IMG/VR virus record: IMGVR_UViG_3300009103_001934
Span: 62,001 to 126,000 of that record
DNA: 64,000 nt
DNA from: a virus
Direction: 5' to 3' (one strand)
A model generated the notes under the pieces. The model did no database searches and had not been told where the DNA came from. It saw only the letters and a program-made list of their open reading frames with translations. Below, one piece after another: positions 1 to 64,000 of this stretch. Made by a program: the position numbers and the translations under genes. Positions within the stretch are counted from its first letter, which is position 1, and each line of letters begins with the position of its first letter.

Positions 1-690
1 TCGTACATAGGGGAGAGTAGTTATGTAGACTGGGATTTCTGGAAACCCATGGATATAAGTAAGTCGTATGACGGGCTCTTAAGTTGTAGACCTAATAAGC
101 ACAAAAGGCCTTGGTTAGCAAGTAAAGTAAAGAACTTGGCTGTGGTTGTCGGCGGGATAACTTCATGGGAAAAATTCCACGGAGAAATAGACATGAGAGA
201 TATACCCCACGCATTTATTAATGAGAGAGGTTTAAGTCCAGAAGAAATGAGAGAGCTCCATAATTTATCAAGAGCTTATGTTTGTACCTCTTTAACAGAG
301 GGGGCCTGCAGAAGCTCTTCGCAGTCTTTACTGTGCGGTGTGCCAGTTATATCGATGAGTGACGCCACGGGCGGCAGGGAAGTTTATTATAATAAATACA
401 ACTCTATTATTTGCGAGCCGACTCAAGAAGCGGTTAAGGATGCCGTAGAGCAAGCGGTCAAAAAGAAATGGGACAGAGAAAAAATAAGAAAGAATTATCT
501 TGATCAAGCTATGAGTTTTAGAAGGGAGACTTATCAACTTATAGAAAAAATTCTATCAGAGGGAGACATCAAAGAAAGCGGAGAGGAGCTTTTTACGAAG
601 GCTTATCGGGGCGAACAGGGTTTTGGTTACTTTAGAAGCGGTTACCCGAGAGTGAGAGAAATCAAGGACTTAATGTCAAATAATGTGTAA
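1..690 (+). CDS. Glycosyltransferase, GT4-like, C-terminal part (5' partial)
   Basis: The reading frame is open to the left window edge, so this is the 3' part of a longer gene; an internal ATG lies at 49. The visible region carries the GT4/GT-B C-terminal pattern: a serine-rich LTEGACRSSSQSLLCGVPVI stretch resembling the donor-binding E-x(7)-E loop of GT4 enzymes, followed by GGREV. Role inferred: transfer of a sugar from a nucleotide-sugar donor, in a surface-polymer or virion-glycan pathway shared with the downstream genes. It is followed 10 nt later by a sulfotransferase-like gene. The N-terminal acceptor domain lies outside the window. Confidence 0.72.
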   Translation, partial: SYIGESSYVDWDFWKPMDISKSYDGLLSCRPNKHKRPWLASKVKNLAVVVGGITSWEKFHGEIDMRDIPHAFINERGLSPEEMRELHNLSRAYVCTSLTEGACRSSSQSLLCGVPVISMSDATGGREVYYNKYNSIICEPTQEAVKDAVEQAVKKKWDREKIRKNYLDQAMSFRRETYQLIEKILSEGDIKESGEELFTKAYRGEQGFGYFRSGYPRVREIKDLMSNNV

Positions 691-700
691 ACTATTATGA

Positions 701-1282
701 GTGATAATATCACACAAACACAAGTTTGTTTATGCTGCCATACCTAAGACGGCGTCGCTGTCTATCAAGACAGCGCTACCACACCCAGATGTTGAGCCCT
801 ACGATGATCACGTAAAACTTTCTCGTATTTCGGAGCTATTTAAATCTGAAGGCTGGGACCAGAGTCAGTATTTTACTTTTTTAAGTTACAGAAATCCTTG
901 GGCTATGGTAGTATCTTGTTATGAATACTCCGTTGCTAGACCAGATCATGTCACACATGAATTATATTCTTCTATGACTTTTGAAGAGCACGTGAAAGAA
1001 AATGAATTTTATAGAGGGTACATATTTAATCGCGCCAATCGCGCCGGGTTTGGAGTAGATGAACAGGGCAGGATCTTATACGACTTTATCCTTAAAACTG
1101 AGACGTTTAAAAGAGACTGGGGATATATTTGTAAAAAAATAGGGGTCGATTATAAATCTCCAGAGAGAAAAAATGTAACAGAACATCCGCATTATTCAAC
1201 ATATTATAACGAAAAAACTAAAAATATAGTTGCCGAAGCATACCAAAAAGAGATAGAATACTTTAGATATAAGTTTATCTAA
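701..1282 (+). CDS. Sulfotransferase family protein
   Basis: 193 aa. IPKTASLSI near residue 14 matches the 5'-phosphosulfate loop (PKTGSTS-like) and FLSYRNPWAMVVS matches the 3'-phosphate loop (RxPxxxxxS) of PAPS-dependent carbohydrate sulfotransferases. Start is GTG; the ATG four bases upstream is in another frame and stops at once. It lies between a glycosyltransferase and a methyltransferase, so the acceptor is probably a glycan (inference). A phage APS kinase gene at 21572 could supply the PAPS donor. Confidence 0.75.
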   Translation: MIISHKHKFVYAAIPKTASLSIKTALPHPDVEPYDDHVKLSRISELFKSEGWDQSQYFTFLSYRNPWAMVVSCYEYSVARPDHVTHELYSSMTFEEHVKENEFYRGYIFNRANRAGFGVDEQGRILYDFILKTETFKRDWGYICKKIGVDYKSPERKNVTEHPHYSTYYNEKTKNIVAEAYQKEIEYFRYKFI

Positions 1283-1285
1283 ATT

Positions 1286-1804
1286 ATGTACGAAGATGTT
1301 AAGTGTTTACTGTCCGAAGAAGATAAGCAAGTTCTTTTGAATTTATCTGAAGAATGTCGCGCGTTAGAAGGGGACTATTTAGAAATAGGTTGTTATGAGG
1401 GTGGGTCCACGTTACACATATGTCATAACATGCCTCAAGATAAGAAGTTGCACGTTTTTGATTTTTATTACAGAGAATATTTCGAAGATAATATCATAAA
1501 ACATCGCATCAAAGATAAAATTATTTTTTACCAAGGAGATTTTACCGAAACATATAACGATTTACCTCCGGATGATAGATTTGCGTTTATATTTGTAGAT
1601 AATAATCATAGTTATGATAATACCAGAATTCCCATGGAAAGACTATGGCCGCGACTAAACGCGGGGGGATACATGCTATTTCATGACTACGGCCATATAA
1701 ATTACCCCGGGGTTAAAGATTATTTGGATTCGTTACCCGAACAAAAAGACAGGGAGCTAATAGGAAAAATGGGCTGCTCATTTGGGTTTAAAAAGAAAAA
1801 ATGA
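1286..1804 (+). CDS. Class I SAM-dependent methyltransferase (Methyltransf_24/TylF-like)
   Basis: 172 aa. GDYLEIGCYEGGST is motif I (SAM-binding glycine loop), HVFDFY the acidic loop after strand 2, FIFVDNNHSYD the metal/catalytic segment of TylF/MacOcin-type sugar O-methyltransferases, and GGYMLFHDYG the late motif. Probable role: O-methylation of a sugar in the glycan made by neighbouring enzymes. The stop overlaps the next start (ATGA), indicating translational coupling. Confidence 0.75.
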   Translation: MYEDVKCLLSEEDKQVLLNLSEECRALEGDYLEIGCYEGGSTLHICHNMPQDKKLHVFDFYYREYFEDNIIKHRIKDKIIFYQGDFTETYNDLPPDDRFAFIFVDNNHSYDNTRIPMERLWPRLNAGGYMLFHDYGHINYPGVKDYLDSLPEQKDRELIGKMGCSFGFKKKK

Positions 1805-2757
1805 ACGGGATAACTCAATATAAAAACGTTTTCGTTCACGGAAGGAGTGGGCTAGTCGTAGACGAGCACCATAACCTTATAGACCACCCCCTAAACTCAC
1901 ATTATTGGAGACACGCTTATCCACTTCGAGTGATAAACCCTCCGCCGGGCGTACTCGCAGAGAGCACGGACTTTAAGTTAGAGCACATGAAGGCTATGAT
2001 ACGAGATAACCAAGTCATAGAACTAGAGGAGCAAAAATATTGCTTCGCTTTACCTTGGTTTCCCATGTATGCCTATGGACACGTACATGACGCAACCCAA
2101 TACCTTAAAGACTATGAGGATAACGGGCTCACAGGAAGCACTTTGCTAGTGCGTGCTGAAACTCCTCATATTTTTAACTTTTTTAGTGATCATCTTCATA
2201 CGTTTGGCTTTAACTCTTTAAGGACGCTTCCACTAACAGATAAGGTGTTCTTTGTAAAAGAAATAACTTTTTCTAACCATGATGCCTTTCCTTCTCAAAT
2301 AGATCCAGACAAATTAGAATGGCTTCGTGAAAAATATTATAAAAAATACAAACCAGAGGAGAAATTTTTTAACAAAAATCTTTTTCTAACTAGGCCTCGC
2401 AGGGTAATGTTGAATGAGGACGAGATCTGGAACTACTTAAAAGATAAAAATTTTATCAAAGTAGACGGGTCGGAAGGGCTAGCTAGACATATTTCTTTAT
2501 TTCACAAACCAAATTTGGTGATCGGGTGTCATGGAAGTCTATTCAGGAATTTATTATATAGCAATAGAGATAACGACTCGGTTTATTATGAGTACTGTAG
2601 TAGAAACAGACCAGATCAAGCGCAGGTAATGCTTGCGAAAACCTGCGGGATAAAAAAGTATGAACAAATACTCGTAGATGCAGATAAAGAAGATAATATC
2701 GCACCCAACTTAAAAAAAATTAAGAATATTGTAGAAAACACCTTTAAATTTTATTAA
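1801..2757 (+). CDS. Glycosyltransferase family 61-like (DUF563)
   Basis: 318 aa. Features seen: PWFPMYAYGHVHDATQYLKD, NLFLTRPRRVMLNEDEIW and a C-terminal HKPNLVIGCHGSLFRNLL segment, which together resemble GT61/DUF563 enzymes (capsule or xylan-type glycosyltransferases), where the late G-HG-L motif binds the nucleotide sugar. Coupled by ATGA to the upstream methyltransferase. Acceptor unknown. Confidence 0.65.
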   Translation: MNGITQYKNVFVHGRSGLVVDEHHNLIDHPLNSHYWRHAYPLRVINPPPGVLAESTDFKLEHMKAMIRDNQVIELEEQKYCFALPWFPMYAYGHVHDATQYLKDYEDNGLTGSTLLVRAETPHIFNFFSDHLHTFGFNSLRTLPLTDKVFFVKEITFSNHDAFPSQIDPDKLEWLREKYYKKYKPEEKFFNKNLFLTRPRRVMLNEDEIWNYLKDKNFIKVDGSEGLARHISLFHKPNLVIGCHGSLFRNLLYSNRDNDSVYYEYCSRNRPDQAQVMLAKTCGIKKYEQILVDADKEDNIAPNLKKIKNIVENTFKFY

Positions 2758-2777
2758 TAGCATGTTATAATTAAGTG

Positions 2778-3623
2778 ATGAAGATAGGTATTGTTGGCAA
2801 CGGTTACGTAGGGGGAGCAACCGCCCTATTAAAGAACAGAAATGTCGAGGTATTAGTATATGACATAGATGCCGAGAAATGTAGCCCGAAAGGGATAAGT
2901 ATGGACGACATAGCGGGCTGTTCGTTTGTTTTTGTGTGCGTGCCTACACCCATGGATCAAGATGGAAAATGCAGTCTCGTTTTAGTGGAGGGAGTTATAG
3001 ATGATTTGGCTAGTCGCGGCTTTGATAAAGGCAGAGCAGTCATAAAGTCCACGGTTCCTGTCGGAACCTCCAGAAGACTGGGAACGATGTTCATGCCAGA
3101 ATTTTTAACGGAACAAAATTGGAAGCATGATTTTTTGTCGCAGAAAACTTGGATACTCGGGACAAATGAAAGAGACGACAAGATAAGAGACGAAATCTAT
3201 GCGATTTTTGACGCAGCTTGGCATGATGGAGTGTTAACGCATAGGCCGCACATGACTTTCTCTACAACAGAGGAAGCGGAGCTTACAAAATATGTTAGAA
3301 ATACTTTTTTGGCAACCAAGGTGGCGTTCTTTAATGAGATAGAGCACTTTTGCAGGACCGCTAACGTTAGTTACCGTAAGGTAAGAGAGCTTACATTATA
3401 CGATGATCGAATAGGGGACACGCATACCTCCGTGCCCGGACCGGACGGTAAGAGAGGGTTTGGGGGCACTTGTTTCCCCAAAGATATTTCATCGTTGCTG
3501 CACCAAATATTAGATAAAGGAATGGTGTCCTACGTATTAATGGCCGCAAGAAACAGAAATATTGATGTGGACAGGCAAGAAAAAGACTGGGAACGTGACA
3601 AAGGAAGAGCCGTAGTTGAATAA
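2778..3623 (+). CDS. UDP-glucose/GDP-mannose dehydrogenase-like, short form
   Basis: About 281 aa. GIVGNGYVGGA is the NAD-binding loop, CVPTPMDQDG and KSTVPVGTS are UGD family signatures, and GFGGTCFPKD around residue 232 contains the catalytic cysteine. Known enzymes oxidise a UDP-sugar C6 alcohol to a uronate. This copy stops about 100 residues early compared with typical 390-450 aa members, so the C-terminal UDP-binding domain is missing or minimal. A TATAAT box ends 6 nt before the ATG; a GTG is directly upstream in frame. Confidence 0.82.
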   Translation: MKIGIVGNGYVGGATALLKNRNVEVLVYDIDAEKCSPKGISMDDIAGCSFVFVCVPTPMDQDGKCSLVLVEGVIDDLASRGFDKGRAVIKSTVPVGTSRRLGTMFMPEFLTEQNWKHDFLSQKTWILGTNERDDKIRDEIYAIFDAAWHDGVLTHRPHMTFSTTEEAELTKYVRNTFLATKVAFFNEIEHFCRTANVSYRKVRELTLYDDRIGDTHTSVPGPDGKRGFGGTCFPKDISSLLHQILDKGMVSYVLMAARNRNIDVDRQEKDWERDKGRAVVE

Positions 3624-4713
3624 AAAGGACGGAAAAAAGTTAAAAGATTTTTACAAACGCTTAGAGCAGGAAGAAAAAACGTTTGTTGGGTATCCTGTAA
3701 ACTCGTCCTTTGATTATTCGGAGCTATTTGATTTTTTATCTATACCCTTAAATAACGTGGGGGATCCGTTTAGTTCTAGCTACTATGGACTAGACTCTAG
3801 AGATTTTGAAAAAGAAGTGCTAGACTGGTTTTCTAAATTATACAAAGCGCCCTCGGAAAATTATTGGGGATACGTAACTAACGGTGGGACGGAGGGTAAT
3901 TTGTATGGGCTTTATTTGGCCAGAGAATTGTATCCGAAGGGAGTAGTTTATTATTCTCAAGACACGCACTATAGCGTAAGCAAAAACATACGAGTGCTTA
4001 ACATGGAGCACGTTATGATAAAGTCTAGGCTTAATGGAGAAATGGACTACGAAGACTTGTCTAACATGATGTCGACTTGGAGGAGCGCGCCGCCAATAAT
4101 TTTTGCCAACGTGGGAACGACGATGAGAGAGGGGTTTGACAGTATATGTGAAATCAAAAAGGCGCTAAAGAAGCTGGCGATACCAGAATATTATATTCAT
4201 GTAGACGCAGCGTTAGGGGGCATGACTTTACCCTTCATAGATAATGCGCCGCCTTTTGATTTTACAACGGGAGTACAAAGCATGTCTATTAGCGGCCATA
4301 AGTTAATTGGTTCACCGATTCCTTGCGGTATAGTTTTAGCGCTAAAAAGTAATGTAGGCAGGGTTTCTAGAGCAGTTGAGTATGTTGGTTCACTGGACAG
4401 CACTATTAGCGGCTCACGTAATGGTTTTACCCCACTAGTGCTTTGGTATGCTATAAAAAAATATGGCTTTAATGGTTTTAAAAAGGTAGTCAGATACTGC
4501 GTAAGAACAGCGGATTATGCGACGCGAAAAATGAATGAGGCAGGAATAAAAGCTTGGAAAAATGATCATGCTATAACAGTGGTCTTTCCCAGACCTAAAG
4601 AAGAGATAGTAAAAAAGTGGAAGCTAGCCGTACAGGATGATATAGCTCACATTATTTGTATGCCCCAAGTTACGAGGCCCACAATCGATAAGATCATTAA
4701 AGACCTAAATTAA
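3616..4713 (+). CDS. hdc: Histidine decarboxylase, PLP-dependent
   Basis: 365 aa. From memory the sequence follows bacterial PLP-type histidine decarboxylases almost end to end: GYP near the start, WGYVTNGGTEGN, DTHYSV, PIIFANVGTT, HVDAALGGM, SGHKLIGSPIPCG with the PLP lysine at about residue 229, and ITGSRNG-like SGSRNG. Product would be histamine from histidine. The best start is TTG overlapping the end of the upstream gene, because the next residues align with the family N-terminus and no ATG is nearby. It is unusual to find it inside a phage glycan cluster; the physiological role is unknown. Confidence 0.86.
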   Translation: MNKKDGKKLKDFYKRLEQEEKTFVGYPVNSSFDYSELFDFLSIPLNNVGDPFSSSYYGLDSRDFEKEVLDWFSKLYKAPSENYWGYVTNGGTEGNLYGLYLARELYPKGVVYYSQDTHYSVSKNIRVLNMEHVMIKSRLNGEMDYEDLSNMMSTWRSAPPIIFANVGTTMREGFDSICEIKKALKKLAIPEYYIHVDAALGGMTLPFIDNAPPFDFTTGVQSMSISGHKLIGSPIPCGIVLALKSNVGRVSRAVEYVGSLDSTISGSRNGFTPLVLWYAIKKYGFNGFKKVVRYCVRTADYATRKMNEAGIKAWKNDHAITVVFPRPKEEIVKKWKLAVQDDIAHIICMPQVTRPTIDKIIKDLN

Positions 4714-5436
4714 TTTAGTCCACCCAAATCTTACGTAGTCATTAGACCATTTGTATCTTGGAAAATCTTCCTCTCCCCGTTCAGCTTCGGTTTCTTGCGC
4801 GTGTTTTCGAATCAGCATATGATTGTGATGAGGGTCTCTGATTATGGGAGCGACACCGTCTTCATTAAGCTCTAGCGGGCTTTCCCCACCGAGTAGGACA
4901 TGTTTTTTAATATCAACAATCCTGCCCTCCTCGTTTCTCAACCAAAATAAGTGATCAGTATAACCATAGTGGCCCACCAAGTCCTCTTCGCATCCTCCAA
5001 TTTTCCAGTAATCTTCGGTTTTCATCATGCACACAGCGGGGTGTTCAAATCTGTGCGCGCAACTGTAGCTTTTAGATTTTAATCGCTTGTCTTTCTCTAT
5101 TAACTTTAGTAATTCTTTAGCTATGTTTCCATGGATAATCGTATCCATGTCCAATATCATTATGTATTCCGTTTCAGCTAGTCGAGCGCCAAGGTTTCTA
5201 CATCCACTTATATTGCAAACCAAATCATCTTCAACCCTGTAGAGAGACAGAGATAGCCCTTCTGTATCTTCTTCGTCTATTACAGGTTTCGCTGGGAGCT
5301 CCTTACTATGATCGTCTATAATTTGAAAATGAATTAAGTCCTTCACTTCTTGGGGATAATCTCTCCAAACTCCGAGGGTGTACTTTAAACAGTCAGCTTG
5401 ATTGTAGTATGATAATAGATATGTAATTTTTTTCAT
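4705..5436 (-). CDS. Glycosyltransferase, GT2-like (GT-A fold)
   Basis: 243 aa on the minus strand. YLLSYYNQADCLKYTL opens the nucleotide-binding fold, FQIIDDHS and EYIMILDMDTII supply the acidic metal/nucleotide sites, and GGCEEDLVGHYGYTDHLF is the acceptor-side ED motif of GT2/GT27-like enzymes. It converges with the histidine decarboxylase gene, overlapping by 9 nt, and is 4 nt downstream of the signal peptidase gene in the same operon. Confidence 0.75.
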   Translation of the reverse strand: MKKITYLLSYYNQADCLKYTLGVWRDYPQEVKDLIHFQIIDDHSKELPAKPVIDEEDTEGLSLSLYRVEDDLVCNISGCRNLGARLAETEYIMILDMDTIIHGNIAKELLKLIEKDKRLKSKSYSCAHRFEHPAVCMMKTEDYWKIGGCEEDLVGHYGYTDHLFWLRNEEGRIVDIKKHVLLGGESPLELNEDGVAPIIRDPHHNHMLIRKHAQETEAERGEEDFPRYKWSNDYVRFGWTKLI

Positions 5437-5440
5437 GATT

Positions 5441-5995
5441 TTAAAAAATAACTAAAGCCTTAACGTCCTTGACGGGGAGTAGTCCATACCACGATACGGG
5501 TCTATTGTCGCCTATAATCCAGACGTACCCCTTGGGCACGGTTAACTCTGCTTCCTCTACGTTTCTAGTCACCTTTTCATTTGTGCCCCAAAAATATAAA
5601 TCATTATCATTTTCATCTACTAGTTGCATAGTAACTTTTCCCTTACCATAGGTGCCGCCTGCTTCTTTATCATTTACATAAATTAATCCCTCTTTAATTT
5701 TAATCCGATCTCCCGCCAAACCAATAACTCTTTTACTTAATTTTTCTTTTTCTTTTCGATCTAAAATTATAATAACGTCCCATCTAGAGGGCTCCCAATC
5801 TCTGCCCAAGTTCCTTACGTTCTGCACTATAACCATCTCTCCATCCATGTAAGTCGGCTCCATGCTCTCACCTACAGTATAAACAAAGCCATATTTGTAG
5901 CCAAAAAAGCAATACCATGAAAAAAGCATTAAAATTAATAAAATTGACGCACTACGAAGCTTACTTTTTGATAAGTATTCTTTAAGTTTTAACAT
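5441..5995 (-). CDS. lepB: Signal peptidase I
   Basis: 184 aa. One N-terminal membrane segment (residues 16-38), then VGESMEPTY with nucleophile Ser44, KRVIGLAGDRIKI with general-base Lys88, and WIIGDNRPVSWYG, the box E equivalent of type I signal peptidases. It would cut Sec/Tat signal peptides at the outer face of the inner membrane. Plausible clients in this window are the trypsin-like protease and other exported proteins. Divergent from the plus-strand gene at 6092; minus-strand TATAAT boxes lie just upstream of the start. Confidence 0.9.
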   Translation of the reverse strand: MLKLKEYLSKSKLRSASILLILMLFSWYCFFGYKYGFVYTVGESMEPTYMDGEMVIVQNVRNLGRDWEPSRWDVIIILDRKEKEKLSKRVIGLAGDRIKIKEGLIYVNDKEAGGTYGKGKVTMQLVDENDNDLYFWGTNEKVTRNVEEAELTVPKGYVWIIGDNRPVSWYGLLPVKDVKALVIF

Positions 5996-6055
5996 GTTCT
6001 CAGGTATAATTATAGCACATTATACCAGAAAAGTGTATATAATATTAGACACATA

Positions 6056-6090
6056 ATTAATTGAGCTCCTTCACAAGGGGCTATTTTTAT
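6056..6090 (+). terminator. Small hairpin with T-run in a gene leader
   Basis: AGCTCC and GGGGCT pair around a TTCACAA loop and are followed by ATTTTTAT, directly before the ATG of the small gene at 6092. It resembles a weak terminator or attenuator in the leader, or simply a structured ribosome site. Confidence 0.4.
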
Positions 6091-6091
6091 C

Positions 6092-6358
6092 ATGAAAAAG
6101 AGAAGAACAAAGAAGAAGGCCCCCTCGCTAAGCTTGTGGGGTAAATTAAAATTGAAACTCAGCCACCTAAAAGAGTGGAGCTTGGAAAAGTGGGATTCCC
6201 TCTGGTTTAATTTAGGAGACGAAGAGCTACAATCAGGATTATTGTTAATTCTTTTTGGTATAGTTTTGCATTTTGGCTGTTTAGATTTCGAGTCGGCAGT
6301 TAAATGGCTAGCACTATTATGGGGCTCCAAAAAGGTGTGGGATGTAGTGAAGCATTAA
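6092..6358 (+). CDS. Small membrane protein, unknown function
   Basis: 88 aa. A lysine/arginine-rich N-terminus (about 40 residues) is followed by hydrophobic segments LLLILFGIVLHFG and AVKWLALLWG. No family recognised. It stands alone between a leader hairpin and a strong terminator, so it is probably transcribed as its own unit. A holin-like role is conceivable but there is no specific evidence. Confidence 0.6.
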   Translation: MKKRRTKKKAPSLSLWGKLKLKLSHLKEWSLEKWDSLWFNLGDEELQSGLLLILFGIVLHFGCLDFESAVKWLALLWGSKKVWDVVKH

Positions 6359-6379
6359 TCTCACAAACTTTTTTTTAAA

Positions 6380-6412
6380 AAGCGAGGCCTATTGGGTTTC
6401 GCTTATTTTTTT
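6380..6412 (+). terminator. Rho-independent terminator
   Basis: A 10-bp stem (AAGCGAGGCC with GGGTTTCGCTT, two G-U pairs) is followed by seven T's. It ends the transcript of the small membrane gene immediately upstream. Confidence 0.85.
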
Positions 6413-6430
6413 AGTGTAAACATATATAGT

Positions 6431-6721
6431 ATGGATACTCAACTTCTTGTGAATATTTTATTCGGCGTTCTTGTTACCGTTGCGGGCTGGCTTTTCAAGG
6501 TCATGTACAATCAGATAAGAGACATGGAGACAGAAGTTAACGACGTCGAAGACAAGCATGATTCGGACCATAGACTTGTCACAAAGCAGATTAATGATTT
6601 AGCTCTTTCCCTTCCCGAAAAGTATGTTAACAAAGAAGATTTTACTAATTTAGTTAAAGTTGTGCATCATAGATTTGATAGGCTCGAAGAAAAAATAGAC
6701 GAGTTAAAGTCGAATGGATAA
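6431..6721 (+). CDS. Membrane-anchored coiled-coil phage protein
   Basis: 96 aa from the ATG at 6431; an upstream in-frame start at 6392 lies inside the terminator and is rejected. One membrane segment LLVNILFGVLVTVAGWLF near the N-terminus, then a charged helical region (IRDMETEVNDVEDKHD and HRFDRLEEKIDEL) typical of short phage proteins with an N-terminal anchor and a coiled coil. Function unknown. Confidence 0.65.
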   Translation: MDTQLLVNILFGVLVTVAGWLFKVMYNQIRDMETEVNDVEDKHDSDHRLVTKQINDLALSLPEKYVNKEDFTNLVKVVHHRFDRLEEKIDELKSNG

Positions 6722-6944
6722 AAAATTAACACATACTATACAATTCAACGGCTTGTTTGTGGAGGTATATGACAAAGATCCAACTGAAAATTTTTGGAAA
6801 GATAAAAAAATATATATTTACGATTGCCTAAGCGACCTTTCAGAAAAAGAAAGGGATAGTATAATTAATTACCTGTATGAAGAAGGGTTCGTTGATGATA
6901 GAAGAATAGAGTTTGAGGTTATTAGGGGTGAAGACTATTTCTAA
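6714..6944 (+). CDS. Hypothetical protein
   Basis: 76 aa, acidic, soluble. The start overlaps the end of the preceding gene by 8 nt. No family recognised. Its 3' end overlaps a convergent minus-strand gene by 23 nt. Confidence 0.55.
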   Translation: MDKKLTHTIQFNGLFVEVYDKDPTENFWKDKKIYIYDCLSDLSEKERDSIINYLYEEGFVDDRRIEFEVIRGEDYF

Positions 6945-7260
6945 TAGATTTTATTTGCCCTAATAAATTTAGAGTATTTTCGCACCTAATGTGAGGCGTT
7001 TGAATCGTCATCGGATAATTATTTTTAGTATCAACCCTCACTCCCTCCACTCTCCATTCAGGAATGACGATGTCATCTATAAAATCAAACCACCCCTTTC
7101 TTTTCAGAAACTTCCAATAAATATCTACCATTTCTTGTTCTGATTCTAAAACTACGTCATAATCTAACTCTTTTTTAGCCATCATAGTAAGGAAACGAAA
7201 GTACAGCCCCTCTGAGGGAGGGTCGGAGCTTAGCTCTGCAGTAATAATCAAATTCATCAT
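6922..7260 (-). CDS. Hypothetical protein
   Basis: 112 aa on the minus strand. Contains a helical acidic central segment (SEQEMVDIYWKFLKRKGW) followed by FIDDIVIPEW. No membrane segment. Good protein-like composition in this frame only. Function not recognised. Confidence 0.6.
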   Translation of the reverse strand: MMNLIITAELSSDPPSEGLYFRFLTMMAKKELDYDVVLESEQEMVDIYWKFLKRKGWFDFIDDIVIPEWRVEGVRVDTKNNYPMTIQTPHIRCENTLNLLGQIKSIRNSLHP

Positions 7261-7337
7261 AATAATTTACACTAAAAAGTAACTAAAAATTTAATTTGCT
7301 TGTCGTGCTATAGTATAATATATTTAATTAAAGAGTT

Positions 7338-8285
7338 ATGAAAACTTTATTCGCCACTATCCTCGGTCTCACCATCGCAACGTCATCGTTTGCGGCTGAG
7401 AAGAAACAGTCCACGGCAGAACATCTTCAGAACGTTTCTGTCACAATTAGATCCGAAGGCCAATTCTCTAATGGAGAAGGGTCGGGGGTAATCTTTAGTC
7501 GAAAAGATAAAGATGGTAATTTGGTGAATTTAGTATGGACCGCCGGTCATGTTATAGATAACTTAAGGTCTACTAGAAAGACGGTGATAAATGGTACATC
7601 GAAAACGATCGTAGAGTTTAAAGATCCGATGGTCGTAAAAGAAATCAGGCAAAACGGAAGGACCGTCGGTAGATTACAAATGGACGCAGAGGTGTTAAAA
7701 TACTCAGACGCCAAAGACGGACACGATCTCGCATTATTGCGCGTGAGAAAGTTAAATTTTGTTACAGATACGGTGGCCTTTTATCTTGATAAAGAGATTC
7801 CCCCGTTAGGCACAGACCTTTTACACGTTGGTTCGCTATTAGGGCAAATGGGAGCGAACAGTATGACTGATGGTATCTACTCTCAGCACGGTAGACTAAT
7901 TAAGTCATTAAATAAATTCGTGTTCGATCAGACAACTTGTACGGCGTTCCCCGGATCGAGTGGAGGTGGAGTATATTTAAAAAAAGACGCTAGATATGTA
8001 GGAATGTTGGTCCGTGGAGCGGGAGAGGGCTTTAATCTTATCGTGCCGGTGCGCAGGATGGTTGAGTACGCGGAAAAGCATAAAATTATGTGGGCATTAG
8101 ACAAAAATGTACCTATGCCTAGCGAAGATGATCTAAAAAAGATGCCTGTAGAACACGAACCGAAAGCGAAGAGCGATAAAGATGACGACACGGCAGACGA
8201 AAAAGCGGCGAAGAAAATGTTTCCATACATGCTTCGAGTAACTTACCCTAAGATCCTTATTTTACAGAAAAAGCCGCTAGATTAA
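7338..8285 (+). CDS. Secreted trypsin-like serine protease
   Basis: 315 aa. Signal peptide of about 20 residues ending SSFAA. The chymotrypsin-fold triad is visible: His71 in WTAGHV, Asp130 in GHDLALL and Ser208 in FPGSSGGGVY, plus GEGSGVIFS early in the first barrel. The last 60 residues are charged and probably disordered (KSDKDDDTADEKAAKK) with a hydrophobic end. It would act in the periplasm or outside the cell; substrate unknown. A TATAAT box lies about 20 nt upstream and a strong terminator follows. Confidence 0.85.
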   Translation: MKTLFATILGLTIATSSFAAEKKQSTAEHLQNVSVTIRSEGQFSNGEGSGVIFSRKDKDGNLVNLVWTAGHVIDNLRSTRKTVINGTSKTIVEFKDPMVVKEIRQNGRTVGRLQMDAEVLKYSDAKDGHDLALLRVRKLNFVTDTVAFYLDKEIPPLGTDLLHVGSLLGQMGANSMTDGIYSQHGRLIKSLNKFVFDQTTCTAFPGSSGGGVYLKKDARYVGMLVRGAGEGFNLIVPVRRMVEYAEKHKIMWALDKNVPMPSEDDLKKMPVEHEPKAKSDKDDDTADEKAAKKMFPYMLRVTYPKILILQKKPLD

Positions 8286-8327
8286 GCTATTCCAAGGACC
8301 GAGGGGTATGCCTTGTGGGGTGGAGCG

Positions 8328-8370
8328 AACGTGGCGGGATGTGTAACAACAACCCGCTGCGTTTTTTATT
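8328..8370 (+). terminator. Rho-independent terminator
   Basis: An 11-bp stem (AACGTGGCGGG with CCCGCTGCGTT, two wobble pairs) around a 14-nt loop, followed by TTTTTTATTTT. It closes the protease unit. Confidence 0.85.
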
Positions 8371-8411
8371 TTCTTAAACAGTTAATTAGTGTATATAATA
8401 ATGTAGCAAAA

Positions 8412-8804
8412 ATGAAAAAGAGACCTGAACCCATCGAAATAGATTTTACCGATCAGATTAAGGCCAAGAAAAAAGAGTCCACTGCTCGAGTGGATGAATT
8501 AATATCACAAAAGGACTTGGTTGAGACAATCGCCACAGATTTAAGCGCGATCAGGCAAGTAGTGGAAAATTACGGCGGAGAAATCAGCAAGTCTTCAGGC
8601 ATCATAAATAATTCTGATGAAGCTTCATTTATTGATAGCGTTAAAAAATATATTTTCACCTCCAAAGAAGAGGCAACGGAAATGGGCAGGTCAGTGGGAC
8701 TTATAAGTGCTCACGCATATAAAACTCACGATGGTGTAGTGTTGTTCATGCCCGGCCGTAACACCGGAGAGTTTTACGAGTGGTATTGGAAGTCTCATTC
8801 CTAA
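8412..8804 (+). CDS. Hypothetical protein
   Basis: 130 aa from the ATG at 8412; an earlier in-frame start at 8313 would run through the terminator and is rejected. A helical N-terminal half with lysine and glutamate repeats is followed by a compact C-terminal part (EATEMGRSVGLISAHAYKT and FYEWYW). A TATAAT box sits 12 nt upstream. Function not recognised. Confidence 0.6.
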   Translation: MKKRPEPIEIDFTDQIKAKKKESTARVDELISQKDLVETIATDLSAIRQVVENYGGEISKSSGIINNSDEASFIDSVKKYIFTSKEEATEMGRSVGLISAHAYKTHDGVVLFMPGRNTGEFYEWYWKSHS

Positions 8805-8872
8805 TTTTTCCAAGTAAATAAAAAACGTAATTTTTTCCCGAAAGGACTCTTCATTTAAAAGTGGACGATATA

Positions 8873-8901
8873 TTGACATACATTAGGAAAACGTGTAATA
8901 T
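8873..8901 (+). promoter_or_regulatory. tmRNA promoter
   Basis: TTGACA, 17-nt spacer, TAATAT. The -10 box ends 8 nt before the first paired base of the tmRNA acceptor stem, so transcription should begin at or within 1-2 nt of the mature 5' end. Confidence 0.85.
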
Positions 8902-8909
8902 ATAAACAC

Positions 8910-9327
8910 GGGAGCGTACTGGATTCGATTTAGAACCTTACGCCAGATTGCAAGCAGAGGATAATGGTTGGCCTCTTTAAATATCCATTAACAACATATA
9001 TGCCAATAGTGATATTGACATGGAGTTCGCTCCTTCTTTAGCTGAAGCTGACGAGATTCTCGCCAAGTTCGGCTACGTGGAGGAAGAAGAGCTCCAGCTG
9101 GCAGCATAAGTTCTGCCCCGTCCTACTCTGGATGCTCGTTAAGGAGCTAGGGCGTCGACAGCGAGCAAAAAAACTAGGAAGGGTGAGGAGTCTAGGATAA
9201 ATAAAGTGCCTCCAACCTCGTGTGTAGTTGTCAGTGATGAAGCACGAAAAATAACACTGACTAAGCTTGTAGTACATTTGAGCCGATGGCTTTAAAGACG
9301 CGGGTTCGACTCCCGCCGCTTCCACCA
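8910..9327 (+). ncRNA. ssrA: tmRNA (one-piece) with an unusually long tag
   Basis: The 5' GGGAGCG pairs with the 3' CGCTTCC followed by ACCA, giving a 7-bp tRNA-like acceptor stem with encoded CCA, and the T-arm GGGTTCGACTCCC is intact. The 5' arm shows the conserved GTACTGGATTCGA. Pseudoknot 1 is visible: AGAGG/CCTCT (8956-8960 with 8972-8976) interlocked with AATGG/CCATT (8963-8967 with 8985-8989). Twelve nt later a GCC resume codon at 9002 opens a 35-codon frame ending ...ELQLAA then TAA at 9107-9109. Tag-end LAA is the usual protease recognition end. Function: rescue of stalled ribosomes and tagging of the nascent chain for degradation. Confidence 0.95.
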
Positions 9328-9333
9328 ATTAGC

Positions 9334-9918
9334 ATGAGAATCACAGAGAATCGAGATGAGTTTGTAAAATACGTTTCTGGTCTTTCACCTAAAGGTAGTG
9401 TCTGTGCAGAAATAGGGGTCCTTACAGGGAGTTTTTCTCTGAAAATATTTAAATACATTAAGCCAAGTAAATTATTTTTAATAGACCCGTGGGAAAAGGG
9501 GCGCGATAAAAACGGAGAGCCTACATACAAGGAGTTTGGAAACTTACCTACAGCTTATAGTACCCCAGAGCATCTTGATATAGTTAAGGCTGCTTTTTCA
9601 AAGGAGATTACAAATAAAACAGTTGTAATTAAAAAAGATTTTTCCTATAATGTCGTAGATTCTTTTCAGAATAACTTTTTTGATTTTATATATATTGATT
9701 CCTGTCATCTCTATGAATGCATAAAGTCGGATCTGAAAATATTTTTGCCTAAATTAAAAGAACAAGGCTTAATGTGCGGACATGACTACGCTAATAAGCT
9801 AGGATTTGGAGTGGTTAAAGCTGTGGATGAATTTATTTTAGAGAATAACTTCGAATGGGTCGCTAAGAGTAAAGAGAAGGACCCTGACTGGGCCCTAAGG
9901 CGTCGTAAGCGAACATGA
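9334..9918 (+). CDS. Class I SAM-dependent methyltransferase
   Basis: 194 aa from the ATG at 9334, 7 nt after the tmRNA CCA; an upstream in-frame ATG lies inside the tmRNA. SVCAEIGVLTGSFS is the SAM loop, LFLIDPWEKG the next acidic loop, FDFIYIDSCHLYE the catalytic/metal segment and GLMCGHDYA the late motif, as in Methyltransf_24 sugar/peptide O-methyltransferases. Probable glycan modification given its neighbours. Confidence 0.78.
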   Translation: MRITENRDEFVKYVSGLSPKGSVCAEIGVLTGSFSLKIFKYIKPSKLFLIDPWEKGRDKNGEPTYKEFGNLPTAYSTPEHLDIVKAAFSKEITNKTVVIKKDFSYNVVDSFQNNFFDFIYIDSCHLYECIKSDLKIFLPKLKEQGLMCGHDYANKLGFGVVKAVDEFILENNFEWVAKSKEKDPDWALRRRKRT

Positions 9919-9945
9919 AGTGGAAGACAAAAGTCAAATTAATTG

Positions 9946-9973
9946 TTGACTTCCTGTTTTTCCCTGTTAAATT
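9946..9973 (+). promoter_or_regulatory. Promoter for the epimerase gene, leaderless spacing
   Basis: TTGACT, 16-nt spacer, TAAATT, with 6 nt between the -10 box and the GTG start. A transcript from here would have essentially no 5' leader. Confidence 0.55.
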
Positions 9974-9979
9974 TTTTAT

Positions 9980-10879
9980 GTGAGTAAATGTTTAGTAACT
10001 GGAGGGTGCGGATTTATTGGCGGCCACATCGTTGATAAATTGGTAGATCTTAACCATGACGTCGTAGTTATTGATAATTATTCTGCTGAATGCAACGATA
10101 ATTTTCACCACAATACAAGAGCTTTATATAATAACGTAGACATAGGCGATTATGACAAGATTCGGCCACTTTTCGATGGGGTAGATTATGTTTTTCATTT
10201 GGCTGCGCAGGCTAGAATTATGGTCTGCTTAAATAAGCCACAAGAGGCCTGCAGAACTAATTTTGTTGGTACTTGTAACGTCCTAGAAGCTTCTAGGACG
10301 AATCAAGTTAAGAGGGTGGTATATTCCTCTACTTCTTCCGCTTATGGCCTCAAAAATGATCCTCCGCTCAAAGAAACCATGTCTAGGGACTGTTTAAACC
10401 CCTATTCTGTAAGCAAGGTAGCAGCGGAAGATCTATGTAAGATGTATAACTCTCTTTGGGACTTAGAAACAGTTATTTTCAGGTATTTTAATGTCTACGG
10501 AGAGCGTCAACCGACAAAGGGACAATATGCGCCAGTTATTGGACTCTTTCAAAGACAGAAGGAGGCGGGCGAATCTATGACCGTTGTGGGAGACGGACTA
10601 CAGAGAAGAGACTATACGCACGTTTCTGACGTGGCTGAAGCGAACCTTCGAGCAGCGCTTACGGACAATAAAGAAGCCTTGGGAGAAGTAATTAACGTAG
10701 GTACGGGAAAAAATCATAGCGTGTTGGACTTGGTTGAGTTAATAAAAGGAGACGTCGAATTCATACCTCAGAGACCGGGAGAAGCAAGAGAAACTCTAGC
10801 AGATATAAGTAAACTTAGAGACTTATTGGGCTATGAACCACAAGTTATACTAGAAGATTGGATTAAAGAAAATGAATAG
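9980..10879 (+). CDS. NAD-dependent epimerase/dehydratase (GalE-like SDR)
   Basis: 299 aa, GTG start. VTGGCGFIGGHIVDKL is the Rossmann NAD motif, HLAAQA the second SDR signature, and catalytic Ser-Tyr-Lys are seen in SSTSSAYG and NPYSVSKVAAE. The C-terminal half has GDGLQRRDYTHVSDVA and INVGTG, as in UDP-glucose 4-epimerases and related nucleotide-sugar epimerases. It would supply a sugar donor for the downstream glycosyltransferases; the exact substrate cannot be read from the sequence. Confidence 0.85.
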   Translation: MSKCLVTGGCGFIGGHIVDKLVDLNHDVVVIDNYSAECNDNFHHNTRALYNNVDIGDYDKIRPLFDGVDYVFHLAAQARIMVCLNKPQEACRTNFVGTCNVLEASRTNQVKRVVYSSTSSAYGLKNDPPLKETMSRDCLNPYSVSKVAAEDLCKMYNSLWDLETVIFRYFNVYGERQPTKGQYAPVIGLFQRQKEAGESMTVVGDGLQRRDYTHVSDVAEANLRAALTDNKEALGEVINVGTGKNHSVLDLVELIKGDVEFIPQRPGEARETLADISKLRDLLGYEPQVILEDWIKENE

Positions 10880-12836
10880 AATATTTATAAATATCGCTTC
10901 GTATAGGGACAAGGAATTAATTCCGACAGTAAAAGACGCTATTAAAAAAGCGAAAGATAAAAGCAGGATTTCGTTCGGTATATGCTGGCAGTACGGAGAA
11001 GATGAACCGCTTACCTTTGGCGAGGACGAGGATCCTTTATTCGAAGGGATCGGGGGGCTCAATTACGCTAGGTATGACTATAGAGATAGTTTGGGTATGG
11101 GCTGGGGGAGGAAGATCAGTCAGGCTTTTTGGAGGGGCGAGCAATTTCAGTTACAAATTGATTCTCATATGAGATTCGCCCAAGACTGGGACTGGCATTT
11201 ATTAAATCTTTTAGCTAGATGCGAATCTTCTAAGCCAATCTTAACCTCTAGAACCTTACCGTATTACCCAGAGAAAGGAGATGAATTAAAAGATGGACTT
11301 AGTACCTACATGCACCCCAAAAACTTTAGGGATAACGGAGTGCTAGTGTTAACTTCTGGAGCGATAAGGCACAGATGGAAGAAAAAGAATCCTATTCCGG
11401 GAGCTTTTATCTCAGGACACTTCATGTTTTCGTCGTCAAAAATTCTACAAGAAATGCCGTACGACGATAAGTTTGCGATCATTAGCACTGGGGACGAGCC
11501 AGCGCTAGCAATTAAAGCTTGGACTCGTGGCTGGGATATTTTTTACCCTCATAAGGTGTATGTTTGGCATCATTTCTACAGAGAAGGAGCCAAGAAAAAC
11601 CACAGTGATCAATATTTTAAAAAGGGCACAGATGTGCATCCTTCTCAGAGGAAGCTCGCAGAAGAGGGCGTGAAAAGATTTGTAGCGCTAACATCAGGAA
11701 AAATAAAAGACGAAAGGTATGGCTTAGGCAAGGCCAGAACACTGGAAGAGTATAAGCAGTATACTGGAGTAGACTATAAGAGAAGAAAGATTCAGAAAAG
11801 GGGTGACTTAATAGAGGGCGTTTGGAAATCAAAGAGCGCTGACTCGGCCACGCCCCAGCCACGACCGATGATTAAAGTCGAAGGGAACGATAAGGTAGGA
11901 GAAAACGCAAAGAATAAAATATATGTACAGATAGCTAGCTATAGAGATCCTGATGTAGAGAATACCATTCAAGACTTAATAGCAAAGGCAGATAAGCCTA
12001 ATAACTTAATCCTAGGCATCTGTGATCAGTATGGGCCAGAAAACAGAAACTTGCCAGAATATAGCAAAGAGAACTTCAGGGTTATCAGAGTTCCTTTTTA
12101 TATTAGTCCGGGGTTAGGTTGGGCAAGGCATATGATACAAAAATTGTACTTTGAGGGCGACGCAGAGTACACCATGCAGTTAGACTCCCATATGAGATTT
12201 AAAACTGGTTGGGATACTAAATTAATTAATATGGTTAAGGACGCACCCTCTAAAAAACCGATAATCTCTCATTATTGTACGGCCTTTACATTTGATCAAA
12301 AGCCTATGAGCTACGAGAATAGAGATGATCTATTTAAAATGTATTGCTTGAGGTTTAACGACACAGGAACGGTCTCCTTCAGGCAGAGGAGAGTCCACAA
12401 GGAAGAGCAGACGGGTAGACCCGGGAGATCTATGCTTGTTTCGGGACACTTTTATTTTACCCTAGCTAAGCATATAGGGGAATATAAATATGATCCCGAT
12501 TTATATTTTGCTGGAGATGAAATTTCTCTAGCGACTAGGTCTTGGACTAGAGGGTGGGATATGTTTTATCCCTCAGAAAATGTAGTGTTTCATAATTACA
12601 CCAGAGAGAAGAGAATATGTCACTGGGCGGATCAAAAAATCGGCTATGGATCACTACATAAAGAGAGTCTTAAAAGACTAAGGCAAATGCTGGGAATGGA
12701 AGATAACGGAATAGACCTTGGAGAGTATGGCCTAGGAACAGAAAGGAACTTAAAAGATTTTGAAAAAATATCTGGCATTAATTTTAAAGAAAGAAAGCTA
12801 GCAGAAAGAGCAGAGAAGGGAGAGCCGTCCTTTTAG
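10872..12836 (+). CDS. Tandem two-domain GlcNAc-transferase-like glycosyltransferase
   Basis: 654 aa made of two copies of one domain (about residues 1-310 and 355-650). Each copy has IASYRD at its start, a QIDSHMRF or QLDSHMRF metal/nucleotide motif, a SGHF segment, GDE plus WTRGWD-FYP, and a closing LGxxRxLxxxxxxxG segment. This is the pattern of the Skp1-type GlcNAc transferase family (PF11397 as remembered). The linker is proline- and lysine-rich. Overlaps the epimerase end by 8 nt. Two active sites could build alternating or repeated linkages (inference). Confidence 0.75.
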   Translation: MNRIFINIASYRDKELIPTVKDAIKKAKDKSRISFGICWQYGEDEPLTFGEDEDPLFEGIGGLNYARYDYRDSLGMGWGRKISQAFWRGEQFQLQIDSHMRFAQDWDWHLLNLLARCESSKPILTSRTLPYYPEKGDELKDGLSTYMHPKNFRDNGVLVLTSGAIRHRWKKKNPIPGAFISGHFMFSSSKILQEMPYDDKFAIISTGDEPALAIKAWTRGWDIFYPHKVYVWHHFYREGAKKNHSDQYFKKGTDVHPSQRKLAEEGVKRFVALTSGKIKDERYGLGKARTLEEYKQYTGVDYKRRKIQKRGDLIEGVWKSKSADSATPQPRPMIKVEGNDKVGENAKNKIYVQIASYRDPDVENTIQDLIAKADKPNNLILGICDQYGPENRNLPEYSKENFRVIRVPFYISPGLGWARHMIQKLYFEGDAEYTMQLDSHMRFKTGWDTKLINMVKDAPSKKPIISHYCTAFTFDQKPMSYENRDDLFKMYCLRFNDTGTVSFRQRRVHKEEQTGRPGRSMLVSGHFYFTLAKHIGEYKYDPDLYFAGDEISLATRSWTRGWDMFYPSENVVFHNYTREKRICHWADQKIGYGSLHKESLKRLRQMLGMEDNGIDLGEYGLGTERNLKDFEKISGINFKERKLAERAEKGEPSF

Positions 12837-12838
12837 TT

Positions 12839-13678
12839 ATGGCTGTAGTATTTCATTTTAATGGTCACGCTGAGCCCAAGTATTCAGATCAGGATATCTG
12901 GTTTCTAAAGCAAAAGGTAATAGAGGCGGCGGGTAGTAAATATGAGCTAGAAGACTGCGAGGTGTTGACTTTTGATAACGCTTTTCACCACTATACGCTG
13001 CTTGAGTGCACGGATAGGCTTAAATTACCAATAGTTAATTTGGGCGAAGAAAAATATTATAAACCCCTCAGAGAAAAATACAAGCTTAACGAAGAAGAAA
13101 AGTGGTACGGCAACCTAACAGCGAAGAAAAAAATGAAGGACGGTTTTACCTTAACCCATAAAATCCTAGCTGTTTATGACTACTTAAAGAATAATAAAAC
13201 AAAAAAATATTTTTATTTCTTTGATCAGTCCGACGTATATATTACCGGCGACTTACAAGAGAAAATAAAAGTACTAGAAGAAAAAAAATGCAAATTACTT
13301 TTTAATGCAGAAACCAAATGTATGTACTGGCCCATGGCGATTAGGGGTAATCCAATATATCCTGATATTAATAAGTTTTTTATTAACTATGGAGACCTAA
13401 AGAAGTTTGAAGTAGATACCTATTCACCGACCGCTCACGAATCTAACGGTAAAAAGTTTTTATTTTTAAATAGCGGGGCATATTTAGCGGAAACAGATTT
13501 CTTTGTTTCGTTCTTCGATAAATATATTAACTTCTTTATGGAATTTATTGATGTAAATGATCAAACTATTATGCATCATTTTCATTTTTTATATTACCCA
13601 GATATACAAGTCGATAATAAGTGCGAGATCTTTCAGTGCATGGGACCAAACGTAGTGGAGTTTAATTATGAAAGATGA
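12839..13678 (+). CDS. Glycosyltransferase resembling the collagen lysyl hydroxylase (PLOD) GT domain
   Basis: 279 aa. YFYFFDQSDVYITG gives an acidic donor/metal motif in the position of the family DxxD, then KLLFNAETKCMYWPM, KFLFLNSGAYLAE, VNDQTIMHHFHF and DIQVDNKCEIFQCM. This order (FNAE, FLNSG, DDQ, LD-xx-IFQ) is that of procollagen glucosyl/galactosyltransferases. Closely similar to the next gene (tandem paralogue), with ATGA overlap. Acceptor unknown; collagen-like or other virion proteins are an inference. Confidence 0.72.
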   Translation: MAVVFHFNGHAEPKYSDQDIWFLKQKVIEAAGSKYELEDCEVLTFDNAFHHYTLLECTDRLKLPIVNLGEEKYYKPLREKYKLNEEEKWYGNLTAKKKMKDGFTLTHKILAVYDYLKNNKTKKYFYFFDQSDVYITGDLQEKIKVLEEKKCKLLFNAETKCMYWPMAIRGNPIYPDINKFFINYGDLKKFEVDTYSPTAHESNGKKFLFLNSGAYLAETDFFVSFFDKYINFFMEFIDVNDQTIMHHFHFLYYPDIQVDNKCEIFQCMGPNVVEFNYER

Positions 13679-14523
13679 GCGCATTAGCTTTTCATTTTAA
13701 TGGTTCGACACTTGGTAAATATAGGCATAATCTTGCCGTACTCGAAAACCTTTTAGAAAAAAACTCTAGGCGACCGACTGCGCTAGACAAGACCCAAATC
13801 TTTTGTTTTGATAATTCATTAAATAATTTAATGTTAATAGACTGCCTCAGAAAACTGAACCTAGACTTCATTAACTTGGGTGAGAAACGGTATTTTGGGG
13901 AGCTTCAAAAAAGATACCCGTTTAAAGATAAAAAGCACACTTGGTTTCTAAATCCGAAGTGGCTAGGCAAGGAGGGAGAGGAAGACAATCATTTTTGGCC
14001 GCTAGCTAAGATGATGACATTATATCATTATATTAAAAATAATAAAAATATTAAGCCTTACTTTTTTTTATTCGATCAGAGCGACGTGTTTTTAACAGAC
14101 AACCCAGAAAAAAAACTGGAAGTATTCTTGGAAAAAGATTGCGGTATGCTTTTCGGGGCGGAGTCTAACTGTATGTATTGGCCCATGAGAATAAGGGGCA
14201 AGTTATGGTACGCTTATATTAATAAATTTTTTGCAAATTACGGGGACGTTAAAAGGTTTGAGTCAGAAACTTACTCTGAAGATTGCTACGCTAGCGGTGG
14301 ACATAAGATGGTATTTTTAAATGGAGGCATGAGAATATGCAATACTGAATATTACATGAATTTTATGGATAAATATTATAGATTTATTGAAGAATTCATG
14401 TGCTTAACGGAGCAAACAACGCTACATCACTTTCACTTCTCTTACTACCCAGAGATACAAATAGATAATAAATGTGAGATTTTTCAGTGTATGTATCCCA
14501 GCGGTATTGAATATAATATATAA
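13675..14523 (+). CDS. Glycosyltransferase, PLOD-GT-like (tandem paralogue)
   Basis: 282 aa. Same landmark order as its upstream neighbour: FLFDQSDVFLTD, LFGAESNCMYWPM, MVFLNGGMRI, LTEQTTLHHFHF and IQIDNKCEIFQCM. The shared MYWPM and HHFHF blocks show recent duplication. Overlaps both neighbours by a few bases, so all are one operon. Confidence 0.72.
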   Translation: MSALAFHFNGSTLGKYRHNLAVLENLLEKNSRRPTALDKTQIFCFDNSLNNLMLIDCLRKLNLDFINLGEKRYFGELQKRYPFKDKKHTWFLNPKWLGKEGEEDNHFWPLAKMMTLYHYIKNNKNIKPYFFLFDQSDVFLTDNPEKKLEVFLEKDCGMLFGAESNCMYWPMRIRGKLWYAYINKFFANYGDVKRFESETYSEDCYASGGHKMVFLNGGMRICNTEYYMNFMDKYYRFIEEFMCLTEQTTLHHFHFSYYPEIQIDNKCEIFQCMYPSGIEYNI

Positions 14524-15344
14524 TGAAACTTTTTGCTGGCCCATACAGGCACGAGTTTGGTCACGAGCTTTTTAGTTTCCAAGGGCACGTAAGGAAACTG
14601 TCAACAGCTTATGACAGAACGGTAGTGTGCAGTAGAGAAAGTATGCGATATTTATATCAAGATTTTGTTGACGAATTCGTTCCGTTGGACGATCACTTAG
14701 ATATTTCAAAGTATTCGGATTACAAAGTAATAACTAAGGACGATTGTCATTACCACGTGGCTAGATCAGCAGGGAACGTTAACTTAGACCAGAAATTTAT
14801 CCGATATGGGCAGCCAATAGAAGAAGGGTATGATATTATTTTTCACGCAAGAGCTAAGAGCGGGGGTATGTGCAAAAATCTAGAAAGAAAAGTATACGAT
14901 GAAGCGTTTAAAGAATTGAATGGTAAATATAAAGTGTCTTTCATAGGGACTAAAAAAGATTCTTACTGTCCGGACGGAGCAAAAGACTTAAGGGATATAC
15001 CTTTAAAAAAGCTAGCGGATATTATATGCTCCTCAAGGCTAGTAGTGGGAGAAAGCAGCGGACCGATTCATTTCGCTTCTTTGTGCGGCACGCAGCACCT
15101 CACTTGGGGAGGGTATAGACTTAGAACTTTTTCTAGATACACTTATCACTGGAATCCATTTAGCGTGAACTGTTTTTTGTTTGAGACGCTACAGGACAAC
15201 TACCTTAAGAACCGAATTAAAATCGGTGCAAGGGTACCCAAGGATATCCTAGAGAGGGAGCATGTTAATATAATCGAAAGCAAAACCCATAGGGAACCGT
15301 CTTTGAATGACCTAGTTTTAGCTATAACTGCCATTTTAAAATGA
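14523..15344 (+). CDS. GT9-like glycosyltransferase (heptosyltransferase fold)
   Basis: 273 aa. The C-terminal half has KVSFIGTKKD, ADIICSSRLVVGESSGPIHFASLCGT and LTWGG, matching the GT9/GT-B donor domain where heptosyltransferases show (S/T)xxxGxxT-x-HLAxxxGxP. The phage also encodes two ADP-heptose pathway-like enzymes, so heptose is a possible donor (inference). Confidence 0.6.
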   Translation: MKLFAGPYRHEFGHELFSFQGHVRKLSTAYDRTVVCSRESMRYLYQDFVDEFVPLDDHLDISKYSDYKVITKDDCHYHVARSAGNVNLDQKFIRYGQPIEEGYDIIFHARAKSGGMCKNLERKVYDEAFKELNGKYKVSFIGTKKDSYCPDGAKDLRDIPLKKLADIICSSRLVVGESSGPIHFASLCGTQHLTWGGYRLRTFSRYTYHWNPFSVNCFLFETLQDNYLKNRIKIGARVPKDILEREHVNIIESKTHREPSLNDLVLAITAILK

Positions 15345-16021
15345 AAGATTACTGTATCGCCACCTTAAGTGCCGGAGAAAAGTATAACAAATACTTAAAA
15401 AATAATCTTTTATCAAATACCGACATAACAGAGGAAGGAACAAAAATATTTATTACTACAGATGATACAGAGTCTTTTGCTAGTTACAAAGATAGGGCGG
15501 AGATTTTTAACTTCACTCCTGAATGGATTGCGGACGTTAGGGAAACAAGAACAAGAAATTGGTTTAACTATCACCTAAAAACGCATGCGATAAGAAATGC
15601 CTTTAATGCGGGCTATACTAAAATATTATACATAGATAGCGATATAAATATATTAAAATGGAATAAAGACTTCTTAGTTAAGGAGCAAAGGGGCTTTTAC
15701 TTTAGGACCTTTTTAAGCAAGGGTCAATATGCGGAAAAATATGACTTTTATTCTAAGCTTTTTGGTGCTAACTTATGGCATTATTATAGACCGGTTAGCG
15801 AGAAGCTAATATATATTAACACGGAGCCGGATAAAATTAATGGATTTTTGAATACTTGGGAATACTTGGCGGATATGTCTAGGGGGAAAGTGAATCCTTA
15901 CTCTGAAGGGCATGAAATACTACTGGCTTGTAGGTTTAATGGAGCAAGCGTTTTTAAATATAAGCCAGACCCATTTAAAGGCAGCGAAAAGTTTATGCAA
16001 GATAGTCACGGTGCAGGATGA
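15341..16021 (+). CDS. GT-A fold glycosyltransferase
   Basis: 226 aa. KILYIDSDINILKWN supplies a DxD metal/nucleotide motif at mid-length, preceded by the helix HLKTHAIRNAFNAGY typical of GT8-like folds. A late GHEILLACRF segment may hold the acceptor site. Overlaps the upstream gene by ATGA and the downstream gene by 4 nt. Confidence 0.65.
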   Translation: MKDYCIATLSAGEKYNKYLKNNLLSNTDITEEGTKIFITTDDTESFASYKDRAEIFNFTPEWIADVRETRTRNWFNYHLKTHAIRNAFNAGYTKILYIDSDINILKWNKDFLVKEQRGFYFRTFLSKGQYAEKYDFYSKLFGANLWHYYRPVSEKLIYINTEPDKINGFLNTWEYLADMSRGKVNPYSEGHEILLACRFNGASVFKYKPDPFKGSEKFMQDSHGAG

Positions 16022-16836
16022 AAATAACCACAGTCATAGAATTGTTTGGGCAAGAAAAGGAGGAGTTACTTAACAATTATTATTTAATGTTAAAGCTCTG
16101 GCTACATCATTTGAATATGTATGCCAACGAGTGTGAAATAGAGTTGCTTTATATTAATTCTTTTACGGGCGTAAAATCAAACGTGCTTTTCTATAAAGAT
16201 TTTGAAGAGTTTTTAAAACGGTATCCCAAATTGAATATAAGTATAGAACAGATAGACTCGCCTCAGGTCGATCGTACACCCCGAGGAAGAAAGCATTCTA
16301 TTAAACATCAACAATTTTTCAATAACAAGCTGGCCGTTTTACAGCGCAAGCCCCCGTTTATTTGGATGGATATAGACCTCTTCCTTTTTAAGCCGCTTAA
16401 AGAATTTTATAAACACATGGGAGACAATCCATTCGTGGGGACAGGACACGGAAGTCATATACGGGGAGAAAAAGACAAGGTTCAAGCTGGACTTTATATA
16501 CTTAATAAAGAGAACTATATAGATATTGAGCTAGGACTTAAGCAGTGTCAAGAACTAGCTGGGGATCAGGCGCAGCACGTTTGCCACGATCAAGGTATAA
16601 TAAACGGATTCTTCACTAAGACCGGCCTAAACCCCTTTGTTTTTCATGGGCATGAATATTGGAATTGGCATGGAATGAGGTGCGATTTTCACAAAGACGG
16701 CGCAGAAGAGTTTGTCCGATGTACCGATAAGGAGGGGGACGAGGTCCATGGGTGTCATTTTTGGGGACTGCAAAAGCCGTGGAGGTACGCTCCGACGAAG
16801 GCGTTTTGGGAGGACTCTATCAAAAGAATAATATGA
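16018..16836 (+). CDS. GT-A fold glycosyltransferase
   Basis: 272 aa. PPFIWMDIDLFLFKP is a clear DxD motif and CHDQGIINGFF resembles the DQ-x-N acceptor/catalytic segment of nucleotide-diphospho-sugar transferases. A late histidine/tryptophan-rich segment (HGCHFWG) recalls the third metal ligand of GT8-like enzymes. Confidence 0.65.
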   Translation: MKITTVIELFGQEKEELLNNYYLMLKLWLHHLNMYANECEIELLYINSFTGVKSNVLFYKDFEEFLKRYPKLNISIEQIDSPQVDRTPRGRKHSIKHQQFFNNKLAVLQRKPPFIWMDIDLFLFKPLKEFYKHMGDNPFVGTGHGSHIRGEKDKVQAGLYILNKENYIDIELGLKQCQELAGDQAQHVCHDQGIINGFFTKTGLNPFVFHGHEYWNWHGMRCDFHKDGAEEFVRCTDKEGDEVHGCHFWGLQKPWRYAPTKAFWEDSIKRII

Positions 16837-17645
16837 TTACTTTAAATAATACATTATTTGATACGAAGCCATTTTTATTTCATATGAATGGTAGCCACGT
16901 TAAGAATTCTCAGGGCAGGAAGCTCAGGTCAGAGCTTTTTAAATATATTGATAGTAACATTTACGAGGAGGAGGGAGGGATAAGGGATACGACTTACTTT
17001 ATCTGTAGTTCCTATGGGGAGAGAGAAACTAACCTAGAAAAGACGCTTAAATTCTTCAAGGTTCCTTACGTTATGAGTGGCAGAGGAACAGAGGGGTGGG
17101 TTAATACTATGAAAGCGGGCCTGTTGGCAGAGTATCTACCCAAGATAAATACGAAGTATACCATGGGAATAGATGCCCATGACGTACTTTTACTTAAAGA
17201 TGCTAATGGAATTATCGACACCTTTGAGGAGGAGTTTGATTGTGACATGCTGTTTAATGCAGAGCTAGTTTCTTACCCAGAAAATGAAGAGCTCGCAGAT
17301 TTCGAAAAAGCGATATACGGAGATAGCCCGTTTCATTTTTTAAATTCAGGAGTTTGGATAGCCAAGACCGAATTCCTCAAGACTGTTATTCGAGACATAC
17401 TTGAAATAAGGTCCTCCAGACCCAGAAGCGACCAAGAGATCTATCGAAAGTTACATAAAAAATATTTCCCAAGGATTCAGATAGATAATCGCTGCGTTAT
17501 TTTTCAAACTACTTGCGAAAGCCTTAGTAAAAATTTAAGATCATCTCAGGTGGACCCCGATAACGCTTACGAGGTCGTGATAGACAAAGAAACAAGTACC
17601 TCTTTTAATTTATTACTTAAAAGGGAAAAATCAATAAGTGCTTGA
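16833..17645 (+). CDS. Glycosyltransferase, PLOD-GT-like (third copy)
   Basis: 270 aa from the ATG at 16833, which overlaps the upstream stop (ATGA); an earlier in-frame start would lie deep in the previous gene. TMGIDAHDVLLL, DMLFNAELVSYPE, FHFLNSGVWIAKTEF, SDQEIY and IQIDNRCVIFQTT follow the procollagen glycosyltransferase order. Here the DAHD motif is closer to the eukaryotic DSYD than in the other two copies. Confidence 0.74.
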   Translation: MITLNNTLFDTKPFLFHMNGSHVKNSQGRKLRSELFKYIDSNIYEEEGGIRDTTYFICSSYGERETNLEKTLKFFKVPYVMSGRGTEGWVNTMKAGLLAEYLPKINTKYTMGIDAHDVLLLKDANGIIDTFEEEFDCDMLFNAELVSYPENEELADFEKAIYGDSPFHFLNSGVWIAKTEFLKTVIRDILEIRSSRPRSDQEIYRKLHKKYFPRIQIDNRCVIFQTTCESLSKNLRSSQVDPDNAYEVVIDKETSTSFNLLLKREKSISA

Positions 17646-17670
17646 TTTTTTTGAGGAAAAGGGATAAAAT
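17642..17670 (+). promoter_or_regulatory. Promoter, near-leaderless
   Basis: TTGATT, 17-nt spacer, TAAAAT, then 9 nt to the ATG. It overlaps the stop region of the last glycosyltransferase and starts a new unit of small genes. Confidence 0.7.
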
Positions 17671-17679
17671 TAAGATAGG

Positions 17680-17841
17680 ATGAGAGTAAAAAAGGATAAG
17701 GCATACGTGGTCATAAGCGCTAATAAGGGTTATGTACAGGGAGCCTTTCCTTACACGAAGGAAGGTAAAAAACAAGCGTATGTATATCGCAATAAGCTAA
17801 AGAAAAAAAACAAGGAAGATTATGAGGTGGTCGTAAGATGA
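17680..17841 (+). CDS. Small basic hypothetical protein
   Basis: 53 aa, lysine-rich, beginning MRVKKDKAYVVISANKG. Well-placed promoter directly upstream and ATGA coupling to the next gene support expression. No family recognised. Confidence 0.6.
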   Translation: MRVKKDKAYVVISANKGYVQGAFPYTKEGKKQAYVYRNKLKKKNKEDYEVVVR

Positions 17842-18089
17842 GCTTAAACAAAATTATAAAAGATCAAAAAAATATAGATCTATCAGTAGATTGGTTAGAA
17901 AAGAAAACTGAAAAAATATACGCCACCTACGAAAAAGTAGAAGATTGTTACTCACAAGAATGTGAGAAAGAAAAAGAAATTTTACAAAGCGAGCTTCAGT
18001 TTTACATACATAAGCTCAAATTAGAAGAAAAAAATATTGACTTGGCAGAAGAAAAGCTTTATGCTCTTTCTGGTAGCAATAATGAATAG
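17838..18089 (+). CDS. Coiled-coil hypothetical protein
   Basis: 83 aa, almost wholly helical and charged (repeated EK/LE heptads such as LQFYIHKLKLEEKNIDLAEE). Overlaps the following gene by 8 nt. Function unknown. Confidence 0.55.
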   Translation: MSLNKIIKDQKNIDLSVDWLEKKTEKIYATYEKVEDCYSQECEKEKEILQSELQFYIHKLKLEEKNIDLAEEKLYALSGSNNE

Positions 18090-18618
18090 TTTATTTAAAA
18101 CCCGAACTTACCTTGTGGGGCATATGCAATATGCTAGCGGGAGAGACTGGAGAGAATATGTCGAAGAGGAACTGCGCCCATTAGGTATTAGAATTTTCAA
18201 TCCTTACAAAAAGCCCTTCGTAAAAGACGTAGACGAAGATGAAGAAGCTCGCTTAAAAACTCAAGAAGACATGGAACGAGGATATTTTAACGATGTGGCG
18301 GACAGGATGAAAACTATCCGCAGTTACGATCTTAATCTCGTTGATCGCAGTGATTTCATTATTGCCCATCTCGTTCCCGAGGTAGCTAGCTGGGGGAGCG
18401 CGGAAGAAATAGTTACAGCGGTCAGGATGAAAAAGCCAATTTTTATTTCCATGGAAGGGGGGAAAAGTAAAACTCCGCTATGGATGATGGGCATGCTTCC
18501 GCATCACTACGTTTATGATTCCATGGAGGACATTATCGAAATGATTAAAGATATTGATAGTGGAAAAAAAGAAATTGATAGCGATCGGTGGAGATTATTA
18601 AAGGAGGAGTTAAGATAA
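18082..18618 (+). CDS. Nucleoside 2-deoxyribosyltransferase-like protein
   Basis: 178 aa from the ATG at 18082. TRTYLVGHMQYASGRDWREY opens the fold; DRSDFIIAHLVPEVASWGSAEEIVTAVRMKKPIF matches the D-x(3)-A-x(n)-GxxxE core of the nucleoside 2-deoxyribosyltransferase superfamily, in which the glutamate is the nucleophile. Probable role in nucleotide salvage or base exchange; substrate specificity not readable. Confidence 0.68.
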   Translation: MNSLFKTRTYLVGHMQYASGRDWREYVEEELRPLGIRIFNPYKKPFVKDVDEDEEARLKTQEDMERGYFNDVADRMKTIRSYDLNLVDRSDFIIAHLVPEVASWGSAEEIVTAVRMKKPIFISMEGGKSKTPLWMMGMLPHHYVYDSMEDIIEMIKDIDSGKKEIDSDRWRLLKEELR

Positions 18619-18619
18619 A

Positions 18620-18769
18620 ATGTGGCCGGCGGATCGAATAAACTTGTCCGAAATGGAGCGAAAGATAGATAGGTTTAATCACCTTATGGAGTTGTTACGA
18701 ACACTTTTTGGGTTTTGTACGCTATTGTTACAGATTGTTATTTTATGTAAATTATTTGGAGTTATTTAA
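18620..18769 (+). CDS. Small membrane-associated protein
   Basis: 49 aa, with a hydrophobic C-terminal helix (TLFGFCTLLLQIVILCKLFG) after an amphipathic start. An AAGGAGGAG Shine-Dalgarno-like stretch lies 11-19 nt upstream, within the previous gene's end. Function unknown. Confidence 0.5.
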   Translation: MWPADRINLSEMERKIDRFNHLMELLRTLFGFCTLLLQIVILCKLFGVI

Positions 18770-18771
18770 TT

Positions 18772-18975
18772 ATGAATAAAAAGTTATACAATATGTTAAA
18801 AAGTTCCGCAGAGGCAGACCTAGCGAAAGCGGATCTCACCATGGAGTTGCTCGGCGATCATCAAGCGGGTATTGGAGATCATTCTACTGGAGATTTTTAT
18901 AAGAATGCGGAAGAGGCGCTGGCGTTGGCTGCAGATGCTTTGGACAGGTTAGAAACACTAAAGAGATATGGGTGA
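18772..18975 (+). CDS. Hypothetical protein
   Basis: 67 aa, helical and acidic, with an AEEALALAADALDRLETL segment. Its TGA overlaps the next ATG. No family recognised. Confidence 0.55.
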   Translation: MNKKLYNMLKSSAEADLAKADLTMELLGDHQAGIGDHSTGDFYKNAEEALALAADALDRLETLKRYG

Positions 18976-19187
18976 TGGCTGGCAAGGGAGATAAACCAAG
19001 AAACTGCTTCAGCAAGCGGTTTAAGAATAATTATGACGAGATTGACTGGGGAAGAGGAAAGCCTAAGGGAAACTGTAAAAGAAATTCTCGACGTGTTCTC
19101 AAAGACGAGTCTGGAATACGAAAGCAACAGGATGATCGTAGCAGAAGTAATTGCAAAAGATCTTGTAAATGTCAGGAACAAAAATGA
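18975..19187 (+). CDS. Small phage protein of the 'GDKPRN...YDEIDW' type
   Basis: 70 aa. The first 26 residues (MAGKGDKPRNCFSKRFKNNY then DEIDWG) match a short basic protein common in phages. After that point the sequence turns arginine/serine/cysteine-rich and looks like an out-of-frame reading of the overlapping gene at 19033. Either two genes overlap, or the true product ends or shifts frame near 19035. Confidence 0.5.
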   Translation: MAGKGDKPRNCFSKRFKNNYDEIDWGRGKPKGNCKRNSRRVLKDESGIRKQQDDRSRSNCKRSCKCQEQK

Positions 19188-19230
19188 GCAAAAAGAAAAA
19201 AAATCGGATTTTTCCCGAGCGGGAAGTTGA
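19033..19230 (+). CDS. Hypothetical protein overlapping the preceding gene
   Basis: 65 aa in the +1 frame relative to its neighbour. The sequence EEESLRETVKEILDVF to MIVAEVIAKDLVNVRNK has normal helical protein character, unlike the other frame over the same bases. Start ATG at 19033 lies inside the upstream gene. Confidence 0.5.
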   Translation: MTRLTGEEESLRETVKEILDVFSKTSLEYESNRMIVAEVIAKDLVNVRNKNEQKEKKSDFSRAGS

Positions 19231-19417
19231 ATCAGAGGTGGACGATATATACGCGCCGCAAAAACGTTATCAAAAAACTAAGAAAGGAAAAGCGGCAGCT
19301 ATGAGAGCTCGAAAGGCTTATGACGAGCGCGACCCAGAGAGAAGAAAAAGACAGAAGCGCGAATATATGAAACGTAAGCGTGCCGAAAAAAGAGCGGGCC
19401 TTAAGCAATATTATTAA
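19184..19417 (+). CDS. Small highly basic protein
   Basis: 77 aa from the ATG at 19184, which overlaps a TGA of the preceding frame. Lys/Arg-rich throughout, with KAAAMRARKAYDERDPERRKR recalling the DNA-binding tails of small phage proteins. Nucleic-acid binding is likely from charge alone. Confidence 0.5.
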   Translation: MSKKKKNRIFPEREVESEVDDIYAPQKRYQKTKKGKAAAMRARKAYDERDPERRKRQKREYMKRKRAEKRAGLKQYY

Positions 19418-19421
19418 AATT

Positions 19422-19498
19422 GGGCAAGTAGCTCAGTTGGATAGAGCAACGGTCTTCTAAACCGTGGGTCGTGAGTTCGAGTCTCACCTTGCCTACCA
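19422..19498 (+). tRNA. tRNA-Arg (anticodon UCU)
   Basis: Cloverleaf complete: acceptor GGGCAAG/CTTGCCT, D-arm AGCTCAGTTGGATAGAGC, anticodon stem CGGT/ACCG with loop CTTCTAA, T-arm GTGAG-TTCGAGT-CTCAC, and encoded CCA. Decodes AGA, frequent in the AT-rich phage genes. Confidence 0.96.
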
Positions 19499-19504
19499 TT
19501 TAAG

Positions 19505-20464
19505 ATGAAATATAAAGAATACATAGATGACGATCAGGTCAAGGAGTTGCTTGATAACAAATGGCACCAAGTCATAGAGGCTGTTGAACAAGCCTTTGTC
19601 GATCCGACGGCAGACATGGTTCCCAAGACCTATCTTCAGGGTAAGTACGGAGATTTTAGAGCTATGCCAGCAGCACTCAAAGCTTATGCATCGCTGAAGT
19701 GGATTGGGGTATTTCCAAAAAATTGTGAGGTTAATGATCCAGATAATTTTGACGGCCCGGCCCTTCCAACGACACTCGGAACGCTTATTCTCAGCGATAG
19801 GCACACGGGCTATCCGTTAATGGTGATGGACTGTACGACCTTGACTGCGTACAGGACAGCGGCTACTTCAGCGATAGCAGCTAAATATTGCGCGCCCAAC
19901 GCCACAGAGTTCGCTTTTATTGGTTGTGGGTTACAAGCTAGATACCATATCGAAGCTTATGAAGCCATCTTTGGCCACACGGAGATGGACGTTGCGCTAT
20001 ATGACAAAAATGAAAAGGCGCAAAAGGATTTATTTAATTGGCTGGGGGAGCAAAATATTTGTAGAGCTTGGGGCAGGAATAAATCAGTAAAGGAAGCGGT
20101 CAAACACGCAGACGTCGTTACTACTCTTACACCATCTACAACACCTTATTTGGACATCCACGATATTAAAAGTCACTGCCATATCAACGCTGTCGGTGCT
20201 GATGCAGAAGGTAAACGGGAGTTGATGACTAATGTAATTGATGGTTCAGCAGATGTTATTTGTGATGACCCGGAACAAGCTTCGCATTCTGGGGAACTAC
20301 AATATAATGTTTGGCCCCACTTGAGTGTCGCTACTATGGCCGATTTAATTAAAGGCCATAAAACCATGCAGCTAGATAAGGGTGTGTCAGTATTCGATTC
20401 TACCGGAGTGGCTATTGAAGACATAGCTATCGCAGAATTAATTTATAGACTATCTCACCAGTAA
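19505..20464 (+). CDS. Ornithine cyclodeaminase / mu-crystallin family
   Basis: 319 aa. KTYLQGKYGDFRAMPA, LGTLILSDRHTGYPLMVMDC, LTAYRTAATSAIAAKY and FIGCGLQARYHIEA (NAD-binding loop) follow the ornithine cyclodeaminase order; later NAVGADAEGKREL and VATMADLI also fit. Known reaction: ornithine to proline plus ammonia. Other family members act as ketimine reductases or alanine dehydrogenases, so substrate is not certain. Starts 7 nt after tRNA-Arg. With proline dehydrogenase at 23514 it suggests an ornithine to P5C route. Confidence 0.82.
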   Translation: MKYKEYIDDDQVKELLDNKWHQVIEAVEQAFVDPTADMVPKTYLQGKYGDFRAMPAALKAYASLKWIGVFPKNCEVNDPDNFDGPALPTTLGTLILSDRHTGYPLMVMDCTTLTAYRTAATSAIAAKYCAPNATEFAFIGCGLQARYHIEAYEAIFGHTEMDVALYDKNEKAQKDLFNWLGEQNICRAWGRNKSVKEAVKHADVVTTLTPSTTPYLDIHDIKSHCHINAVGADAEGKRELMTNVIDGSADVICDDPEQASHSGELQYNVWPHLSVATMADLIKGHKTMQLDKGVSVFDSTGVAIEDIAIAELIYRLSHQ

Positions 20465-20476
20465 CTATAATAAATA

Positions 20477-20959
20477 ATGAACATTAGTATGACCACCTTC
20501 ACTAAATGGTTTCTGCTTAACGCAGTCATGTTTACAGGGGTATTCTTCGCGGAAACCAAGGGAGCAATATCGTTAATGGTAAAAAATGACGTAAGTTATT
20601 TAACTGTAGTAATAATGACGTTATACGTTGTCGTTTCTGTGGTGGTTGGAAAATTATGCTATATAGCAGATAAGATAGAAAAAGGGATGCAGCCAAATTT
20701 AAGAAGGCAGCTTTCTAAACAAGCGGAAGTCGGTTGGTTCGCGGCGGAACATTTTTTTTCATTAGGCTTATTGGGTACTGTTTTTGGACTATGCGTAGCG
20801 ACTTCAACTAGCCTCACAGAAGGTAATGAAATAAGCGAGATTGTGTCTGGACTTAAAACTGGCCTAAACACGGCGTTTTATACTACTATCTGTGGGATAG
20901 TATTTAGCTTACCGCTACAGGCTCAGTTAATAATTTTAAGGTTCAAGCTCGAGGAATGA
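20477..20959 (+). CDS. MotA/TolQ/ExbB-type proton channel subunit
   Basis: 160 aa with three membrane segments. The family core is clear: FSLGLLGTVFGLCVATS followed by GLKTGLNTAFYTTICGIVFSLPL, the pore helices of ExbB/TolQ/MotA proteins. It is coupled by ATGA to a partner gene carrying the ExbD-type aspartate. Expected to sit in the inner membrane and use proton flow to drive a periplasmic partner. Confidence 0.82.
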   Translation: MNISMTTFTKWFLLNAVMFTGVFFAETKGAISLMVKNDVSYLTVVIMTLYVVVSVVVGKLCYIADKIEKGMQPNLRRQLSKQAEVGWFAAEHFFSLGLLGTVFGLCVATSTSLTEGNEISEIVSGLKTGLNTAFYTTICGIVFSLPLQAQLIILRFKLEE

Positions 20960-21561
20960 TAAATAAGGGGTATAAGAAGTTTTTTTCGTTTAGGCCATTT
21001 ATCGATGTGCTCTTTTGCTGTCTATTAATGTTAGTGGCGATCCTTTTTCTTTTGAAGACAGAGGAGCAGAAGACCAAGTCTCGACCACCTAATGTTATTT
21101 ATGAAGTAGTGTTAACATGGGATGGAAATAGCGAAGACGACTTAGACCTTTATGTTAAGTCTGCGGCGGGACATATCGCCTCATTTAACAGGAGAGAAGG
21201 GGGGCAGGGCAGCTTAATTAGTCTGGACCATGACGCTTTAGGTAAACGCAGAAATAACAGTTTAACAGAGGGGCAAGAAGGAACAGTAGTTGAGTATAAT
21301 GAAGAGATTACATCTTTTCGGGGAGTTACTGCTGGCGAAAATGTAGTCACCGTCCATGTGTACGCAAAGAGAGACGAAAAACCCACTTCAGCGACAATTA
21401 AATTAATTAAAATTAAACCATATAAAGAAGTTATTGTAAAAAAGAAAGATTTTTCAGCGACAGGTCAAGAGATCACCGCCTTTCGTTTCATAACAGATAA
21501 GGACGGGAATATAGTGGATATTAATGAGCTACCGGCAAATCTGGTTAATCCATTAGAGTAA
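20956..21561 (+). CDS. ExbD/TolR-like subunit with periplasmic beta domain
   Basis: 201 aa. N-terminal FRPFIDVLFCCLLMLVAILFLL is the single ExbD/TolR-type membrane helix with the proton-carrying Asp17. The periplasmic part (residues 45-130, VVLTWDGNSEDDLDLYVKSAAG) resembles the DUF2135/YfaP-type calcium-like beta domain (DxDxxV pattern), not the usual ExbD/TolR or OmpA-like domain. A second small region follows to residue 201. This combination is uncommon. Confidence 0.72.
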   Translation: MINKGYKKFFSFRPFIDVLFCCLLMLVAILFLLKTEEQKTKSRPPNVIYEVVLTWDGNSEDDLDLYVKSAAGHIASFNRREGGQGSLISLDHDALGKRRNNSLTEGQEGTVVEYNEEITSFRGVTAGENVVTVHVYAKRDEKPTSATIKLIKIKPYKEVIVKKKDFSATGQEITAFRFITDKDGNIVDINELPANLVNPLE

Positions 21562-21571
21562 CTTTAATAAA

Positions 21572-22006
21572 ATGATTTACGTATTATATGGGCAACCGGG
21601 CTCAGGTAAGACCAGTCTGGGCGAATTGTTATCGGAACATTTAGACACCCCGTTTATTATCGACGGCGATGAATTTAGAAAGATGTTTACTAACACAAAT
21701 TATGGTCGAGAAGGTCGAGAAGAAAATATCAAAAACGCTAATGCAGTTGCAACTTATTTAAATAAAAAGAGTCGACCTAATGGGCACGTAATTATGAGCT
21801 TAGTAAACCCTTACGAACACCTTAGGCGTAGACTAAAAGAAAATAACACCGATCAAGTTATGGAGATATTATTAAATTCAACAAGGGGATTAAGAAAAGA
21901 ATATCACGTAGAAGATTTCGAGCGGGGGACCCCAGATTTTAGTATTGACACTGATCCGCAATTAGATTATACTTGGAATGTACTTAAGCAGCTGCTAAAA
22001 ATATGA
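21572..22006 (+). CDS. Adenylylsulfate (APS) kinase-like P-loop kinase
   Basis: 144 aa. GQPGSGKTSL at residues 7-16 is the Walker A, IIDGDEFRKMF and REGREENIKNANAVATYL match the APS kinase DGDxxR and RxxNI(xR) substrate loops, and MSLVNPYEHLRRRLKE fits the SP(Y)-x-R segment. Reaction: APS + ATP to PAPS. It would feed the sulfotransferase near 1 kb. The C-terminal lid is shorter than in CysC. Confidence 0.72.
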   Translation: MIYVLYGQPGSGKTSLGELLSEHLDTPFIIDGDEFRKMFTNTNYGREGREENIKNANAVATYLNKKSRPNGHVIMSLVNPYEHLRRRLKENNTDQVMEILLNSTRGLRKEYHVEDFERGTPDFSIDTDPQLDYTWNVLKQLLKI

Positions 22007-22200
22007 GAGCACTTTTATTAATCATATCGTTTTTATTGGCAGGATGCAGAACCTATTATGCTCCTAGCGGAAAAGCTTTCCCTTGGGGTTGGGGTAAGCC
22101 GCCCGAGATACAAACCAAAGACTATCGTCCCTTACCTTATGGATATGGGCACGGGAGTAGCACGCTTTACAATTGGATAATGGAAAATAAGAAGCTTTAG
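22003..22200 (+). CDS. Small lipoprotein
   Basis: 65 aa. Signal peptide with lipobox LLAGC at residues 11-15; the mature part is glycine/tyrosine/proline-rich. The final G of its TAG stop is also the first base of tRNA-Ile. A cell-envelope function such as superinfection exclusion is possible but not shown. Confidence 0.65.
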   Translation: MRALLLIISFLLAGCRTYYAPSGKAFPWGWGKPPEIQTKDYRPLPYGYGHGSSTLYNWIMENKKL

Positions 22201-22276
22201 CTCCGGTAGCTCAAGGGGTTAGAGCACACGCCTTATAAGCGTGAGGTTGTGGGTTCGATGCCCACTCGGAGTACCA
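22200..22276 (+). tRNA. tRNA-Ile (anticodon UAU)
   Basis: Acceptor GCTCCGG/TCGGAGT with G-U closing pairs at both ends, anticodon stem CACGC/GCGTG with loop CTTATAA, T-arm GTGGG-TTCGATG-CCCAC, encoded CCA. Decodes AUA. The first base is shared with the stop codon of the lipoprotein gene. Confidence 0.93.
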
Positions 22277-22280
22277 AATT

Positions 22281-22478
22281 ATGAAAAGATATAAATCAAG
22301 GCTAAATATTAAAATTAGTGATTACTATGGCAAGATTGCTCTCTGGATGATTGCAATAGTATGTACGTTAGGATTTGCAGCTATCCCATTCCAACTCTGG
22401 TTAGCTAAGGTTATCTTGGATAACTGGGAAGTGCATGAAACCGTTAGTCACGGTGGCGAAGGTGGGTTTGACAAATAG
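22281..22478 (+). CDS. Small membrane protein
   Basis: 65 aa with one or two membrane helices (IALWMIAIVCTLGFAAIPFQLWLAKVI has about 27 hydrophobic residues in two blocks) and a short glycine-rich tail. Function unknown. Confidence 0.55.
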   Translation: MKRYKSRLNIKISDYYGKIALWMIAIVCTLGFAAIPFQLWLAKVILDNWEVHETVSHGGEGGFDK

Positions 22479-22493
22479 ACGGCTAAATGTAAA

Positions 22494-22787
22494 ATGATGA
22501 AGAAGTATAAAGGAGTACCCCTTAACGACGACACCCTTGAAGAAGTCATGGCTAGTGATTTTCCGAGGGTTTATATACATGACATGAAAGATAACCCAGA
22601 CGATAGCTGCTCTATGGAAATTTCTACTAATAAAGCTTTTGACGAACTCTTTAAGAAAGAAAAAAATCGTAAGCGAATTAGCAATAAAGGAATACAGGAG
22701 TTTTTTATAGAGCTACTCGAAAAGGGTCTAGCTGAAGAAGATGGGTATGATATTCAAACATTAAAGAAAGGAAAACAAAATGGCTGA
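22494..22787 (+). CDS. Hypothetical protein
   Basis: 97 aa, soluble, charged; ISNKGIQEFFIELLEKGLAEE is a probable helix. Two ATGs in a row. Coupled by overlap to the next small gene. No family recognised. Confidence 0.55.
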   Translation: MMKKYKGVPLNDDTLEEVMASDFPRVYIHDMKDNPDDSCSMEISTNKAFDELFKKEKNRKRISNKGIQEFFIELLEKGLAEEDGYDIQTLKKGKQNG

Positions 22788-22938
22788 TTTTTGTTGGGAT
22801 TGCACTTGGGAAACCCTTGGGGTTGAAAGCGAATTAAATGATATGAAAAACCTCTGCAAAGAAGGTGAATATGTTCGCGTTTTGTGTGAGGGGTGTGGAG
22901 AAATAATAGTGGATAATAAAGGGAAAAAACAAGAATGA
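22780..22938 (+). CDS. Small zinc-ribbon-like protein
   Basis: 52 aa. Two cysteine pairs, CWDC near residue 5 and CEGC near residue 36, could bind one zinc. Similar short CxxC/CxxC proteins are widespread in phages. Overlaps neighbours at both ends. Confidence 0.55.
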   Translation: MADFCWDCTWETLGVESELNDMKNLCKEGEYVRVLCEGCGEIIVDNKGKKQE

Positions 22939-23510
22939 ATATAGCATTACCGATTTTATTATTAGTATTTGGTGGCCTAAGCTTTTGGGTACTAAATGAA
23001 TCTAAACTCAAGTGGTATTTTAAGACTGCTTGTATAACGACTTTTTGCTTGTTTACAGTAGTTTTTTGGTCGTCTATTCATACTTTTCTGGGTTGGCCCG
23101 CTCTGGAAGACGATATGCCAGAGAAAGTATTAATTCACTGGGTAATTATTAAAGAGCCAAATAAATCTACCCACTATAATGGGAGAATTTTTATTCTTCT
23201 TGAGTCTGTGGGAGAAGTAGAATCAAGCACCTTGGCTAGATTTTTTGGTTACAGAAGAGAGAAGGTCGAGCCACGCTTGTATGGTTTAAAATATAATAGA
23301 GGCCTGCACGAACAACTGCAAGGGATTAAAAATAAACTAAAAAGCGGCCAGCCCGTACCGGGAAAGTTAAAAAAGAGCGGTAAAAAAGGTAACGGTAAAG
23401 AGGGCCCAGAAAAAACAGCGAAAGAGGGCGGGGGAAGTGAGTCTCAGGAGCAAGATTGGGAGTTTCACGAATTACAGCCGTCGGATATACACAACAAGCC
23501 AGATAGATGA
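22935..23510 (+). CDS. Membrane protein with basic/disordered tail
   Basis: 191 aa. Two N-terminal membrane helices (residues 3-20 and 30-50), a folded middle ending EPRLYGLKYNRGLHEQLQGI, then a lysine/glycine-rich tail (KKSGKKGNGKEGPEKTAKEG) that is probably disordered. Function unknown. Confidence 0.55.
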   Translation: MNIALPILLLVFGGLSFWVLNESKLKWYFKTACITTFCLFTVVFWSSIHTFLGWPALEDDMPEKVLIHWVIIKEPNKSTHYNGRIFILLESVGEVESSTLARFFGYRREKVEPRLYGLKYNRGLHEQLQGIKNKLKSGQPVPGKLKKSGKKGNGKEGPEKTAKEGGGSESQEQDWEFHELQPSDIHNKPDR

Positions 23511-23513
23511 GAG

Positions 23514-24356
23514 ATGAGTTTATTATATCCATTAGCGAAGCGCTTTATTGCTGGGCACAGCTTTGAGTCAGCTAAGCCGGTAATAAAAAAGATGATAGAT
23601 GACGGGTATGAAGTCTCTGTAGATTTCATGGGAGAAAACAGTACGACTTACAAACAAGCGAGAAAAGCCTATAAGCAATATAAAGAAATAATCAACGAGC
23701 TTAAAGATTACAATATAGATATTTCCATTAAGCCGTCCCAGCTTGGGCTAAATATTCATCCTTATTTATCTTATATATTTTTACATAGTTTAACCAAGCT
23801 CTCATCAAAATACGGGCAGACCATACGTTTAGATATGGAAGATTCATCCGTGACAGAACTAACTCGTAATCTGGCGATATCTTTACACAAAAAATACGGT
23901 AACGTGGGCGTAGCCGTACAAGCTAACCTTTATCGAACGAGCGAAGACCTAAGGCACTTAATAAAATTTGGAGTCTCCATTAGGCTCGTTAAGGGAGCAT
24001 ATAAAGAGAGTCCTCAAGTAGCACATGCTTACGAGGACCATGTTAAGGCCAGCTTCTTTGACTATGCCGCGCGTTTATATTCAGAAAAAGCAAATAAGCC
24101 AGCAATAGCGACGCACGATGAAGAGTTACTTAATGATATAGAAGAACTCATTCCCAACGCTCATTCCTTCTTTGATTATGAGTTTCTTTACGGAATACGC
24201 AGAGATTTACAAAAAAGCTTGAAAGATAAGGGGGCTTGTGTTAGAATATATATACCGTTTGGAACCGAGTGGTTGCCATATACGATGAGAAGGTTGAGAG
24301 AATGGAAGAACTTAAAGTTCGTAATTAAAAATATATTTAAAGAATGGTTTTCTTAA
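23514..24356 (+). CDS. Proline dehydrogenase (PRODH)
   Basis: 280 aa, single-domain monofunctional form. Family landmarks in order: SIKPSQLGL, TIRLDMEDS, VGVAVQANL, IRLVKGAYKE, ATHDEELL, EFLYGIRRDLQ and VRIYIPFGTEWLPYTMRRLRE, i.e. the FAD-binding barrel including the R-x-x-R proline carboxylate site. Reaction: proline to P5C with electrons passed to FAD. Together with the ornithine cyclodeaminase and aldehyde dehydrogenase genes it suggests phage-driven amino-acid catabolism. Confidence 0.88.
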   Translation: MSLLYPLAKRFIAGHSFESAKPVIKKMIDDGYEVSVDFMGENSTTYKQARKAYKQYKEIINELKDYNIDISIKPSQLGLNIHPYLSYIFLHSLTKLSSKYGQTIRLDMEDSSVTELTRNLAISLHKKYGNVGVAVQANLYRTSEDLRHLIKFGVSIRLVKGAYKESPQVAHAYEDHVKASFFDYAARLYSEKANKPAIATHDEELLNDIEELIPNAHSFFDYEFLYGIRRDLQKSLKDKGACVRIYIPFGTEWLPYTMRRLREWKNLKFVIKNIFKEWFS

Positions 24357-24427
24357 TACTAGGCGCGACAGTAGGTATTACAATTTTAATAGGTATTGCT
24401 TTATTTAAATTTATAGAATTAAAATGA
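24344..24427 (+). CDS. Tiny transmembrane peptide
   Basis: 27 aa, one hydrophobic helix (LILGATVGITILIGIALF). The ATG overlaps the end of the proline dehydrogenase gene and the TGA overlaps the next ATG, the coupling pattern used throughout the window. Confidence 0.4.
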   Translation: MVFLILGATVGITILIGIALFKFIELK

Positions 24428-24975
24428 ATAGGAGACAGTTTATAAAATCAGCAGGGGTAGCAGCAGCTTTACCCGCGATAGCAATTACTTGCAAATACGA
24501 AGACGACGAAAAAGGCCCGGAGAAGGAAAGCTCTGGTGGGAAGCGTTGGGATTATAGGGTTTATTGCTATGAGCGAGAGCAGGGAGAGTGGACGTTTAGT
24601 CAAAATATTAAAGGTAGCTTTGCTTACCAAAGAGAGTATATGACCTTTGAAGAGGATCAAGGGTGGCCTTATGCTGGCTGGATGGACGGGGGTAAGTTAC
24701 ACTTCGCCGACTTTGATGACGCAATTGATTTTATTGATATGCATGTTAGAGCCAAGGATGATACCAATCTTATAGATTCTATTTATGATGTTTATTATGT
24801 CAAAAGAGGCGTTGAGCGGGTTAACGGCGAAGATGTCTATCCAGAAACAGAAATAAAAGTAGCACACTATTGGTTTAATGCAGACACGGGCAGAACTATC
24901 ATATGGGAACAGGATGGATTTAATCGCGAAACGGGCGATGGGTTAACAGACTGGGGTAAAGTAGAATGTGCGTAG
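24424..24975 (+). CDS. Exported protein with Tat-type signal peptide
   Basis: 183 aa. MNRRQFIKSAGVAAALPAIA is a classic twin-arginine signal (RRxFIK followed by a moderately hydrophobic core); a cysteine at residue 23 might also be lipidated. The mature part is acidic and aromatic-rich with no recognised family. It lies between proline dehydrogenase and tRNA-Leu. A Tat substrate would be exported folded. Confidence 0.62.
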   Translation: MNRRQFIKSAGVAAALPAIAITCKYEDDEKGPEKESSGGKRWDYRVYCYEREQGEWTFSQNIKGSFAYQREYMTFEEDQGWPYAGWMDGGKLHFADFDDAIDFIDMHVRAKDDTNLIDSIYDVYYVKRGVERVNGEDVYPETEIKVAHYWFNADTGRTIIWEQDGFNRETGDGLTDWGKVECA

Positions 24976-24980
24976 ATTTT

Positions 24981-25067
24981 GGCGAAGTGGTGGAATTGGT
25001 ATACACAACAGACTTAAAATCTGTCGGCGGGTTCGCTATGCGGGTTCGAGTCCCGCCTTCGCTACCA
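24981..25067 (+). tRNA. tRNA-Leu (anticodon UAA)
   Basis: Class II tRNA, 87 nt: acceptor GGCGAAG/CTTCGCT, anticodon stem CAGA/TCTG with loop CTTAAAA, long variable arm, T-arm GCGGG-TTCGAGT-CCCGC, encoded CCA. Decodes UUA, a codon common in the AT-rich phage genes. Confidence 0.96.
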
Positions 25068-25078
25068 AATCGTAGTTT

Positions 25079-25714
25079 ATGACACCTAGAGAACACAAAG
25101 AGTACGCAGAGAAAGAGCAAGAACTCAGGCTAGAGAAGCTTAAGCAGATTGCAGAAGACTGGATCGTGCCCGTCGATCATGATGACTCCGAAGGAACAGT
25201 GACGTTCAACGATGCCCTAGCAGACATGAAGGAGTGGAGCCTTGATCAAGGTGATGTACCGTTAATAATTAAATTGATTGAAAATCCAGATTACAAGACT
25301 TCTAAGTTATTTACGGGAGCGGTAGACTTGTTTACTCACGATTGTATTCATATTTTACTCGGACGAGGAATTCTAGTGAAAGACGAGGCGTTTGTAATCG
25401 GCTACACCATGGGATCATCTCACAAAATGAAGAGGTGGCGTAGGAATTTGTTTATGTTCTGCGCGAAATATTTATACCCAGCGGAATATAAATTCGGTGA
25501 AGAGGAGAGATTTATTTTTAACTTGGGAGTTAAAGCGGGGAGCGCATGCCCTATCGATTTGACTCGGGTAGATTTTAAAGAGTACATTATGGATGATATA
25601 CACTATGCTCGGTATGATTTGGGCATAGATTTAGAAGATTTAAAGGCTTGTTATAGGTTGGAAAAGCGACTCTTCCCTGAGAGCAAAGAAAGCCAAAGGT
25701 TAATTTATGACTAA
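25079..25714 (+). CDS. Coq4-like metal-site protein
   Basis: 211 aa. LFTHDCIHILLGRGILVKDEAF places His87, Asp88, His91 and Glu103 in the HDxxH-x(11)-E arrangement of the Coq4 family (ubiquinone biosynthesis scaffold/decarboxylase). The rest is less obviously similar, so the assignment is tentative. Coupled to the next gene by an 8-nt overlap. Confidence 0.5.
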   Translation: MTPREHKEYAEKEQELRLEKLKQIAEDWIVPVDHDDSEGTVTFNDALADMKEWSLDQGDVPLIIKLIENPDYKTSKLFTGAVDLFTHDCIHILLGRGILVKDEAFVIGYTMGSSHKMKRWRRNLFMFCAKYLYPAEYKFGEEERFIFNLGVKAGSACPIDLTRVDFKEYIMDDIHYARYDLGIDLEDLKACYRLEKRLFPESKESQRLIYD

Positions 25715-25961
25715 TAAACAGGAGGAGTCTTGGAAAAATTATGGCGATAAAGTGGTTGAAAGGATTGGTTGGCTCGGTGCGATCTTTGTTGTCCTTGGTT
25801 ATTATCTTAATGCTAACCAGCTTTTATCTTCTTGGGTCTGTTGGACTATTGGTAATCTTTGCGTTGCTGGATATTCTGCGCATAAAAAAGCTTGGCCTAC
25901 TTTTGTGATGTCACTTGTTATCGCCATTTTAAACGTATACGGATATTTTTGTTGGAAATGA
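25707..25961 (+). CDS. Small membrane protein, three helices
   Basis: 84 aa. IGWLGAIFVVLGYYL, SSWVCWTIGNLCVAGYSA and TFVMSLVIAILNVYGYFCW are membrane helices; the pattern recalls PnuC-like or YgjV-like small transport-associated proteins found in phages. ATGA overlap with the kinase gene. Confidence 0.5.
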   Translation: MTNKQEESWKNYGDKVVERIGWLGAIFVVLGYYLNANQLLSSWVCWTIGNLCVAGYSAHKKAWPTFVMSLVIAILNVYGYFCWK

Positions 25962-26725
25962 AATTCTTAGTGATAGGAGATAGCTGTACGGATAAGTTTA
26001 TCTATGGTAAATGCGAGAGAATGTGTCCCGAAGCGCCCGTGCCCGTTTTTAACCCCGTCAAGGAAAAGATCAACGGGGGCATGGCTGCTAATGTTCAAGC
26101 AAACGTCAAGGCTCTAGGGGTAGATTGCGATTTAATAACTCACACTAATGAAATATTAAAAACTCGTTATGTAGACATTAAGACAAATCAGATGTTATTA
26201 AGGATAGATGAAAATGATGAAACGGAAGATAAGTTTAATTATAAGGATGTCCCTTGGGGTAGGTATGACGCAGTTTTAGTTTCTAATTACGGTAAGGGTT
26301 TTCTCCGTACCTGCGCAATCCGTGATATATGTCAGTACCACGACAACGTTTATTTAGACAGTAATAAAGTTGAAATGAATTGTGATTTACCCCTTAACTT
26401 AAGATTTTTAAAGATAAACCAATACGAACTTGAGATAAATAAACACTGGAAACACCACCTAACGCCTAGCCAACACGGCCGTAGCGAGTACAATAGACCA
26501 GCGCAAATAATCGTGACCCTAGGACATAAAGGTTGTCAATACATGGGAAAAGTATACCCTCCGCCCAAAAAAGTAATCGCTCAAGACTTATCTGGCGCGG
26601 GAGATACTTTTCTAGCGGCTCTAGCCGTCTCCATGACAAGAGTAGGGGATGTAGATACGGCAATAAACTACGCTAATGAATGCGCTTGTAAAGTAGTAGC
26701 AAAGAGAGGCGTAGCGACAATATGA
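25958..26725 (+). CDS. PfkB-family kinase, HldE/RfaE N-terminal-like
   Basis: 255 aa from the ATG at 25958. KFLVIGDSCTDKFIYGKCERMCPEAPVPVF matches the start of heptose-7-phosphate kinase (GDxxLDxYxxGxxxRxSPEAPVPV), NGGMAANVQANVKALG the sugar-binding segment, and LSGAGDTFLAALAV the PfkB catalytic motif with the base Asp. Shorter than the 318-residue HldE kinase domain. The nucleotidyltransferase half is a separate gene at 31925. Confidence 0.8.
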   Translation: MKFLVIGDSCTDKFIYGKCERMCPEAPVPVFNPVKEKINGGMAANVQANVKALGVDCDLITHTNEILKTRYVDIKTNQMLLRIDENDETEDKFNYKDVPWGRYDAVLVSNYGKGFLRTCAIRDICQYHDNVYLDSNKVEMNCDLPLNLRFLKINQYELEINKHWKHHLTPSQHGRSEYNRPAQIIVTLGHKGCQYMGKVYPPPKKVIAQDLSGAGDTFLAALAVSMTRVGDVDTAINYANECACKVVAKRGVATI

Positions 26726-26925
26726 AAACTAAGGAAAAGCCAAAAAAGAAAAAATGGAAGACTAAAGACCCGACTTGGGAGACGCACACCTACGGAAACG
26801 ATAGAAAAGCTCCGTTTGATATAGAATGGTTAAAGTATTATAACCCCATGGAAGGTAAGGATCAAATATTGTTTATTTATAAAGCCAAAAGGGGCAAAAA
26901 AATTTATAAGTACAGGATATTATAA
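26722..26925 (+). CDS. Small basic hypothetical protein
   Basis: 67 aa, starting with a lysine-rich tail (KEKPKKKKWKTKDP) followed by aromatic residues. Overlaps neighbours on both sides. No family recognised. Confidence 0.5.
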   Translation: MKTKEKPKKKKWKTKDPTWETHTYGNDRKAPFDIEWLKYYNPMEGKDQILFIYKAKRGKKIYKYRIL

Positions 26926-27056
26926 TGGAAGACTTAAGTCTACTTCAAAGAACTAAGTATCTGTTTTTAGTAGCGATTTACAGCGTAGCATATTTTTTTT
27001 ACGCTATATTTGTTGGAATTTATGAGTACATTAGAAGCAAGTTCACTGATAGTTGA
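26925..27056 (+). CDS. Small transmembrane protein
   Basis: 43 aa with one membrane helix (YLFLVAIYSVAYFFYAIFVG). TAATG overlap upstream; its 3' end overlaps the HNH endonuclease gene. Function unknown. Confidence 0.5.
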   Translation: MEDLSLLQRTKYLFLVAIYSVAYFFYAIFVGIYEYIRSKFTDS

Positions 27057-27648
27057 AGACCCATTCACTTTCGTGGAAGAAATGGTACAAGATGATAAAA
27101 AGGACGACCTTTTCTTGGAGCAAATGTGTCTTTTCGAGGAAGATGAGCCGGACTACCCATCGGGTCAAAATATTATTAAAGTCAATCAAATGAGAGTATG
27201 CGATACAGATTTTGTTGGCTTTAACGGTGAGGGCCGAAAACAGATGAAGTATAATTGGTCAATAGAAGACATGAGAACGGCCAAACCGGAGTTCGTTGCT
27301 CATAAAGCTGGGCCAGACGGACTCCCCTACCTTATAAACATCAAAACTGGAAGAAAAAGGAAGGTTAAGTTTCCGGAAGGAGAGGGAGTACACAACAAGG
27401 GCCGTAACCTTTACCCTAACCTTGGTTATAACTGCATAAAAAAAGACGGTAAGACGAAGGGTGCTTCGGCTTTGGCGCATAGATTTTTTGCTATATTATT
27501 TATAGAAAACCCTGACACCTCATTTTATACCGAAGTAAATCACAAAGATGGAGATAAGTCAAATTATAGATTAGATAATTTAGAGTGGGTTGACCCTAGC
27601 TCCCACGCTAAAAAAGACGCACAGCGCAGAAAAGAACAACAAAAATGA
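27022..27648 (+). CDS. HNH endonuclease
   Basis: 208 aa from the ATG at 27022. EVNHKDGDKSNYRLDNLEWV is the HNH/NUMOD-type active site (HN-x(n)-N-x(8)-N-L-E-W) seen in phage homing endonucleases. The N-terminal 60 residues are acidic and unlike standard homing enzymes. No intron or interrupted host gene is visible, so it is free-standing. Confidence 0.78.
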   Translation: MSTLEASSLIVEDPFTFVEEMVQDDKKDDLFLEQMCLFEEDEPDYPSGQNIIKVNQMRVCDTDFVGFNGEGRKQMKYNWSIEDMRTAKPEFVAHKAGPDGLPYLINIKTGRKRKVKFPEGEGVHNKGRNLYPNLGYNCIKKDGKTKGASALAHRFFAILFIENPDTSFYTEVNHKDGDKSNYRLDNLEWVDPSSHAKKDAQRRKEQQK

Positions 27649-28310
27649 ACGTTAAATTAGTATCCCTAACTCAACCCCAAGTCGAAGGAATCGAAAGCGC
27701 CGAAGATATTATCTCTTACTGCGCTAGAGTTTCTAATCCCAAAAACCAAATGAATACGGCGACAGCGCCAAAGTTAATTGCTTTTTTAATTAAGCATAAG
27801 CACTGGTCTCCGTTTGAGCTAGCCTCTATGTGCGTTGAGATTACCACAAGTAGAGCTATTGCCGCGCAGATTCTTCGTCATCGTAGCTTTAGTTTTCAAG
27901 AATTTAGTCAACGATATAGCGAGGCTCAAGTAATGGAGCCTGTGGAGGTGAGACAGCAAGCCGAAAAGAATAGGCAAAGCAGTAAAGACGTGATAAACCC
28001 TTCGGTTAACGGATTTGTCAACGCTAAACAAGCCATAGCCGTGCATGAACGTAAATCTTTGCAGCTTTATAATGATTTACTTAGGAATGGAGTAGCTAAG
28101 GAGTGCGCCAGAATGGTTTTACCGCTCACTACTCAAACTACCATATACATGAGTGGAACAGTGAGAAGTTGGGTGCATTATATTGATTTACGAACAGAAG
28201 GTAATACTCAAAAAGAACATAGAGAGGTCGCAGAAGCAATTAAATTAATTTTTATTGATAACTTCCCTAATGTTTCTGAGGCCTTAGCGTGGAAAAGAGT
28301 TGACAAATAA
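27645..28310 (+). CDS. thyX: Flavin-dependent thymidylate synthase
   Basis: 221 aa. RHRSFSFQEFSQRY at residues 78-91 is the ThyX signature RHRxxSxxxxSxRY; VLPLTTQTTIYMSGTVRSWVHYIDLR matches the substrate/FAD region. Reaction: dUMP to dTMP using methylene-THF, FAD and NADPH. Supports phage DNA synthesis. ATGA coupled to the HNH gene. Confidence 0.95.
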   Translation: MNVKLVSLTQPQVEGIESAEDIISYCARVSNPKNQMNTATAPKLIAFLIKHKHWSPFELASMCVEITTSRAIAAQILRHRSFSFQEFSQRYSEAQVMEPVEVRQQAEKNRQSSKDVINPSVNGFVNAKQAIAVHERKSLQLYNDLLRNGVAKECARMVLPLTTQTTIYMSGTVRSWVHYIDLRTEGNTQKEHREVAEAIKLIFIDNFPNVSEALAWKRVDK

Positions 28311-28328
28311 GAAGAACCATAATATACT
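28300..28328 (+). promoter_or_regulatory. Promoter downstream of thyX
   Basis: TTGACA, 17-nt spacer, TATACT, overlapping the thyX stop; 14 nt to the next ATG gives a leader of about 7 nt. Confidence 0.7.
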
Positions 28329-28342
28329 TGTGATCGTGGTAG

Positions 28343-28570
28343 ATGACTGCAAGCGATTTCGACAAACCAAAGTGGGAGGTAAAGCTTTTCTACAAAGCTC
28401 TGAAAAACTATGTTGTAAAAGCGGACTCTAGGGAAGAAGCGCATAAATTAGCCTATAATGCTTTTTTGGACGCTAATCCTGACGAATTACTTGGAGAATC
28501 AGAGATAGCAGATGATTTTATAGAGACAACGATCGAAGGAGAGGAAGGCTCAGATATGCTACATGAATAA
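28343..28570 (+). CDS. Hypothetical protein
   Basis: 75 aa, acidic C-terminus. WEVKLFYKALKNYVVKADSREEAHKLAYNAF resembles short beta-alpha-beta phage proteins, but no family is certain. First gene after a clear promoter. Confidence 0.55.
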   Translation: MTASDFDKPKWEVKLFYKALKNYVVKADSREEAHKLAYNAFLDANPDELLGESEIADDFIETTIEGEEGSDMLHE

Positions 28571-28754
28571 CGAGAAAAAAATAAAAATAGTAACAGGGAT
28601 GGTAGCAGAAATGCTAGAGTTAGCCAAAGCCGTAGATGAAAGGCACAAAGCAAGGATGCTGACCAAAGGACAAGGAGAACAATCCCTAGGAGAAAGTTGG
28701 GTTATTTTTCACCTTAAAGCAATTAAAGAATTATTAGAAGATGAGTCTGTTTGA
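28563..28754 (+). CDS. Hypothetical protein
   Basis: 63 aa, mainly helical (VTGMVAEMLELAKAVDERH). Overlaps both neighbours, consistent with translational coupling. Confidence 0.5.
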   Translation: MNNEKKIKIVTGMVAEMLELAKAVDERHKARMLTKGQGEQSLGESWVIFHLKAIKELLEDESV

Positions 28755-29316
28755 TACTATTATTTGTGACTACCCCCTTCCCCTCCCAGATTTTACAGAA
28801 GAGGAATTGGAAGACATCAACTCCGGAGAAGAGGGCTGGAGCGATTGGTCCGAAGTGGAATGGCAAACGAAGGACATGGGAGGCATGCTTGATGTTTATA
28901 CCATAGAGGACGATGGGCAGATATACCTACGTCCTACGCAGTGGAGCCTTGTCCAAGATGAAGAGAGAGGGGAGGTCACCGCAGAAGAGGGGGAGTTAGA
29001 AAAATTTGAAAAGACCGCGGAAATAAACTTCTACCAATTCTTTACGGGTAAAAAAAACGATCACTGGATTGAATTTAAAGCGGTAGTCTGGAAAGGCGAT
29101 TTAAAAGAGCTAGAGCTAGTAGAATATAAAAAAGAAGATAATTCCGATAGGATAAAAATGCAAAAGCAAATGCAAAAAGAATTAAAATCTGCCAGTTTAG
29201 TGAGTAAGCCCTATAAGGTATACAGATGGGTTGTATGCAAGCCTCTGGAGATTATGCGCCTTGTTATGGGTTTTATTATCGGAGTGACACTAAAGATAGA
29301 AAGGTGGCTACCGTAA
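28741..29316 (+). CDS. Hypothetical protein with C-terminal hydrophobic helix
   Basis: 191 aa. A long acidic soluble part (many Glu/Trp) ends in a basic stretch and the hydrophobic helix LEIMRLVMGFIIGVTLKI, suggesting a tail-anchored membrane protein. No family recognised. Confidence 0.5.
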   Translation: MSLFDTIICDYPLPLPDFTEEELEDINSGEEGWSDWSEVEWQTKDMGGMLDVYTIEDDGQIYLRPTQWSLVQDEERGEVTAEEGELEKFEKTAEINFYQFFTGKKNDHWIEFKAVVWKGDLKELELVEYKKEDNSDRIKMQKQMQKELKSASLVSKPYKVYRWVVCKPLEIMRLVMGFIIGVTLKIERWLP

Positions 29317-29615
29317 TGCCTTTTCAATCAAAACCCTATATTAAAGTGGGCAAACCGAAGAATACTTTTATTCCTCGCCCCCCCAAATTTGCAACGCATG
29401 CAGTTATGAAGTGTTACGACGAGCTAGCTCATAATGGAAAGCCCAAAACAGCAACCTTGCCCATTCAGGATTTTGACTGTTTCTTGGGGGTGTCGGGAGA
29501 TTTTAAATATATTCGCATGGATAAGAAGGGCAAGATTCACGAAAAATATAAAGAAACTTGGTATTGGGATGGGCGCTGTGTTCCAGAAATACAAGGGATG
29601 ATTAATGAGAATTGA
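29316..29615 (+). CDS. Hypothetical protein
   Basis: 99 aa from the ATG at 29316 (TAATG overlap with the preceding stop). Basic N-terminus, aromatic C-terminus. Overlaps the GMP reductase start. Function unknown. Confidence 0.55.
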
Positions 29616-30759
29616 AGAGGACATAAAGTTAGACTACAAGGACGTTCTCCTACGCCCCAAGCGTTCAGAGCTTACCTCTCGCAAAGAGGTAGACCTTATG
29701 CGCGAGTTTACTTTTAAGAACGCTGGCGGTGAAGGTTCTGATCCCAAAGCTTATGGCTGGAAAGGTATTCCTATTGTTGCAGCAAATATGGATACAGTTG
29801 GCACCTTTGAAACAGCTAAAGCTCTTGCACAACACCATATGTTGACCTGTATCAGTAAGCATAATGATATAAAAAGATGGCTCCATAAATTAAATGGCTA
29901 TGGAGTCTACAAAAGCTCAGAACAAAGGGAGGGTGGTGTTTGGAAGCATGACCGTCACTCCGATAATTGGCAGAATAGAATTTATGAACACATTTCTCCT
30001 TCTATTGGTATTAAGTATGACCCAGAGAAGGCCGATGACATAGATTATCTAAATACTATTACATGGAATTTTTATCATACTAGATTCGTATGTATTGATG
30101 CAGCGAATGGGTATACATCAAGGTTTTGTGATTTTATTAAACGAGTTAGAGACGAACACCCCGCGCTTATTATTATTGCGGGTAATGTCGTCACTGGCGA
30201 AATGACAGAGGAGATTATATTAAGTGGAGCAGATATTGTCAAAGTGGGTATTGGTGGCGGGAGTGTCTGCACTACTCGCGTACAAACTGGCGTTGGCTAT
30301 CCCCAACTCTCGGCGGTTATCGAATGTGCGGATGCGGCTCACGGTATTGGTGGTCACATTATGGCTGACGGCGGTTGTGTGTGCGCTGGTGATATTGCCA
30401 AAGCTTTTTGCGCTGGGGCTGATTTTGTTATGCTTGGCGGTATGTTGGCGGGACATACTGAATCTGCTGGACAAGAAGAGGAAGTAGATGGTGTTAAATA
30501 TAAGACTTTTTACGGCATGAGCTCGGACACAGCCATGAACAAGTATCATGGAGGCGTTGCGAAGTATCGTTCTTCAGAAGGAAAAACAACAAGAATTAAA
30601 CACCGCGGGCTTATTAAAAATACCGTGGAAAGTATTCTCGGTGGCTTGCGTAGCACTTGTACTTATATCGGCGCTAGGAAATTGAAAGATATGCCTAAGT
30701 GTGCTACATTTGTGAGGGTATCTCAGCAGTCAAATGAGGTATTTGGGAGGAACATTTAA
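29605..30759 (+). CDS. guaC: GMP reductase (IMPDH/GMPR family)
   Basis: 384 aa. [18 protein letters not shown] and [14 protein letters not shown] open the barrel, [12 protein letters not shown] is the phosphate loop, and [11 protein letters not shown] holds catalytic Cys222. There is no CBS domain, and the GMPR-type CTTR (rather than IMPDH-type CxTR) favours GMP reductase: GMP to IMP with NADPH. It could rebalance purine pools for an AT-rich phage genome. Confidence 0.85.
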
Positions 30760-30762
30760 ATA

Positions 30763-30939
30763 ATGGAAGAACAAGAGAGCAAAACATGGGTAGCGGTTGT
30801 TTATGACGGGCAGGACAAGATAAACTCTCGAATATTTCGGGGGAGTGAGGAAGAGATTGTCAGGCCCGAGGCCCTAAAATGGGTTACCGAACTGTACGGA
30901 CAAGGGACAGATTGGTCACTACACGAAATCAATAGATAA
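30763..30939 (+). CDS. Hypothetical protein
   Basis: 58 aa, beginning MEEQESKTWVAVVYDGQDKI; soluble, acidic. Tightly packed between guaC and a basic gene. No family recognised. Confidence 0.5.
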   Translation: MEEQESKTWVAVVYDGQDKINSRIFRGSEEEIVRPEALKWVTELYGQGTDWSLHEINR

Positions 30940-30944
30940 AATTA

Positions 30945-31289
30945 ATGCCCAGAAAAAAGCATTATGAAGTGGAACTACTCACTCCTAATAGCCTGAAGGC
31001 CAAGAGGAAGAGAGTAGTCCGGTGTTTAACGCCAAAATGTCAGTTGAGGTACTCTGTAAAGGATTACGAAATACTTTACGACAACAAAAAATTAATGTAT
31101 TTTGACGCAAGCTCTATCCTAGTTAAGAGTAAGTCAATTATTTGCCATGATTGTTTGTTTAGGCACATTTTAGCCCTAACAGGCTCGAAGGTAGCAAAAG
31201 TATTAATCGTAAATCCAGACAAGGGCACAGCTAAAATATGTAAATTTTATCCGAAGGGAGACAAAAAGTGGCTAGACGAAGATGAATAA
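30945..31289 (+). CDS. Putative cysteine-rich/metal-binding protein
   Basis: 114 aa. Basic start, then cysteines at RCLTPKC and ICHDC that could form one zinc site. No known family. Overlaps the next gene by 8 nt. Confidence 0.5.
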   Translation: MPRKKHYEVELLTPNSLKAKRKRVVRCLTPKCQLRYSVKDYEILYDNKKLMYFDASSILVKSKSIICHDCLFRHILALTGSKVAKVLIVNPDKGTAKICKFYPKGDKKWLDEDE

Positions 31290-31923
31290 ATTAAATTTAA
31301 AAGATGTGACTTTATTTTGTATAGACGATATGGCCCCGATAAAGGCCCATGCCGTTATGGAGTCTGTTTGTAATAATATAGAATTCGGTGACGTTAAACT
31401 GTTCTCTTCTAGAAGCGAAGAGTGTGTAACAAACAAATTAGAAAAGCCGATTAATACGCTGTTAAATTATAGCACATTTGCAGTTTATGAACTTCACGAA
31501 CATATTGATACAGAATTTGCGATGTGCATGCAGCGAGACGGTTATCCTCTAAGACCAGCGAGTTGGACAGATGATTTTTTAAGGTTTGATTATATTGGTG
31601 CGCCGTGGACTTGGGCGGCGGGATATAGAGCAGTAGGAAAGCATGAGTGTGAAGTAGGTAGATGTGTGGGAAATGGCGGGTTTAGCATTAGGTCTAAAAG
31701 GTTAATGGAGGAAGCGGCCAAGCATGAATATGATGGAGACTTAAACGAAGATGCCTTTATATGTAAAAAAATAGCACACAAGCTTGAAGCTAAGGGTATC
31801 AGGTTTGCTCCAGTAGAGTTAGCCTCTTATTTTTCTGTCGAAAACGGGGTTTATGAATTTCAATTCGGGTTTCATGGTAGAAAAACTCAAGAAATAAACA
31901 AGAAACTGGGGGTATTTAAATGA
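31282..31923 (+). CDS. DUF5672-type glycosyltransferase
   Basis: 213 aa. FDYIGAPWTWA, VGRCVGNGGFSIRSKRLMEE and LNEDAFICKKI are the conserved blocks of DUF5672 proteins, which have a GT-A-like fold. Probable sugar transferase for the phage glycan. Confidence 0.68.
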   Translation: MNKLNLKDVTLFCIDDMAPIKAHAVMESVCNNIEFGDVKLFSSRSEECVTNKLEKPINTLLNYSTFAVYELHEHIDTEFAMCMQRDGYPLRPASWTDDFLRFDYIGAPWTWAAGYRAVGKHECEVGRCVGNGGFSIRSKRLMEEAAKHEYDGDLNEDAFICKKIAHKLEAKGIRFAPVELASYFSVENGVYEFQFGFHGRKTQEINKKLGVFK

Positions 31924-31924
31924 T

Positions 31925-32422
31925 ATGGATGAGTTCAGTCAAAATTTTCACATGACATTAATTAATTCTTGGAGAGCAGAGTACCCTGATAAAAAATTAG
32001 TTGTAACTAATGGATGCTTTGACATACTTCACGTGGGGCACGTTAAGTATCTTCAAAAAGCTAGGGAGCTAGGCGACGCACTTTTAGTAGGTCTTAACGG
32101 AGACGACTCTGTTAGGCAGCTAAAGGGGCCGAATAGGCCGATCAATAACCAAGACGATAGAGCGGACGTGCTATCTGCGTTATCTTGCGTAGATTTTGTT
32201 TATATTTTCAAAGACTCTAGAGCTACAAATTTTTTGAAAGAGTCCAAGCCGGATATATATGTTAAGGCCGGAGATTATACACTCGATACGCTGTATCCTC
32301 CAGAAAGGTGCGCGTTAGAACTTATAGGTAGCAGAATAGAGTTCCTACCTTTTATTGAAGGAAAGTCTACCACAAGTATATTGAGGCAATCTATGCGTCG
32401 AAAAGAAAGGCAATCAATTTAA
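31925..32422 (+). CDS. HldE/RfaE C-terminal-like nucleotidyltransferase
   Basis: 165 aa. VVTNGCFDILHVGHVKYLQKARELGD carries the HxGH motif of cytidylyltransferase-like enzymes; LVGLNGDDSVRQLKGPNRPI and KAGDYTLDTL fit heptose-1-phosphate adenylyltransferase. Reaction expected: heptose-1-phosphate + ATP to ADP-heptose. The kinase half is encoded separately at 25958. Confidence 0.82.
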   Translation: MDEFSQNFHMTLINSWRAEYPDKKLVVTNGCFDILHVGHVKYLQKARELGDALLVGLNGDDSVRQLKGPNRPINNQDDRADVLSALSCVDFVYIFKDSRATNFLKESKPDIYVKAGDYTLDTLYPPERCALELIGSRIEFLPFIEGKSTTSILRQSMRRKERQSI

Positions 32423-32425
32423 ATC

Positions 32426-33283
32426 ATGAAACCCAGTAAAGAACATAATGATAATTCATTATCGATTTATATGAAAGAGGCGGGTAAGTACGATCTACTC
32501 ACCAAAGAAGAAGAGACCCAACTTTTTAAAATCCTGCACTCCAAGACTCGGAAGAAAATAAGAAAAGAGGTAAGAGAAAGGATAATTAAATCTAATTTAA
32601 AACTAGTAGTCAAAATAGCGAAAGAATATCGCAATTTGGGTTTAGATTATGAAGATTTAATCGAGGAGGGCAATATCGGACTAATGACAGCAGTAGACAA
32701 GTTCAACCCCAAAAAAGGAGCAAAATTATCTTACTACGCTTCTTTTTGGATAAAGCAGACTATCAGAAGAGCAATTAGCAACAAGGGTAGAACTATAAGA
32801 TTACCGGTAGCGGTCGTAGAGTCGAAATTGAAAGTTTCGAAATATGTGGAAGACTACGAGTCAAAAAATGATGATAGCCCGACCGACGAACAAATTGCAA
32901 ACGCCACGGGATTAAGTAATAAAAAAGTAAAGTTACTCACGAGCCTTGGTTTTCAGTCAGACTCCCTCAATAGAGTGATACAAACAGAAGAGGCTGGGGA
33001 AGAAAGTGAGTTACAATCATTAATTCAAGATAAGTCAGTCATAGACCCGGCGCAGCTTTTCTTAAAGAAAGACGGGCGAGAGGTTCTGATGAAACTGGTT
33101 GATAACTTAGAGGAGAGACAAAGATATATAATAATTCACAGATTTGGCCTAGGGAATACCGAAAGGCAAACCCTAGAAACTATAGGCAAAAAGTTCAACC
33201 TTACAAGGGAGAGAATTAGACAGCTTGAAACCGCAGCGCTCGAAAATCTAAGAGATATAATAAGCGGAAAAAATGAAATTTAA
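32426..33283 (+). CDS. RNA polymerase sigma-70 family factor (RpoD/RpoS-like)
   Basis: 285 aa with full architecture: region 1.2 (SIYMKEAGKYDLLTKEEE), region 2 (NLKLVVKIAKEYRNLGLDYEDLIEEGN to FWIKQTIRRAI), region 3, and region 4 (TLETIGKKFNLTRERIRQLE), whose recognition helix is nearly that of RpoD. It should therefore read TTGACA/TATAAT promoters, as seen here. Unlike T4 gp55 it is a complete primary-type factor lacking only region 1.1. Confidence 0.92.
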   Translation: MKPSKEHNDNSLSIYMKEAGKYDLLTKEEETQLFKILHSKTRKKIRKEVRERIIKSNLKLVVKIAKEYRNLGLDYEDLIEEGNIGLMTAVDKFNPKKGAKLSYYASFWIKQTIRRAISNKGRTIRLPVAVVESKLKVSKYVEDYESKNDDSPTDEQIANATGLSNKKVKLLTSLGFQSDSLNRVIQTEEAGEESELQSLIQDKSVIDPAQLFLKKDGREVLMKLVDNLEERQRYIIIHRFGLGNTERQTLETIGKKFNLTRERIRQLETAALENLRDIISGKNEI

Positions 33284-33572
33284 AAACGCAGATGGGGCTG
33301 AATATCAGATATTTTTCCGAAAACCAAACCGGAGATATTATGGGCGAACTTGTGACGGTTATTGTACTGATCCGCATAGGTCCAATCCTAAAATATACAT
33401 AAATCCCCACAGAACTGACCAAACTCAATTAAATACCCTCATACATGAAGTGGCACACGCCTTCTTCTGGGATAAAAGTGAGAAAGAAGTAAAAAAATAT
33501 GCGGACACCATGAGCAGATTACTTTATAATGAATTAGGCTGGCGAAAAATCGAAAAAGATGATATTATATAA
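33273..33572 (+). CDS. Small zinc metalloprotease-like protein
   Basis: 99 aa. LIHEVAHAFFWDKSEKEVKKYADTMSRLLY holds the HExxH zinc-protease motif and the downstream acidic residue typical of minimal phage peptidases. Relative of the protein at 55380. Overlaps the sigma gene end by 11 nt. Substrate unknown. Confidence 0.62.
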   Translation: MKFKNADGAEYQIFFRKPNRRYYGRTCDGYCTDPHRSNPKIYINPHRTDQTQLNTLIHEVAHAFFWDKSEKEVKKYADTMSRLLYNELGWRKIEKDDII

Positions 33573-33574
33573 TA

Positions 33575-34156
33575 ATGAGACTAGATCATATAGCTTATAG
33601 ATCGAAAGACAGGAAGAAGACAGCTAAGTTTTTTAAAGATTGTTTCGGTTATAAAGTCGGGGCAGAATTTGATTTGAAATTTGATGACGGCAGCACTACT
33701 GATTGTATAGCCCTTGCTCCTCCCGAAAAAAGGCATGACGAGACGGAAAATTGGATTTTTAAGAAATTAATGGCTACCCACTATGCTGGGCCGTCCGACC
33801 CGCTATACATGGTAGATTGTGAGTTTCATGCTCCCCCTGAGATTTTCGTTAGCGATGGCCCAGCGGGCTCCATAGTAGGTGACTGGGTGGAAGAACGAGG
33901 AGGGATAGGCGGCGTACATCATATGGCTTACCAAGTTGAAGATGTGGCGGCGACCATGCAATTATGGAAAGAGAAAGGGTACGCAGAGTTTTATTCGGAA
34001 GAGCCCTTAGTTTGCGAAGAAACGCACCTTACGCAAGTTTTTTCAAAGCCTTCCGAATTAACAGGGGTAATTTATGAGCTTATTAAAAGGGGTAAGGATA
34101 ATAAAGGGTTTTGCGAAGTCAACGTTAAAGGACTTATGGAAAGCACTAGGAAATGA
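33575..34156 (+). CDS. VOC-family protein, HPPD-like
   Basis: 193 aa. His5 (LDHIAY), His116 (GGVHHMAYQV) and Glu168 (VIYELIKR) are the three iron ligands of 4-hydroxyphenylpyruvate dioxygenase; the tail QVFSKPSELTGVIYELIKR then GFCEVNVKGLMES matches the HPPD C-terminal pattern. Only one VOC domain is present against two in HPPD, so it may be a homodimeric relative with another substrate. Confidence 0.65.
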   Translation: MRLDHIAYRSKDRKKTAKFFKDCFGYKVGAEFDLKFDDGSTTDCIALAPPEKRHDETENWIFKKLMATHYAGPSDPLYMVDCEFHAPPEIFVSDGPAGSIVGDWVEERGGIGGVHHMAYQVEDVAATMQLWKEKGYAEFYSEEPLVCEETHLTQVFSKPSELTGVIYELIKRGKDNKGFCEVNVKGLMESTRK

Positions 34157-34157
34157 T

Positions 34158-35696
34158 ATGAGAGACTTTGAAGGTAGAAATTATATAAACGGAGAGTGGA
34201 GAGCCACTTCAGAAATGTATACCAAAATTAATCCGTCTACGGGTAAAGCTCAGGGAGCGTTCCCCTCGAGTGGGCCAAGTGAGGTAGCTAAAGCTGTACT
34301 GTGTGCGAGAAAGGCCTTTAGAAAATGGAGAAAAGTCAGCAGATTTGTTCGTTCGGATTATATGAATAAGGTGGCGCAATTAATTGAAGAGCGCAGAGAT
34401 AAGCTCGCAAAGGTGATTTCGTTAGAAACTGGAAAAAATTATAATGAATCTATTGCGGAAGTGAATGAGGCCCTACATATGGCCCAATTCGCTTTCGGTT
34501 CTGGCCGCTACCCTCATGGAGAAGCGGTAGCGTCTGAAATTGAGGATAAAGATTCTTATATGCTTCGTAAGCCAAAAGGTGTAATAGCTATAGTAACACC
34601 TTTTAATTTTCCACTAGCTATCGGTATGTTTTGGAATGCCGCACCGGCCCTAGTGGAAGGAAATACGATTGTAATTAAACCAAGTGAAGATGCTCCGATG
34701 TCAACGCAAATGGCTGTCCAAATTTATGCGGACGCTGGTATCCCACGCGGGGTCATTAATATGGTTCACGGTGACGGTACTACTGGTAATCTCTTGGTTC
34801 GTGATGATGTCGATCATATTTGTTTTACTGGTTCTGCCGATGTCGGACAACATATTCGTAAAGTGGCTGCTGAATCTTGGCACAAAACTACCTCCTGCGA
34901 ATTAGGAAGTAAGTCGGCCTGCATCGTTTTCGATGACGTGGAGTTAGACTTGGCCGTGGAAGCGGCGGTAGCAAGCGCATTTAAATTATCTGGACAGAGA
35001 TGCGTTTCTTCTGGACGGATGATCGTTCAAAGGAACATCTTGAATGGGTTCATCGCGAAGTTCGTAGAAAAGGCCTCCAAATTAAAGACGGGTAATCCGT
35101 TTACATCTAATCTCGGTACGTCAGGATGCCCTGACGGTATGGTTTGGGAAGAGTTAGTACCGGATAATAATATTTATTACGGCCCCATAATAAATAAACA
35201 AGGGTTTGAGAAAATAAAAAAATATAACGAGATGGTTAGGGTTGATAGAGATGCTGAAGTCTTACTCGAGCCAAGCTACGAGACAATAAATGATAAAGCT
35301 TTTTATTCGACGCCTATGGTATATAAGAGTGAATGGCGTGGTATTGATGCCCCATATCTCAGGGACGAGGTTTTTGGTCCTCACGTAGCCATTATCCCCT
35401 TTGATACAGTCGAAGACGCGATTCGCATTTATAACGATACGGAATACGGGCTTGCGGTTGGAATCTTGACAAACGACTTCAGGAAAGCTAGGCTTATGCG
35501 GGACGAGTGCGACGCGGGTATGATTTATTGGAATGGTGGTTCTATTGCCGCCGAATCTCATCTTGCTTTTGGTGGTGTTAAGAAGTCTGGAAACGGATTC
35601 CCAAGTGCTGCCAGAACTTTTAGAGCAGTAACCCATGAAATAAGTTGGACGGTTAATCATGCGGATAGATTAACTTTTCCCCAAGGAATGAAATAA
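34158..35696 (+). CDS. Aldehyde dehydrogenase (ALDH superfamily)
   Basis: 512 aa from the ATG at 34158; an upstream in-frame start overlaps the VOC gene. RNYINGEW, VTPFNFPLAIGMFW, FTGSADVGQHI, CELGSKSACIVFDD with catalytic-base Glu248, and SGQRCVSSGR with nucleophile Cys282. The end (TFPQGMK) recalls alpha-aminoadipic semialdehyde dehydrogenase; a P5C or succinate-semialdehyde-type role is also possible. It could finish proline or lysine catabolism together with neighbouring enzymes. Confidence 0.85.
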   Translation: MRDFEGRNYINGEWRATSEMYTKINPSTGKAQGAFPSSGPSEVAKAVLCARKAFRKWRKVSRFVRSDYMNKVAQLIEERRDKLAKVISLETGKNYNESIAEVNEALHMAQFAFGSGRYPHGEAVASEIEDKDSYMLRKPKGVIAIVTPFNFPLAIGMFWNAAPALVEGNTIVIKPSEDAPMSTQMAVQIYADAGIPRGVINMVHGDGTTGNLLVRDDVDHICFTGSADVGQHIRKVAAESWHKTTSCELGSKSACIVFDDVELDLAVEAAVASAFKLSGQRCVSSGRMIVQRNILNGFIAKFVEKASKLKTGNPFTSNLGTSGCPDGMVWEELVPDNNIYYGPIINKQGFEKIKKYNEMVRVDRDAEVLLEPSYETINDKAFYSTPMVYKSEWRGIDAPYLRDEVFGPHVAIIPFDTVEDAIRIYNDTEYGLAVGILTNDFRKARLMRDECDAGMIYWNGGSIAAESHLAFGGVKKSGNGFPSAARTFRAVTHEISWTVNHADRLTFPQGMK

Positions 35697-35697
35697 T

Positions 35698-37299
35698 ATG
35701 AAAGCGAAATCACTTTATACAATTTGCGTTAATCAGGATATACTCAGAAAAACGGGGCATGAATGCATAAGGTCATTTTTTAATGAAGGGATAGAGGGAG
35801 ATCTCTTAGTCGCGTACGAAGGGGGAGACCCAATCAAAAGCGAAATATTGGCGTTGGCGACGAGCGTTGAGTCGGCTAAAAGTAGACTATTATTAGTGCA
35901 CGATTTGGATAAGAATGAAATTCTCAATAAGGTACTTGAGGAAAACAAGGACGTGATTCCGGAAGATTACGGCGGCTCTAACGCAGAGATGAATAGAGGC
36001 AATCTCCCCGAAAGCGCTTTGATAGCGCTAGGAGCTAAAAAATATTTTAAATACAGAGCGTCAAAATGGTGGAGGGTATTTGCAACTTTAGACGCTGCAG
36101 CTAAGCAGCCAGATTACGAATACGTAATACAGATTGATGCGGACGTGGCATTCGTTAAGCCTATAACTCAGGACAAAATAGATTTAGAAATGGAAGACAA
36201 CGCCATACTTTACCACGAAGGCCCACATCGTCAAGGCAAAGTCGAAGATGGGGTTCAAGGCTTGGGGGTAGAAACTTCTTTTACAGTATACAGTAAGGCG
36301 CATGGTGGATATGATATAATTTATAAATTAATGGATAAATTAGTCAGCAAGGATTTTAAGAATTACGATAGATGGGACGATAGCTTTTTGTTGGGCAAAA
36401 TAGTCAACGAAGAAGTAGATTTTAAATGTAGAGATGCTTCCGAAGGGGACGAAACAAAAAATACTGACGTCGTCGATAGGGGGCCGTTCAAAGAGCACGT
36501 TCGTCATTTTAAAGGGCTAAATGGGGGGTGTCCTATAGGTAGAGCAAAACTTGTAACGTACCTTAAAAATAAAGGAGATCAACTTAACTCGGACGCTTAT
36601 AAGGATGCGGTCGAGGAGGAAATAAAATCTCCCACAAGCGTACAAGATATAGCTAAGTATATAGATCACAGTGCTGCGAGCGCAGTTAGTAGGGTACAAA
36701 CCCCGCCCACTAAAACTAGGCTAAGGAATAGTGAGCGATTAAAAAGCGGCAGAATAAAAACCACGGAGGATAAGGGAGTTAAATTAAATTTAGCTTGTGG
36801 GTCCATGTACTTAGAGGGATATATTAATATTGACGATAATAGTCACGCTTCATGGGCGATGGATAATGGCGTGCGAGGAGCGTATTTAGATAAAGTGGAT
36901 AAAGAAGAAAACATATTTGAATTGGAATATGAGGAGGAATCTGTAGATGAAGTTTTATTATCTCATTTTATGATGTATATTGATAGAAATGAAGCTCCGC
37001 GTTTTATAAATAAAATATATAGATGGTTAAAGCCGGGCGGTAAATTTACGGTAGAGACAGGGGATTTAAAAGCGGTGTGTAAAAATATACTTACAAGTAG
37101 TGACCCGGAATATCTTGATGGATTTGACGGAATAAGACAACTGTTTGGCTGGGAACAGTCTTGTTGTCATAAGTGGGCTTGGTGTGAAGATAATTTGAAG
37201 CCGCTATTCGTGAGCGCAGGCTTTAGCGAGATCTCAATCGAGCGCGGAATTTATCATAAAAATCCAAAAAGAGATTTTATAATAGAAGGGATAAAATAG
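35698..37299 (+). CDS. Fusion: GT-A glycosyltransferase plus SAM methyltransferase
   Basis: 533 aa. Residues 1-300 form a GT-A domain with YEYVIQIDADVAFVKP (DxD) and a WDDSFLLGKI acceptor segment. A linker (about 300-360) leads to a methyltransferase domain: LNLACGSMYLEGYINIDD (SAM loop) and RWLKPGGKFTVETGD. The two halves could add and then methylate a sugar. Short, degenerate neighbours were not seen, so this is a true fusion. Confidence 0.75.
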   Translation: MKAKSLYTICVNQDILRKTGHECIRSFFNEGIEGDLLVAYEGGDPIKSEILALATSVESAKSRLLLVHDLDKNEILNKVLEENKDVIPEDYGGSNAEMNRGNLPESALIALGAKKYFKYRASKWWRVFATLDAAAKQPDYEYVIQIDADVAFVKPITQDKIDLEMEDNAILYHEGPHRQGKVEDGVQGLGVETSFTVYSKAHGGYDIIYKLMDKLVSKDFKNYDRWDDSFLLGKIVNEEVDFKCRDASEGDETKNTDVVDRGPFKEHVRHFKGLNGGCPIGRAKLVTYLKNKGDQLNSDAYKDAVEEEIKSPTSVQDIAKYIDHSAASAVSRVQTPPTKTRLRNSERLKSGRIKTTEDKGVKLNLACGSMYLEGYINIDDNSHASWAMDNGVRGAYLDKVDKEENIFELEYEEESVDEVLLSHFMMYIDRNEAPRFINKIYRWLKPGGKFTVETGDLKAVCKNILTSSDPEYLDGFDGIRQLFGWEQSCCHKWAWCEDNLKPLFVSAGFSEISIERGIYHKNPKRDFIIEGIK

Positions 37300-37302
37300 C
37301 CC

Positions 37303-38424
37303 ATGGATCCAATTATAAATAAATCAGCAGATAGAGTAATTCCCGTCGCTCAACCATTTATAGGTAAGCAGGAAACCAAAGCGGTATCTGATTTGGTTGA
37401 GAGCGGGTGGATTTCTCAGGGACAGAAAGTTAATGACTTTGAAAGGGTATTCTCTCGTTCGCACGGTAAGCAATATGGTTCAGCTTGCAACTCGGGCACA
37501 ACGGCTCTGCATTTAGCCTTAGCCGTATGCGATGTGTCTGAGGGCGACGAAGTTATAATGCCCGATTTCACCATGATTGCTCTAGCGAACGCGGTACTTC
37601 TTACGGGGGGTACTCCCGTATTTGCCGATGTGACTTACGGTGTAGGAAATTTGAATCTTGAATTAATTAAGGCCAAAATAACAAATAAAACTAAAGCTGT
37701 TATTGTAGTTCATACTTACGGAGAGCCTATAGATGATATTATAGAAATAAGCACTTACCTAAAGGGGAGAGGAATAGCTCTCATAGAGGACTGCGCTGAA
37801 TCTCATTACGCTGTACATAAATCTGGTCGAGTAGTAGGTTCTTTCGGCGACTTAGCAGTTTTTAGCTTCTATGCAAATAAAAATATCACCACGGGTGAAG
37901 GGGGAATGGTAACAACGGACGATAAGGAAGTAAAAGATAGATTGGATAGAGTAAGGATGCACGCTTTCACTCCGGGAATGCACTTTACTCATACGGAGAG
38001 GGCTTTCGGGTATAGAATGACAAATATGCAAGCGGCTATGGGTATTGTCCAGCATAATAGACATGAAGAGTTTATGACTTACAGAGGGAGCTTAAGGAGA
38101 AGATACGAAAACAATCTTAAGGATATACCAGCGAACTTCTTAGAAATACCCCCGACGACAGCTAGTTCTGCTTGGTGGATTATGCCGATCCTAGCAGATG
38201 GACATAGAGATTCTATGCGCATAGCGTTAGCAGATAACGGGATAGAAACGAGAACGTATTTTTTCCCGATGCACACGCAGGCTTTTTTAACCGAGTATAG
38301 CTCTGGAGCGTACCCTATATCAGATAAACTGGGGCAGATCGGGTTCTATTTACCATTAAACCCAACCCTGTCTTTTGACGATATAGATTATATTTCTGAG
38401 GTGCTAGTTAACTATAATAAATAA
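37303..38424 (+). CDS. DegT/DnrJ/EryC1-type sugar aminotransferase
   Basis: 373 aa. QPFIGKQETKAVSDLVESGWISQG, SACNSGTTALHLAL, EVIMPDFTMIALANAV, ALIEDCAESHYA and FSFYANKNITTGEGG with PLP Lys193. Close to perosamine/4-amino-4,6-dideoxysugar synthases. It would add an amino group to a nucleotide keto-sugar. Confidence 0.88.
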   Translation: MDPIINKSADRVIPVAQPFIGKQETKAVSDLVESGWISQGQKVNDFERVFSRSHGKQYGSACNSGTTALHLALAVCDVSEGDEVIMPDFTMIALANAVLLTGGTPVFADVTYGVGNLNLELIKAKITNKTKAVIVVHTYGEPIDDIIEISTYLKGRGIALIEDCAESHYAVHKSGRVVGSFGDLAVFSFYANKNITTGEGGMVTTDDKEVKDRLDRVRMHAFTPGMHFTHTERAFGYRMTNMQAAMGIVQHNRHEEFMTYRGSLRRRYENNLKDIPANFLEIPPTTASSAWWIMPILADGHRDSMRIALADNGIETRTYFFPMHTQAFLTEYSSGAYPISDKLGQIGFYLPLNPTLSFDDIDYISEVLVNYNK

Positions 38425-38433
38425 GGAAAAAAC

Positions 38434-38766
38434 ATGGAAGAAAATAATAAACAAGAAAATAACGAGGAGAACGTGGGGCTACCTAAGTTCAGCGATCTAG
38501 ACAAAAATGATGACGGAGTCCTGTCTCAAGAGGAGTATTCTGGCGCAGCGCCCGACCTTCCTCAACTACAAGATAGTGGCCCAGCAAGCGTCTGGAGATC
38601 TAAACACGGTTATTCTCTTAACGTTGACCCTCAAGCTTGGGGCCTAACCGAAGAAGAAGCGTTCAAGGCCCTATCCGAAGCAGAACAAAATAAAAGCTGG
38701 GACGACCCGCAAGTGGACGCGGACAGCGTTTTGCGAGCGGCACAGAACAGAAAATCAGGAATGTAG
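38434..38766 (+). CDS. EF-hand protein
   Basis: 110 aa. DLDKNDDGVLSQEEY is a canonical 12-residue EF-hand loop (D-x-N-x-D-G-x-L-x-x-x-E). The rest is acidic and probably disordered until a compact C-terminus. Calcium binding is likely; role unknown. An AAGGA-like site precedes the ATG. Confidence 0.65.
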   Translation: MEENNKQENNEENVGLPKFSDLDKNDDGVLSQEEYSGAAPDLPQLQDSGPASVWRSKHGYSLNVDPQAWGLTEEEAFKALSEAEQNKSWDDPQVDADSVLRAAQNRKSGM

Positions 38767-38770
38767 TTAT

Positions 38771-39043
38771 ATGATAGATATCGACAAAATTGATTTTGAA
38801 GACAGTTGGGATAAAGCCGAGCCGCCCGACCCGTTAGCGTTCGATTCTCGTAACGGTTGGGGCATATGGGTAAAATGGTTAGGTTACGTGCACGAAGAAA
38901 CTGGGAAAAAGCTCACAAAAGAAAAAGCTTTAGAAATGTGCAAAGAAGAAGACGACGCGCATCACTACAAGGATCATGTCGGGTTTAGACCTAGGCGCAT
39001 TTTTGAAGCTCGTGGCTGGAAGTGTTTAGACTGCAGGAGCTAA
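38771..39043 (+). CDS. Hypothetical protein
   Basis: 90 aa, acidic N-terminus, C-terminal GWKCLDCRS. LTKEKALEMCKEEDDAHHYKDHVGFRPRR is conserved-looking, but no family was recognised. Confidence 0.5.
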   Translation: MIDIDKIDFEDSWDKAEPPDPLAFDSRNGWGIWVKWLGYVHEETGKKLTKEKALEMCKEEDDAHHYKDHVGFRPRRIFEARGWKCLDCRS

Positions 39044-39045
39044 AT

Positions 39046-39696
39046 ATGGAAGTTGAAACGTATTTGCTTCAATCAAAAGCCGACGCAGAAGCACGACAAG
39101 TTAGAATAGAGCCAGTGTGTCTCGAAAATCATGAGCGTGACCCTCTTAAAACGGGAGGTTTTACTAGGCATTACATGATGCTTTATGCTCTAGTTTATGG
39201 CATGGAAGCCAAAAATGTTTTTGAATTTGGTATGGGGTTTACCACGCAAACCATATTTGAAGCATTAAAAAGTACGGGCGGGCGACTTACTACGGTTGAC
39301 TTAAGAAGTAAAGAGCATTTTGGTGAACTCCCTATCTTTAAAAATGACCTAGGAGCATGGGTATACCACAACGGAAAGTCTGGAGAGGTAGTCCCGCAGA
39401 TCGATCATTCTCCGTACGATATTGTACTTCATGATGGCTCTCACAATCCAGAGGAGGTAACGGAAGATTTAAATAATATTCTTCCTTATATAAAAAAGGG
39501 CGGGCTTTTGTTAGTGCATGATACGAATCATTACGCGCTGGGAGTGCGCATGATGAGCGGAGTCGAAGGTAGCGACCTAAAAGACTACCAGTACGAAATA
39601 CTAACATTACCTTACAGTTTCGGATTAACTATTATAAGGCTGTTAAGCTCTAAGACTGACGAGGAAGTTGAAATAAATTGGCAACCTAAGAAATAA
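39046..39696 (+). CDS. SAM-dependent methyltransferase (Methyltransf_24-like)
   Basis: 216 aa from the ATG at 39046, just after the previous stop. NVFEFGMGFTTQTIFEAL is the SAM loop, YDIVLHDGSHNPEEV the metal/catalytic segment, and GGLLLVHDTNH the late motif. Probably another sugar O-methyltransferase. Confidence 0.75.
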   Translation: MEVETYLLQSKADAEARQVRIEPVCLENHERDPLKTGGFTRHYMMLYALVYGMEAKNVFEFGMGFTTQTIFEALKSTGGRLTTVDLRSKEHFGELPIFKNDLGAWVYHNGKSGEVVPQIDHSPYDIVLHDGSHNPEEVTEDLNNILPYIKKGGLLLVHDTNHYALGVRMMSGVEGSDLKDYQYEILTLPYSFGLTIIRLLSSKTDEEVEINWQPKK

Positions 39697-39701
39697 ATAT
39701 T

Positions 39702-39803
39702 ATGGCAAACAAAGAAAAAAGAAAAAAAGAGAAAAAGAAAACCCCCAAATTAACCCCAGCAGAGAAGCGGAAGAAAAAAAGAGAAAAGAAGAGACAAAAG
39801 TGA
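39702..39803 (+). CDS. Very basic small protein
   Basis: 33 aa, more than half lysine/arginine. Overlaps the next GTG start. Expression is plausible from spacing only. Confidence 0.35.
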   Translation: MANKEKRKKEKKKTPKLTPAEKRKKKREKKRQK

Positions 39804-40438
39804 GAAAAAAAGTACTAATAGATATTGGTTCAAACGTCGGAGATTCAATAAGGCTCTTTAAGGAGCATCTTGGGCCGTTTGACGAGATATTCGCTTTTGA
39901 ACCGAACCCCCACCACTTTATTCTTTACGATGATTTTCCAGATGTAAAATTAAATACGGCAGCGGCGTGGACTTACGACGGAAAGATTAAATTTAATATA
40001 TACAACGATAAAAACATGGCTTGTTCGGGCTTATACCAAAGAGAGAATATGCAAGCGGAAGAAATAGAGGTAGATTGTCTGGACATTTCTAATTGGCTGA
40101 ATCGGAATATAGGTTACGGTCACGCTCCCGAAAGAAAGGATGATTACGTCATCATGAAAGTCGATATTGAAGGAGCAGAGTTTAAAGTGATAGAGCACCT
40201 TCTTAAAAATGGAGGTCTTGAATATGTTAACCAGCTTTATGTAGAGCATCACAAGCGAGGAAGAAACACGGCTCGAGGCGGAGGAGGAGGAGACGGTAAA
40301 GGAAAAACTGGAAATATTATCAGAGATGAATATTGGGAAGCAAGTAAATTACGTACGCAGTTGTCTTCTTTAAACTTTGATAGATTAGAATTTTCTAAAA
40401 GCGATTTGGCGCTATTGTTTAAAAACGACATGTTATGA
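39800..40438 (+). CDS. FkbM-family methyltransferase
   Basis: 212 aa, GTG start. LIDIGSNVGDSIRLF is the SAM loop, FAFEPNPHHF the second motif and MKVDIEGAEFKVIEHLL the FkbM signature. Has a glycine-rich insertion near residue 155. Overlaps the HAD gene by 4 nt. Confidence 0.85.
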   Translation: MRKKVLIDIGSNVGDSIRLFKEHLGPFDEIFAFEPNPHHFILYDDFPDVKLNTAAAWTYDGKIKFNIYNDKNMACSGLYQRENMQAEEIEVDCLDISNWLNRNIGYGHAPERKDDYVIMKVDIEGAEFKVIEHLLKNGGLEYVNQLYVEHHKRGRNTARGGGGGDGKGKTGNIIRDEYWEASKLRTQLSSLNFDRLEFSKSDLALLFKNDML

Positions 40439-40851
40439 GAAATCAACATCCAGAAGCAGAACAATATAGGCAACTAGCAAAAGACATGCATTTTCATGAG
40501 TCAAAAAAGTTGTCTTCTGACGATAGGCAGGTAGTGTTAGTGGATATTGACGAGACAATTTGTTTTTACCCAGACAAGAGGCAATATAACCTCGCCGAAC
40601 CGAGTCACGAAAATATAGCAAAAATAAATAAGATGTATGACGAGGGCTGGTATGTAGTCTATTGGACTGCCAGAGGCGGCTCCCAAAAATCTATTTCGTT
40701 GGGTAAGTGTTATTATGAGTTTACTTGGAAGCAGCTAGAATCATGGGGTTGTAAATTCCATGACCTTTCAACAGGATCAAAAGGTAAATACATTAAGCCA
40801 GCTTGTGATCTGGTGATAGACGATAAGGCGAAAAGAATTGAAGAAATATGA
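40435..40851 (+). CDS. HAD phosphatase, capsule-biosynthesis type
   Basis: 138 aa. VVLVDIDETICFYPDKRQYN gives the DxDxT nucleophile motif, YVVYWTARGG motif II, and a late DLVIDDKAKR motif IV. Small cap-less HAD like EcbF/BcbF proteins. A heptose-bisphosphate phosphatase role is possible given the Hld-like genes (inference). Confidence 0.75.
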   Translation: MRNQHPEAEQYRQLAKDMHFHESKKLSSDDRQVVLVDIDETICFYPDKRQYNLAEPSHENIAKINKMYDEGWYVVYWTARGGSQKSISLGKCYYEFTWKQLESWGCKFHDLSTGSKGKYIKPACDLVIDDKAKRIEEI

Positions 40852-41069
40852 AAAAAACAATACTAATAATGATCGTGGCCGTAGGCTTTTCTACGGGCTG
40901 TATAACTAAAACTGGAACCGGCGCGCTTGCTGGTGGAGCGTTAGGGGCGCTTGCTGGGCAAGCAATTGGCAAGGATACCAAGGGTACTTTAATCGGCGCA
41001 GGAGTTGGTGCTGCGCTGGGAGGAGCGCTAGGAAACCAAGAGGACGCGAAAGACAAGAACAAGAAATGA
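40848..41069 (+). CDS. Glycine-zipper lipoprotein
   Basis: 73 aa. Lipobox FSTGC, then GALAGGALGALAGQAIG and LIGAGVGAALGGALG glycine-zipper helices, as in SlyB-like and 17-kDa antigen family proteins. Probable outer-membrane or membrane-inserting small protein; coupled to its neighbours by ATGA overlaps. Confidence 0.68.
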   Translation: MKKTILIMIVAVGFSTGCITKTGTGALAGGALGALAGQAIGKDTKGTLIGAGVGAALGGALGNQEDAKDKNKK

Positions 41070-41233
41070 ATAAAGTTAAATGCGATATACTAATGGCTAT
41101 GTATAGGAGCGTCGATAGACAAAACTCACATATTGCACGGGGCAATCATGATAGCGCCGAAGCCGAAAAGTGGTTACAAGTCAATCTTCGTCATAATTTT
41201 AATGAAGTAGATAAAAGGAGAGACGATGACTAA
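41066..41233 (+). CDS. Hypothetical protein
   Basis: 55 aa, soluble. ATGA coupled at both ends. No family recognised. Confidence 0.5.
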   Translation: MNKVKCDILMAMYRSVDRQNSHIARGNHDSAEAEKWLQVNLRHNFNEVDKRRDDD

Positions 41234-41366
41234 AAATAGCTTTGTTTATCAGCGCGAAGGAGTTAGGAAGAAAACTCGACAAGGAGCAGGAAGACGCAGT
41301 AAGGGTATGAAAAAATATAGGGGTCAAGGAGGGCCGCGAAAAAGATGTAAACTGTCTAAAAAATGA
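41226..41366 (+). CDS. Small basic phage protein
   Basis: 46 aa. VRKKTRQGAGRRSKGMKKYRGQGGP resembles a short arginine/glycine-rich protein found in several phage groups. An AAAAGGAGAG Shine-Dalgarno-like site is 3-12 nt upstream of the ATG, one of the few good SD sites here. Confidence 0.55.
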   Translation: MTKNSFVYQREGVRKKTRQGAGRRSKGMKKYRGQGGPRKRCKLSKK

Positions 41367-42487
41367 GAGCAATAGTACTAGGAGTAGGGAGAATGGGGAC
41401 AGCCATCGCTTATGCGATGGACAAGTTTGGGTTTGAGGTGACAGGTATGGACACAAACCCAGATGCGGCAAAAAATATGCCGTTTAAAATAAATAATCAG
41501 CCCGACCCTAGAAATGACTTTTTCATCGTAAAGGACGCAGAAGACATTTGCGACGGAATAGTAGCGAGCGGGCCTAGGCCAGATGTTGTTATTAGTAGTT
41601 TACCCTATCACCAAACAGAAGTGGTGGGAAAATGGTGCGTGGATAATGAGGTTCGTTACTGTGACTTGGGGGGCAGAGTAGACGTTTCTAAAAATATTAA
41701 CGACCACGCTAAACAATTTGCTACTCGCCCAGTGTTTACGGATTTAGGTCTGGCCCCGGGTTGGGTAAATATTTTAGCCGAACAAGGGTACAAAGAACTA
41801 AACGGGCCAGCGGATGATACACATATTGAAATGATGGTCGGAGGTTTACCGGATTATTTAAAAAGCTCGAAAAACCCTTTGCGTTATGCAGTTACTTGGT
41901 CTGTTGACGGATTAATTAATGAATATAGGGATGATTGTCTCGTGCTTGAGAATGGGCAAATAAAAATCGTAAAAGGAATGGAGGGCTTAGAGCAAGTGGA
42001 GGGTGAAAAGTTCGGCCCGATGGAGGCTTTTTATACTAGCGGCGGAGCTTCGCATTCTATTTATTCCATGCAAGCTCGTGGGGTTAAGAATTGTTCATAT
42101 AAAACTCTGAGATATAAAGGGCATAGAGATATTGTTAAATTTTTGATTAGAGATTGCAATTTGGCTGACGAGACATTAAATAAAATTTTTCTTGAAGGCT
42201 GTGGGACGACAAATAAGGACGAGGTTATTATTGTAGCTAGAGTGAAAAGGGGCAATAGAGCTTGGGTGGAAGAAAAGGTTATTAAAGCTGATGATAAATT
42301 TACAGCTATGCAAAAAGCTACAGCGTTTTCAATTTCGTCTGTCGCAGCGATAATGGCTGAAGGAAAATTGGAGGGAAATAAAGAACAACACAGGGATTAT
42401 TGGACTCAATATCCAAAAGCTTTATCCTATGCGGACGTACCGTTTGATAAGTTTAATGCTAATTTAAAGTTTTTGTTGGAGCCATGA
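41363..42487 (+). CDS. Saccharopine dehydrogenase-like oxidoreductase
   Basis: 374 aa. AIVLGVGRMGTAIAYAM is the NAD(P) loop, DVVISSLPYHQTEVVGKWC and VFTDLGLAPGWVNILAEQG are signatures of the saccharopine/lysine 6-dehydrogenase family, where substrates are lysine-derived imines or related diamino acids. The exact substrate is open. With the ALDH it could oxidise an amino acid to a carboxylate via a semialdehyde (inference). Confidence 0.8.
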   Translation: MRAIVLGVGRMGTAIAYAMDKFGFEVTGMDTNPDAAKNMPFKINNQPDPRNDFFIVKDAEDICDGIVASGPRPDVVISSLPYHQTEVVGKWCVDNEVRYCDLGGRVDVSKNINDHAKQFATRPVFTDLGLAPGWVNILAEQGYKELNGPADDTHIEMMVGGLPDYLKSSKNPLRYAVTWSVDGLINEYRDDCLVLENGQIKIVKGMEGLEQVEGEKFGPMEAFYTSGGASHSIYSMQARGVKNCSYKTLRYKGHRDIVKFLIRDCNLADETLNKIFLEGCGTTNKDEVIIVARVKRGNRAWVEEKVIKADDKFTAMQKATAFSISSVAAIMAEGKLEGNKEQHRDYWTQYPKALSYADVPFDKFNANLKFLLEP

Positions 42488-43194
42488 TTTTTAAAAGCTT
42501 TTCGACAGAAGGCCAAGATAAGTTTGTTTCTAATTTACTCGGCCCCTGCCCCTCCGGAGATTCATCGTTCGGCAAGAGGGGGTATTTTTTAGACGTGGGC
42601 TGTAGACACCCCGTATATTGTAATAACACTTTTGCTCTGGAGGAAGAACTTGAGTGGGGAGGATTACTCTTTGATATAAACGTGGGGCCGAGCTATAGAA
42701 GATGGATGCGCCGAAGACCTCACAGCAAAATCTATAAAGTAGACGTAGAAAGCGAGAGGTTTTTGCATATTTTAAAGGCAGAGTCTTTACCGTGTGTGGA
42801 TTATGTTTCTATTGATGTGGAAGGAGCCTCTCTTCAGGCGCTGTGTAACTTGTTAGACGCTGGAATTCAATTTAAGGTAATGACCATAGAGCATAATAGT
42901 TATCTTGACGGAATCAACAAAACCGGACAAAAAGGGCATAGACAAATTATGCGTAGACTATTGTTTTCTGAGGGCTATCACCTTTTGTTTGGAGACGTTC
43001 TTCTGGGAAGAAAGGGCGGGAGGTCTAAACTTTTTCATCGTAAAGATGGGTCTCGTTGGAGGAAGCCTGTCGGAAAGCCTTTCGAAGACTGGTGGGTTCA
43101 CCCTAACTTTTTTAACGAAAAAGTTTTAAATAAAGGAGGGAGTAATCTTTATTGGGAAGAGTGTACAAAAAGAGTTAGTGATTTGGGCATTTAA
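42484..43194 (+). CDS. FkbM-like methyltransferase
   Basis: 236 aa. YFLDVGCRHPVYCNNTFAL (SAM loop variant), VDYVSIDVEGASLQALCNLL (FkbM signature DxEG). Overlaps the saccharopine-type gene by ATGA and converges with a minus-strand gene by 20 nt. Confidence 0.75.
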   Translation: MIFKSFSTEGQDKFVSNLLGPCPSGDSSFGKRGYFLDVGCRHPVYCNNTFALEEELEWGGLLFDINVGPSYRRWMRRRPHSKIYKVDVESERFLHILKAESLPCVDYVSIDVEGASLQALCNLLDAGIQFKVMTIEHNSYLDGINKTGQKGHRQIMRRLLFSEGYHLLFGDVLLGRKGGRSKLFHRKDGSRWRKPVGKPFEDWWVHPNFFNEKVLNKGGSNLYWEECTKRVSDLGI

Positions 43195-43375
43195 CCTGCT
43201 TTGCTACACCGTGTATACCTTCCCTTACTAGAACGCTTGTTCCACCGTGCAGATGGATTAAGGTCATACTACGTTGAGTAGAGTTATCTTCTTCAAGGTA
43301 TTGTACTTTGTTGCAATTAACAAATACTTCTTCCCCTTGCGGCCCTGTCAATTTAATTAGAGGTACATTATCCAT
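43175..43375 (-). CDS. FlbD-like small protein
   Basis: 66 aa on the minus strand. LIKLTGPQGEEVFVNCNKVQYLEE followed by VLVREGIHGVAKQV follows the short FlbD domain (a beta-strand protein named for flagellar operons but common in phages). Function in phage unknown. Confidence 0.6.
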   Translation of the reverse strand: MDNVPLIKLTGPQGEEVFVNCNKVQYLEEDNSTQRSMTLIHLHGGTSVLVREGIHGVAKQVKCPNH

Positions 43376-43390
43376 TTTCTATTATATACA

Positions 43391-44014
43391 CTATTTACGT
43401 TTTTTAGCAACTCTCTTTTTTGAGGCTCTCTTTTTGGGCGCTTTCTTCTTGCTTTTTTCTTCAGCTATCATGTCTTCAGTCTTTTTTCTCGCCAATTTCC
43501 AGCCAAAATACATAAGCGCCAAAAATCCTATAGCTACTAAATAAAACTTAAGTAGTTGTGGCCAATCTATTTTTACCTCAGAACCCTCTTGCGGCCCAGC
43601 TATCTCTGGTTCAGTAGGGAGGGTTACATTTACGTTGTTTTCATTCCCCACGTTTTTAAGGTCTTCAATAAGGATTTCGGCGGGAGATAGTTTTGCCTCT
43701 TTTACTGTCGGCTCGAAAGGGGTAGGTTTACCTATGGCTGATTCTGGCTTAACGTAAGCGGGTTTAGCTATGGCTGATTTCGGTTCAACTGGAACGGGCT
43801 TACTCTTAACGGGTTCTATCTTTACGGGCTTGAGTTTGTAAATACCATTTGGCTGGCGAATTAGCTCCGAGCTAGTAATTGTTCTACCCGTGGTGCTGGC
43901 ATCAACTGTCCTGCCTCCCTTGATGCACCCAGAACAGGTTATTAGCATCGCAATTAAAATAAATAAAATTAATCCCGACAACTTCATTATGTCTACTTTT
44001 TGAAATATATTCAT
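43391..44014 (-). CDS. Candidate unimolecular spanin
   Basis: 207 aa. N-terminal signal with lipobox ITCSGC (Cys30) for outer-membrane anchoring, a proline/lysine-rich periplasmic stretch of about 120 residues, a single C-terminal membrane helix (LLKFYLVAIGFLALMYFGW), and a lysine-rich cytoplasmic tail. This lipoprotein-plus-C-terminal-TM topology is that of one-piece spanins, which bridge both membranes. It directly follows the holin-like gene, which fits a lysis cassette. No sequence family was recognised. Confidence 0.62.
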   Translation of the reverse strand: MNIFQKVDIMKLSGLILFILIAMLITCSGCIKGGRTVDASTTGRTITSSELIRQPNGIYKLKPVKIEPVKSKPVPVEPKSAIAKPAYVKPESAIGKPTPFEPTVKEAKLSPAEILIEDLKNVGNENNVNVTLPTEPEIAGPQEGSEVKIDWPQLLKFYLVAIGFLALMYFGWKLARKKTEDMIAEEKSKKKAPKKRASKKRVAKKRK

Positions 44015-44015
44015 G

Positions 44016-44447
44016 TTAACTCACTTTCGCACTTGCATTACCGAAATAAAAACCGATAATGGCGGTTAATGTCTGACGAACTTCTGGAACCATTAAGTAT
44101 CCGTCTAATTCAACGAACTTAATTTCAGTTCCTCCACCAAACAATCCCCACAAAAAAGTACCTCCCGTTTCTTCTATTTGGACAATCGTAGATTGACCCA
44201 TCATCGAAAGGATAAAGGGGGCCAAAATAACCCCAAATAAAACACATACGACGATTGCTCGGCGTACCCATTTTCCAAACTCTACGGGGACTCGTTTCGC
44301 AGCGGCATCGGCGCTTTCTAACTCTGCTTTTTTGGTTCCAATAGCGATTTCGTAAAGCTGCGACCTTTCTTTAGCTCGTTCAGCCATGTATCTAAATATG
44401 AAGCCGGTAATAGCCCCACCCGCCATAGTTAGTAGTTCAATAGGCAT
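44016..44447 (-). CDS. Holin-like protein (GTA-holin 3TM type)
   Basis: 143 aa on the minus strand. TMAGGAITGFIFRYMAERAKE near the N-terminus, a basic VPVEFGKWVRRAIVV segment before a long central helix, and a C-terminal helix LTAIIGFYFGNASA. The arrangement resembles the GTA_holin_3TM family. It would permeabilise the inner membrane and precedes the spanin-like gene. Confidence 0.62.
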   Translation of the reverse strand: MPIELLTMAGGAITGFIFRYMAERAKERSQLYEIAIGTKKAELESADAAAKRVPVEFGKWVRRAIVVCVLFGVILAPFILSMMGQSTIVQIEETGGTFLWGLFGGGTEIKFVELDGYLMVPEVRQTLTAIIGFYFGNASAKVS

Positions 44448-44483
44448 ATACTATAATACACCTGAAAAGTTTGAAGAATTAGC

Positions 44484-44512
44484 TTGACCAAATAAAGGAA
44501 ATAAAGTATCAT
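44484..44512 (+). promoter_or_regulatory. Leaderless promoter
   Basis: TTGACC, 17-nt spacer, TATCAT, then exactly 6 nt to the ATG. Divergent from the lysis cassette. Confidence 0.75.
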
Positions 44513-44518
44513 TAAAGT

Positions 44519-45160
44519 ATGAAAAAAGTGACATTAACTGATTTGAACGGGAAAGAGATAGAAGTATATTTTGCAGATGATAAAACAGTGAAAAGCGTGA
44601 AACATAGTGATAACTATGAAGTAAAGATTGAGGATGTTCCCACAGACCAGAATTGGTTTGAAATGACGGGGGGAAAACCTGCCGTTGGCGAGTGTGGGTC
44701 TGATTATGATGACCCTGACCATCCCCTAAATAAGCATGATGAAGGCCAAACGTACTGGTTTAGCGGGGGTGAGCAAGACGTAAACGAAAATAGCGCATGG
44801 TGCGGCGCGGGTGATGAGGACTGCGGAAAAGAAACGAAAGAAAATTTTTACCAAAAGTTAAATAAACAGTGGCTAAATAAAGCAAACAAGCTTGAACAGT
44901 CTGGGAGCCAAATAAAGATAGACGATACGATTCCTAGCGATTTTCTTGAAACGCTGGAGCTACGCCCCCAATCAATTTACAGAGTAGCGGGATTGGATTT
45001 GCTCGCAAAATTTGTGGGTAGTTTTTCCACGGTAGTACCCGATGGTAATAAAATCTTGCTTCAAATGAAAAGACATGGTACTATATTCTATGTAGAAGAA
45101 GACAGCTTAATGAAAGCTACTGACCTAGAGGTACAAACCTATCTCGAAGAATCTAAATAA
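44519..45160 (+). CDS. Hypothetical protein, first gene of the 44.5-55 kb block
   Basis: 213 aa, acidic, with a cysteine-containing middle (CGAGDEDCGKET) and a C-terminal part VAGLDLLAKFVGSFSTVV. Leaderless promoter directly upstream. No family recognised. Confidence 0.6.
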   Translation: MKKVTLTDLNGKEIEVYFADDKTVKSVKHSDNYEVKIEDVPTDQNWFEMTGGKPAVGECGSDYDDPDHPLNKHDEGQTYWFSGGEQDVNENSAWCGAGDEDCGKETKENFYQKLNKQWLNKANKLEQSGSQIKIDDTIPSDFLETLELRPQSIYRVAGLDLLAKFVGSFSTVVPDGNKILLQMKRHGTIFYVEEDSLMKATDLEVQTYLEESK

Positions 45161-45180
45161 ATAAATAAATAAATAAATAA
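45154..45180. repeat. Tetranucleotide repeat (TAAA)n
   Basis: 27 nt, almost seven uninterrupted TAAA units, beginning inside the end of the upstream gene and holding TAA stops in all frames. It ends 5 nt before the next ATG. Confidence 0.9.
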
Positions 45181-45184
45181 GACT

Positions 45185-45478
45185 ATGGAAACTAACGAAG
45201 TAAATCCCACGGAAGAATGCAAAGATTGCGACAACAAGCCCAATTTTTCCGAAATGAGCAAGCAGGAACAAAACTGGATGCTTATGACGATTTTGCAAAT
45301 GCCTTGGCATCATGCAAATAAAATTGAAGATGAGTCCGATAGGCTTTTTCTTTTGAAGAAGGCGCAGGAGATTCAAATCTTTATGCAGCAACAAGAGCAG
45401 ATGAGGATGCAGCAACAGCAGATGCAAGAGCAACAGGACATTATTATGCCTCCCCCATCTTCAATCGTTACCCCGTAA
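45185..45478 (+). CDS. Glutamine-rich hypothetical protein
   Basis: 97 aa. ECKDCDNKP may bind metal; the C-terminal 30 residues are Gln/Met-rich (QQQEQMRMQQQQMQEQQ) and end in prolines. Function unknown. Confidence 0.55.
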   Translation: METNEVNPTEECKDCDNKPNFSEMSKQEQNWMLMTILQMPWHHANKIEDESDRLFLLKKAQEIQIFMQQQEQMRMQQQQMQEQQDIIMPPPSSIVTP

Positions 45479-45484
45479 ATAAGA

Positions 45485-45790
45485 ATGAAAACATTTATTG
45501 TCGTAGGCAACCAGTGGGAGCGCAAAATCGAGATAGATGAAAGTGACTTTGAAAAGTACGGAGACATGGCGATGGAAGCGATGACCCGTGTGACAGAGAG
45601 TATTCTTAATGATGAAGAAGAAACGATGTGGGGTTTTATATTAATGACTTATGAAGAAGGCTATAAAGATGACCCCGATAAGACGGTTGCGTGTTTGTGT
45701 GAGATAGTGTTTAGAAATGCGGGTTATCATACCCTTGCAGACCAAGCGCGTAAACAAGCGCAAAAAATGATAGAAGATAGCACTAATTAA
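45485..45790 (+). CDS. Hypothetical protein
   Basis: 101 aa, acidic and helical: EKYGDMAMEAMTRVTESILND, then VFRNAGYHTLADQARKQAQ. Short gaps to both neighbours. No family recognised. Confidence 0.58.
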   Translation: MKTFIVVGNQWERKIEIDESDFEKYGDMAMEAMTRVTESILNDEEETMWGFILMTYEEGYKDDPDKTVACLCEIVFRNAGYHTLADQARKQAQKMIEDSTN

Positions 45791-45800
45791 ATTAATTAAA
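45785..45800 (+). promoter_or_regulatory. AATTAAATTAATTAAA junction motif
   Basis: One of three identical 16-mers found immediately upstream of a start codon (others at 47218 and 49032). It joins the previous stop to the next ATG. Confidence 0.6.
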
Positions 45801-45995
45801 ATGAACCAATTAAAAGTATTCATTAAATCGGACAGGGTTAATGAGAGATTTGAAGGGGTCTGGGAGTGTTTTGTTACCACAGAGGAACTAGAGACTTACA
45901 AGATTACATTTGAGCAACTTGCTAGACCTACGTTAGACGAGGTAAAGCTCATGTTTATACAGAATAAAGATAATTTTGAAAAAGTAGAAGATTAA
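45801..45995 (+). CDS. Hypothetical protein
   Basis: 64 aa; LKVFIKSDRVNERFEGVWEC opens a beta-type fold. Preceded by the AT-rich junction motif. No family recognised. Confidence 0.55.
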   Translation: MNQLKVFIKSDRVNERFEGVWECFVTTEELETYKITFEQLARPTLDEVKLMFIQNKDNFEKVED

Positions 45996-46009
45996 TTGTC
46001 AAAAAGTGC

Positions 46010-46038
46010 TTGACTTCATTTTGGATATACCGCATAAT
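46010..46038 (+). promoter_or_regulatory. Leaderless promoter
   Basis: TTGACT, 17-nt spacer, CATAAT, then 6 nt to the ATG at 46045. The promoter lies inside the longer possible open frame, which argues for the internal start. Confidence 0.72.
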
Positions 46039-46044
46039 GAGGTC

Positions 46045-46794
46045 ATGCAAGCAAAACAACTCGACTTTATCGGAACGCCGAAGATTGAAAGGGGCGTTGA
46101 GCAATTTGATTTGTGGGGAGATGATTGGAAACCCACAAAGATTCGTAATGATGTAGATTTCAGTAAGGTCGATGCCTTATTCAACTCTTTCGACATGAAA
46201 GAGGTTGAGACTTACAAGACTTACTGGGAAACCATCAAGCCAAAGAATGAGACAGAGATGTTTCAGCGTTGGCTATTCGCTTTTATGTCCGTCCATACCA
46301 GTTGGGAATCCAACGTGCGAGGATACCTCGCGGTTAAGGATTGGACTAAATGGGTAAACCGCGACGATGAGCTTGAACGACTACTCGTAGAGAGTCGAGT
46401 AGGCTTGCATAAAAATCGTACAAGATTTGTCTCGCAGTTTGCCCATCACTTTTGGAGCAACCCCGAAGAATATAAGTATGATGGAGGGAACTGGCAAGAG
46501 TTCCGCAACAAGTTAGTGAAGAAGATACTCGGACTTGGGATTGCGAAGGTATCATTTGGATTTGAAATGATTTATCCTAATGAAGCGGAAGTGACCTGTA
46601 TGGACACTCACCTCTTTCAAGCGTATGGACTCGACCAGAGTAAGGACGCTACGAGGTATATGGAGATTGAGAATTATTGGCTGGATATGTGTCGTATGTG
46701 GAATGTGCCGTCTACGATTGCCCGTGCAATCTTGTGGGACAGGAAGCAAGACCAAGCTGATAGCAGATATTGGACTTATGTATTGGAGGATTAA
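46045..46794 (+). CDS. HhH-GPD DNA glycosylase-like protein
   Basis: 249 aa from the ATG at 46045 (leaderless promoter just upstream). KKILGLGIAKVSFGFEMIYP followed by EVTCMDTHLFQAYGL resembles the helix-hairpin-helix GLGxxKA plus catalytic ClDtH-type region of OGG-like glycosylases. Helical throughout. Base substrate unknown; could protect modified phage DNA or repair oxidised bases. Confidence 0.55.
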   Translation: MQAKQLDFIGTPKIERGVEQFDLWGDDWKPTKIRNDVDFSKVDALFNSFDMKEVETYKTYWETIKPKNETEMFQRWLFAFMSVHTSWESNVRGYLAVKDWTKWVNRDDELERLLVESRVGLHKNRTRFVSQFAHHFWSNPEEYKYDGGNWQEFRNKLVKKILGLGIAKVSFGFEMIYPNEAEVTCMDTHLFQAYGLDQSKDATRYMEIENYWLDMCRMWNVPSTIARAILWDRKQDQADSRYWTYVLED

Positions 46795-46796
46795 GA

Positions 46797-46922
46797 ATGT
46801 TATTTAGATACGAACACGCCGCCCGAACTTGGGCATATCAACAGAAACAGTGGTATGGCAGAACAGTCAAAGTAATTGAGATTAAAGAAACTCCAGAAGG
46901 AGCAAGATGGAAAGTATTATGA
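46797..46922 (+). CDS. Small basic protein
   Basis: 41 aa (MLFRYEHAARTWAYQQKQWY...). ATGA overlap with the next gene. No family recognised. Confidence 0.45.
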   Translation: MLFRYEHAARTWAYQQKQWYGRTVKVIEIKETPEGARWKVL

Positions 46923-47035
46923 GAGAACCAGACGGAAGTATGTTTATTATTGGGGTCTTAATTGTCTGCGCTATTGTTATAGCAGTAATAGGACTTGGTT
47001 GGGAGGCTTATTTAGCATGGTATATTAGAAACTAA
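46919..47035 (+). CDS. Small transmembrane protein
   Basis: 38 aa; FIIGVLIVCAIVIAVIGLG is one membrane helix. Coupled by ATGA to the upstream gene. Confidence 0.48.
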   Translation: MREPDGSMFIIGVLIVCAIVIAVIGLGWEAYLAWYIRN

Positions 47036-47037
47036 AA

Positions 47038-47214
47038 ATGAAACAATACTGGATTCAAAAAAGGTACGAGGACGGCAAGAAGCGATGGGAACTCACTGTC
47101 GCTCAATTTAGGAGCGGCGACCCCGATGCAGTCCGTAGAGCATACGAGCCGCAAGCAAAGGCTTTTAATTATGAGATACTCGATGTGAAGGAATATATTA
47201 TTAGATACGAATAG
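47038..47214 (+). CDS. Hypothetical protein
   Basis: 58 aa, basic and aromatic (MKQYWIQKRYEDGKKRWEL...). Sits just before the DNA ligase unit. No family recognised. Confidence 0.5.
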   Translation: MKQYWIQKRYEDGKKRWELTVAQFRSGDPDAVRRAYEPQAKAFNYEILDVKEYIIRYE

Positions 47215-47235
47215 AGAATTAAATTAATTAAAATT

Positions 47236-48459
47236 ATGAGTTATTGGGAAGAATTAGTTAAGCGAGAACAGAATATGAAAAAACTACCTACACTATACAA
47301 AAAGACCACTATTGGTAAAACACAAACTTGGGAAATCGAGGTGGACGGGAATAAGTTCCGTACTATTTCTGGACAAGCAGACGGCAAGAAGGTCGTAAAC
47401 AACTGGACTGTTTGCGAAGGTAAGAATGTGGGAAAGAAAAATGCTACCACTGGTGAGGAACAAGCACTCAAAGAAGCAGAGGCGAAGCACAAGAAAAAGC
47501 TGGAGGCTGGATACCACTTGAACCTCAAGAATATCAGTAAGAAGCGTTTCTATGAGCCTATGCTCGCACAGGATTTCAAGAACAAGAATCGCCAGAAGGA
47601 GGTAATGTTTGAGATTGATGAGGAGGGCATCGGTGCGCCTGTATTCTCTCAACCCAAACTGGACGGCATACGTTGTATCGCCATGCGCGAAGGATTGTTT
47701 ACCCGTACTGGTAAGGAGATTACTGCCGTGCCTCATATCCATGAGGAACTGGAACCTTTCTTTGAGAAGTATCCTAATGCTGTTCTTGACGGTGAATTGT
47801 ATAATCATGCTTACAAAGATGATTTCAACAAAATCATTCATCTCGTTCGCAAGCAGAATCTTACTGACGAGCATTTGGAGGAGAGTAAGAAGATGATTCA
47901 GTATCATATTTATGATGCGCCCGTGATTGGTAGTGGACGATACGCTATGACAGAAAAGGATTCATTTTCGGATAGAACCTCCACGTTAGATGGATTTTTT
48001 AGGTATTTGAATAAACCGAACTTGAATACCAAGTACGATGATGCTCTCGTTATTGTCGAGACTACCGAAGTGGACGGTAAAGAGCATCTCGACGAACTGT
48101 ATGGAGAATATATTGAGCATGGTTACGAAGGGCAAATGATTAGACTCGATGGCCCTTACGAGAATAAACGCTCGCCAAGGTTGCTAAAACGCAAGGAGTT
48201 TATTGACGAAGAATATACTATTCTTGGATACGAAGAAGGCGAAGGTAATCGTGCTGGAACCATTAAACACTTCAAATTCAAAAACAAGGACGGCAGAGAG
48301 TTTAATTCAAATGTGAAAGGCTCATTTTCGTACTTGACAAAACTACTGGAAATCGGGGATACTCTAATAGGTAAGGACGCGACGATTAAGTATTTTAATC
48401 TCACGCCAGACGGTGTACCTCGCTTCCCGTATGTAATCGCAATCAGAGACTACGAATAA
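47236..48459 (+). CDS. ATP-dependent DNA ligase
   Basis: 407 aa. An N-terminal WGR-like domain (TWEIEVDGNKFRTISGQADGK) is fused to the nucleotidyltransferase core: PKLDGIRC with adenylated Lys141, AVLDGELYN motif III, EGQMIRL motif IV and LLKRKEFID motif V. The OB fold ends the protein. Seals nicks in phage DNA. Preceded by the AATTAAATTAATTAAA motif. Confidence 0.9.
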   Translation: MSYWEELVKREQNMKKLPTLYKKTTIGKTQTWEIEVDGNKFRTISGQADGKKVVNNWTVCEGKNVGKKNATTGEEQALKEAEAKHKKKLEAGYHLNLKNISKKRFYEPMLAQDFKNKNRQKEVMFEIDEEGIGAPVFSQPKLDGIRCIAMREGLFTRTGKEITAVPHIHEELEPFFEKYPNAVLDGELYNHAYKDDFNKIIHLVRKQNLTDEHLEESKKMIQYHIYDAPVIGSGRYAMTEKDSFSDRTSTLDGFFRYLNKPNLNTKYDDALVIVETTEVDGKEHLDELYGEYIEHGYEGQMIRLDGPYENKRSPRLLKRKEFIDEEYTILGYEEGEGNRAGTIKHFKFKNKDGREFNSNVKGSFSYLTKLLEIGDTLIGKDATIKYFNLTPDGVPRFPYVIAIRDYE

Positions 48460-48460
48460 A

Positions 48461-48664
48461 ATGAAAGACTACGAGATAGTGGACAAGGATGACGGTTATT
48501 GGGTTATTGACGAAACAGGCTACGCTCAAGGCCCATACGATAACATTAAAGACTGCCATGACGATATTCCAATAACGGCAAATGTTCAATATCCTTTGCC
48601 TACGTTTGGTAGTCTGCTTGAAGAAATGAGAGACTATCCCCACAGGGACAACCACATGGATTAA
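48461..48664 (+). CDS. Hypothetical protein
   Basis: 67 aa, acidic (YEIVDKDDGYWVIDETGYAQ). Directly behind the ligase. No family recognised. Confidence 0.55.
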   Translation: MKDYEIVDKDDGYWVIDETGYAQGPYDNIKDCHDDIPITANVQYPLPTFGSLLEEMRDYPHRDNHMD

Positions 48665-48667
48665 TTT

Positions 48668-49033
48668 ATGAAACTAAAATGGGAAAAAAATACACGGGTA
48701 ATGGGTCTTGTCAATCAAGGTAAAATTGATGCCAAGGACGTTATAGAACGCACACAAACTGCGAACTTTCCTGCTGGAGCAGCAACGGTAAGACTGCGAA
48801 TGGTAAGAGAGAAGAAACCATTTGTCACGGTTCACATTCGCGGCAAGTCAGACATTAGGAAGCATCCTTGGGGAAGCTACGAGTACGCTCCGACTTGTCG
48901 AATCAATTTCGGAGGTGCATGGCAAGGTACGCCCAACGAGTTCATGGATTCAAATGGACAGTTGGATGCGGATTTGAATTGGCTCGACGTACACAACGTA
49001 GTCGAACGCGCAAAACAAGCACTTGGAATCTAA
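48668..49033 (+). CDS. Hypothetical protein
   Basis: 121 aa. FPAGAATVRLRMVREKKPFVTV and APTCRINFGGAWQGTP suggest a beta-rich fold; helical end. No family recognised. Confidence 0.6.
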   Translation: MKLKWEKNTRVMGLVNQGKIDAKDVIERTQTANFPAGAATVRLRMVREKKPFVTVHIRGKSDIRKHPWGSYEYAPTCRINFGGAWQGTPNEFMDSNGQLDADLNWLDVHNVVERAKQALGI

Positions 49034-49047
49034 TTAAATTAATTAAA

Positions 49048-49209
49048 ATGGGATACAAGATACTAGACGTTAAAGCAGACATTCACGAAGATATTGAAAG
49101 GTACTTTGAGGAAAAATGGCCCCAACTACGAGAGTTCGGTTGGAAAAACCAACTAGAGGGGGATGTTCTCGACATAGTAGACGAACACTTTGAAAAAATC
49201 GAGCGATGA
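49048..49209 (+). CDS. Hypothetical protein
   Basis: 53 aa from the ATG at 49048, preceded by the AATTAAATTAATTAAA motif; longer readings run into the upstream gene. ATGA coupled to the next gene. Confidence 0.55.
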   Translation: MGYKILDVKADIHEDIERYFEEKWPQLREFGWKNQLEGDVLDIVDEHFEKIER

Positions 49210-49388
49210 GAAACTACGAATTAATTAAGGCAATCTACGATAGATGCCCAGATGCAACAGACCATCCTTATACCATAGACCAATACTTTGACCGTTGCCA
49301 AGACATTATAGACATGATTGAGCGCGAAAGACCAGAACTTAAAAGTAAGAATCATTACCCACAACAAGAAGCAGGAATAGATTACTAA
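49206..49388 (+). CDS. Hypothetical protein
   Basis: 60 aa; DRCPDATDHPYTIDQYFDRC contains two cysteines. No family recognised. Confidence 0.5.
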   Translation: MRNYELIKAIYDRCPDATDHPYTIDQYFDRCQDIIDMIERERPELKSKNHYPQQEAGIDY

Positions 49389-49390
49389 TT

Positions 49391-49579
49391 ATGCCAGAAT
49401 CAAAGCATCACAGAAAAGGCAGGAGTCACAGTCAGTGGCGTAAGGCTCGGAATAATCGTCGCGCAAACGAAAGGCAGCGTAAAGCAGCAGAGAGGCGCGG
49501 AATGGTAAAAGCGATGGAGTTAATGCGTCAACAATATGAAAGTGAGAAAGTTGTTGACATTAAATCGGAAAGCGAATAG
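49391..49579 (+). CDS. Small basic protein
   Basis: 62 aa, Arg/His/Lys-rich (HHRKGRSHSQWRKARNNRR), with an acidic end. Probable nucleic-acid binding by charge. Confidence 0.5.
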   Translation: MPESKHHRKGRSHSQWRKARNNRRANERQRKAAERRGMVKAMELMRQQYESEKVVDIKSESE

Positions 49580-49590
49580 AATTACAAAAG

Positions 49591-49839
49591 ATGACTGATA
49601 AAGAAATCCTAAACGAAGTTTACGCTCGTCTAAATTTGAAAACGGACAATAGCTTTGAAGTCCATACTTTCAAGTCGATTACTGAATTTATTGAGAGAGA
49701 ATGGCAGAAGCAAGACGAGCAGGAATACGATGAAACCGTCCCTAGTTTTAGTAAACAGTGGTACACGGATGTTCGTGATATGGAACGTCATCGCGGATTG
49801 GAAATCGGGCCTGACGGCACAGTGATGGAGGTCAAATGA
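49591..49839 (+). CDS. Hypothetical protein
   Basis: 82 aa, acidic. LNEVYARLNLKTDNSFEVHTF and YTDVRDMERHRGLEI appear structured. Overlaps the next gene by 4 nt (ATGA). Confidence 0.55.
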   Translation: MTDKEILNEVYARLNLKTDNSFEVHTFKSITEFIEREWQKQDEQEYDETVPSFSKQWYTDVRDMERHRGLEIGPDGTVMEVK

Positions 49840-49997
49840 ATTTTAATATAGAAAAGATAGATAGTCTGTATTACATCACCGATAGCGTGATGACCACTCC
49901 ACCATGCGTAGATAGATATGGGCCTTTTAAGACCTACAAAGAAGCAACTAATTTTATGGAAGAACAACTATCAATACTAAAAGAATACGGAGAATAA
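49836..49997 (+). CDS. Hypothetical protein
   Basis: 53 aa. DSLYYITDSVMTTPPCVDRY then YGPFKTYKEATNFMEEQL, the GPF-xx-YxEA pattern of short phage beta-alpha proteins. Confidence 0.52.
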   Translation: MNFNIEKIDSLYYITDSVMTTPPCVDRYGPFKTYKEATNFMEEQLSILKEYGE

Positions 49998-49998
49998 A

Positions 49999-50193
49999 AT
50001 GACCAAAGGATTTATTATTTTAATTATTTTAATTACGAGTGGGTGCTGCTGCTTATGCGAGAAAGAACCAGAGTTTAAGCCTCTGCCGCCCGAAAAGTTG
50101 CATGACCTACTTCATATCAGCAACAATTACGCTTACAAAAGCGTTACAAAAGAAGATTATGATATAGAAGATTTCTGCTCGACAGAAGGCTAA
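49999..50193 (+). CDS. Small lipoprotein
   Basis: 64 aa. Signal with lipobox ITSGC followed by a CCLC cysteine cluster. Mature part acidic. Envelope-located role likely; function unknown. Confidence 0.6.
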   Translation: MTKGFIILIILITSGCCCLCEKEPEFKPLPPEKLHDLLHISNNYAYKSVTKEDYDIEDFCSTEG

Positions 50194-50207
50194 AAGAATA
50201 GTACCTT

Positions 50208-50405
50208 ATGAAAACATTAAAGAGAAAGAATAAAGGGAAACAAGAATATAAGCGAGTCTTTGACATCGTTGCAGACAACATGGTTAAAAACCAAGGATGG
50301 GCATACTGCCCCAAGTCTGAATGGCGCGAGAAGGTGCGAGACGCTAAACCAGTAGAGACTAAAAAGAAAGTGAGTAAGAAGCGTGACAGAAAAGCAAAAA
50401 ACTAA
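50208..50405 (+). CDS. Basic hypothetical protein
   Basis: 65 aa, lysine-rich at both ends with a short structured middle (FDIVADNMVKNQGWAYCPKS). Overlaps the next gene. Confidence 0.52.
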   Translation: MKTLKRKNKGKQEYKRVFDIVADNMVKNQGWAYCPKSEWREKVRDAKPVETKKKVSKKRDRKAKN

Positions 50406-50553
50406 ACAGTACCTAGATAGTATGTTGAGCGATAGTCTCCAAGAGACACTTGAACGTAAGGCTCAATCCTACAAGAAAAAGGGTTTGGAGAAACAGGCCA
50501 AGAAGATTCGCGCCTTCAAAAAGGATGTGCGGAAAATGGTAGGTTCACTATGA
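50383..50553 (+). CDS. Basic helical protein
   Basis: 56 aa, GTG start. QYLDSMLSDSLQETLERKAQ then repeated lysines. ATGA coupled to the next gene. Confidence 0.45.
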   Translation: MTEKQKTKQYLDSMLSDSLQETLERKAQSYKKKGLEKQAKKIRAFKKDVRKMVGSL

Positions 50554-50723
50554 GCGACGAAGGTTCAAGAAATCGGAGCGGAAAATATAGGCAACCTTAT
50601 TGCCAGCCTATTGACAATCCCGAAATTCCAAGTAAAAAGGATTGGTGGCAGGAGGTTTGCGATGCAGCAGGAGAAAAAAATTATTGGGTAAAAAACAAGA
50701 ATAAAGTTGACAAAGAAAGCTAA
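50550..50723 (+). CDS. Hypothetical protein
   Basis: 57 aa, Trp-containing (KKDWWQEVCDAAGEKNYW). The 3' end contains the promoter of the next gene. No family recognised. Confidence 0.48.
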   Translation: MSDEGSRNRSGKYRQPYCQPIDNPEIPSKKDWWQEVCDAAGEKNYWVKNKNKVDKES

Positions 50724-50735
50724 TTATATTATTTT
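50707..50735 (+). promoter_or_regulatory. Promoter, near-leaderless
   Basis: TTGACA, 17-nt spacer, TATTTT, 9 nt before the ATG. Confidence 0.6.
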
Positions 50736-50744
50736 TATTAAACT

Positions 50745-50951
50745 ATGAAAACATTAAAGTTGACATTACATAACGAAAAGCCGATTGTGCTTAACATGGA
50801 CAAGTTCATTCACGCTATGACTATTCGTGACGAAGCTGAAGAAGGGGAGACGCAAGAGCATACCCGACTTCTTTTCGAGGGCGAACAGGAAATTGATGTG
50901 AAAGAGTCTCTTGAAGATGTGAGTACGAAAGTGTGGGAACTTAAAGAGTAA
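50745..50951 (+). CDS. Hypothetical protein
   Basis: 68 aa: KLTLHNEKPIVLNMDKFIHAM, then EGEQEIDVKESLEDV. The pattern (strand, Asp-rich loop, strand) is like the small FlbD-type protein at 43175. Confidence 0.52.
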   Translation: MKTLKLTLHNEKPIVLNMDKFIHAMTIRDEAEEGETQEHTRLLFEGEQEIDVKESLEDVSTKVWELKE

Positions 50952-50969
50952 TTAAATTAATTTAATTTC

Positions 50970-51209
50970 GTGTCTAAAGAGATTAAAAATCTTCACAGGC
51001 GCAGAAAAAGGCTCGGCTTGAGCCTACTGCGCTATTTTCATGCTTTTATGGCAGGGTATGGAGACAAAAGAACAAGTAAGGACTGTCCATACGAAACAGA
51101 GTCTTTGAGTAAAGCCTATTGGGAAGGCAGAAAAACTAGGATGAATTATGATGGTTTGACTGGATGTGGCTTTATAGCAAAAAAGACCTTGACTCCATAT
51201 CGGGATTAG
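50970..51209 (+). CDS. Ribosome modulation factor-like protein
   Basis: 79 aa, GTG start. HAFMAGYGDKRTSKDCPY then SKAYWEGRKT mirrors RMF (GYQAGxxGRSKEMCPY...QWLGGWREA): the spacing of GY, CPY and the W-x-G-x-R end is kept. RMF binds the ribosome and promotes 100S hibernation. The N-terminus is very basic. Confidence 0.5.
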   Translation: MSKEIKNLHRRRKRLGLSLLRYFHAFMAGYGDKRTSKDCPYETESLSKAYWEGRKTRMNYDGLTGCGFIAKKTLTPYRD

Positions 51210-51217
51210 ACTATACT
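51189..51217 (+). promoter_or_regulatory. rIIA promoter
   Basis: TTGACT, 17-nt spacer, TATACT; 23 nt to the rIIA ATG. It lies in the end of the preceding gene. Confidence 0.78.
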
Positions 51218-51240
51218 GGTCTTACAGTTAAGCAAAACCT

Positions 51241-53523
51241 ATGAAACCTATTACAAACCAACAAACCGTCAAGTCTAGCGGCATCCAGAAGTCTGTATCT
51301 TTTGGAATCAAATCCTCTGGACTCCATCACATCCTCGGAATCCTCCGAAATCAACTTTACTCGGATAAGGAACTTGCGGTTATCCGTGAATACTCCTGTA
51401 ACGCAGTTGACGCACACACAGCAGCAGGGCATCCAGAACGCCCAATCGAAGTTACCTTGCCGACCAAAATGAGCCTGTTCTTTAAGGTTCGTGACTTTGG
51501 CCCAGCACTTTCTGAATCTGAAATTCAAGAGGTGTATGCCTTCTATGGTGAGTCCACCAAGCGTAACACCAACGACCAGATTGGTATGCTGGGTATTGGT
51601 TCCAAAGCGGCATTTGCCTACGGAGACAATTACGTTATCAATTCGTACCTTGACGGCAAGAAGTATATCTATAACGCCTTTATCGACCCGTCACAGATTG
51701 GTCAGATTTCCAAGATTGGTGAAGAACCAACCAAGTTCGCAAATGGTATTGAAATCGTTGTTCCTGTCAGGGGCGAAGATGTAGACGCTTTCGTAGACAA
51801 ATCGAAAGACCTCTTTCGTTGGTTTAATGTGATTCCGACAATTAAAGGTCACTCGCAGTTTGAATATGAGAATGAAGCACTCTTTGAGGCAGACGAATGG
51901 AAGTGGTTAGCCGAAAAGCGTGACCGTTATGACAAAGGTGAGGCAATCGCAGTCATGGGGAACATAGGTTATCCCATCGACGTTTATTCCTTGGGAGACT
52001 TCAACGAAGAAGAAACTAACTTACAAGAGTTGCTTTGCGCCAATCTTGTGATGAAGTTCGACATCGGTGATTTAGAGATTTCAGCATCACGCGAAAAGTT
52101 ACAATATACGGAATATACTCGTAAGAAAATTAAAGAGAAACTGAAAACTGTTTCTGATGAGCTTATCAGCGTCATCAGCAAAGAGTTCAGTGGTTGCAAA
52201 ACGCTATGGGATGCAAAATGTCTCATGGGTTCCATCTTTGATATGGCAAGCAACCTCTACAACTTGCGGAACTTTGTAGCAAAGAAAATGAAGTTCAAAG
52301 GCAAGAAGATAGGTGATACCAGCATCGGTGCTTACTATCAGTTCGGCAAGGATTCAAAGGGAGACTACACCGACTCTGAAAGCGTCGAAATGCACACTTG
52401 GAAAAAGTCATGGAGAAGCGAGAAGTATCGCATCGAGGAGACTAATCACCTTACTGCATCCAAAAAGGTAGTAGTTATTGAGAATGACCAAGGGCATCGT
52501 CGCGGAATCATGGGCAAAGTATTGCCTTACATTCTGGAACAGGAGAAGAATGTCTATTTAATTAAATTTAATAGCGAGGCAGAGAAGAAGCGTTGGAAAG
52601 CGTATGCGGGTTTCGACACTAAAATGCTCAAATTGAGCGAGATGGAGAAACGTCCGTTGAGTGATTTCGCTGGATACTCTGCTGCTCCTGCTGGTTCTGG
52701 AGTGGGTGAGAAGAACAAAAAGCACTCTGCAAAGTGTTTCACGTTCAAATTCGACCACAAGGGACAGTATTGGGACAGAAAGAAGTCCTCTTGGTGGAGC
52801 ATCGCAGACGTAGACGTAGCAGACACTAGCGAAACGCGAGTGTACGTTATCCTAGACCAATTCCAAGCAGAGAGGAATAATGGCGATGGATACCCAACTA
52901 CCGAAGTACCTAACAAGATTAAGGAACTGAAGAACTGCTTTGAGCAAGCTCATATCCCCTTCCCCGAAAACGTGTATGGGTTCAAGCTCAAGAATCGTAG
53001 TGATGTGGAAGGTAAGGACGGTTGGATTACCCTCTGGGATTACATCCAAGTCACGCTCAAGGAGAAGCTCAAGGACGGTGAGTATGAATTGGCATGGGCC
53101 GATATGCTGGAATTGAAGGCACTTGAGAATGACCGTGACCTTGTGGAAGATTACTGGAATTGGGACGCTAAAGGACTCCTGACGCAATTAAGAGCCTCCA
53201 TAGAGGATATGGCACTCAAGGATGCAGAAGGTTCTGCTCATGCGTTAGCGTGTAATTTCGGGCTAATGAAGGCACGTTCTGGACGCGATGGCGTTGAGAC
53301 AATCAAGAACCTTTGCTCTCAATTCGGCATCGAAGTGAATCTGAAGGGTAAACCATCATTTCCGCTCATAAAAGAGTTCAAAAAGGCACTGAAACGCTAC
53401 CCGATGCTCAAGCACATCAAATCCGATGTGTGGAGGCACGGCAAAGTGCAAGGTATGAAGGAAATCGTCAACTACATCAATCTGGTTGACGTATGTAACC
53501 AATCCTCAAGCACAGAGGAGTAA
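51241..53523 (+). CDS. rIIA: rIIA-like protein
   Basis: 760 aa. The N-terminal GHKL ATPase fold is evident: AVIREYSCNAVDAHTAAG (N box), FFKVRDFGPALSESEI (G1 DxGxG-like) and IGMLGIGSKAAFAYGD (G2). This is the hallmark of T4 rIIA-type membrane-associated proteins that counter superinfection/prophage exclusion. The C-terminal 400 residues are charged and helical. Own promoter upstream and terminator downstream; rIIB-like gene follows after one small gene. Confidence 0.88.
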   Translation: MKPITNQQTVKSSGIQKSVSFGIKSSGLHHILGILRNQLYSDKELAVIREYSCNAVDAHTAAGHPERPIEVTLPTKMSLFFKVRDFGPALSESEIQEVYAFYGESTKRNTNDQIGMLGIGSKAAFAYGDNYVINSYLDGKKYIYNAFIDPSQIGQISKIGEEPTKFANGIEIVVPVRGEDVDAFVDKSKDLFRWFNVIPTIKGHSQFEYENEALFEADEWKWLAEKRDRYDKGEAIAVMGNIGYPIDVYSLGDFNEEETNLQELLCANLVMKFDIGDLEISASREKLQYTEYTRKKIKEKLKTVSDELISVISKEFSGCKTLWDAKCLMGSIFDMASNLYNLRNFVAKKMKFKGKKIGDTSIGAYYQFGKDSKGDYTDSESVEMHTWKKSWRSEKYRIEETNHLTASKKVVVIENDQGHRRGIMGKVLPYILEQEKNVYLIKFNSEAEKKRWKAYAGFDTKMLKLSEMEKRPLSDFAGYSAAPAGSGVGEKNKKHSAKCFTFKFDHKGQYWDRKKSSWWSIADVDVADTSETRVYVILDQFQAERNNGDGYPTTEVPNKIKELKNCFEQAHIPFPENVYGFKLKNRSDVEGKDGWITLWDYIQVTLKEKLKDGEYELAWADMLELKALENDRDLVEDYWNWDAKGLLTQLRASIEDMALKDAEGSAHALACNFGLMKARSGRDGVETIKNLCSQFGIEVNLKGKPSFPLIKEFKKALKRYPMLKHIKSDVWRHGKVQGMKEIVNYINLVDVCNQSSSTEE

Positions 53524-53529
53524 AAAACA

Positions 53530-53576
53530 GGGGGGCGTGAGGGTTTAGTAGGTTTTCCCTCGCGCTCCCCGTCTTA
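53530..53576 (+). terminator. Terminator-like hairpin after rIIA
   Basis: A 14-bp stem (GGGGGGCGTGAGGG with CCCTCGCGCTCCCC, two wobble pairs) and 13-nt loop; the T-run is weak (GTCTT), so it may also protect the 3' end. Confidence 0.7.
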
Positions 53577-53620
53577 AAAAACGAACAAAAAAACTAATTA
53601 AATTAATTTTATTAAGAAAA

Positions 53621-54031
53621 ATGGAAAACAACGAACTATCAAAAACGGAAAAGCTCGACGTAGCACTCCAAAGTCATAAGTTCTACAATCACCAGTGCGT
53701 AGAATTAGAGAAGAAAATCAACATTAAGATTGATAGCATTTTTCAAACAGAAGAAACAGGAAAGAATATAAGTAAGAAAGATATTTTCGAGACGGTTGGT
53801 TTGGTAAATCAACTACTCTCCCTGTCAAGTAAGTATATGATGGAAGGCAAAAATGTTGTAAGTGAGTTAGAAAAAGTAGACCCAAAAGAAATTGAAGCGG
53901 ATTTTGCAAAAGTAATGAAAAAGCAATTAACCGCGATGAACGAAAAACAAGAGGCAATTCACGATAGAGTGAGAGAGATACAACAAATGCTGATTGAGAT
54001 GTATAATGTTGATGAAGATGATACTTTTTAG
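53621..54031 (+). CDS. Hypothetical protein between rIIA and rIIB
   Basis: 136 aa, helical, charged, with MKKQLTAMNEKQEAIHDRVREI as a coiled-coil segment. The upstream spacer contains TAATTAAATTAATTTT, a variant of the AT-rich junction motif. No family recognised. Confidence 0.6.
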   Translation: MENNELSKTEKLDVALQSHKFYNHQCVELEKKINIKIDSIFQTEETGKNISKKDIFETVGLVNQLLSLSSKYMMEGKNVVSELEKVDPKEIEADFAKVMKKQLTAMNEKQEAIHDRVREIQQMLIEMYNVDEDDTF

Positions 54032-54093
54032 TAAAAAAGACTTGTGTTAGAATAGGAAATCGACTAGAATAGAAAGATAGAGGAAACAAAATT

Positions 54094-54903
54094 ATGATAC
54101 CGCACATATTAACAGAAAACAGTCTGACAGTGGTGATAAATGGTCAGGCTCAAACCATGAACAGTGACCATCCAGCTTGGGAACAAGCGAAGGATGCACT
54201 CAAGAGTTCCGAATGGGAACGGCTTGAGAAGATGTTCGATGTGTCTCATGCCGTAGAGGATTACCTCGACGATGATGCCAACATCGAGGTAAAGGACGGA
54301 GCAGTATTCTACGGGGGCGAATCCGTTCATAACTATTGCGTAGACAAGATTCTCGATTTCATGCGGGATGGTCTACCATATCAACCCTTGGTTAAATTCC
54401 TTGGAAAGCTCATGGCGAATCCCTCTCGTCGTGCCACAGAGGAGTTGTATCGGTTCTTGGAGCATAAATCCATGCCCCTGACCCCAGAAGGCAACTTCCT
54501 CGCTTACAAAGGCGTGACGAACGATTTCAAGGATTGTTATAGCCGCAAGTTTGACAACTCTGTTGGACAGACCTTGAGCATGATTCGTAACAGTGTTTGC
54601 GATGATGCCAATATCGGTTGCTCTAACGGGTTTCATGCTGGCAGTTATGAATATGCCAAGGGTTACGCTTCTAGCGGGGGCAATCTGATGATTGTGGAAA
54701 TTGACCCATCTGATGTGGTCAGCGTCCCTCACGATTGCGACTGTCAGAAGTTGCGTACTGCGTCATATAAAGTCGTAGGTCACATGGAGAGTATCGACGC
54801 TCCCCCGCTGGACGATGGTATCAATTACGACTATTACTCCGACGAGGAGAATGAGGCATACGCCGAAGGGTACGAACAAGCCAAAAAGGACTTGGGGTAC
54901 TAG
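54094..54903 (+). CDS. rIIB: rIIB-like protein
   Basis: 269 aa. PLVKFLGKLMANPSRRATEELYRFLEHKSMPLTPEGNFLAYKGV and CSNGFHAGSYEYAKGYA followed by DVVSVPHDCDCQKLRTASY are the conserved core of rIIB-type proteins. Acidic C-terminal tail. An AGAGGAAAC purine-rich site precedes the ATG. Confidence 0.85.
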   Translation: MIPHILTENSLTVVINGQAQTMNSDHPAWEQAKDALKSSEWERLEKMFDVSHAVEDYLDDDANIEVKDGAVFYGGESVHNYCVDKILDFMRDGLPYQPLVKFLGKLMANPSRRATEELYRFLEHKSMPLTPEGNFLAYKGVTNDFKDCYSRKFDNSVGQTLSMIRNSVCDDANIGCSNGFHAGSYEYAKGYASSGGNLMIVEIDPSDVVSVPHDCDCQKLRTASYKVVGHMESIDAPPLDDGINYDYYSDEENEAYAEGYEQAKKDLGY

Positions 54904-54909
54904 AAGCAC

Positions 54910-54948
54910 GGGGGGCGGGGAATAAACCCCGCTCCCCATATTATTTTT
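54910..54948 (+). terminator. Terminator after rIIB
   Basis: An 11-bp stem GGGGGGCGGGG/CCCCGCTCCCC, six-base loop, then ATATTATTTTT. The stem base resembles the terminator after rIIA. Confidence 0.8.
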
Positions 54949-55379
54949 ATTATTTTAATTAGCAAGTGCGGTTAATTGACTGAACTTTCATACCTTATAC
55001 ATATACAAAGGAACCTACTTATGATGAAATTACAACCTTATAGATATACCTTAACATATAATGGAATTTATTTTCTTTGTGGCGTTCTTTATTTGGTTTA
55101 TGAAGAACGGAGATGACTTATTCGGAGGGATGGGGGGAGATTAAATCCCCCCTTTCCCCCACTTTCCTCCCCTTTTCCCCACTTTATCTTCAACAAATTC
55201 ACATCCAAAATATACCTAGACAGACAGTAGTAATAGAAAGAAAGAATAAAGGTATTACTTATTGTCATATATTACGGGTCTGCGCGATTTATATTTATTA
55301 AAATATATTTAATTAATTTAATCTATTTATATAAGCAGGGGCAAAAATCATCTTATTATATTATAGTGTATTTATTTAT
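54949..55379. other. AT-rich intergenic stretch with at most one tiny gene
   Basis: Apart from a possible small peptide gene at 55061 the stretch shows no convincing coding sequence, only AT-rich DNA including a TTTAATTAATTTAAT block near 55309 and a run of pyrimidine-rich (CCCC/TTTCC) sequence at 55145-55190. Confidence 0.6.
55061..55144 (+). CDS. Possible tiny membrane peptide
   Basis: 27 aa; FIFFVAFFIWF is hydrophobic, followed by GDDLFGGMGGD. A TATAAT overlaps the start. Supported only by composition. Confidence 0.35.
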   Translation: MEFIFFVAFFIWFMKNGDDLFGGMGGD

Positions 55380-55631
55380 ATGGCTAATAGTCATAAAATT
55401 AAAGTTGTTGACAAACCTTTAGGTAGACAGAAGGCAGTAGGACAGGCTTATACAGAAGCAAGAGTAATTGAAATAGACCCAAGACAAAAAAGTAAAGCAT
55501 ATTTAGATACATTAATACATGAAATGCTTCATGTCTATAATCCAGAGTGGTCTGAAAACAAAGTTACTAAAACTGCAAATGAAATGACTGAAATTATTTG
55601 GCAAAAAAATTATAGAAGAATCAAAAGATAA
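55380..55631 (+). CDS. Small zinc metalloprotease-like protein
   Basis: 83 aa. TLIHEMLHVYNPEWSENKVTKTANEMTEIIW has HExxH plus the downstream conserved E-x(2)-V-x(3)-A pattern of minimal phage peptidases. Relative of the protein at 33273. Confidence 0.65.
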   Translation: MANSHKIKVVDKPLGRQKAVGQAYTEARVIEIDPRQKSKAYLDTLIHEMLHVYNPEWSENKVTKTANEMTEIIWQKNYRRIKR

Positions 55632-55669
55632 TTAGCCGCCAATTTTAATTATTTTATTTATTAAATTTA

Positions 55670-55788
55670 GGTTCGACGAATGTGACCTCGAAATATAGCA
55701 GGTTCGACTAGGGTGATGGTGAAATATAGCAAAAATGAAAATGACTTCGAACATTTTGACCTCGAAATATAGCGCGGCGAAATATAGC
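55670..55788 (+). repeat. Direct repeats ending GAAATATAGC
   Basis: Three 30-nt units of the form (G/A)(G/C)TTCGA...GAAATATAGC at 55670-55699, 55701-55730 and 55744-55773, and a partial copy at 55777-55788. A related GGTTCGTCAAATATAG occurs at 58037. Spacing of 31 and 43 nt fits protein-binding iterons. Confidence 0.75.
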
Positions 55789-55835
55789 CCCATCTCCACT
55801 GGAATGTCAAGAAAAAAATGCCCCAGACCCGTCCT

Positions 55836-55850
55836 TGAGAATGAGTCTCA
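55836..55850. promoter_or_regulatory. TGAGA-N5-TCTCA palindrome
   Basis: TGAGAATGAGTCTCA, the exact reverse complement of the site at 58143. Partly similar to Fur-type operators, which is a guess. Confidence 0.5.
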
Positions 55851-55881
55851 TTTGCGATTTTTAAGAAAATAACAAAGAAAA

Positions 55882-55956
55882 ATGCTAATTTTATTCATTT
55901 TAATAATTTTAATTGCAATTATAGATATTTTTACGAATAATCTTGACACAAATTAG
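55882..55956 (+). CDS. Possible tiny transmembrane peptide
   Basis: 24 aa, almost entirely hydrophobic (MLILFILIILIAIIDIF). Contains the next promoter in its 3' end. Weak support. Confidence 0.28.
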   Translation: MLILFILIILIAIIDIFTNNLDTN

Positions 55957-55971
55957 GAAATAGTTCAATAT
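55943..55971 (+). promoter_or_regulatory. Promoter for the gene at 55982
   Basis: TTGACA, 17-nt spacer, CAATAT, 10 nt to the ATG. A 20-nt spacing to TATATT is the alternative. Confidence 0.55.
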
Positions 55972-55981
55972 ATTTAATAAC

Positions 55982-56221
55982 ATGACTGCTCCCAAAAAGA
56001 AAACCAAGAAAAATAAATATAAGTTAGATGAAGCTGGACTAAAACTCGCCCAACGCTACGAAATGGCATGGCATAAGTTGTTTTATTCTAAAAGTAGATG
56101 GACACAAGAAGAAATAATTAATGAGCCGCATGGTAGACACGCGAATGAGTTTGCCAAGGAAGTAAGAAGGATGGCAGAGAACAATAGTATAGATATAAAA
56201 GTAAGTGGGAAGATTTATTAA
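55982..56221 (+). CDS. Hypothetical protein
   Basis: 79 aa, lysine-rich N-terminus then a helical region (EAGLKLAQRYEMAWHKLFYS). No family recognised. Confidence 0.58.
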   Translation: MTAPKKKTKKNKYKLDEAGLKLAQRYEMAWHKLFYSKSRWTQEEIINEPHGRHANEFAKEVRRMAENNSIDIKVSGKIY

Positions 56222-56245
56222 ATTTAATTTTATTATTTTATTTAC

Positions 56246-56274
56246 TTGACCTCAACTTGGATAACCCTTATACT
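56246..56274 (+). promoter_or_regulatory. Near-leaderless promoter
   Basis: TTGACC, 17-nt spacer, TATACT, 9 nt to the ATG. Confidence 0.75.
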
Positions 56275-56283
56275 GGTTGAAGG

Positions 56284-56571
56284 ATGAACGAAAAGAAAAA
56301 ACGTAAATCGGGTGCGGGTCGGAAGAAAGGGAGCGTTAGCTTCTGTATGGTTCCCCTCACAGAGTTAGTATCCAAACTGCCTAGCGGGGCAATTATCGTA
56401 GTGAGTAGGAAGTTCTGCGAATCTATGGGTATCGAGGGGCAACCTGTCGTATCCACGCCGACCATGATGATGCCTCTTGCTACTGCTGCCAAAGCTAATG
56501 CCGTACAGGTTACTGACTTGAATGAAAGTAAGAAAGAAACCGCGCCAGACTTTAGCGTTGACAACTGGTAA
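56284..56571 (+). CDS. Hypothetical protein
   Basis: 95 aa. Basic start RKSGAGRKKGSVSFCMVPL, then VVVSRKF-like beta strands, acidic end. The GRKKGS segment suggests DNA contact, but no family was recognised. Confidence 0.58.
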   Translation: MNEKKKRKSGAGRKKGSVSFCMVPLTELVSKLPSGAIIVVSRKFCESMGIEGQPVVSTPTMMMPLATAAKANAVQVTDLNESKKETAPDFSVDNW

Positions 56572-56594
56572 GAAATCCCTTACAATTAAAGACG

Positions 56595-57569
56595 ATGAGT
56601 GAAACCTACTTCCCAGATATAATTGGTCAGAACCGTGTCAAAAAAGCGTTGGGCTTTTATATTGACGGTTATCAAGAAACGAATTGCATACCGCATCTGA
56701 TGTTTACTGCACCTCGCGGGTGCGGCAAGACTACGATGGCAACTGCTATGGCAAAGAACCTTGTTGGGCCTGACGGTGCGATTAAGCCTCTTATTACTAT
56801 CAACTGTTCTACCATCAAGAGCCTCAAGCAGTTTTTCAATATGATTGTGATACCTCATATGGTTGAGCGTGATGCCACCGTGCTGTTTGACGAATGTTCT
56901 GAATTGCCCAAGGATGTGACGATGGCACTACTGACCATCACCAACCCTAATCCAGAGAACCAGAACGAGTTCTCCTATGAGGACTATAACGTGGTGTTTG
57001 ACTTTCGCCGCTTGAGCTTCATGTTCGCCACTACCGAAGGGCAAAGTATCTTCCATGCACTCATGGACAGAATGGAGCGCATCGACTTGGAAGAATATAA
57101 GTTAGATGAACTTGGTAAGATTGTGTTGCTTGGATTAGACGGTTATACTGTCGAGCAAAAAACGCTAGAGAGTATTTCTAACGTCCTGCGAGGCAACGCC
57201 CGTGCTGGTCAGAAAATGGCGATGAAGATGCGCCTATACCTTGATGCTAAAGGTCAGACTCATTTTGCCGACAAGGATTGGAAGGAACTTATGGACAAGC
57301 TCGGTATCCTGCCGCTTGGCATCTCCGTCCAAGAACTCAACCTCATGCGTTACATGGCGCGGAAGAAGGCAACTCGCCTTACCGAACTCGCCGCAATCAC
57401 TGGACTCTCCAAGGGAGCAATCCAAAAAGATTATGAGTTATATCTCTCCAAAATGGGTCTAATGGAGATACAACCAGAGGGTCGCTCCCTCACAACAAAA
57501 GGATTGGAGTATCTTAATGACCTCGATGGAGTTAAAAAGAACAAGTCTAACAAGGCTAGTAAAAAATAA
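56595..57569 (+). CDS. RuvB-like AAA+ helicase
   Basis: 324 aa. DIIGQNRVKKALGFYIDGYQ, APRGCGKTT Walker A (39-47), ATVLFDECSE Walker B, and a winged-helix C-terminus (LTELAAITGLSKGAIQKDYELYLSKMGLM), equivalent to RuvB GLSxxT-Y. No RuvA or RuvC appears here. Role inferred: Holliday-junction branch migration or recombination-dependent replication. Confidence 0.82.
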   Translation: MSETYFPDIIGQNRVKKALGFYIDGYQETNCIPHLMFTAPRGCGKTTMATAMAKNLVGPDGAIKPLITINCSTIKSLKQFFNMIVIPHMVERDATVLFDECSELPKDVTMALLTITNPNPENQNEFSYEDYNVVFDFRRLSFMFATTEGQSIFHALMDRMERIDLEEYKLDELGKIVLLGLDGYTVEQKTLESISNVLRGNARAGQKMAMKMRLYLDAKGQTHFADKDWKELMDKLGILPLGISVQELNLMRYMARKKATRLTELAAITGLSKGAIQKDYELYLSKMGLMEIQPEGRSLTTKGLEYLNDLDGVKKNKSNKASKK

Positions 57570-57597
57570 ATATAAAATAGATGATGAGCCTATACGG

Positions 57598-57819
57598 ATG
57601 TCTGATTACGAATGGCGCGGCACATTAAATAATAGTGATTTATTTGTAGTTATTAAATATAACCTTGGTGCTTGGAAAGTAAAATATGCTGAAACAGAAT
57701 ACGATCTAAATAATGTAGATTATATATATGTAGCGCAAGAATGGAGTCCGATGAAGTATATTATAAATAAAGATAAGATAGAAATAAATAACTTAATAAC
57801 ATTTTTAGGATGGAAATAA
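57598..57819 (+). CDS. Hypothetical protein
   Basis: 73 aa from the ATG at 57598; an in-frame ATG at 57517 overlaps the RuvB-like gene by 53 nt and may instead be used. Beta-rich: LFVVIKYNLGAWKVKY, DYIYVAQEW. No family recognised. Confidence 0.5.
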   Translation: MSDYEWRGTLNNSDLFVVIKYNLGAWKVKYAETEYDLNNVDYIYVAQEWSPMKYIINKDKIEINNLITFLGWK

Positions 57820-57902
57820 ATAAAAATAAACTTGAATTTAGTCAGGAAGTAGGCTAATATATAGATGTGGGTGCAACGCCCACAGTTCGTTCATCATCAT
57901 CG

Positions 57903-57938
57903 AATCCTCCTGCGGGAAACTGCGGGGGGATTTTTTTT
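57903..57938 (+). terminator. Rho-independent terminator
   Basis: An 11-bp stem AATCCTCCTGC/GCGGGGGGATT (wobbles included) with 8-nt loop and T-run. A small hairpin with GTGGG/CCCAC just upstream. Confidence 0.8.
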
Positions 57939-58107
57939 GTATTTTCTTTAAAACAGTGTAAATAATAATAAGACCTTGCTAAATAAATAAATAAGGCAAG
58001 CTCAACAGGTTATGTTCAAATAAGCTTTGTAGAATAGGTTCGTCAAATATAGAACTGAAATAAAGTAAAAATAAAACAGGCCCAAATAAGGTAAGGTTTA
58101 AACTAAA

Positions 58108-58157
58108 TGAGAGTCAATCTCAACGTCCCTCCTTTATGCTAATGAGACTCATTCTCA
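58108..58157. promoter_or_regulatory. Two TGAGA-TCTCA palindromes
   Basis: TGAGAGTCAATCTCA at 58108-58122 and TGAGACTCATTCTCA at 58143-58157, 35 nt apart. The second is the exact reverse complement of the site at 55836. Confidence 0.55.
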
Positions 58158-58175
58158 ATTTCACCGGTCCCGATG

Positions 58176-58280
58176 TTGGCAATCAAAATTCCAAGAAAAT
58201 GATCGACAAACTATTTTGCCGCTCACGAATGATCGACAAACAAATTTGCCAATCAAAATCTTCCCAAAATGATCGACAAA
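58176..58280 (+). repeat. Tandem GATCGACAAA repeats
   Basis: Three ~35-nt units ending AATGATCGACAAA (ends at 58210, 58240, 58280); two also share TTGGCAATCAAAAT or TTGCCAATCAAAAT upstream. They end 17 nt before the -35 of the RNA promoter, so operator or iteron function is possible. Confidence 0.75.
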
Positions 58281-58297
58281 AAAAAGTAAAAAAAGGC

Positions 58298-58326
58298 TTG
58301 CACTAAAATGGGATGTACGGTATACT
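58298..58326 (+). promoter_or_regulatory. Promoter of the structured RNA
   Basis: TTGCAC, 17-nt spacer, TATACT. Predicted start about 58333, with no gene following for 800 nt. Confidence 0.75.
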
Positions 58327-58332
58327 ATTAAA

Positions 58333-58835
58333 ACAGTGAGGGTAACACCTCCACGATCTTTGAGACAATTTAAGAAGGCGACTGTGGTAGTCCTCACGCA
58401 AGTGAGTGCCCTCGCGGGAAAGCCCCCAGTGGAAGCGCGACGAAACTGGACGGTGATACGATACCGGAGGGATGGGGTTCGACTCCTCACGCCCTAACAA
58501 TTTAAGCCTTGGGTGACGGAACAAACGTCCGACAGAGGAAACGGCCCAAGCAATTTTTACTCCGGCGACGGTTGGAGTAAGGGAATGGCTGAATAACCCT
58601 CCATCATAAGGGGTAAGGCACAGGGCCGCGCGTTAGAGTGCAATCGTATGAGGCGCGTGGTTCTGGTAGACTGGTAAACTTGAACTGTATTGTGCACTGG
58701 TCTTGATGGTAATGCAGCAATCCATCTTCCCATTAATTTAGCATAATCCTGAGGTTGGTGAAAACCATTAAAGAGATATTAAGCAACAACGCCGAAATCC
58801 GCCTCTGATTTTTTTTGCCCTAATGTTAATTTTTT
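58333..58835 (+). ncRNA. Putative large structured noncoding RNA
   Basis: No open reading frame of normal quality. Hairpins seen by eye: CTCAC-GCAA-GTGAG (GNRA loop), CGGT/ACCG, TGGGG-TTCGACT-CCTCA (T-arm-like), TTACTCC/GGAGTAA, CCGCGCG/CGCGTGG, GATGG/CCATC, TGGT-GAAA-ACCA. A promoter is at the start and a T8 run plus the first GGGACCGGTCCC terminator at the end. Similar in spirit to large ornate phage RNAs (GOLLD, ROOL), but I cannot match their motifs. Exact 3' end uncertain. Confidence 0.6.
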
Positions 58836-58880
58836 GCTTGACACGCCGGGACCGGTCCCGGCGCCTGTCAAGCTTTTTTT
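58836..58880 (+). terminator. GGGACCGGTCCC terminator, copy 1
   Basis: GCTTGACA...TGTCAAGC (8 bp) enclosing CGCCGGGACC/GGTCCCGGCG, then seven T's. Present in four copies in this window. Confidence 0.85.
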
Positions 58881-59062
58881 ATTCACAGCCTGTGAGAATT
58901 TCTTAAAAAGGGGCGATTTCTCCGGTGTGAAATTCGGCGTATATAAGAAACTATTTGACCCCATACCCTGCAAAAACAGTGTCAAGCTCAAAAACAATTA
59001 CCCTATATAAACGCATTTAATTAGCCTAATTAAAAAAGATGTGTGTGACGTGCATTTTTTTC

Positions 59063-59091
59063 TTGCCAGTGATTAGGAAGTGTGAGATAAT
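59063..59091 (+). promoter_or_regulatory. Promoter of the DUF932 gene
   Basis: TTGCCA, 17-nt spacer, GATAAT; about 40 nt leader with GAAAGAGAACG before the ATG. Confidence 0.65.
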
Positions 59092-59137
59092 GGTTTTAGT
59101 CGATTGAGACATAACTACTAACGAAAGAGAACGAACT

Positions 59138-60073
59138 ATGCCTATTACCGCAAAACAAAGCAAAAACAAAGATTGGGATTTCACCGTAGCACAGGAGGAG
59201 CTTTTCCTGCCTGACGGCAAGAAGTCCGGTTTCTTCGCGTCCCGCCGCCTCGACAACAACGAGGTGCTGGGCTGTCACACTAGCCGCTACGGCATCGTCC
59301 AGAATGGCGACCTAGTGGAAAAAGCCGAGAGTGCTTTTCGCCGCAAGGGATTGGGCGATTTTGAGCGCAACATCTATGTGACTGACGGCGGAGCCAAGCT
59401 GCGCGTCAATTACGACTTCCAAGGTCACGATATTGAAGTGCCAGAAGTGGGTGACAAGATGGGCTTTCGCCTGACCTTGCAAAACTCATTTGACCGCTCG
59501 CTGCGCGTGTCCTTTGCGCTCGGTATGCTTCGCCTCGTTTGCACCAACGGTATGCAGACGCTCGAAAAGGAATTGGATATGCTCAAGAAGCACTCCAAGA
59601 ACTTTGACCTCGGCGCGTTGCTGACTGATGACGCAATCGACAAGGCTATGGCTACGTTCACCAACACGGGGAACACATACGCCGCGCTGGCTCGCGTTGG
59701 AGTTACTCAAGAGCAAGGCATCTTCGCCCTGCAAAACCAAGCCAACACTGGTTTGATTTCTGACAAGGTGCGCGAGGGTATCGCAAGCGTGTGGAACAAC
59801 CCACGCGAGGATGGTGCTGACGGTTCGGTTGGTGATGACCGCAACCTCTACCAACTCTACAACGCTGCCACGCAGTACCTCACCAGTGACAACTTGGTTG
59901 ACAAGAAGTCTGGCGATGCTGTCGGCACGTTCGAGTCCACCCGCTTCGAGTACGCGAACCGCGTTAGCTCGCAACTGCTCAAGCGGTTCAACCTCGCCAG
60001 CGACAACCCCAAGCGGTTTGACAAACTGGTTGCGGTTGCCAAGGCTGACGGCGTAAAGGTCGAGAACAACTAG
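59138..60073 (+). CDS. DUF932 family protein
   Basis: 311 aa. LGCHTSRYGIVQNGDLVEKAE, KMGFRLTLQNSFDRSLRVSFALGMLRLVCTNGM are DUF932 landmarks (phage/plasmid proteins of unknown function). Codon use is clearly GC-richer than the genes before 55 kb. Single-gene unit with own promoter and two terminators. Confidence 0.82.
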   Translation: MPITAKQSKNKDWDFTVAQEELFLPDGKKSGFFASRRLDNNEVLGCHTSRYGIVQNGDLVEKAESAFRRKGLGDFERNIYVTDGGAKLRVNYDFQGHDIEVPEVGDKMGFRLTLQNSFDRSLRVSFALGMLRLVCTNGMQTLEKELDMLKKHSKNFDLGALLTDDAIDKAMATFTNTGNTYAALARVGVTQEQGIFALQNQANTGLISDKVREGIASVWNNPREDGADGSVGDDRNLYQLYNAATQYLTSDNLVDKKSGDAVGTFESTRFEYANRVSSQLLKRFNLASDNPKRFDKLVAVAKADGVKVENN

Positions 60074-60091
60074 GCCAAACCTACAAACACC

Positions 60092-60117
60092 CCCCGCCTT
60101 CGGGCGGGGATTTTTTT
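60092..60117 (+). terminator. Rho-independent terminator
   Basis: CCCCGCC-TTCG-GGCGGGG (UUCG tetraloop) followed by seven T's. Directly behind the DUF932 gene. Confidence 0.93.
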
Positions 60118-60136
60118 GCGATTGTGGAAACTTTTT

Positions 60137-60182
60137 GCTTGACATTCGGCGGGACCGGTCCCGATTTTGTCAAGCTTTTTTT
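60137..60182 (+). terminator. GGGACCGGTCCC terminator, copy 2
   Basis: GCTTGACA...GGGACCGGTCCC...TGTCAAGC then TTTTTTT; second stop only 20 nt after the UUCG terminator. Confidence 0.85.
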
Positions 60183-60206
60183 GTGCGTTTGCGAATAACT
60201 TTCTTC

Positions 60207-60235
60207 TTGACGTAAAAGCGGATGTGTAGTACTAT
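60207..60235 (+). promoter_or_regulatory. Leaderless promoter
   Basis: TTGACG, 17-nt spacer, TACTAT, 6 nt to the ATG. Confidence 0.78.
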
Positions 60236-60241
60236 ATAAAC

Positions 60242-60478
60242 ATGATGAACGAATTAGATCAACTCAAAGAAGACATTTGCATGAAGAGCTTCGGTCGCAG
60301 CCGAAGTCTCGCGCTAGCCGCAGGGCAGTGTGTTAAGTGTGGAACCTATGACCTCGACTTTCGCGATGAACCATCGCAACGTGAGTACAAACTCACCGTG
60401 TGGTGTCAGTCGTGCCAAGACGATTTCTTCGGGCTGGATTCGGACGGTGAAATCGCATGGGAGGAGGATGAGGATTAA
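60242..60478 (+). CDS. Zinc-binding phage protein
   Basis: 78 aa. CVKCG at mid-length and CQSCQDDFFG near the end form a four-cysteine zinc site; DFRDEPSQREYKL between them is typical of a conserved small phage protein. Stop/start overlap (TAATG) with the next gene. Confidence 0.72.
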   Translation: MMNELDQLKEDICMKSFGRSRSLALAAGQCVKCGTYDLDFRDEPSQREYKLTVWCQSCQDDFFGLDSDGEIAWEEDED

Positions 60479-60990
60479 TGGATATCGCAAACACACTTAA
60501 GCGCGAGGTCTATCGCAACCTTCACTTCAGGAACGAGACCGTTTATTCTGTACGTAAGGAAGGCCTTGTAGAGGGGCATGCCCTGATGGTCATCATGGAC
60601 GGAACGACTAAGACCCCAATTAAGTTTGCGGTCGGCCCTAAGGGCAACCAGCGCGTACGTGATGAAGAGCGCAAGAACGTGCACGCTGTTATCCGCGGGC
60701 ACATCAACAACGCCGTGTGGTATACAAGTGACATGGATGTGGATGCATTCGAAATGGGTCATGCTAAGGATGCCTGCGAGTACTTTAAAAAACAGTACAT
60801 GATCGAGCGTGAGGGATATCGATGGCTTGAGGTTGTATATAATCCTTACAAGTACCGCACCTTCATGACTCGTGACACGGATCCTTTCAGATCGAATGAA
60901 GACGTCTATGAGCCTATCTTTACCGCTCGCACAGTCATCATCGGCGAGACGTGCTGGGCGCAAGTCCGGGCGGAGCACGAGATGAATTAA
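60478..60990 (+). CDS. Hypothetical protein
   Basis: 170 aa, mixed alpha/beta (TVYSVRKEGLVEGHALMVIMDG and YRWLEVVYNPYKYRTF). No family recognised. Second gene of the unit. Confidence 0.62.
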   Translation: MDIANTLKREVYRNLHFRNETVYSVRKEGLVEGHALMVIMDGTTKTPIKFAVGPKGNQRVRDEERKNVHAVIRGHINNAVWYTSDMDVDAFEMGHAKDACEYFKKQYMIEREGYRWLEVVYNPYKYRTFMTRDTDPFRSNEDVYEPIFTARTVIIGETCWAQVRAEHEMN

Positions 60991-61005
60991 TATTTTTCCT
61001 CCATC

Positions 61006-61052
61006 AGGCGGGTCCGGGTTTTATGTGTTTGACCGGGCCCGCCTACTTTTTT
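61006..61052 (+). terminator. Rho-independent terminator
   Basis: A 12-bp stem AGGCGGGTCCGG/CCGGGCCCGCCT with a 15-nt loop, then ACTTTTTT. It abuts copy 3 of the palindromic element. Confidence 0.85.
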
Positions 61053-61097
61053 GCTTGACATTTCGGGACCGGTCCCGCGGCTTGTCAAGCTTTTTTT
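61053..61097 (+). terminator. GGGACCGGTCCC terminator, copy 3
   Basis: GCTTGACA...CGGGACCGGTCCCG...TGTCAAGC followed by seven T's. Downstream TCCACAACCTGTGA resembles the flank of copy 1 (TTCACAGCCTGTGA). Confidence 0.85.
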
Positions 61098-61132
61098 ATC
61101 CACAACCTGTGAATTATTTTTTCATTTTTTTC

Positions 61133-61160
61133 TTGCCTTTTTCTGCTCAACCTGTATAAT
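61133..61160 (+). promoter_or_regulatory. Leaderless promoter
   Basis: TTGCCT, 16-nt spacer, TATAAT, 6 nt to the ATG. Confidence 0.7.
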
Positions 61161-61166
61161 GCTCGC

Positions 61167-61295
61167 ATGAAGATTAAAGCAAGAGTAAGCAAACAAGGAT
61201 TTATGGGCAGCGCGTCCCGTGAACACAGAGTGAAGAAGGGCAAAGGCTCTTTCACTCGCAAACAAAAACACAAAAAAAGTATTGACACAAACTAG
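61167..61295 (+). CDS. Small basic protein
   Basis: 42 aa (MKIKARVSKQGFMGSASREH then KGKGSFTRKQKHKK). Leaderless promoter upstream; its last codons contain the next -35 box. Confidence 0.55.
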   Translation: MKIKARVSKQGFMGSASREHRVKKGKGSFTRKQKHKKSIDTN

Positions 61296-61310
61296 GATAT
61301 AGGAGATAAT
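61282..61310 (+). promoter_or_regulatory. Leaderless promoter
   Basis: TTGACA, 17-nt spacer, GATAAT. Three consecutive ATGs follow at 4, 7 and 10 nt; the second (61318) has the best leaderless spacing. Confidence 0.68.
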
Positions 61311-61314
61311 CATA

Positions 61315-61746
61315 ATGATGATGGACGATATAAAACTGACCTACATTCCAGACTCTCACGACTGGATTAAAGTATATTTGCAAGCACCTAACGCAGAACT
61401 TGCCGAGGCGTGGTTTAATTCCTTTTGGAATCACAACGCTACAAGCCAAGACGAGCCAGAATGGATATTCAAAAACGAGTTGGCATTTTGTACCACTTGG
61501 GACAAGCTAACCAAGGCCATGAATGATATTTTTCTTTTCATCCTTCTTAATGATGATGAAGATGCTTTCAAAGGCGAGGAAGGCGGCGCGATGCCGTTTG
61601 CCAAGGAACTAGCCAAGGCCAAGATTGCAGAGATGAACAAAAAAGATTCATCCATGCGCTACGGTCGCCAAGGTCACGTTTACACACTCGGCGATGTTTA
61701 CACCAACGAGGAAAAGTCATTTTCTTCTGGAACGTGCGACGTTTAA
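61315..61746 (+). CDS. Hypothetical protein
   Basis: 143 aa; the start may be the second or third ATG. Helical, with LTKAMNDIFLFILLNDDEDAF. No family recognised. Confidence 0.6.
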   Translation: MMMDDIKLTYIPDSHDWIKVYLQAPNAELAEAWFNSFWNHNATSQDEPEWIFKNELAFCTTWDKLTKAMNDIFLFILLNDDEDAFKGEEGGAMPFAKELAKAKIAEMNKKDSSMRYGRQGHVYTLGDVYTNEEKSFSSGTCDV

Positions 61747-61748
61747 GC

Positions 61749-61777
61749 TTGACCTTTAACCCTCAAACCTTTATTAT
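61749..61777 (+). promoter_or_regulatory. Leaderless promoter
   Basis: TTGACC, 17-nt spacer, TATTAT, 6 nt to the ATG. Confidence 0.78.
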
Positions 61778-61783
61778 ACTCTG

Positions 61784-62497
61784 ATGTTGAAATTCAAAGA
61801 TGCAAACGGTAAACTCAAGAAGATGGCAAAGAAGCTTGGCGTTAAGCTTAAAACCTTCACTCTCCCTGCGGGCTATACTTGCGGCGGTGCAAAGGATTGC
61901 CTCGCGTATGCCGACAGAAAAACGGGCAAAGTGAGAGACGGCAAGGAAACACAATTCCGTTGTTTCATGGCATCGCTCGAAGCCACCTTTCCAAGTCTCC
62001 GCGCTATGGTGTGGGAGAATTACGAGCAGTTACAAGCGGCACTGAAAAACGGCGTTGATGCTTGCGCGGATCTGATCCACAACAGCTTGCCAAAGAAGTT
62101 TGACGTAATGCGCGTTCACGTTGGCGGCGATTACTTCAGCAGGGCGTATTTGCAAGCGTGGATTGAAGTTGCCAAGCGAAACCCTGACAAGGTGTTTTAC
62201 TCTTACAGCAAAAGCTTGCACCTGTTCAAGCAATTTGCGTTACCGGAAAACCTTGTGTTGACCGCTTCCCGTGGTGGCAAGTACGATGATTTGATTGACC
62301 TCCACGCATGGAAAGAGGCGATTGTCGTATTCAGTGAAGAGGAAGCGGAAGAGCTTGACTTGGAAATTGACCACGACGATTCACACGCAGCGTTTGGCGC
62401 GGAGAATTTCGCGTTACTCATTCACGGCACACAGCCAGCAGGGAGCGCAGCAAGTGAAGCTTTGAAAGTCATAAAGAAAAAGGCAAGGGCTGCGTGA
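61784..62497 (+). CDS. Gp88-like phage protein
   Basis: 237 aa. AGYTCGGAKDCLAYADRKTGK then FDVMRVHVGGDYFSRAYLQAWIEVAKRNPDKVFYSYSKSL follow the phage Gp88-type family (Cys-rich start, RxHxGDFF, then Y-x-K). Function in phages unknown. Acidic end around residue 190. Confidence 0.75.
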   Translation: MLKFKDANGKLKKMAKKLGVKLKTFTLPAGYTCGGAKDCLAYADRKTGKVRDGKETQFRCFMASLEATFPSLRAMVWENYEQLQAALKNGVDACADLIHNSLPKKFDVMRVHVGGDYFSRAYLQAWIEVAKRNPDKVFYSYSKSLHLFKQFALPENLVLTASRGGKYDDLIDLHAWKEAIVVFSEEEAEELDLEIDHDDSHAAFGAENFALLIHGTQPAGSAASEALKVIKKKARAA

Positions 62498-62556
62498 TGG
62501 AATTTATTGTCCTTGTTGCCATCGGGTTGTATTTCGGCGCAAAGCTTAGTCGATAA
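62497..62556 (+). CDS. Possible tiny membrane peptide
   Basis: 19 aa (MEFIVLVAIGLYFGAKLSR). TGATG overlap with the gene before. Similar tiny hydrophobic peptides are common in phages. Confidence 0.38.
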   Translation: MEFIVLVAIGLYFGAKLSR

Positions 62557-62570
62557 AAATGACATTTTTT

Positions 62571-62615
62571 GCTTGACAGCCGGCGGGACCGGTCCCGCGA
62601 GATGTCAAGCTTTTT
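62571..62615 (+). terminator. GGGACCGGTCCC terminator, copy 4
   Basis: GCTTGACA...GGCGGGACCGGTCCCG...TGTCAAGC then TTTTT. Confidence 0.85.
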
Positions 62616-62632
62616 CTTTGTTATTTTTTTAT

Positions 62633-62661
62633 TTGACACAAAGTCGGAAGTGGGGTATTAT
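62633..62661 (+). promoter_or_regulatory. Promoter
   Basis: TTGACA, 17-nt spacer, TATTAT; 40 nt to the ATG of the gene at 62702. Confidence 0.75.
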
Positions 62662-62701
62662 ATAAACAGTGCGAACGAACTAACTAAAACTAAAAAAACT
62701 G

Positions 62702-63169
62702 ATGAACAACCTACATTCATATACTAACTACATCACTGGCACAGAACTTGAGAACGGAAAGATTCTCCTGTATGCTGGCAAAACACGCAACGGTATCGAT
62801 GACCGTAAGAAAGGCAAAATGGCTTGCGGATTCATCGCTGGCGTTGGCCTAGATGGTCGTCTGTTTGACACCGTCCATTCTAACACTAACACCAAAAACG
62901 ATAAGCTCACGGAGCAACGTCACATCAACACGATTCGTGCCGTGGCGCAATTACTCCCTGACGTTATCGTTGCTGGTAACACTTATGACGATGGATTTTA
63001 TGGGGGAATCATTTCGTCCATCAGTCCTAGCGTCTACGACAAAGTCGTAAGCTGGGTACAGGGTACGCGCACTATGACAGAAAAGCGCATGGTGGCGAAC
63101 AAGCGAAAGCTGGCTCGAAAGCTCGCTCAAGTGAAGCGAGCTAGGCAAGCAAAGAAGGCTTTGGCTTAA
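62702..63169 (+). CDS. Hypothetical protein
   Basis: 155 aa. GFIAGVGLDGRLFDTVHSNT and VIVAGNTYDDGFYGG in a globular part, then a basic helical tail (KRKLARKLAQVKRARQAKKA). No family recognised. Confidence 0.62.
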   Translation: MNNLHSYTNYITGTELENGKILLYAGKTRNGIDDRKKGKMACGFIAGVGLDGRLFDTVHSNTNTKNDKLTEQRHINTIRAVAQLLPDVIVAGNTYDDGFYGGIISSISPSVYDKVVSWVQGTRTMTEKRMVANKRKLARKLAQVKRARQAKKALA

Positions 63170-63179
63170 CCCTAGTAGG

Positions 63180-63229
63180 GGGGAGAGAGTTTGGCGTGAA
63201 TGCTTCGCCTCTTGAGTGGCTCTCTCCCC
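63180..63229 (+). terminator. Terminator-like branched hairpin
   Basis: A 10-bp stem GGGGAGAGAG/CTCTCTCCCC with an inner GGCG/CGCC arm. No T-run; it runs directly into the next -35 box. Confidence 0.6.
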
Positions 63230-63231
63230 TC

Positions 63232-63260
63232 TTGACTTTTCAACAGAAACCCATTATACT
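63232..63260 (+). promoter_or_regulatory. Endolysin promoter, near-leaderless
   Basis: TTGACT, 17-nt spacer, TATACT, 9 nt to the ATG at 63270. Confidence 0.78.
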
Positions 63261-63269
63261 TTTATACTT

Positions 63270-63743
63270 ATGGAGAGAATACATATAATTATTGGATTGA
63301 TAATCTTCTTTATTATTAGCATAACCGCTTCGGGCGATGAAGTCTTAACAAGGGACGAGCGTATTGTTGCACTCACTATACTGGGAGAAGCCCGTGGTGA
63401 AGGTAAAAAAGGAATGTATGCTGTCGCCTGTGTAATTCAGAAACGCGCGTCAGAACGCAACCTCACGCCAGCAAAGGTATGCCACCAACCTTATCAGTTC
63501 AGCATTTGGAACGCTGGAAAGGGTAAGATAAAAAAAGAAAGTGAGTTGTATTATTTGTGGAAATCTAAATCCATGATGTACGCCAGAGAGTTAGCGAGAA
63601 CAGTTTGCAAAGGTAAATTGTTAGATCAAAAATTCACTGGTAACGCAAATCACTATTGCAGAAAAGAAATCAATAACTATTGGACAAAGAAAGGAACAAT
63701 AACAAAGGTAATTGGAAATCATAAATTTTTCAAATTACGATAG
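63270..63743 (+). CDS. Endolysin, SleB-type cell-wall hydrolase
   Basis: 157 aa from the ATG at 63270. An N-terminal hydrophobic helix (IIIGLIIFFIISITASG) acts as signal peptide or signal anchor. VALTILGEARGEGKKGMYAVACVIQKR and FSIWNAGKGK match Hydrolase_2/SleB, with the catalytic Glu in GEARGEG. It would cut peptidoglycan; the holin- and spanin-like genes lie near 44 kb. Confidence 0.85.
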   Translation: MERIHIIIGLIIFFIISITASGDEVLTRDERIVALTILGEARGEGKKGMYAVACVIQKRASERNLTPAKVCHQPYQFSIWNAGKGKIKKESELYYLWKSKSMMYARELARTVCKGKLLDQKFTGNANHYCRKEINNYWTKKGTITKVIGNHKFFKLR

Positions 63744-63772
63744 GCTTCAAATAATAAATCAGTGCAAATATG

Positions 63773-63802
63773 ACCCGTCCCGAATAAGGGGCGGGTTTTT
63801 TT
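63773..63802 (+). terminator. Rho-independent terminator
   Basis: ACCCGTCCC-GAATAA-GGGGCGGGT followed by TTTTTT. Ends the endolysin unit. Confidence 0.9.
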
Positions 63803-63807
63803 AGGGC

Positions 63808-63831
63808 AAAAAAAAGGCCCGCTTTCGCGGG
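63808..63831 (-). terminator. Rho-independent terminator (minus strand)
   Basis: Read on the minus strand: CCCGC-GAAA-GCGGG then CC and eight T's. Ends the convergent partial gene. Confidence 0.88.
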
Positions 63832-63837
63832 TTGTGT

Positions 63838-64000
63838 TTAGCCCTCCAAACTGGAGGGGGTGAAATCACCGTGTCCGGTGATCTCAAGGGCACGCCCGTG
63901 ATCATACTCACGGATATGCTCCTCGCGCATCCGCACGGTGCGACCATCATCCTTGAGGATGAGCCACTTGCCGTGGCGCGGAGAGGCGGCGACCACGCCA
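63838..64000 (-). CDS. Hypothetical protein, 3' part (5' partial)
   Basis: On the minus strand, open from the right edge to a TAA at 63838. The visible 53 residues (SPRHGKWLILKDDGRTVRMR..., ending FTPSSLEG) look protein-like and GC-rich. A terminator follows. Family not recognised. Confidence 0.6.
   Translation of the reverse strand, partial: GVVAASPRHGKWLILKDDGRTVRMREEHIREYDHGRALEITGHGDFTPSSLEG

Follow-up and report, generated by a model that had tools for sequence, protein, structure and literature searches.

The peptide tags encoded by tmRNAs are usually viewed as short C-terminal degrons. Their commonest length is 10 residues (PMC11915505), and published tags range from 8 to 35 residues (PMC8012679, PMC2862035). 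In E. coli tmRNA, the resume codon lies 12 nt past pseudoknot 1 (PK1), and the main determinant of the reading frame is A86, that is, an A at position -4 (PMC2481249). The tag of Mesoplasma florum, AANKNEENTNEVPTFMLNAGQANYAFA, is recognised by the organism's own Lon, and internal parts of the tag are important for this recognition (PMC8138137, PMC9097571). Among phages, the OM43 phage Melnitz, a marine T4-like myophage, carries its own tmRNA (PMC9004378).

The locus described here lies in a window of 64,000 nucleotides, the whole stretch of DNA analysed, which corresponds to bases 62001-126000 of an uncultivated virus record 178,487 bases long; the virus is a large phage, with rIIA-, clamp-loader- and ligase-type genes. 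The original prediction, made from the letters of the window, described a complete phage tmRNA with an acceptor stem, PK1, a T-arm and CCA, and this description held in full. The Rfam covariance model RF00023 matched positions 8910-9327 of the plus strand end to end (model 1-374 of 374; 125.7 bits, E 1e-48, gathering threshold 47), and ARAGORN calls the same gene, a complete one-piece tmRNA (ssrA) with an encoded CCA. The 5' strand of the acceptor stem (GGGAGCG, 8910-8916) is partnered by CGCTTCC (9317-9323), PK1 occupies about 8957-8990 according to the Rfam alignment and direct reading, and the T-arm, the 3' acceptor strand, the discriminator A and the CCA span 9296-9327 in the covariance-model match; a D-loop is also present. 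The stem contains G3:U70 (8912 and 9321), the alanine identity pair. Among 39 distinct relatives, G3:U70 is kept in all 39, and acceptor pairs 4 (A-T, G-C or C-G) and 6 (C-G or T-A) covary in a compensated manner. These results indicate that the capacity of this tmRNA to be charged is being preserved.

The tag reading frame comprises 35 codons and a TAA stop at 9107 (9002-9109, plus strand), begins with the GCC codon at 9002-9004, and encodes ANSDIDMEFAPSLAEADEILAKFGYVEEEELQLAA. In the Rfam alignment, UGCCAAU lies opposite the consensus UGCaAAC, which puts GCC 9002 at the consensus resume codon and not at a position downstream of it. Upstream of the GCC there is an A at -4 and a T at -1; the -4 A is shared by 65 of 76 family members. 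The GCC had been predicted to lie 12 nt after PK1; by our own count the gap is 11 nt, which corrects the figure and retains a spacing near that of E. coli tmRNA. The resume offset was 92-94 in 72 of the 94 genes retrieved without regard to the tag. Across 16 distinct relatives with 35 codons, the GCC is invariant, and the diversities at the first, second and third codon positions were 0.22, 0.10 and 0.27 for tag codons 1-14 and 0.08, 0.11 and 0.30 for codons 15-35, respectively, whereas the 30 nt upstream of the GCC were flat across the phases (0.41, 0.40 and 0.38). The covariance-model alignment, the A at -4 and the codon-level constraint in relatives together argue for resumption at GCC 9002 and a tag of 35 residues, as predicted. 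The uniqueness that had been implied for this length was not sustained, because published tags reach 35 residues (PMC8012679, PMC2862035), which places the window tag at the known upper end of the range and not past it. Judged from its sequence and from those of its relatives, the region 8910-9327 has a complete tRNA-like domain, PK1, the GCC resume codon at 9002, a 35-codon tag and a stop, and is probably a working phage tmRNA.

A -35 hexamer, TTGACA (8873-8878), and a -10 hexamer, TAATAT (8896-8901, within GTGTAATAT), are separated by 17 nt on the plus strand, and the latter lies 8 nt ahead of the mature 5' end (G8910), as had been read originally. In 20 kb, 60 promoter-like sites were seen versus 51 expected by shuffling, the TTGACA/TAATAT pair being one of these. 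The comparative data support a promoter aimed at the mature 5' end: of 60 distinct genes, 37 carry TGTA between -17 and -12 relative to G1, compared with 5 that have it anywhere in the adjacent control stretch, and a TTG at a spacing of 16-18 nt was found in 15 of the 37 relatives with TGTA, against a background of about 4%. A -10 box 4-9 nt ahead of the mature 5' end thus recurs in the relatives, and these patterns make plausible a sigma-70-type start no more than about 2 nt from G1, with a very short leader. A phage-wide GTGTAA promoter motif was also considered and was rejected, as it was not enriched within the window. In L130, L131, L163, L167, L169, L185 and L027, a BoxA-like element, GTTCTTTnACA (GTTCTTTGACA in the divergent members), sits 0-6 nt ahead of where the mature tmRNA begins, often directly after a tRNA gene, and possibly serves in the antitermination of phage tmRNA transcripts. 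Since divergent members follow a tRNA gene or a BoxA-like element, the near-leaderless layout is common and not universal.

At the other end of the gene, the ATG of an ORF encoding a PF13578 methyltransferase (9334-9918, plus strand) lies 6 nt past the CCA, and this ORF is therefore probably cotranscribed with the tmRNA. Protein ORFs start at most 35 nt past the CCA in 25 of 36 relatives, mostly at 5-15 nt, with differing downstream genes, and the tmRNA trailer is ATTT in 26 of 39 relatives. Maturation of the tmRNA 3' end would leave such a downstream mRNA nearly leaderless.

Relatives of the tag were collected by pattern scans of IMG/VR, using the 5' end, the tag motif or both, and were checked with ARAGORN and Rfam. 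These scans yielded about 60 distinct viral tmRNAs whose tags are built like the window tag, with a polar start, the core A-P-S-[LV]-x-E-A-D-x-I-L-A-x-F-G, an aromatic residue, a run of acidic residues and, usually, AA at the end. We define the long-helix phage tag family by A-[PM]-S-[LV]-x-E-A-D-x-I-L-A-x-x-G inside a tmRNA tag, a motif that the window tag contains. The divergent members L130, L131, L163, L167, L169 and L185 have the core AMSLxEADAILAxxGF and end in ELELV or similar. One phage contig, L045, which has a long-tag tmRNA and a tRNA cluster, also carries a pistol ribozyme (RF02679, 2882-2950, plus strand).

In a tag-blind control scan with a generic 5' end, TGGTTTCGAC, ARAGORN called 86 tmRNAs with a median tag of 13 residues; only five tags had at least 29 residues, and one of these (L221) was of the window's type. 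A second tag-blind control scan, with the family-like 5' end, returned 95 distinct phage tmRNAs with a median tag of 30 residues. The window type accounted for 44 of 94, an upper estimate because the set also includes loci already retrieved by the tag scans whose 5' ends fit the pattern, and the others were class II (LLAEAEYIFNNADEFL; 12), class III (AKTAKYKGHISARVSLVEMTASVA; 18), a basic G-start class (12) and others (8). The class II tags are 31-39 residues long, and both they and the basic 24-residue class (AKTAKYKGHISARVSLVEMTASVA) are conserved over many contigs; the IMG/VR loci behind the second long class and the basic class include L201, L316, L325, L335, L372, L383 and L393. Homology between the class I and class II tags was unsupported (hhalign probability 18.7%).

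The family was then sought outside these phages. A scan for EAD-x-ILA-x-FG in contigs of 84,980 bacterial and archaeal species gave 30 hits, none in a tmRNA and all within protein reading frames of at least 82 codons. The A1 profile, which recovers 13 of the 18 phage records with E below 1e-12, was also run over 399 genomes from the phylum to which G061 belongs and gave a single chance match there, inside a reading frame of 408 codons. Among the INPHARED phages, blastn searches with five members returned T-arm fragments only or nothing, and a short-peptide tblastn, a weak test of doubtful sensitivity run without a positive control, returned nothing. In the literature searched, we found no description of such phage tags. 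On sequence comparison, the 35-residue tag is a member of a family of tmRNA tags that appears to be specific to phages, as a helix-tag variant of the known one-piece tmRNA. The conservation of the core in dozens of uncultivated phages, together with its absence from the bacterial tmRNAs searched, suggests that rescued proteins receive a signal peculiar to phages.

The core of the window tag, APSLAEADEILAKFG (9029-9073, plus strand), appears to be under selection as a peptide. Over 58 distinct cores, the diversities by codon position were 0.18, 0.16 and 0.46, and none of 20,000 permutations was as extreme; in addition, 57% of the codon differences were synonymous, compared with 24% for random changes. 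These results indicate peptide-level selection on the core across phages. The near-invariance of the core E, A, D, I, L and A is partly due to ascertainment, as these residues were demanded by several of the scan patterns. The core A, S and G, which were not all demanded by the patterns, were found in 57, 56 and 54 of the 58 distinct cores, respectively, whereas the terminal AA was found in 33 of 52 distinct tags, indicating that conservation is higher in the internal core than at the classical end of the degron. Even distant members share 9-14 of the 15 core residues with the window, while their RNA past the stop is only about 45-55% identical; the conservation of the core thus appears to outlast the similarity of the RNA body.

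AlphaFold2, given the single tag sequence, predicted helices at residues 13-23 and 28-33 with a mean pLDDT of 78.8. The core is accordingly drawn as a predicted helix with S as its N-cap and G as its C-cap: S12 and E15 would fit an N-terminal capping box, and G24 would fit a C-cap. A PDB profile search with the tag gave no match, and a Pfam match of the tag to DksA-like_N (E 0.035), below the cut-off, was taken as chance. The earlier suggestion that the tag may carry another signal gains indirect support from the strong conservation of an internal helix as a peptide across phages.

We propose that the locus encodes a working trans-translation tmRNA with a two-part degradation tag, consisting of an LAA grip and a helix for docking, and we give this reading an even chance of being correct. 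The tmRNA would be driven by its own sigma-70-type promoter, with transcription presumably beginning no more than about 2 nt from the mature 5' end, and would be charged by the host alanyl-tRNA synthetase. A search of 44 phage records for SmpB found none, and the protein that binds the tmRNA would therefore be the SmpB of the host. During infection, it would rescue stalled ribosomes and append Ala plus the 35 residues. The window tag ends in QLAA, matching the C-terminal LAA of the ClpX-type ssrA degron, and this end would be gripped by ClpX-type unfoldases of the host, while the capped helix would serve as a docking element for an adaptor, unfoldase or protease of the host or the phage. Proteins tagged in this way may be handled differently, or faster, than with the short tag of the host. 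Some members end in VE, LV or AV without AA, and the ClpX-grip half is therefore not universal.

An ordinary tmRNA with a merely long tag, in which the LAA alone is important and the helix serves as a passive spacer inherited within the lineage, would explain the LAA terminus of the window tag as well as the variable N-terminal tag codons among the relatives, and it would agree with the known tags of 8-35 residues (PMC8012679). A passive spacer, however, would not be expected to show the strong codon-phased constraint seen in the helix, to keep its core residues once the RNA body is no longer similar, or to persist in several members that lack AA, and we consider this explanation unlikely, although it deserves to be taken seriously. 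Alternatively, the tag may be non-degradative or diverting, with the phage outcompeting the host tmRNA to free ribosomes and the products going to another fate (a phage partner, sequestration or protection) and not mainly to ClpXP. The helix is the best conserved element, and divergent members with a terminal ELELV or VE in place of LAA still have it, but the AA in 33 of 52 distinct tags is that of normal degrons and no conserved partner gene was found beside the tmRNA, so that this explanation seems to us quite unlikely.

Candidates for a partner were sought among the genes of the phages. SspB and ClpS of phage origin were found in none of 30 records. A ClpP-like gene was present in 11 of 30 records, including that of this phage (G000 138692-139471, outside the window); among PHROGs it matches a head maturation protease best, which leaves the ClpP-like protein as no more than a lead. 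A conserved neighbour as the partner was rejected, because the tmRNA contexts vary among the relatives: recA, nuclease, DnaB and primase genes in some, PhoH and sigma genes in others, and further arrangements, none of which matches the window. Near the tmRNA, the window encodes a trypsin-like protease (PF13365) with an apparent signal peptide (7338-8285, plus strand) and a signal peptidase I (PF10502; 5441-5995, minus strand). Elsewhere, it contains a manA RNA motif (RF01745, 77.9 bits; 58558-58736, plus strand) and a set of amino-acid metabolism genes unusual for a phage, comprising a PLP decarboxylase, an ornithine cyclodeaminase, a proline dehydrogenase, an aldehyde dehydrogenase and a saccharopine dehydrogenase (3616-4713, 19505-20464, 23514-24356, 34074-35696 and 41363-42487). 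A MotA/TolQ/ExbB-like protein (PF01618, E 7e-6) and the product of the next ORF, which is ExbD-like by eye with no Pfam match (20477-21561, plus strand), possibly represent a phage-encoded proton channel pair.

Beyond the two-part degradation tag, we tentatively put forward, as a proposal that may well prove wrong, that uncultivated phages have evolved a tag family of their own in which the folded helix, and not the AA, is the main signal and diverts what stalled ribosomes produce to a partner or fate chosen by the phage. If so, a virus would re-code the trans-translation of its host. A widespread phage-only family with its strongest conservation in an internal helix would mean that phages may decide the fate of the products of stalled ribosomes. 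The tag core also offers a concrete, testable peptide with which a new adaptor or protease could be sought, and possibly an orthogonal degron.

That the gene is a host tmRNA carried along passively or left as a remnant, with no function in the phage, is very improbable: integration at host ssrA is common and phages can acquire pieces of it (PMC9004378), but the RNA is full-length with a covarying acceptor stem, the promoter position and the selection on the peptide are conserved over many phages, and this type of tag is absent from the about 85,000 bacterial and archaeal species scanned. Equally improbable is the tag called by ARAGORN, EADEILAKFGYVEEEELQLAA, of 21 residues from GAA 9044; a TTAGCT like the E. 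coli upstream element precedes this GAA, with A at -4, but the covariance model puts the resume position at GCC 9002, tag codons 1-14 are constrained, the GAA lies 53 nt from PK1 compared with 12 nt in E. coli tmRNA (PMC2481249), and ARAGORN itself begins the tag at A[ND].. in many close relatives. ARAGORN can thus under-call long tags of this kind.

Among known systems, the window tmRNA shares with the E. coli-type one-piece tmRNA (ANDENYALAA) its architecture, G3:U70, the spacing between PK1 and the resume codon, a GCN resume codon and LAA, whereas it has 35 codons instead of 10 and a conserved internal capped helix, and is encoded by a phage, with no SmpB of its own found. Mesoplasma florum also has a long tag; it belongs to an organism that is not a phage and that lacks ClpXP, and it differs at the C-terminus and has no EADxILA helix. 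The window tag and the published Mesoplasma/Mycoplasma-type Lon degron have no motif in common. Bacillus phage G likewise encodes a complete one-piece tmRNA, with a 13-residue tag, AKLNITNNELQVA, that lacks the helix motif, whereas the tmRNA of Melnitz is a two-piece permuted gene of the alphaproteobacterial type (PMC9004378), as opposed to the one-piece gene in the window. The class II and class III phage tmRNAs differ from the window in their tag peptides and share with it the 5' signature of the tRNA-like domain, the resume-codon offset and the long tags.
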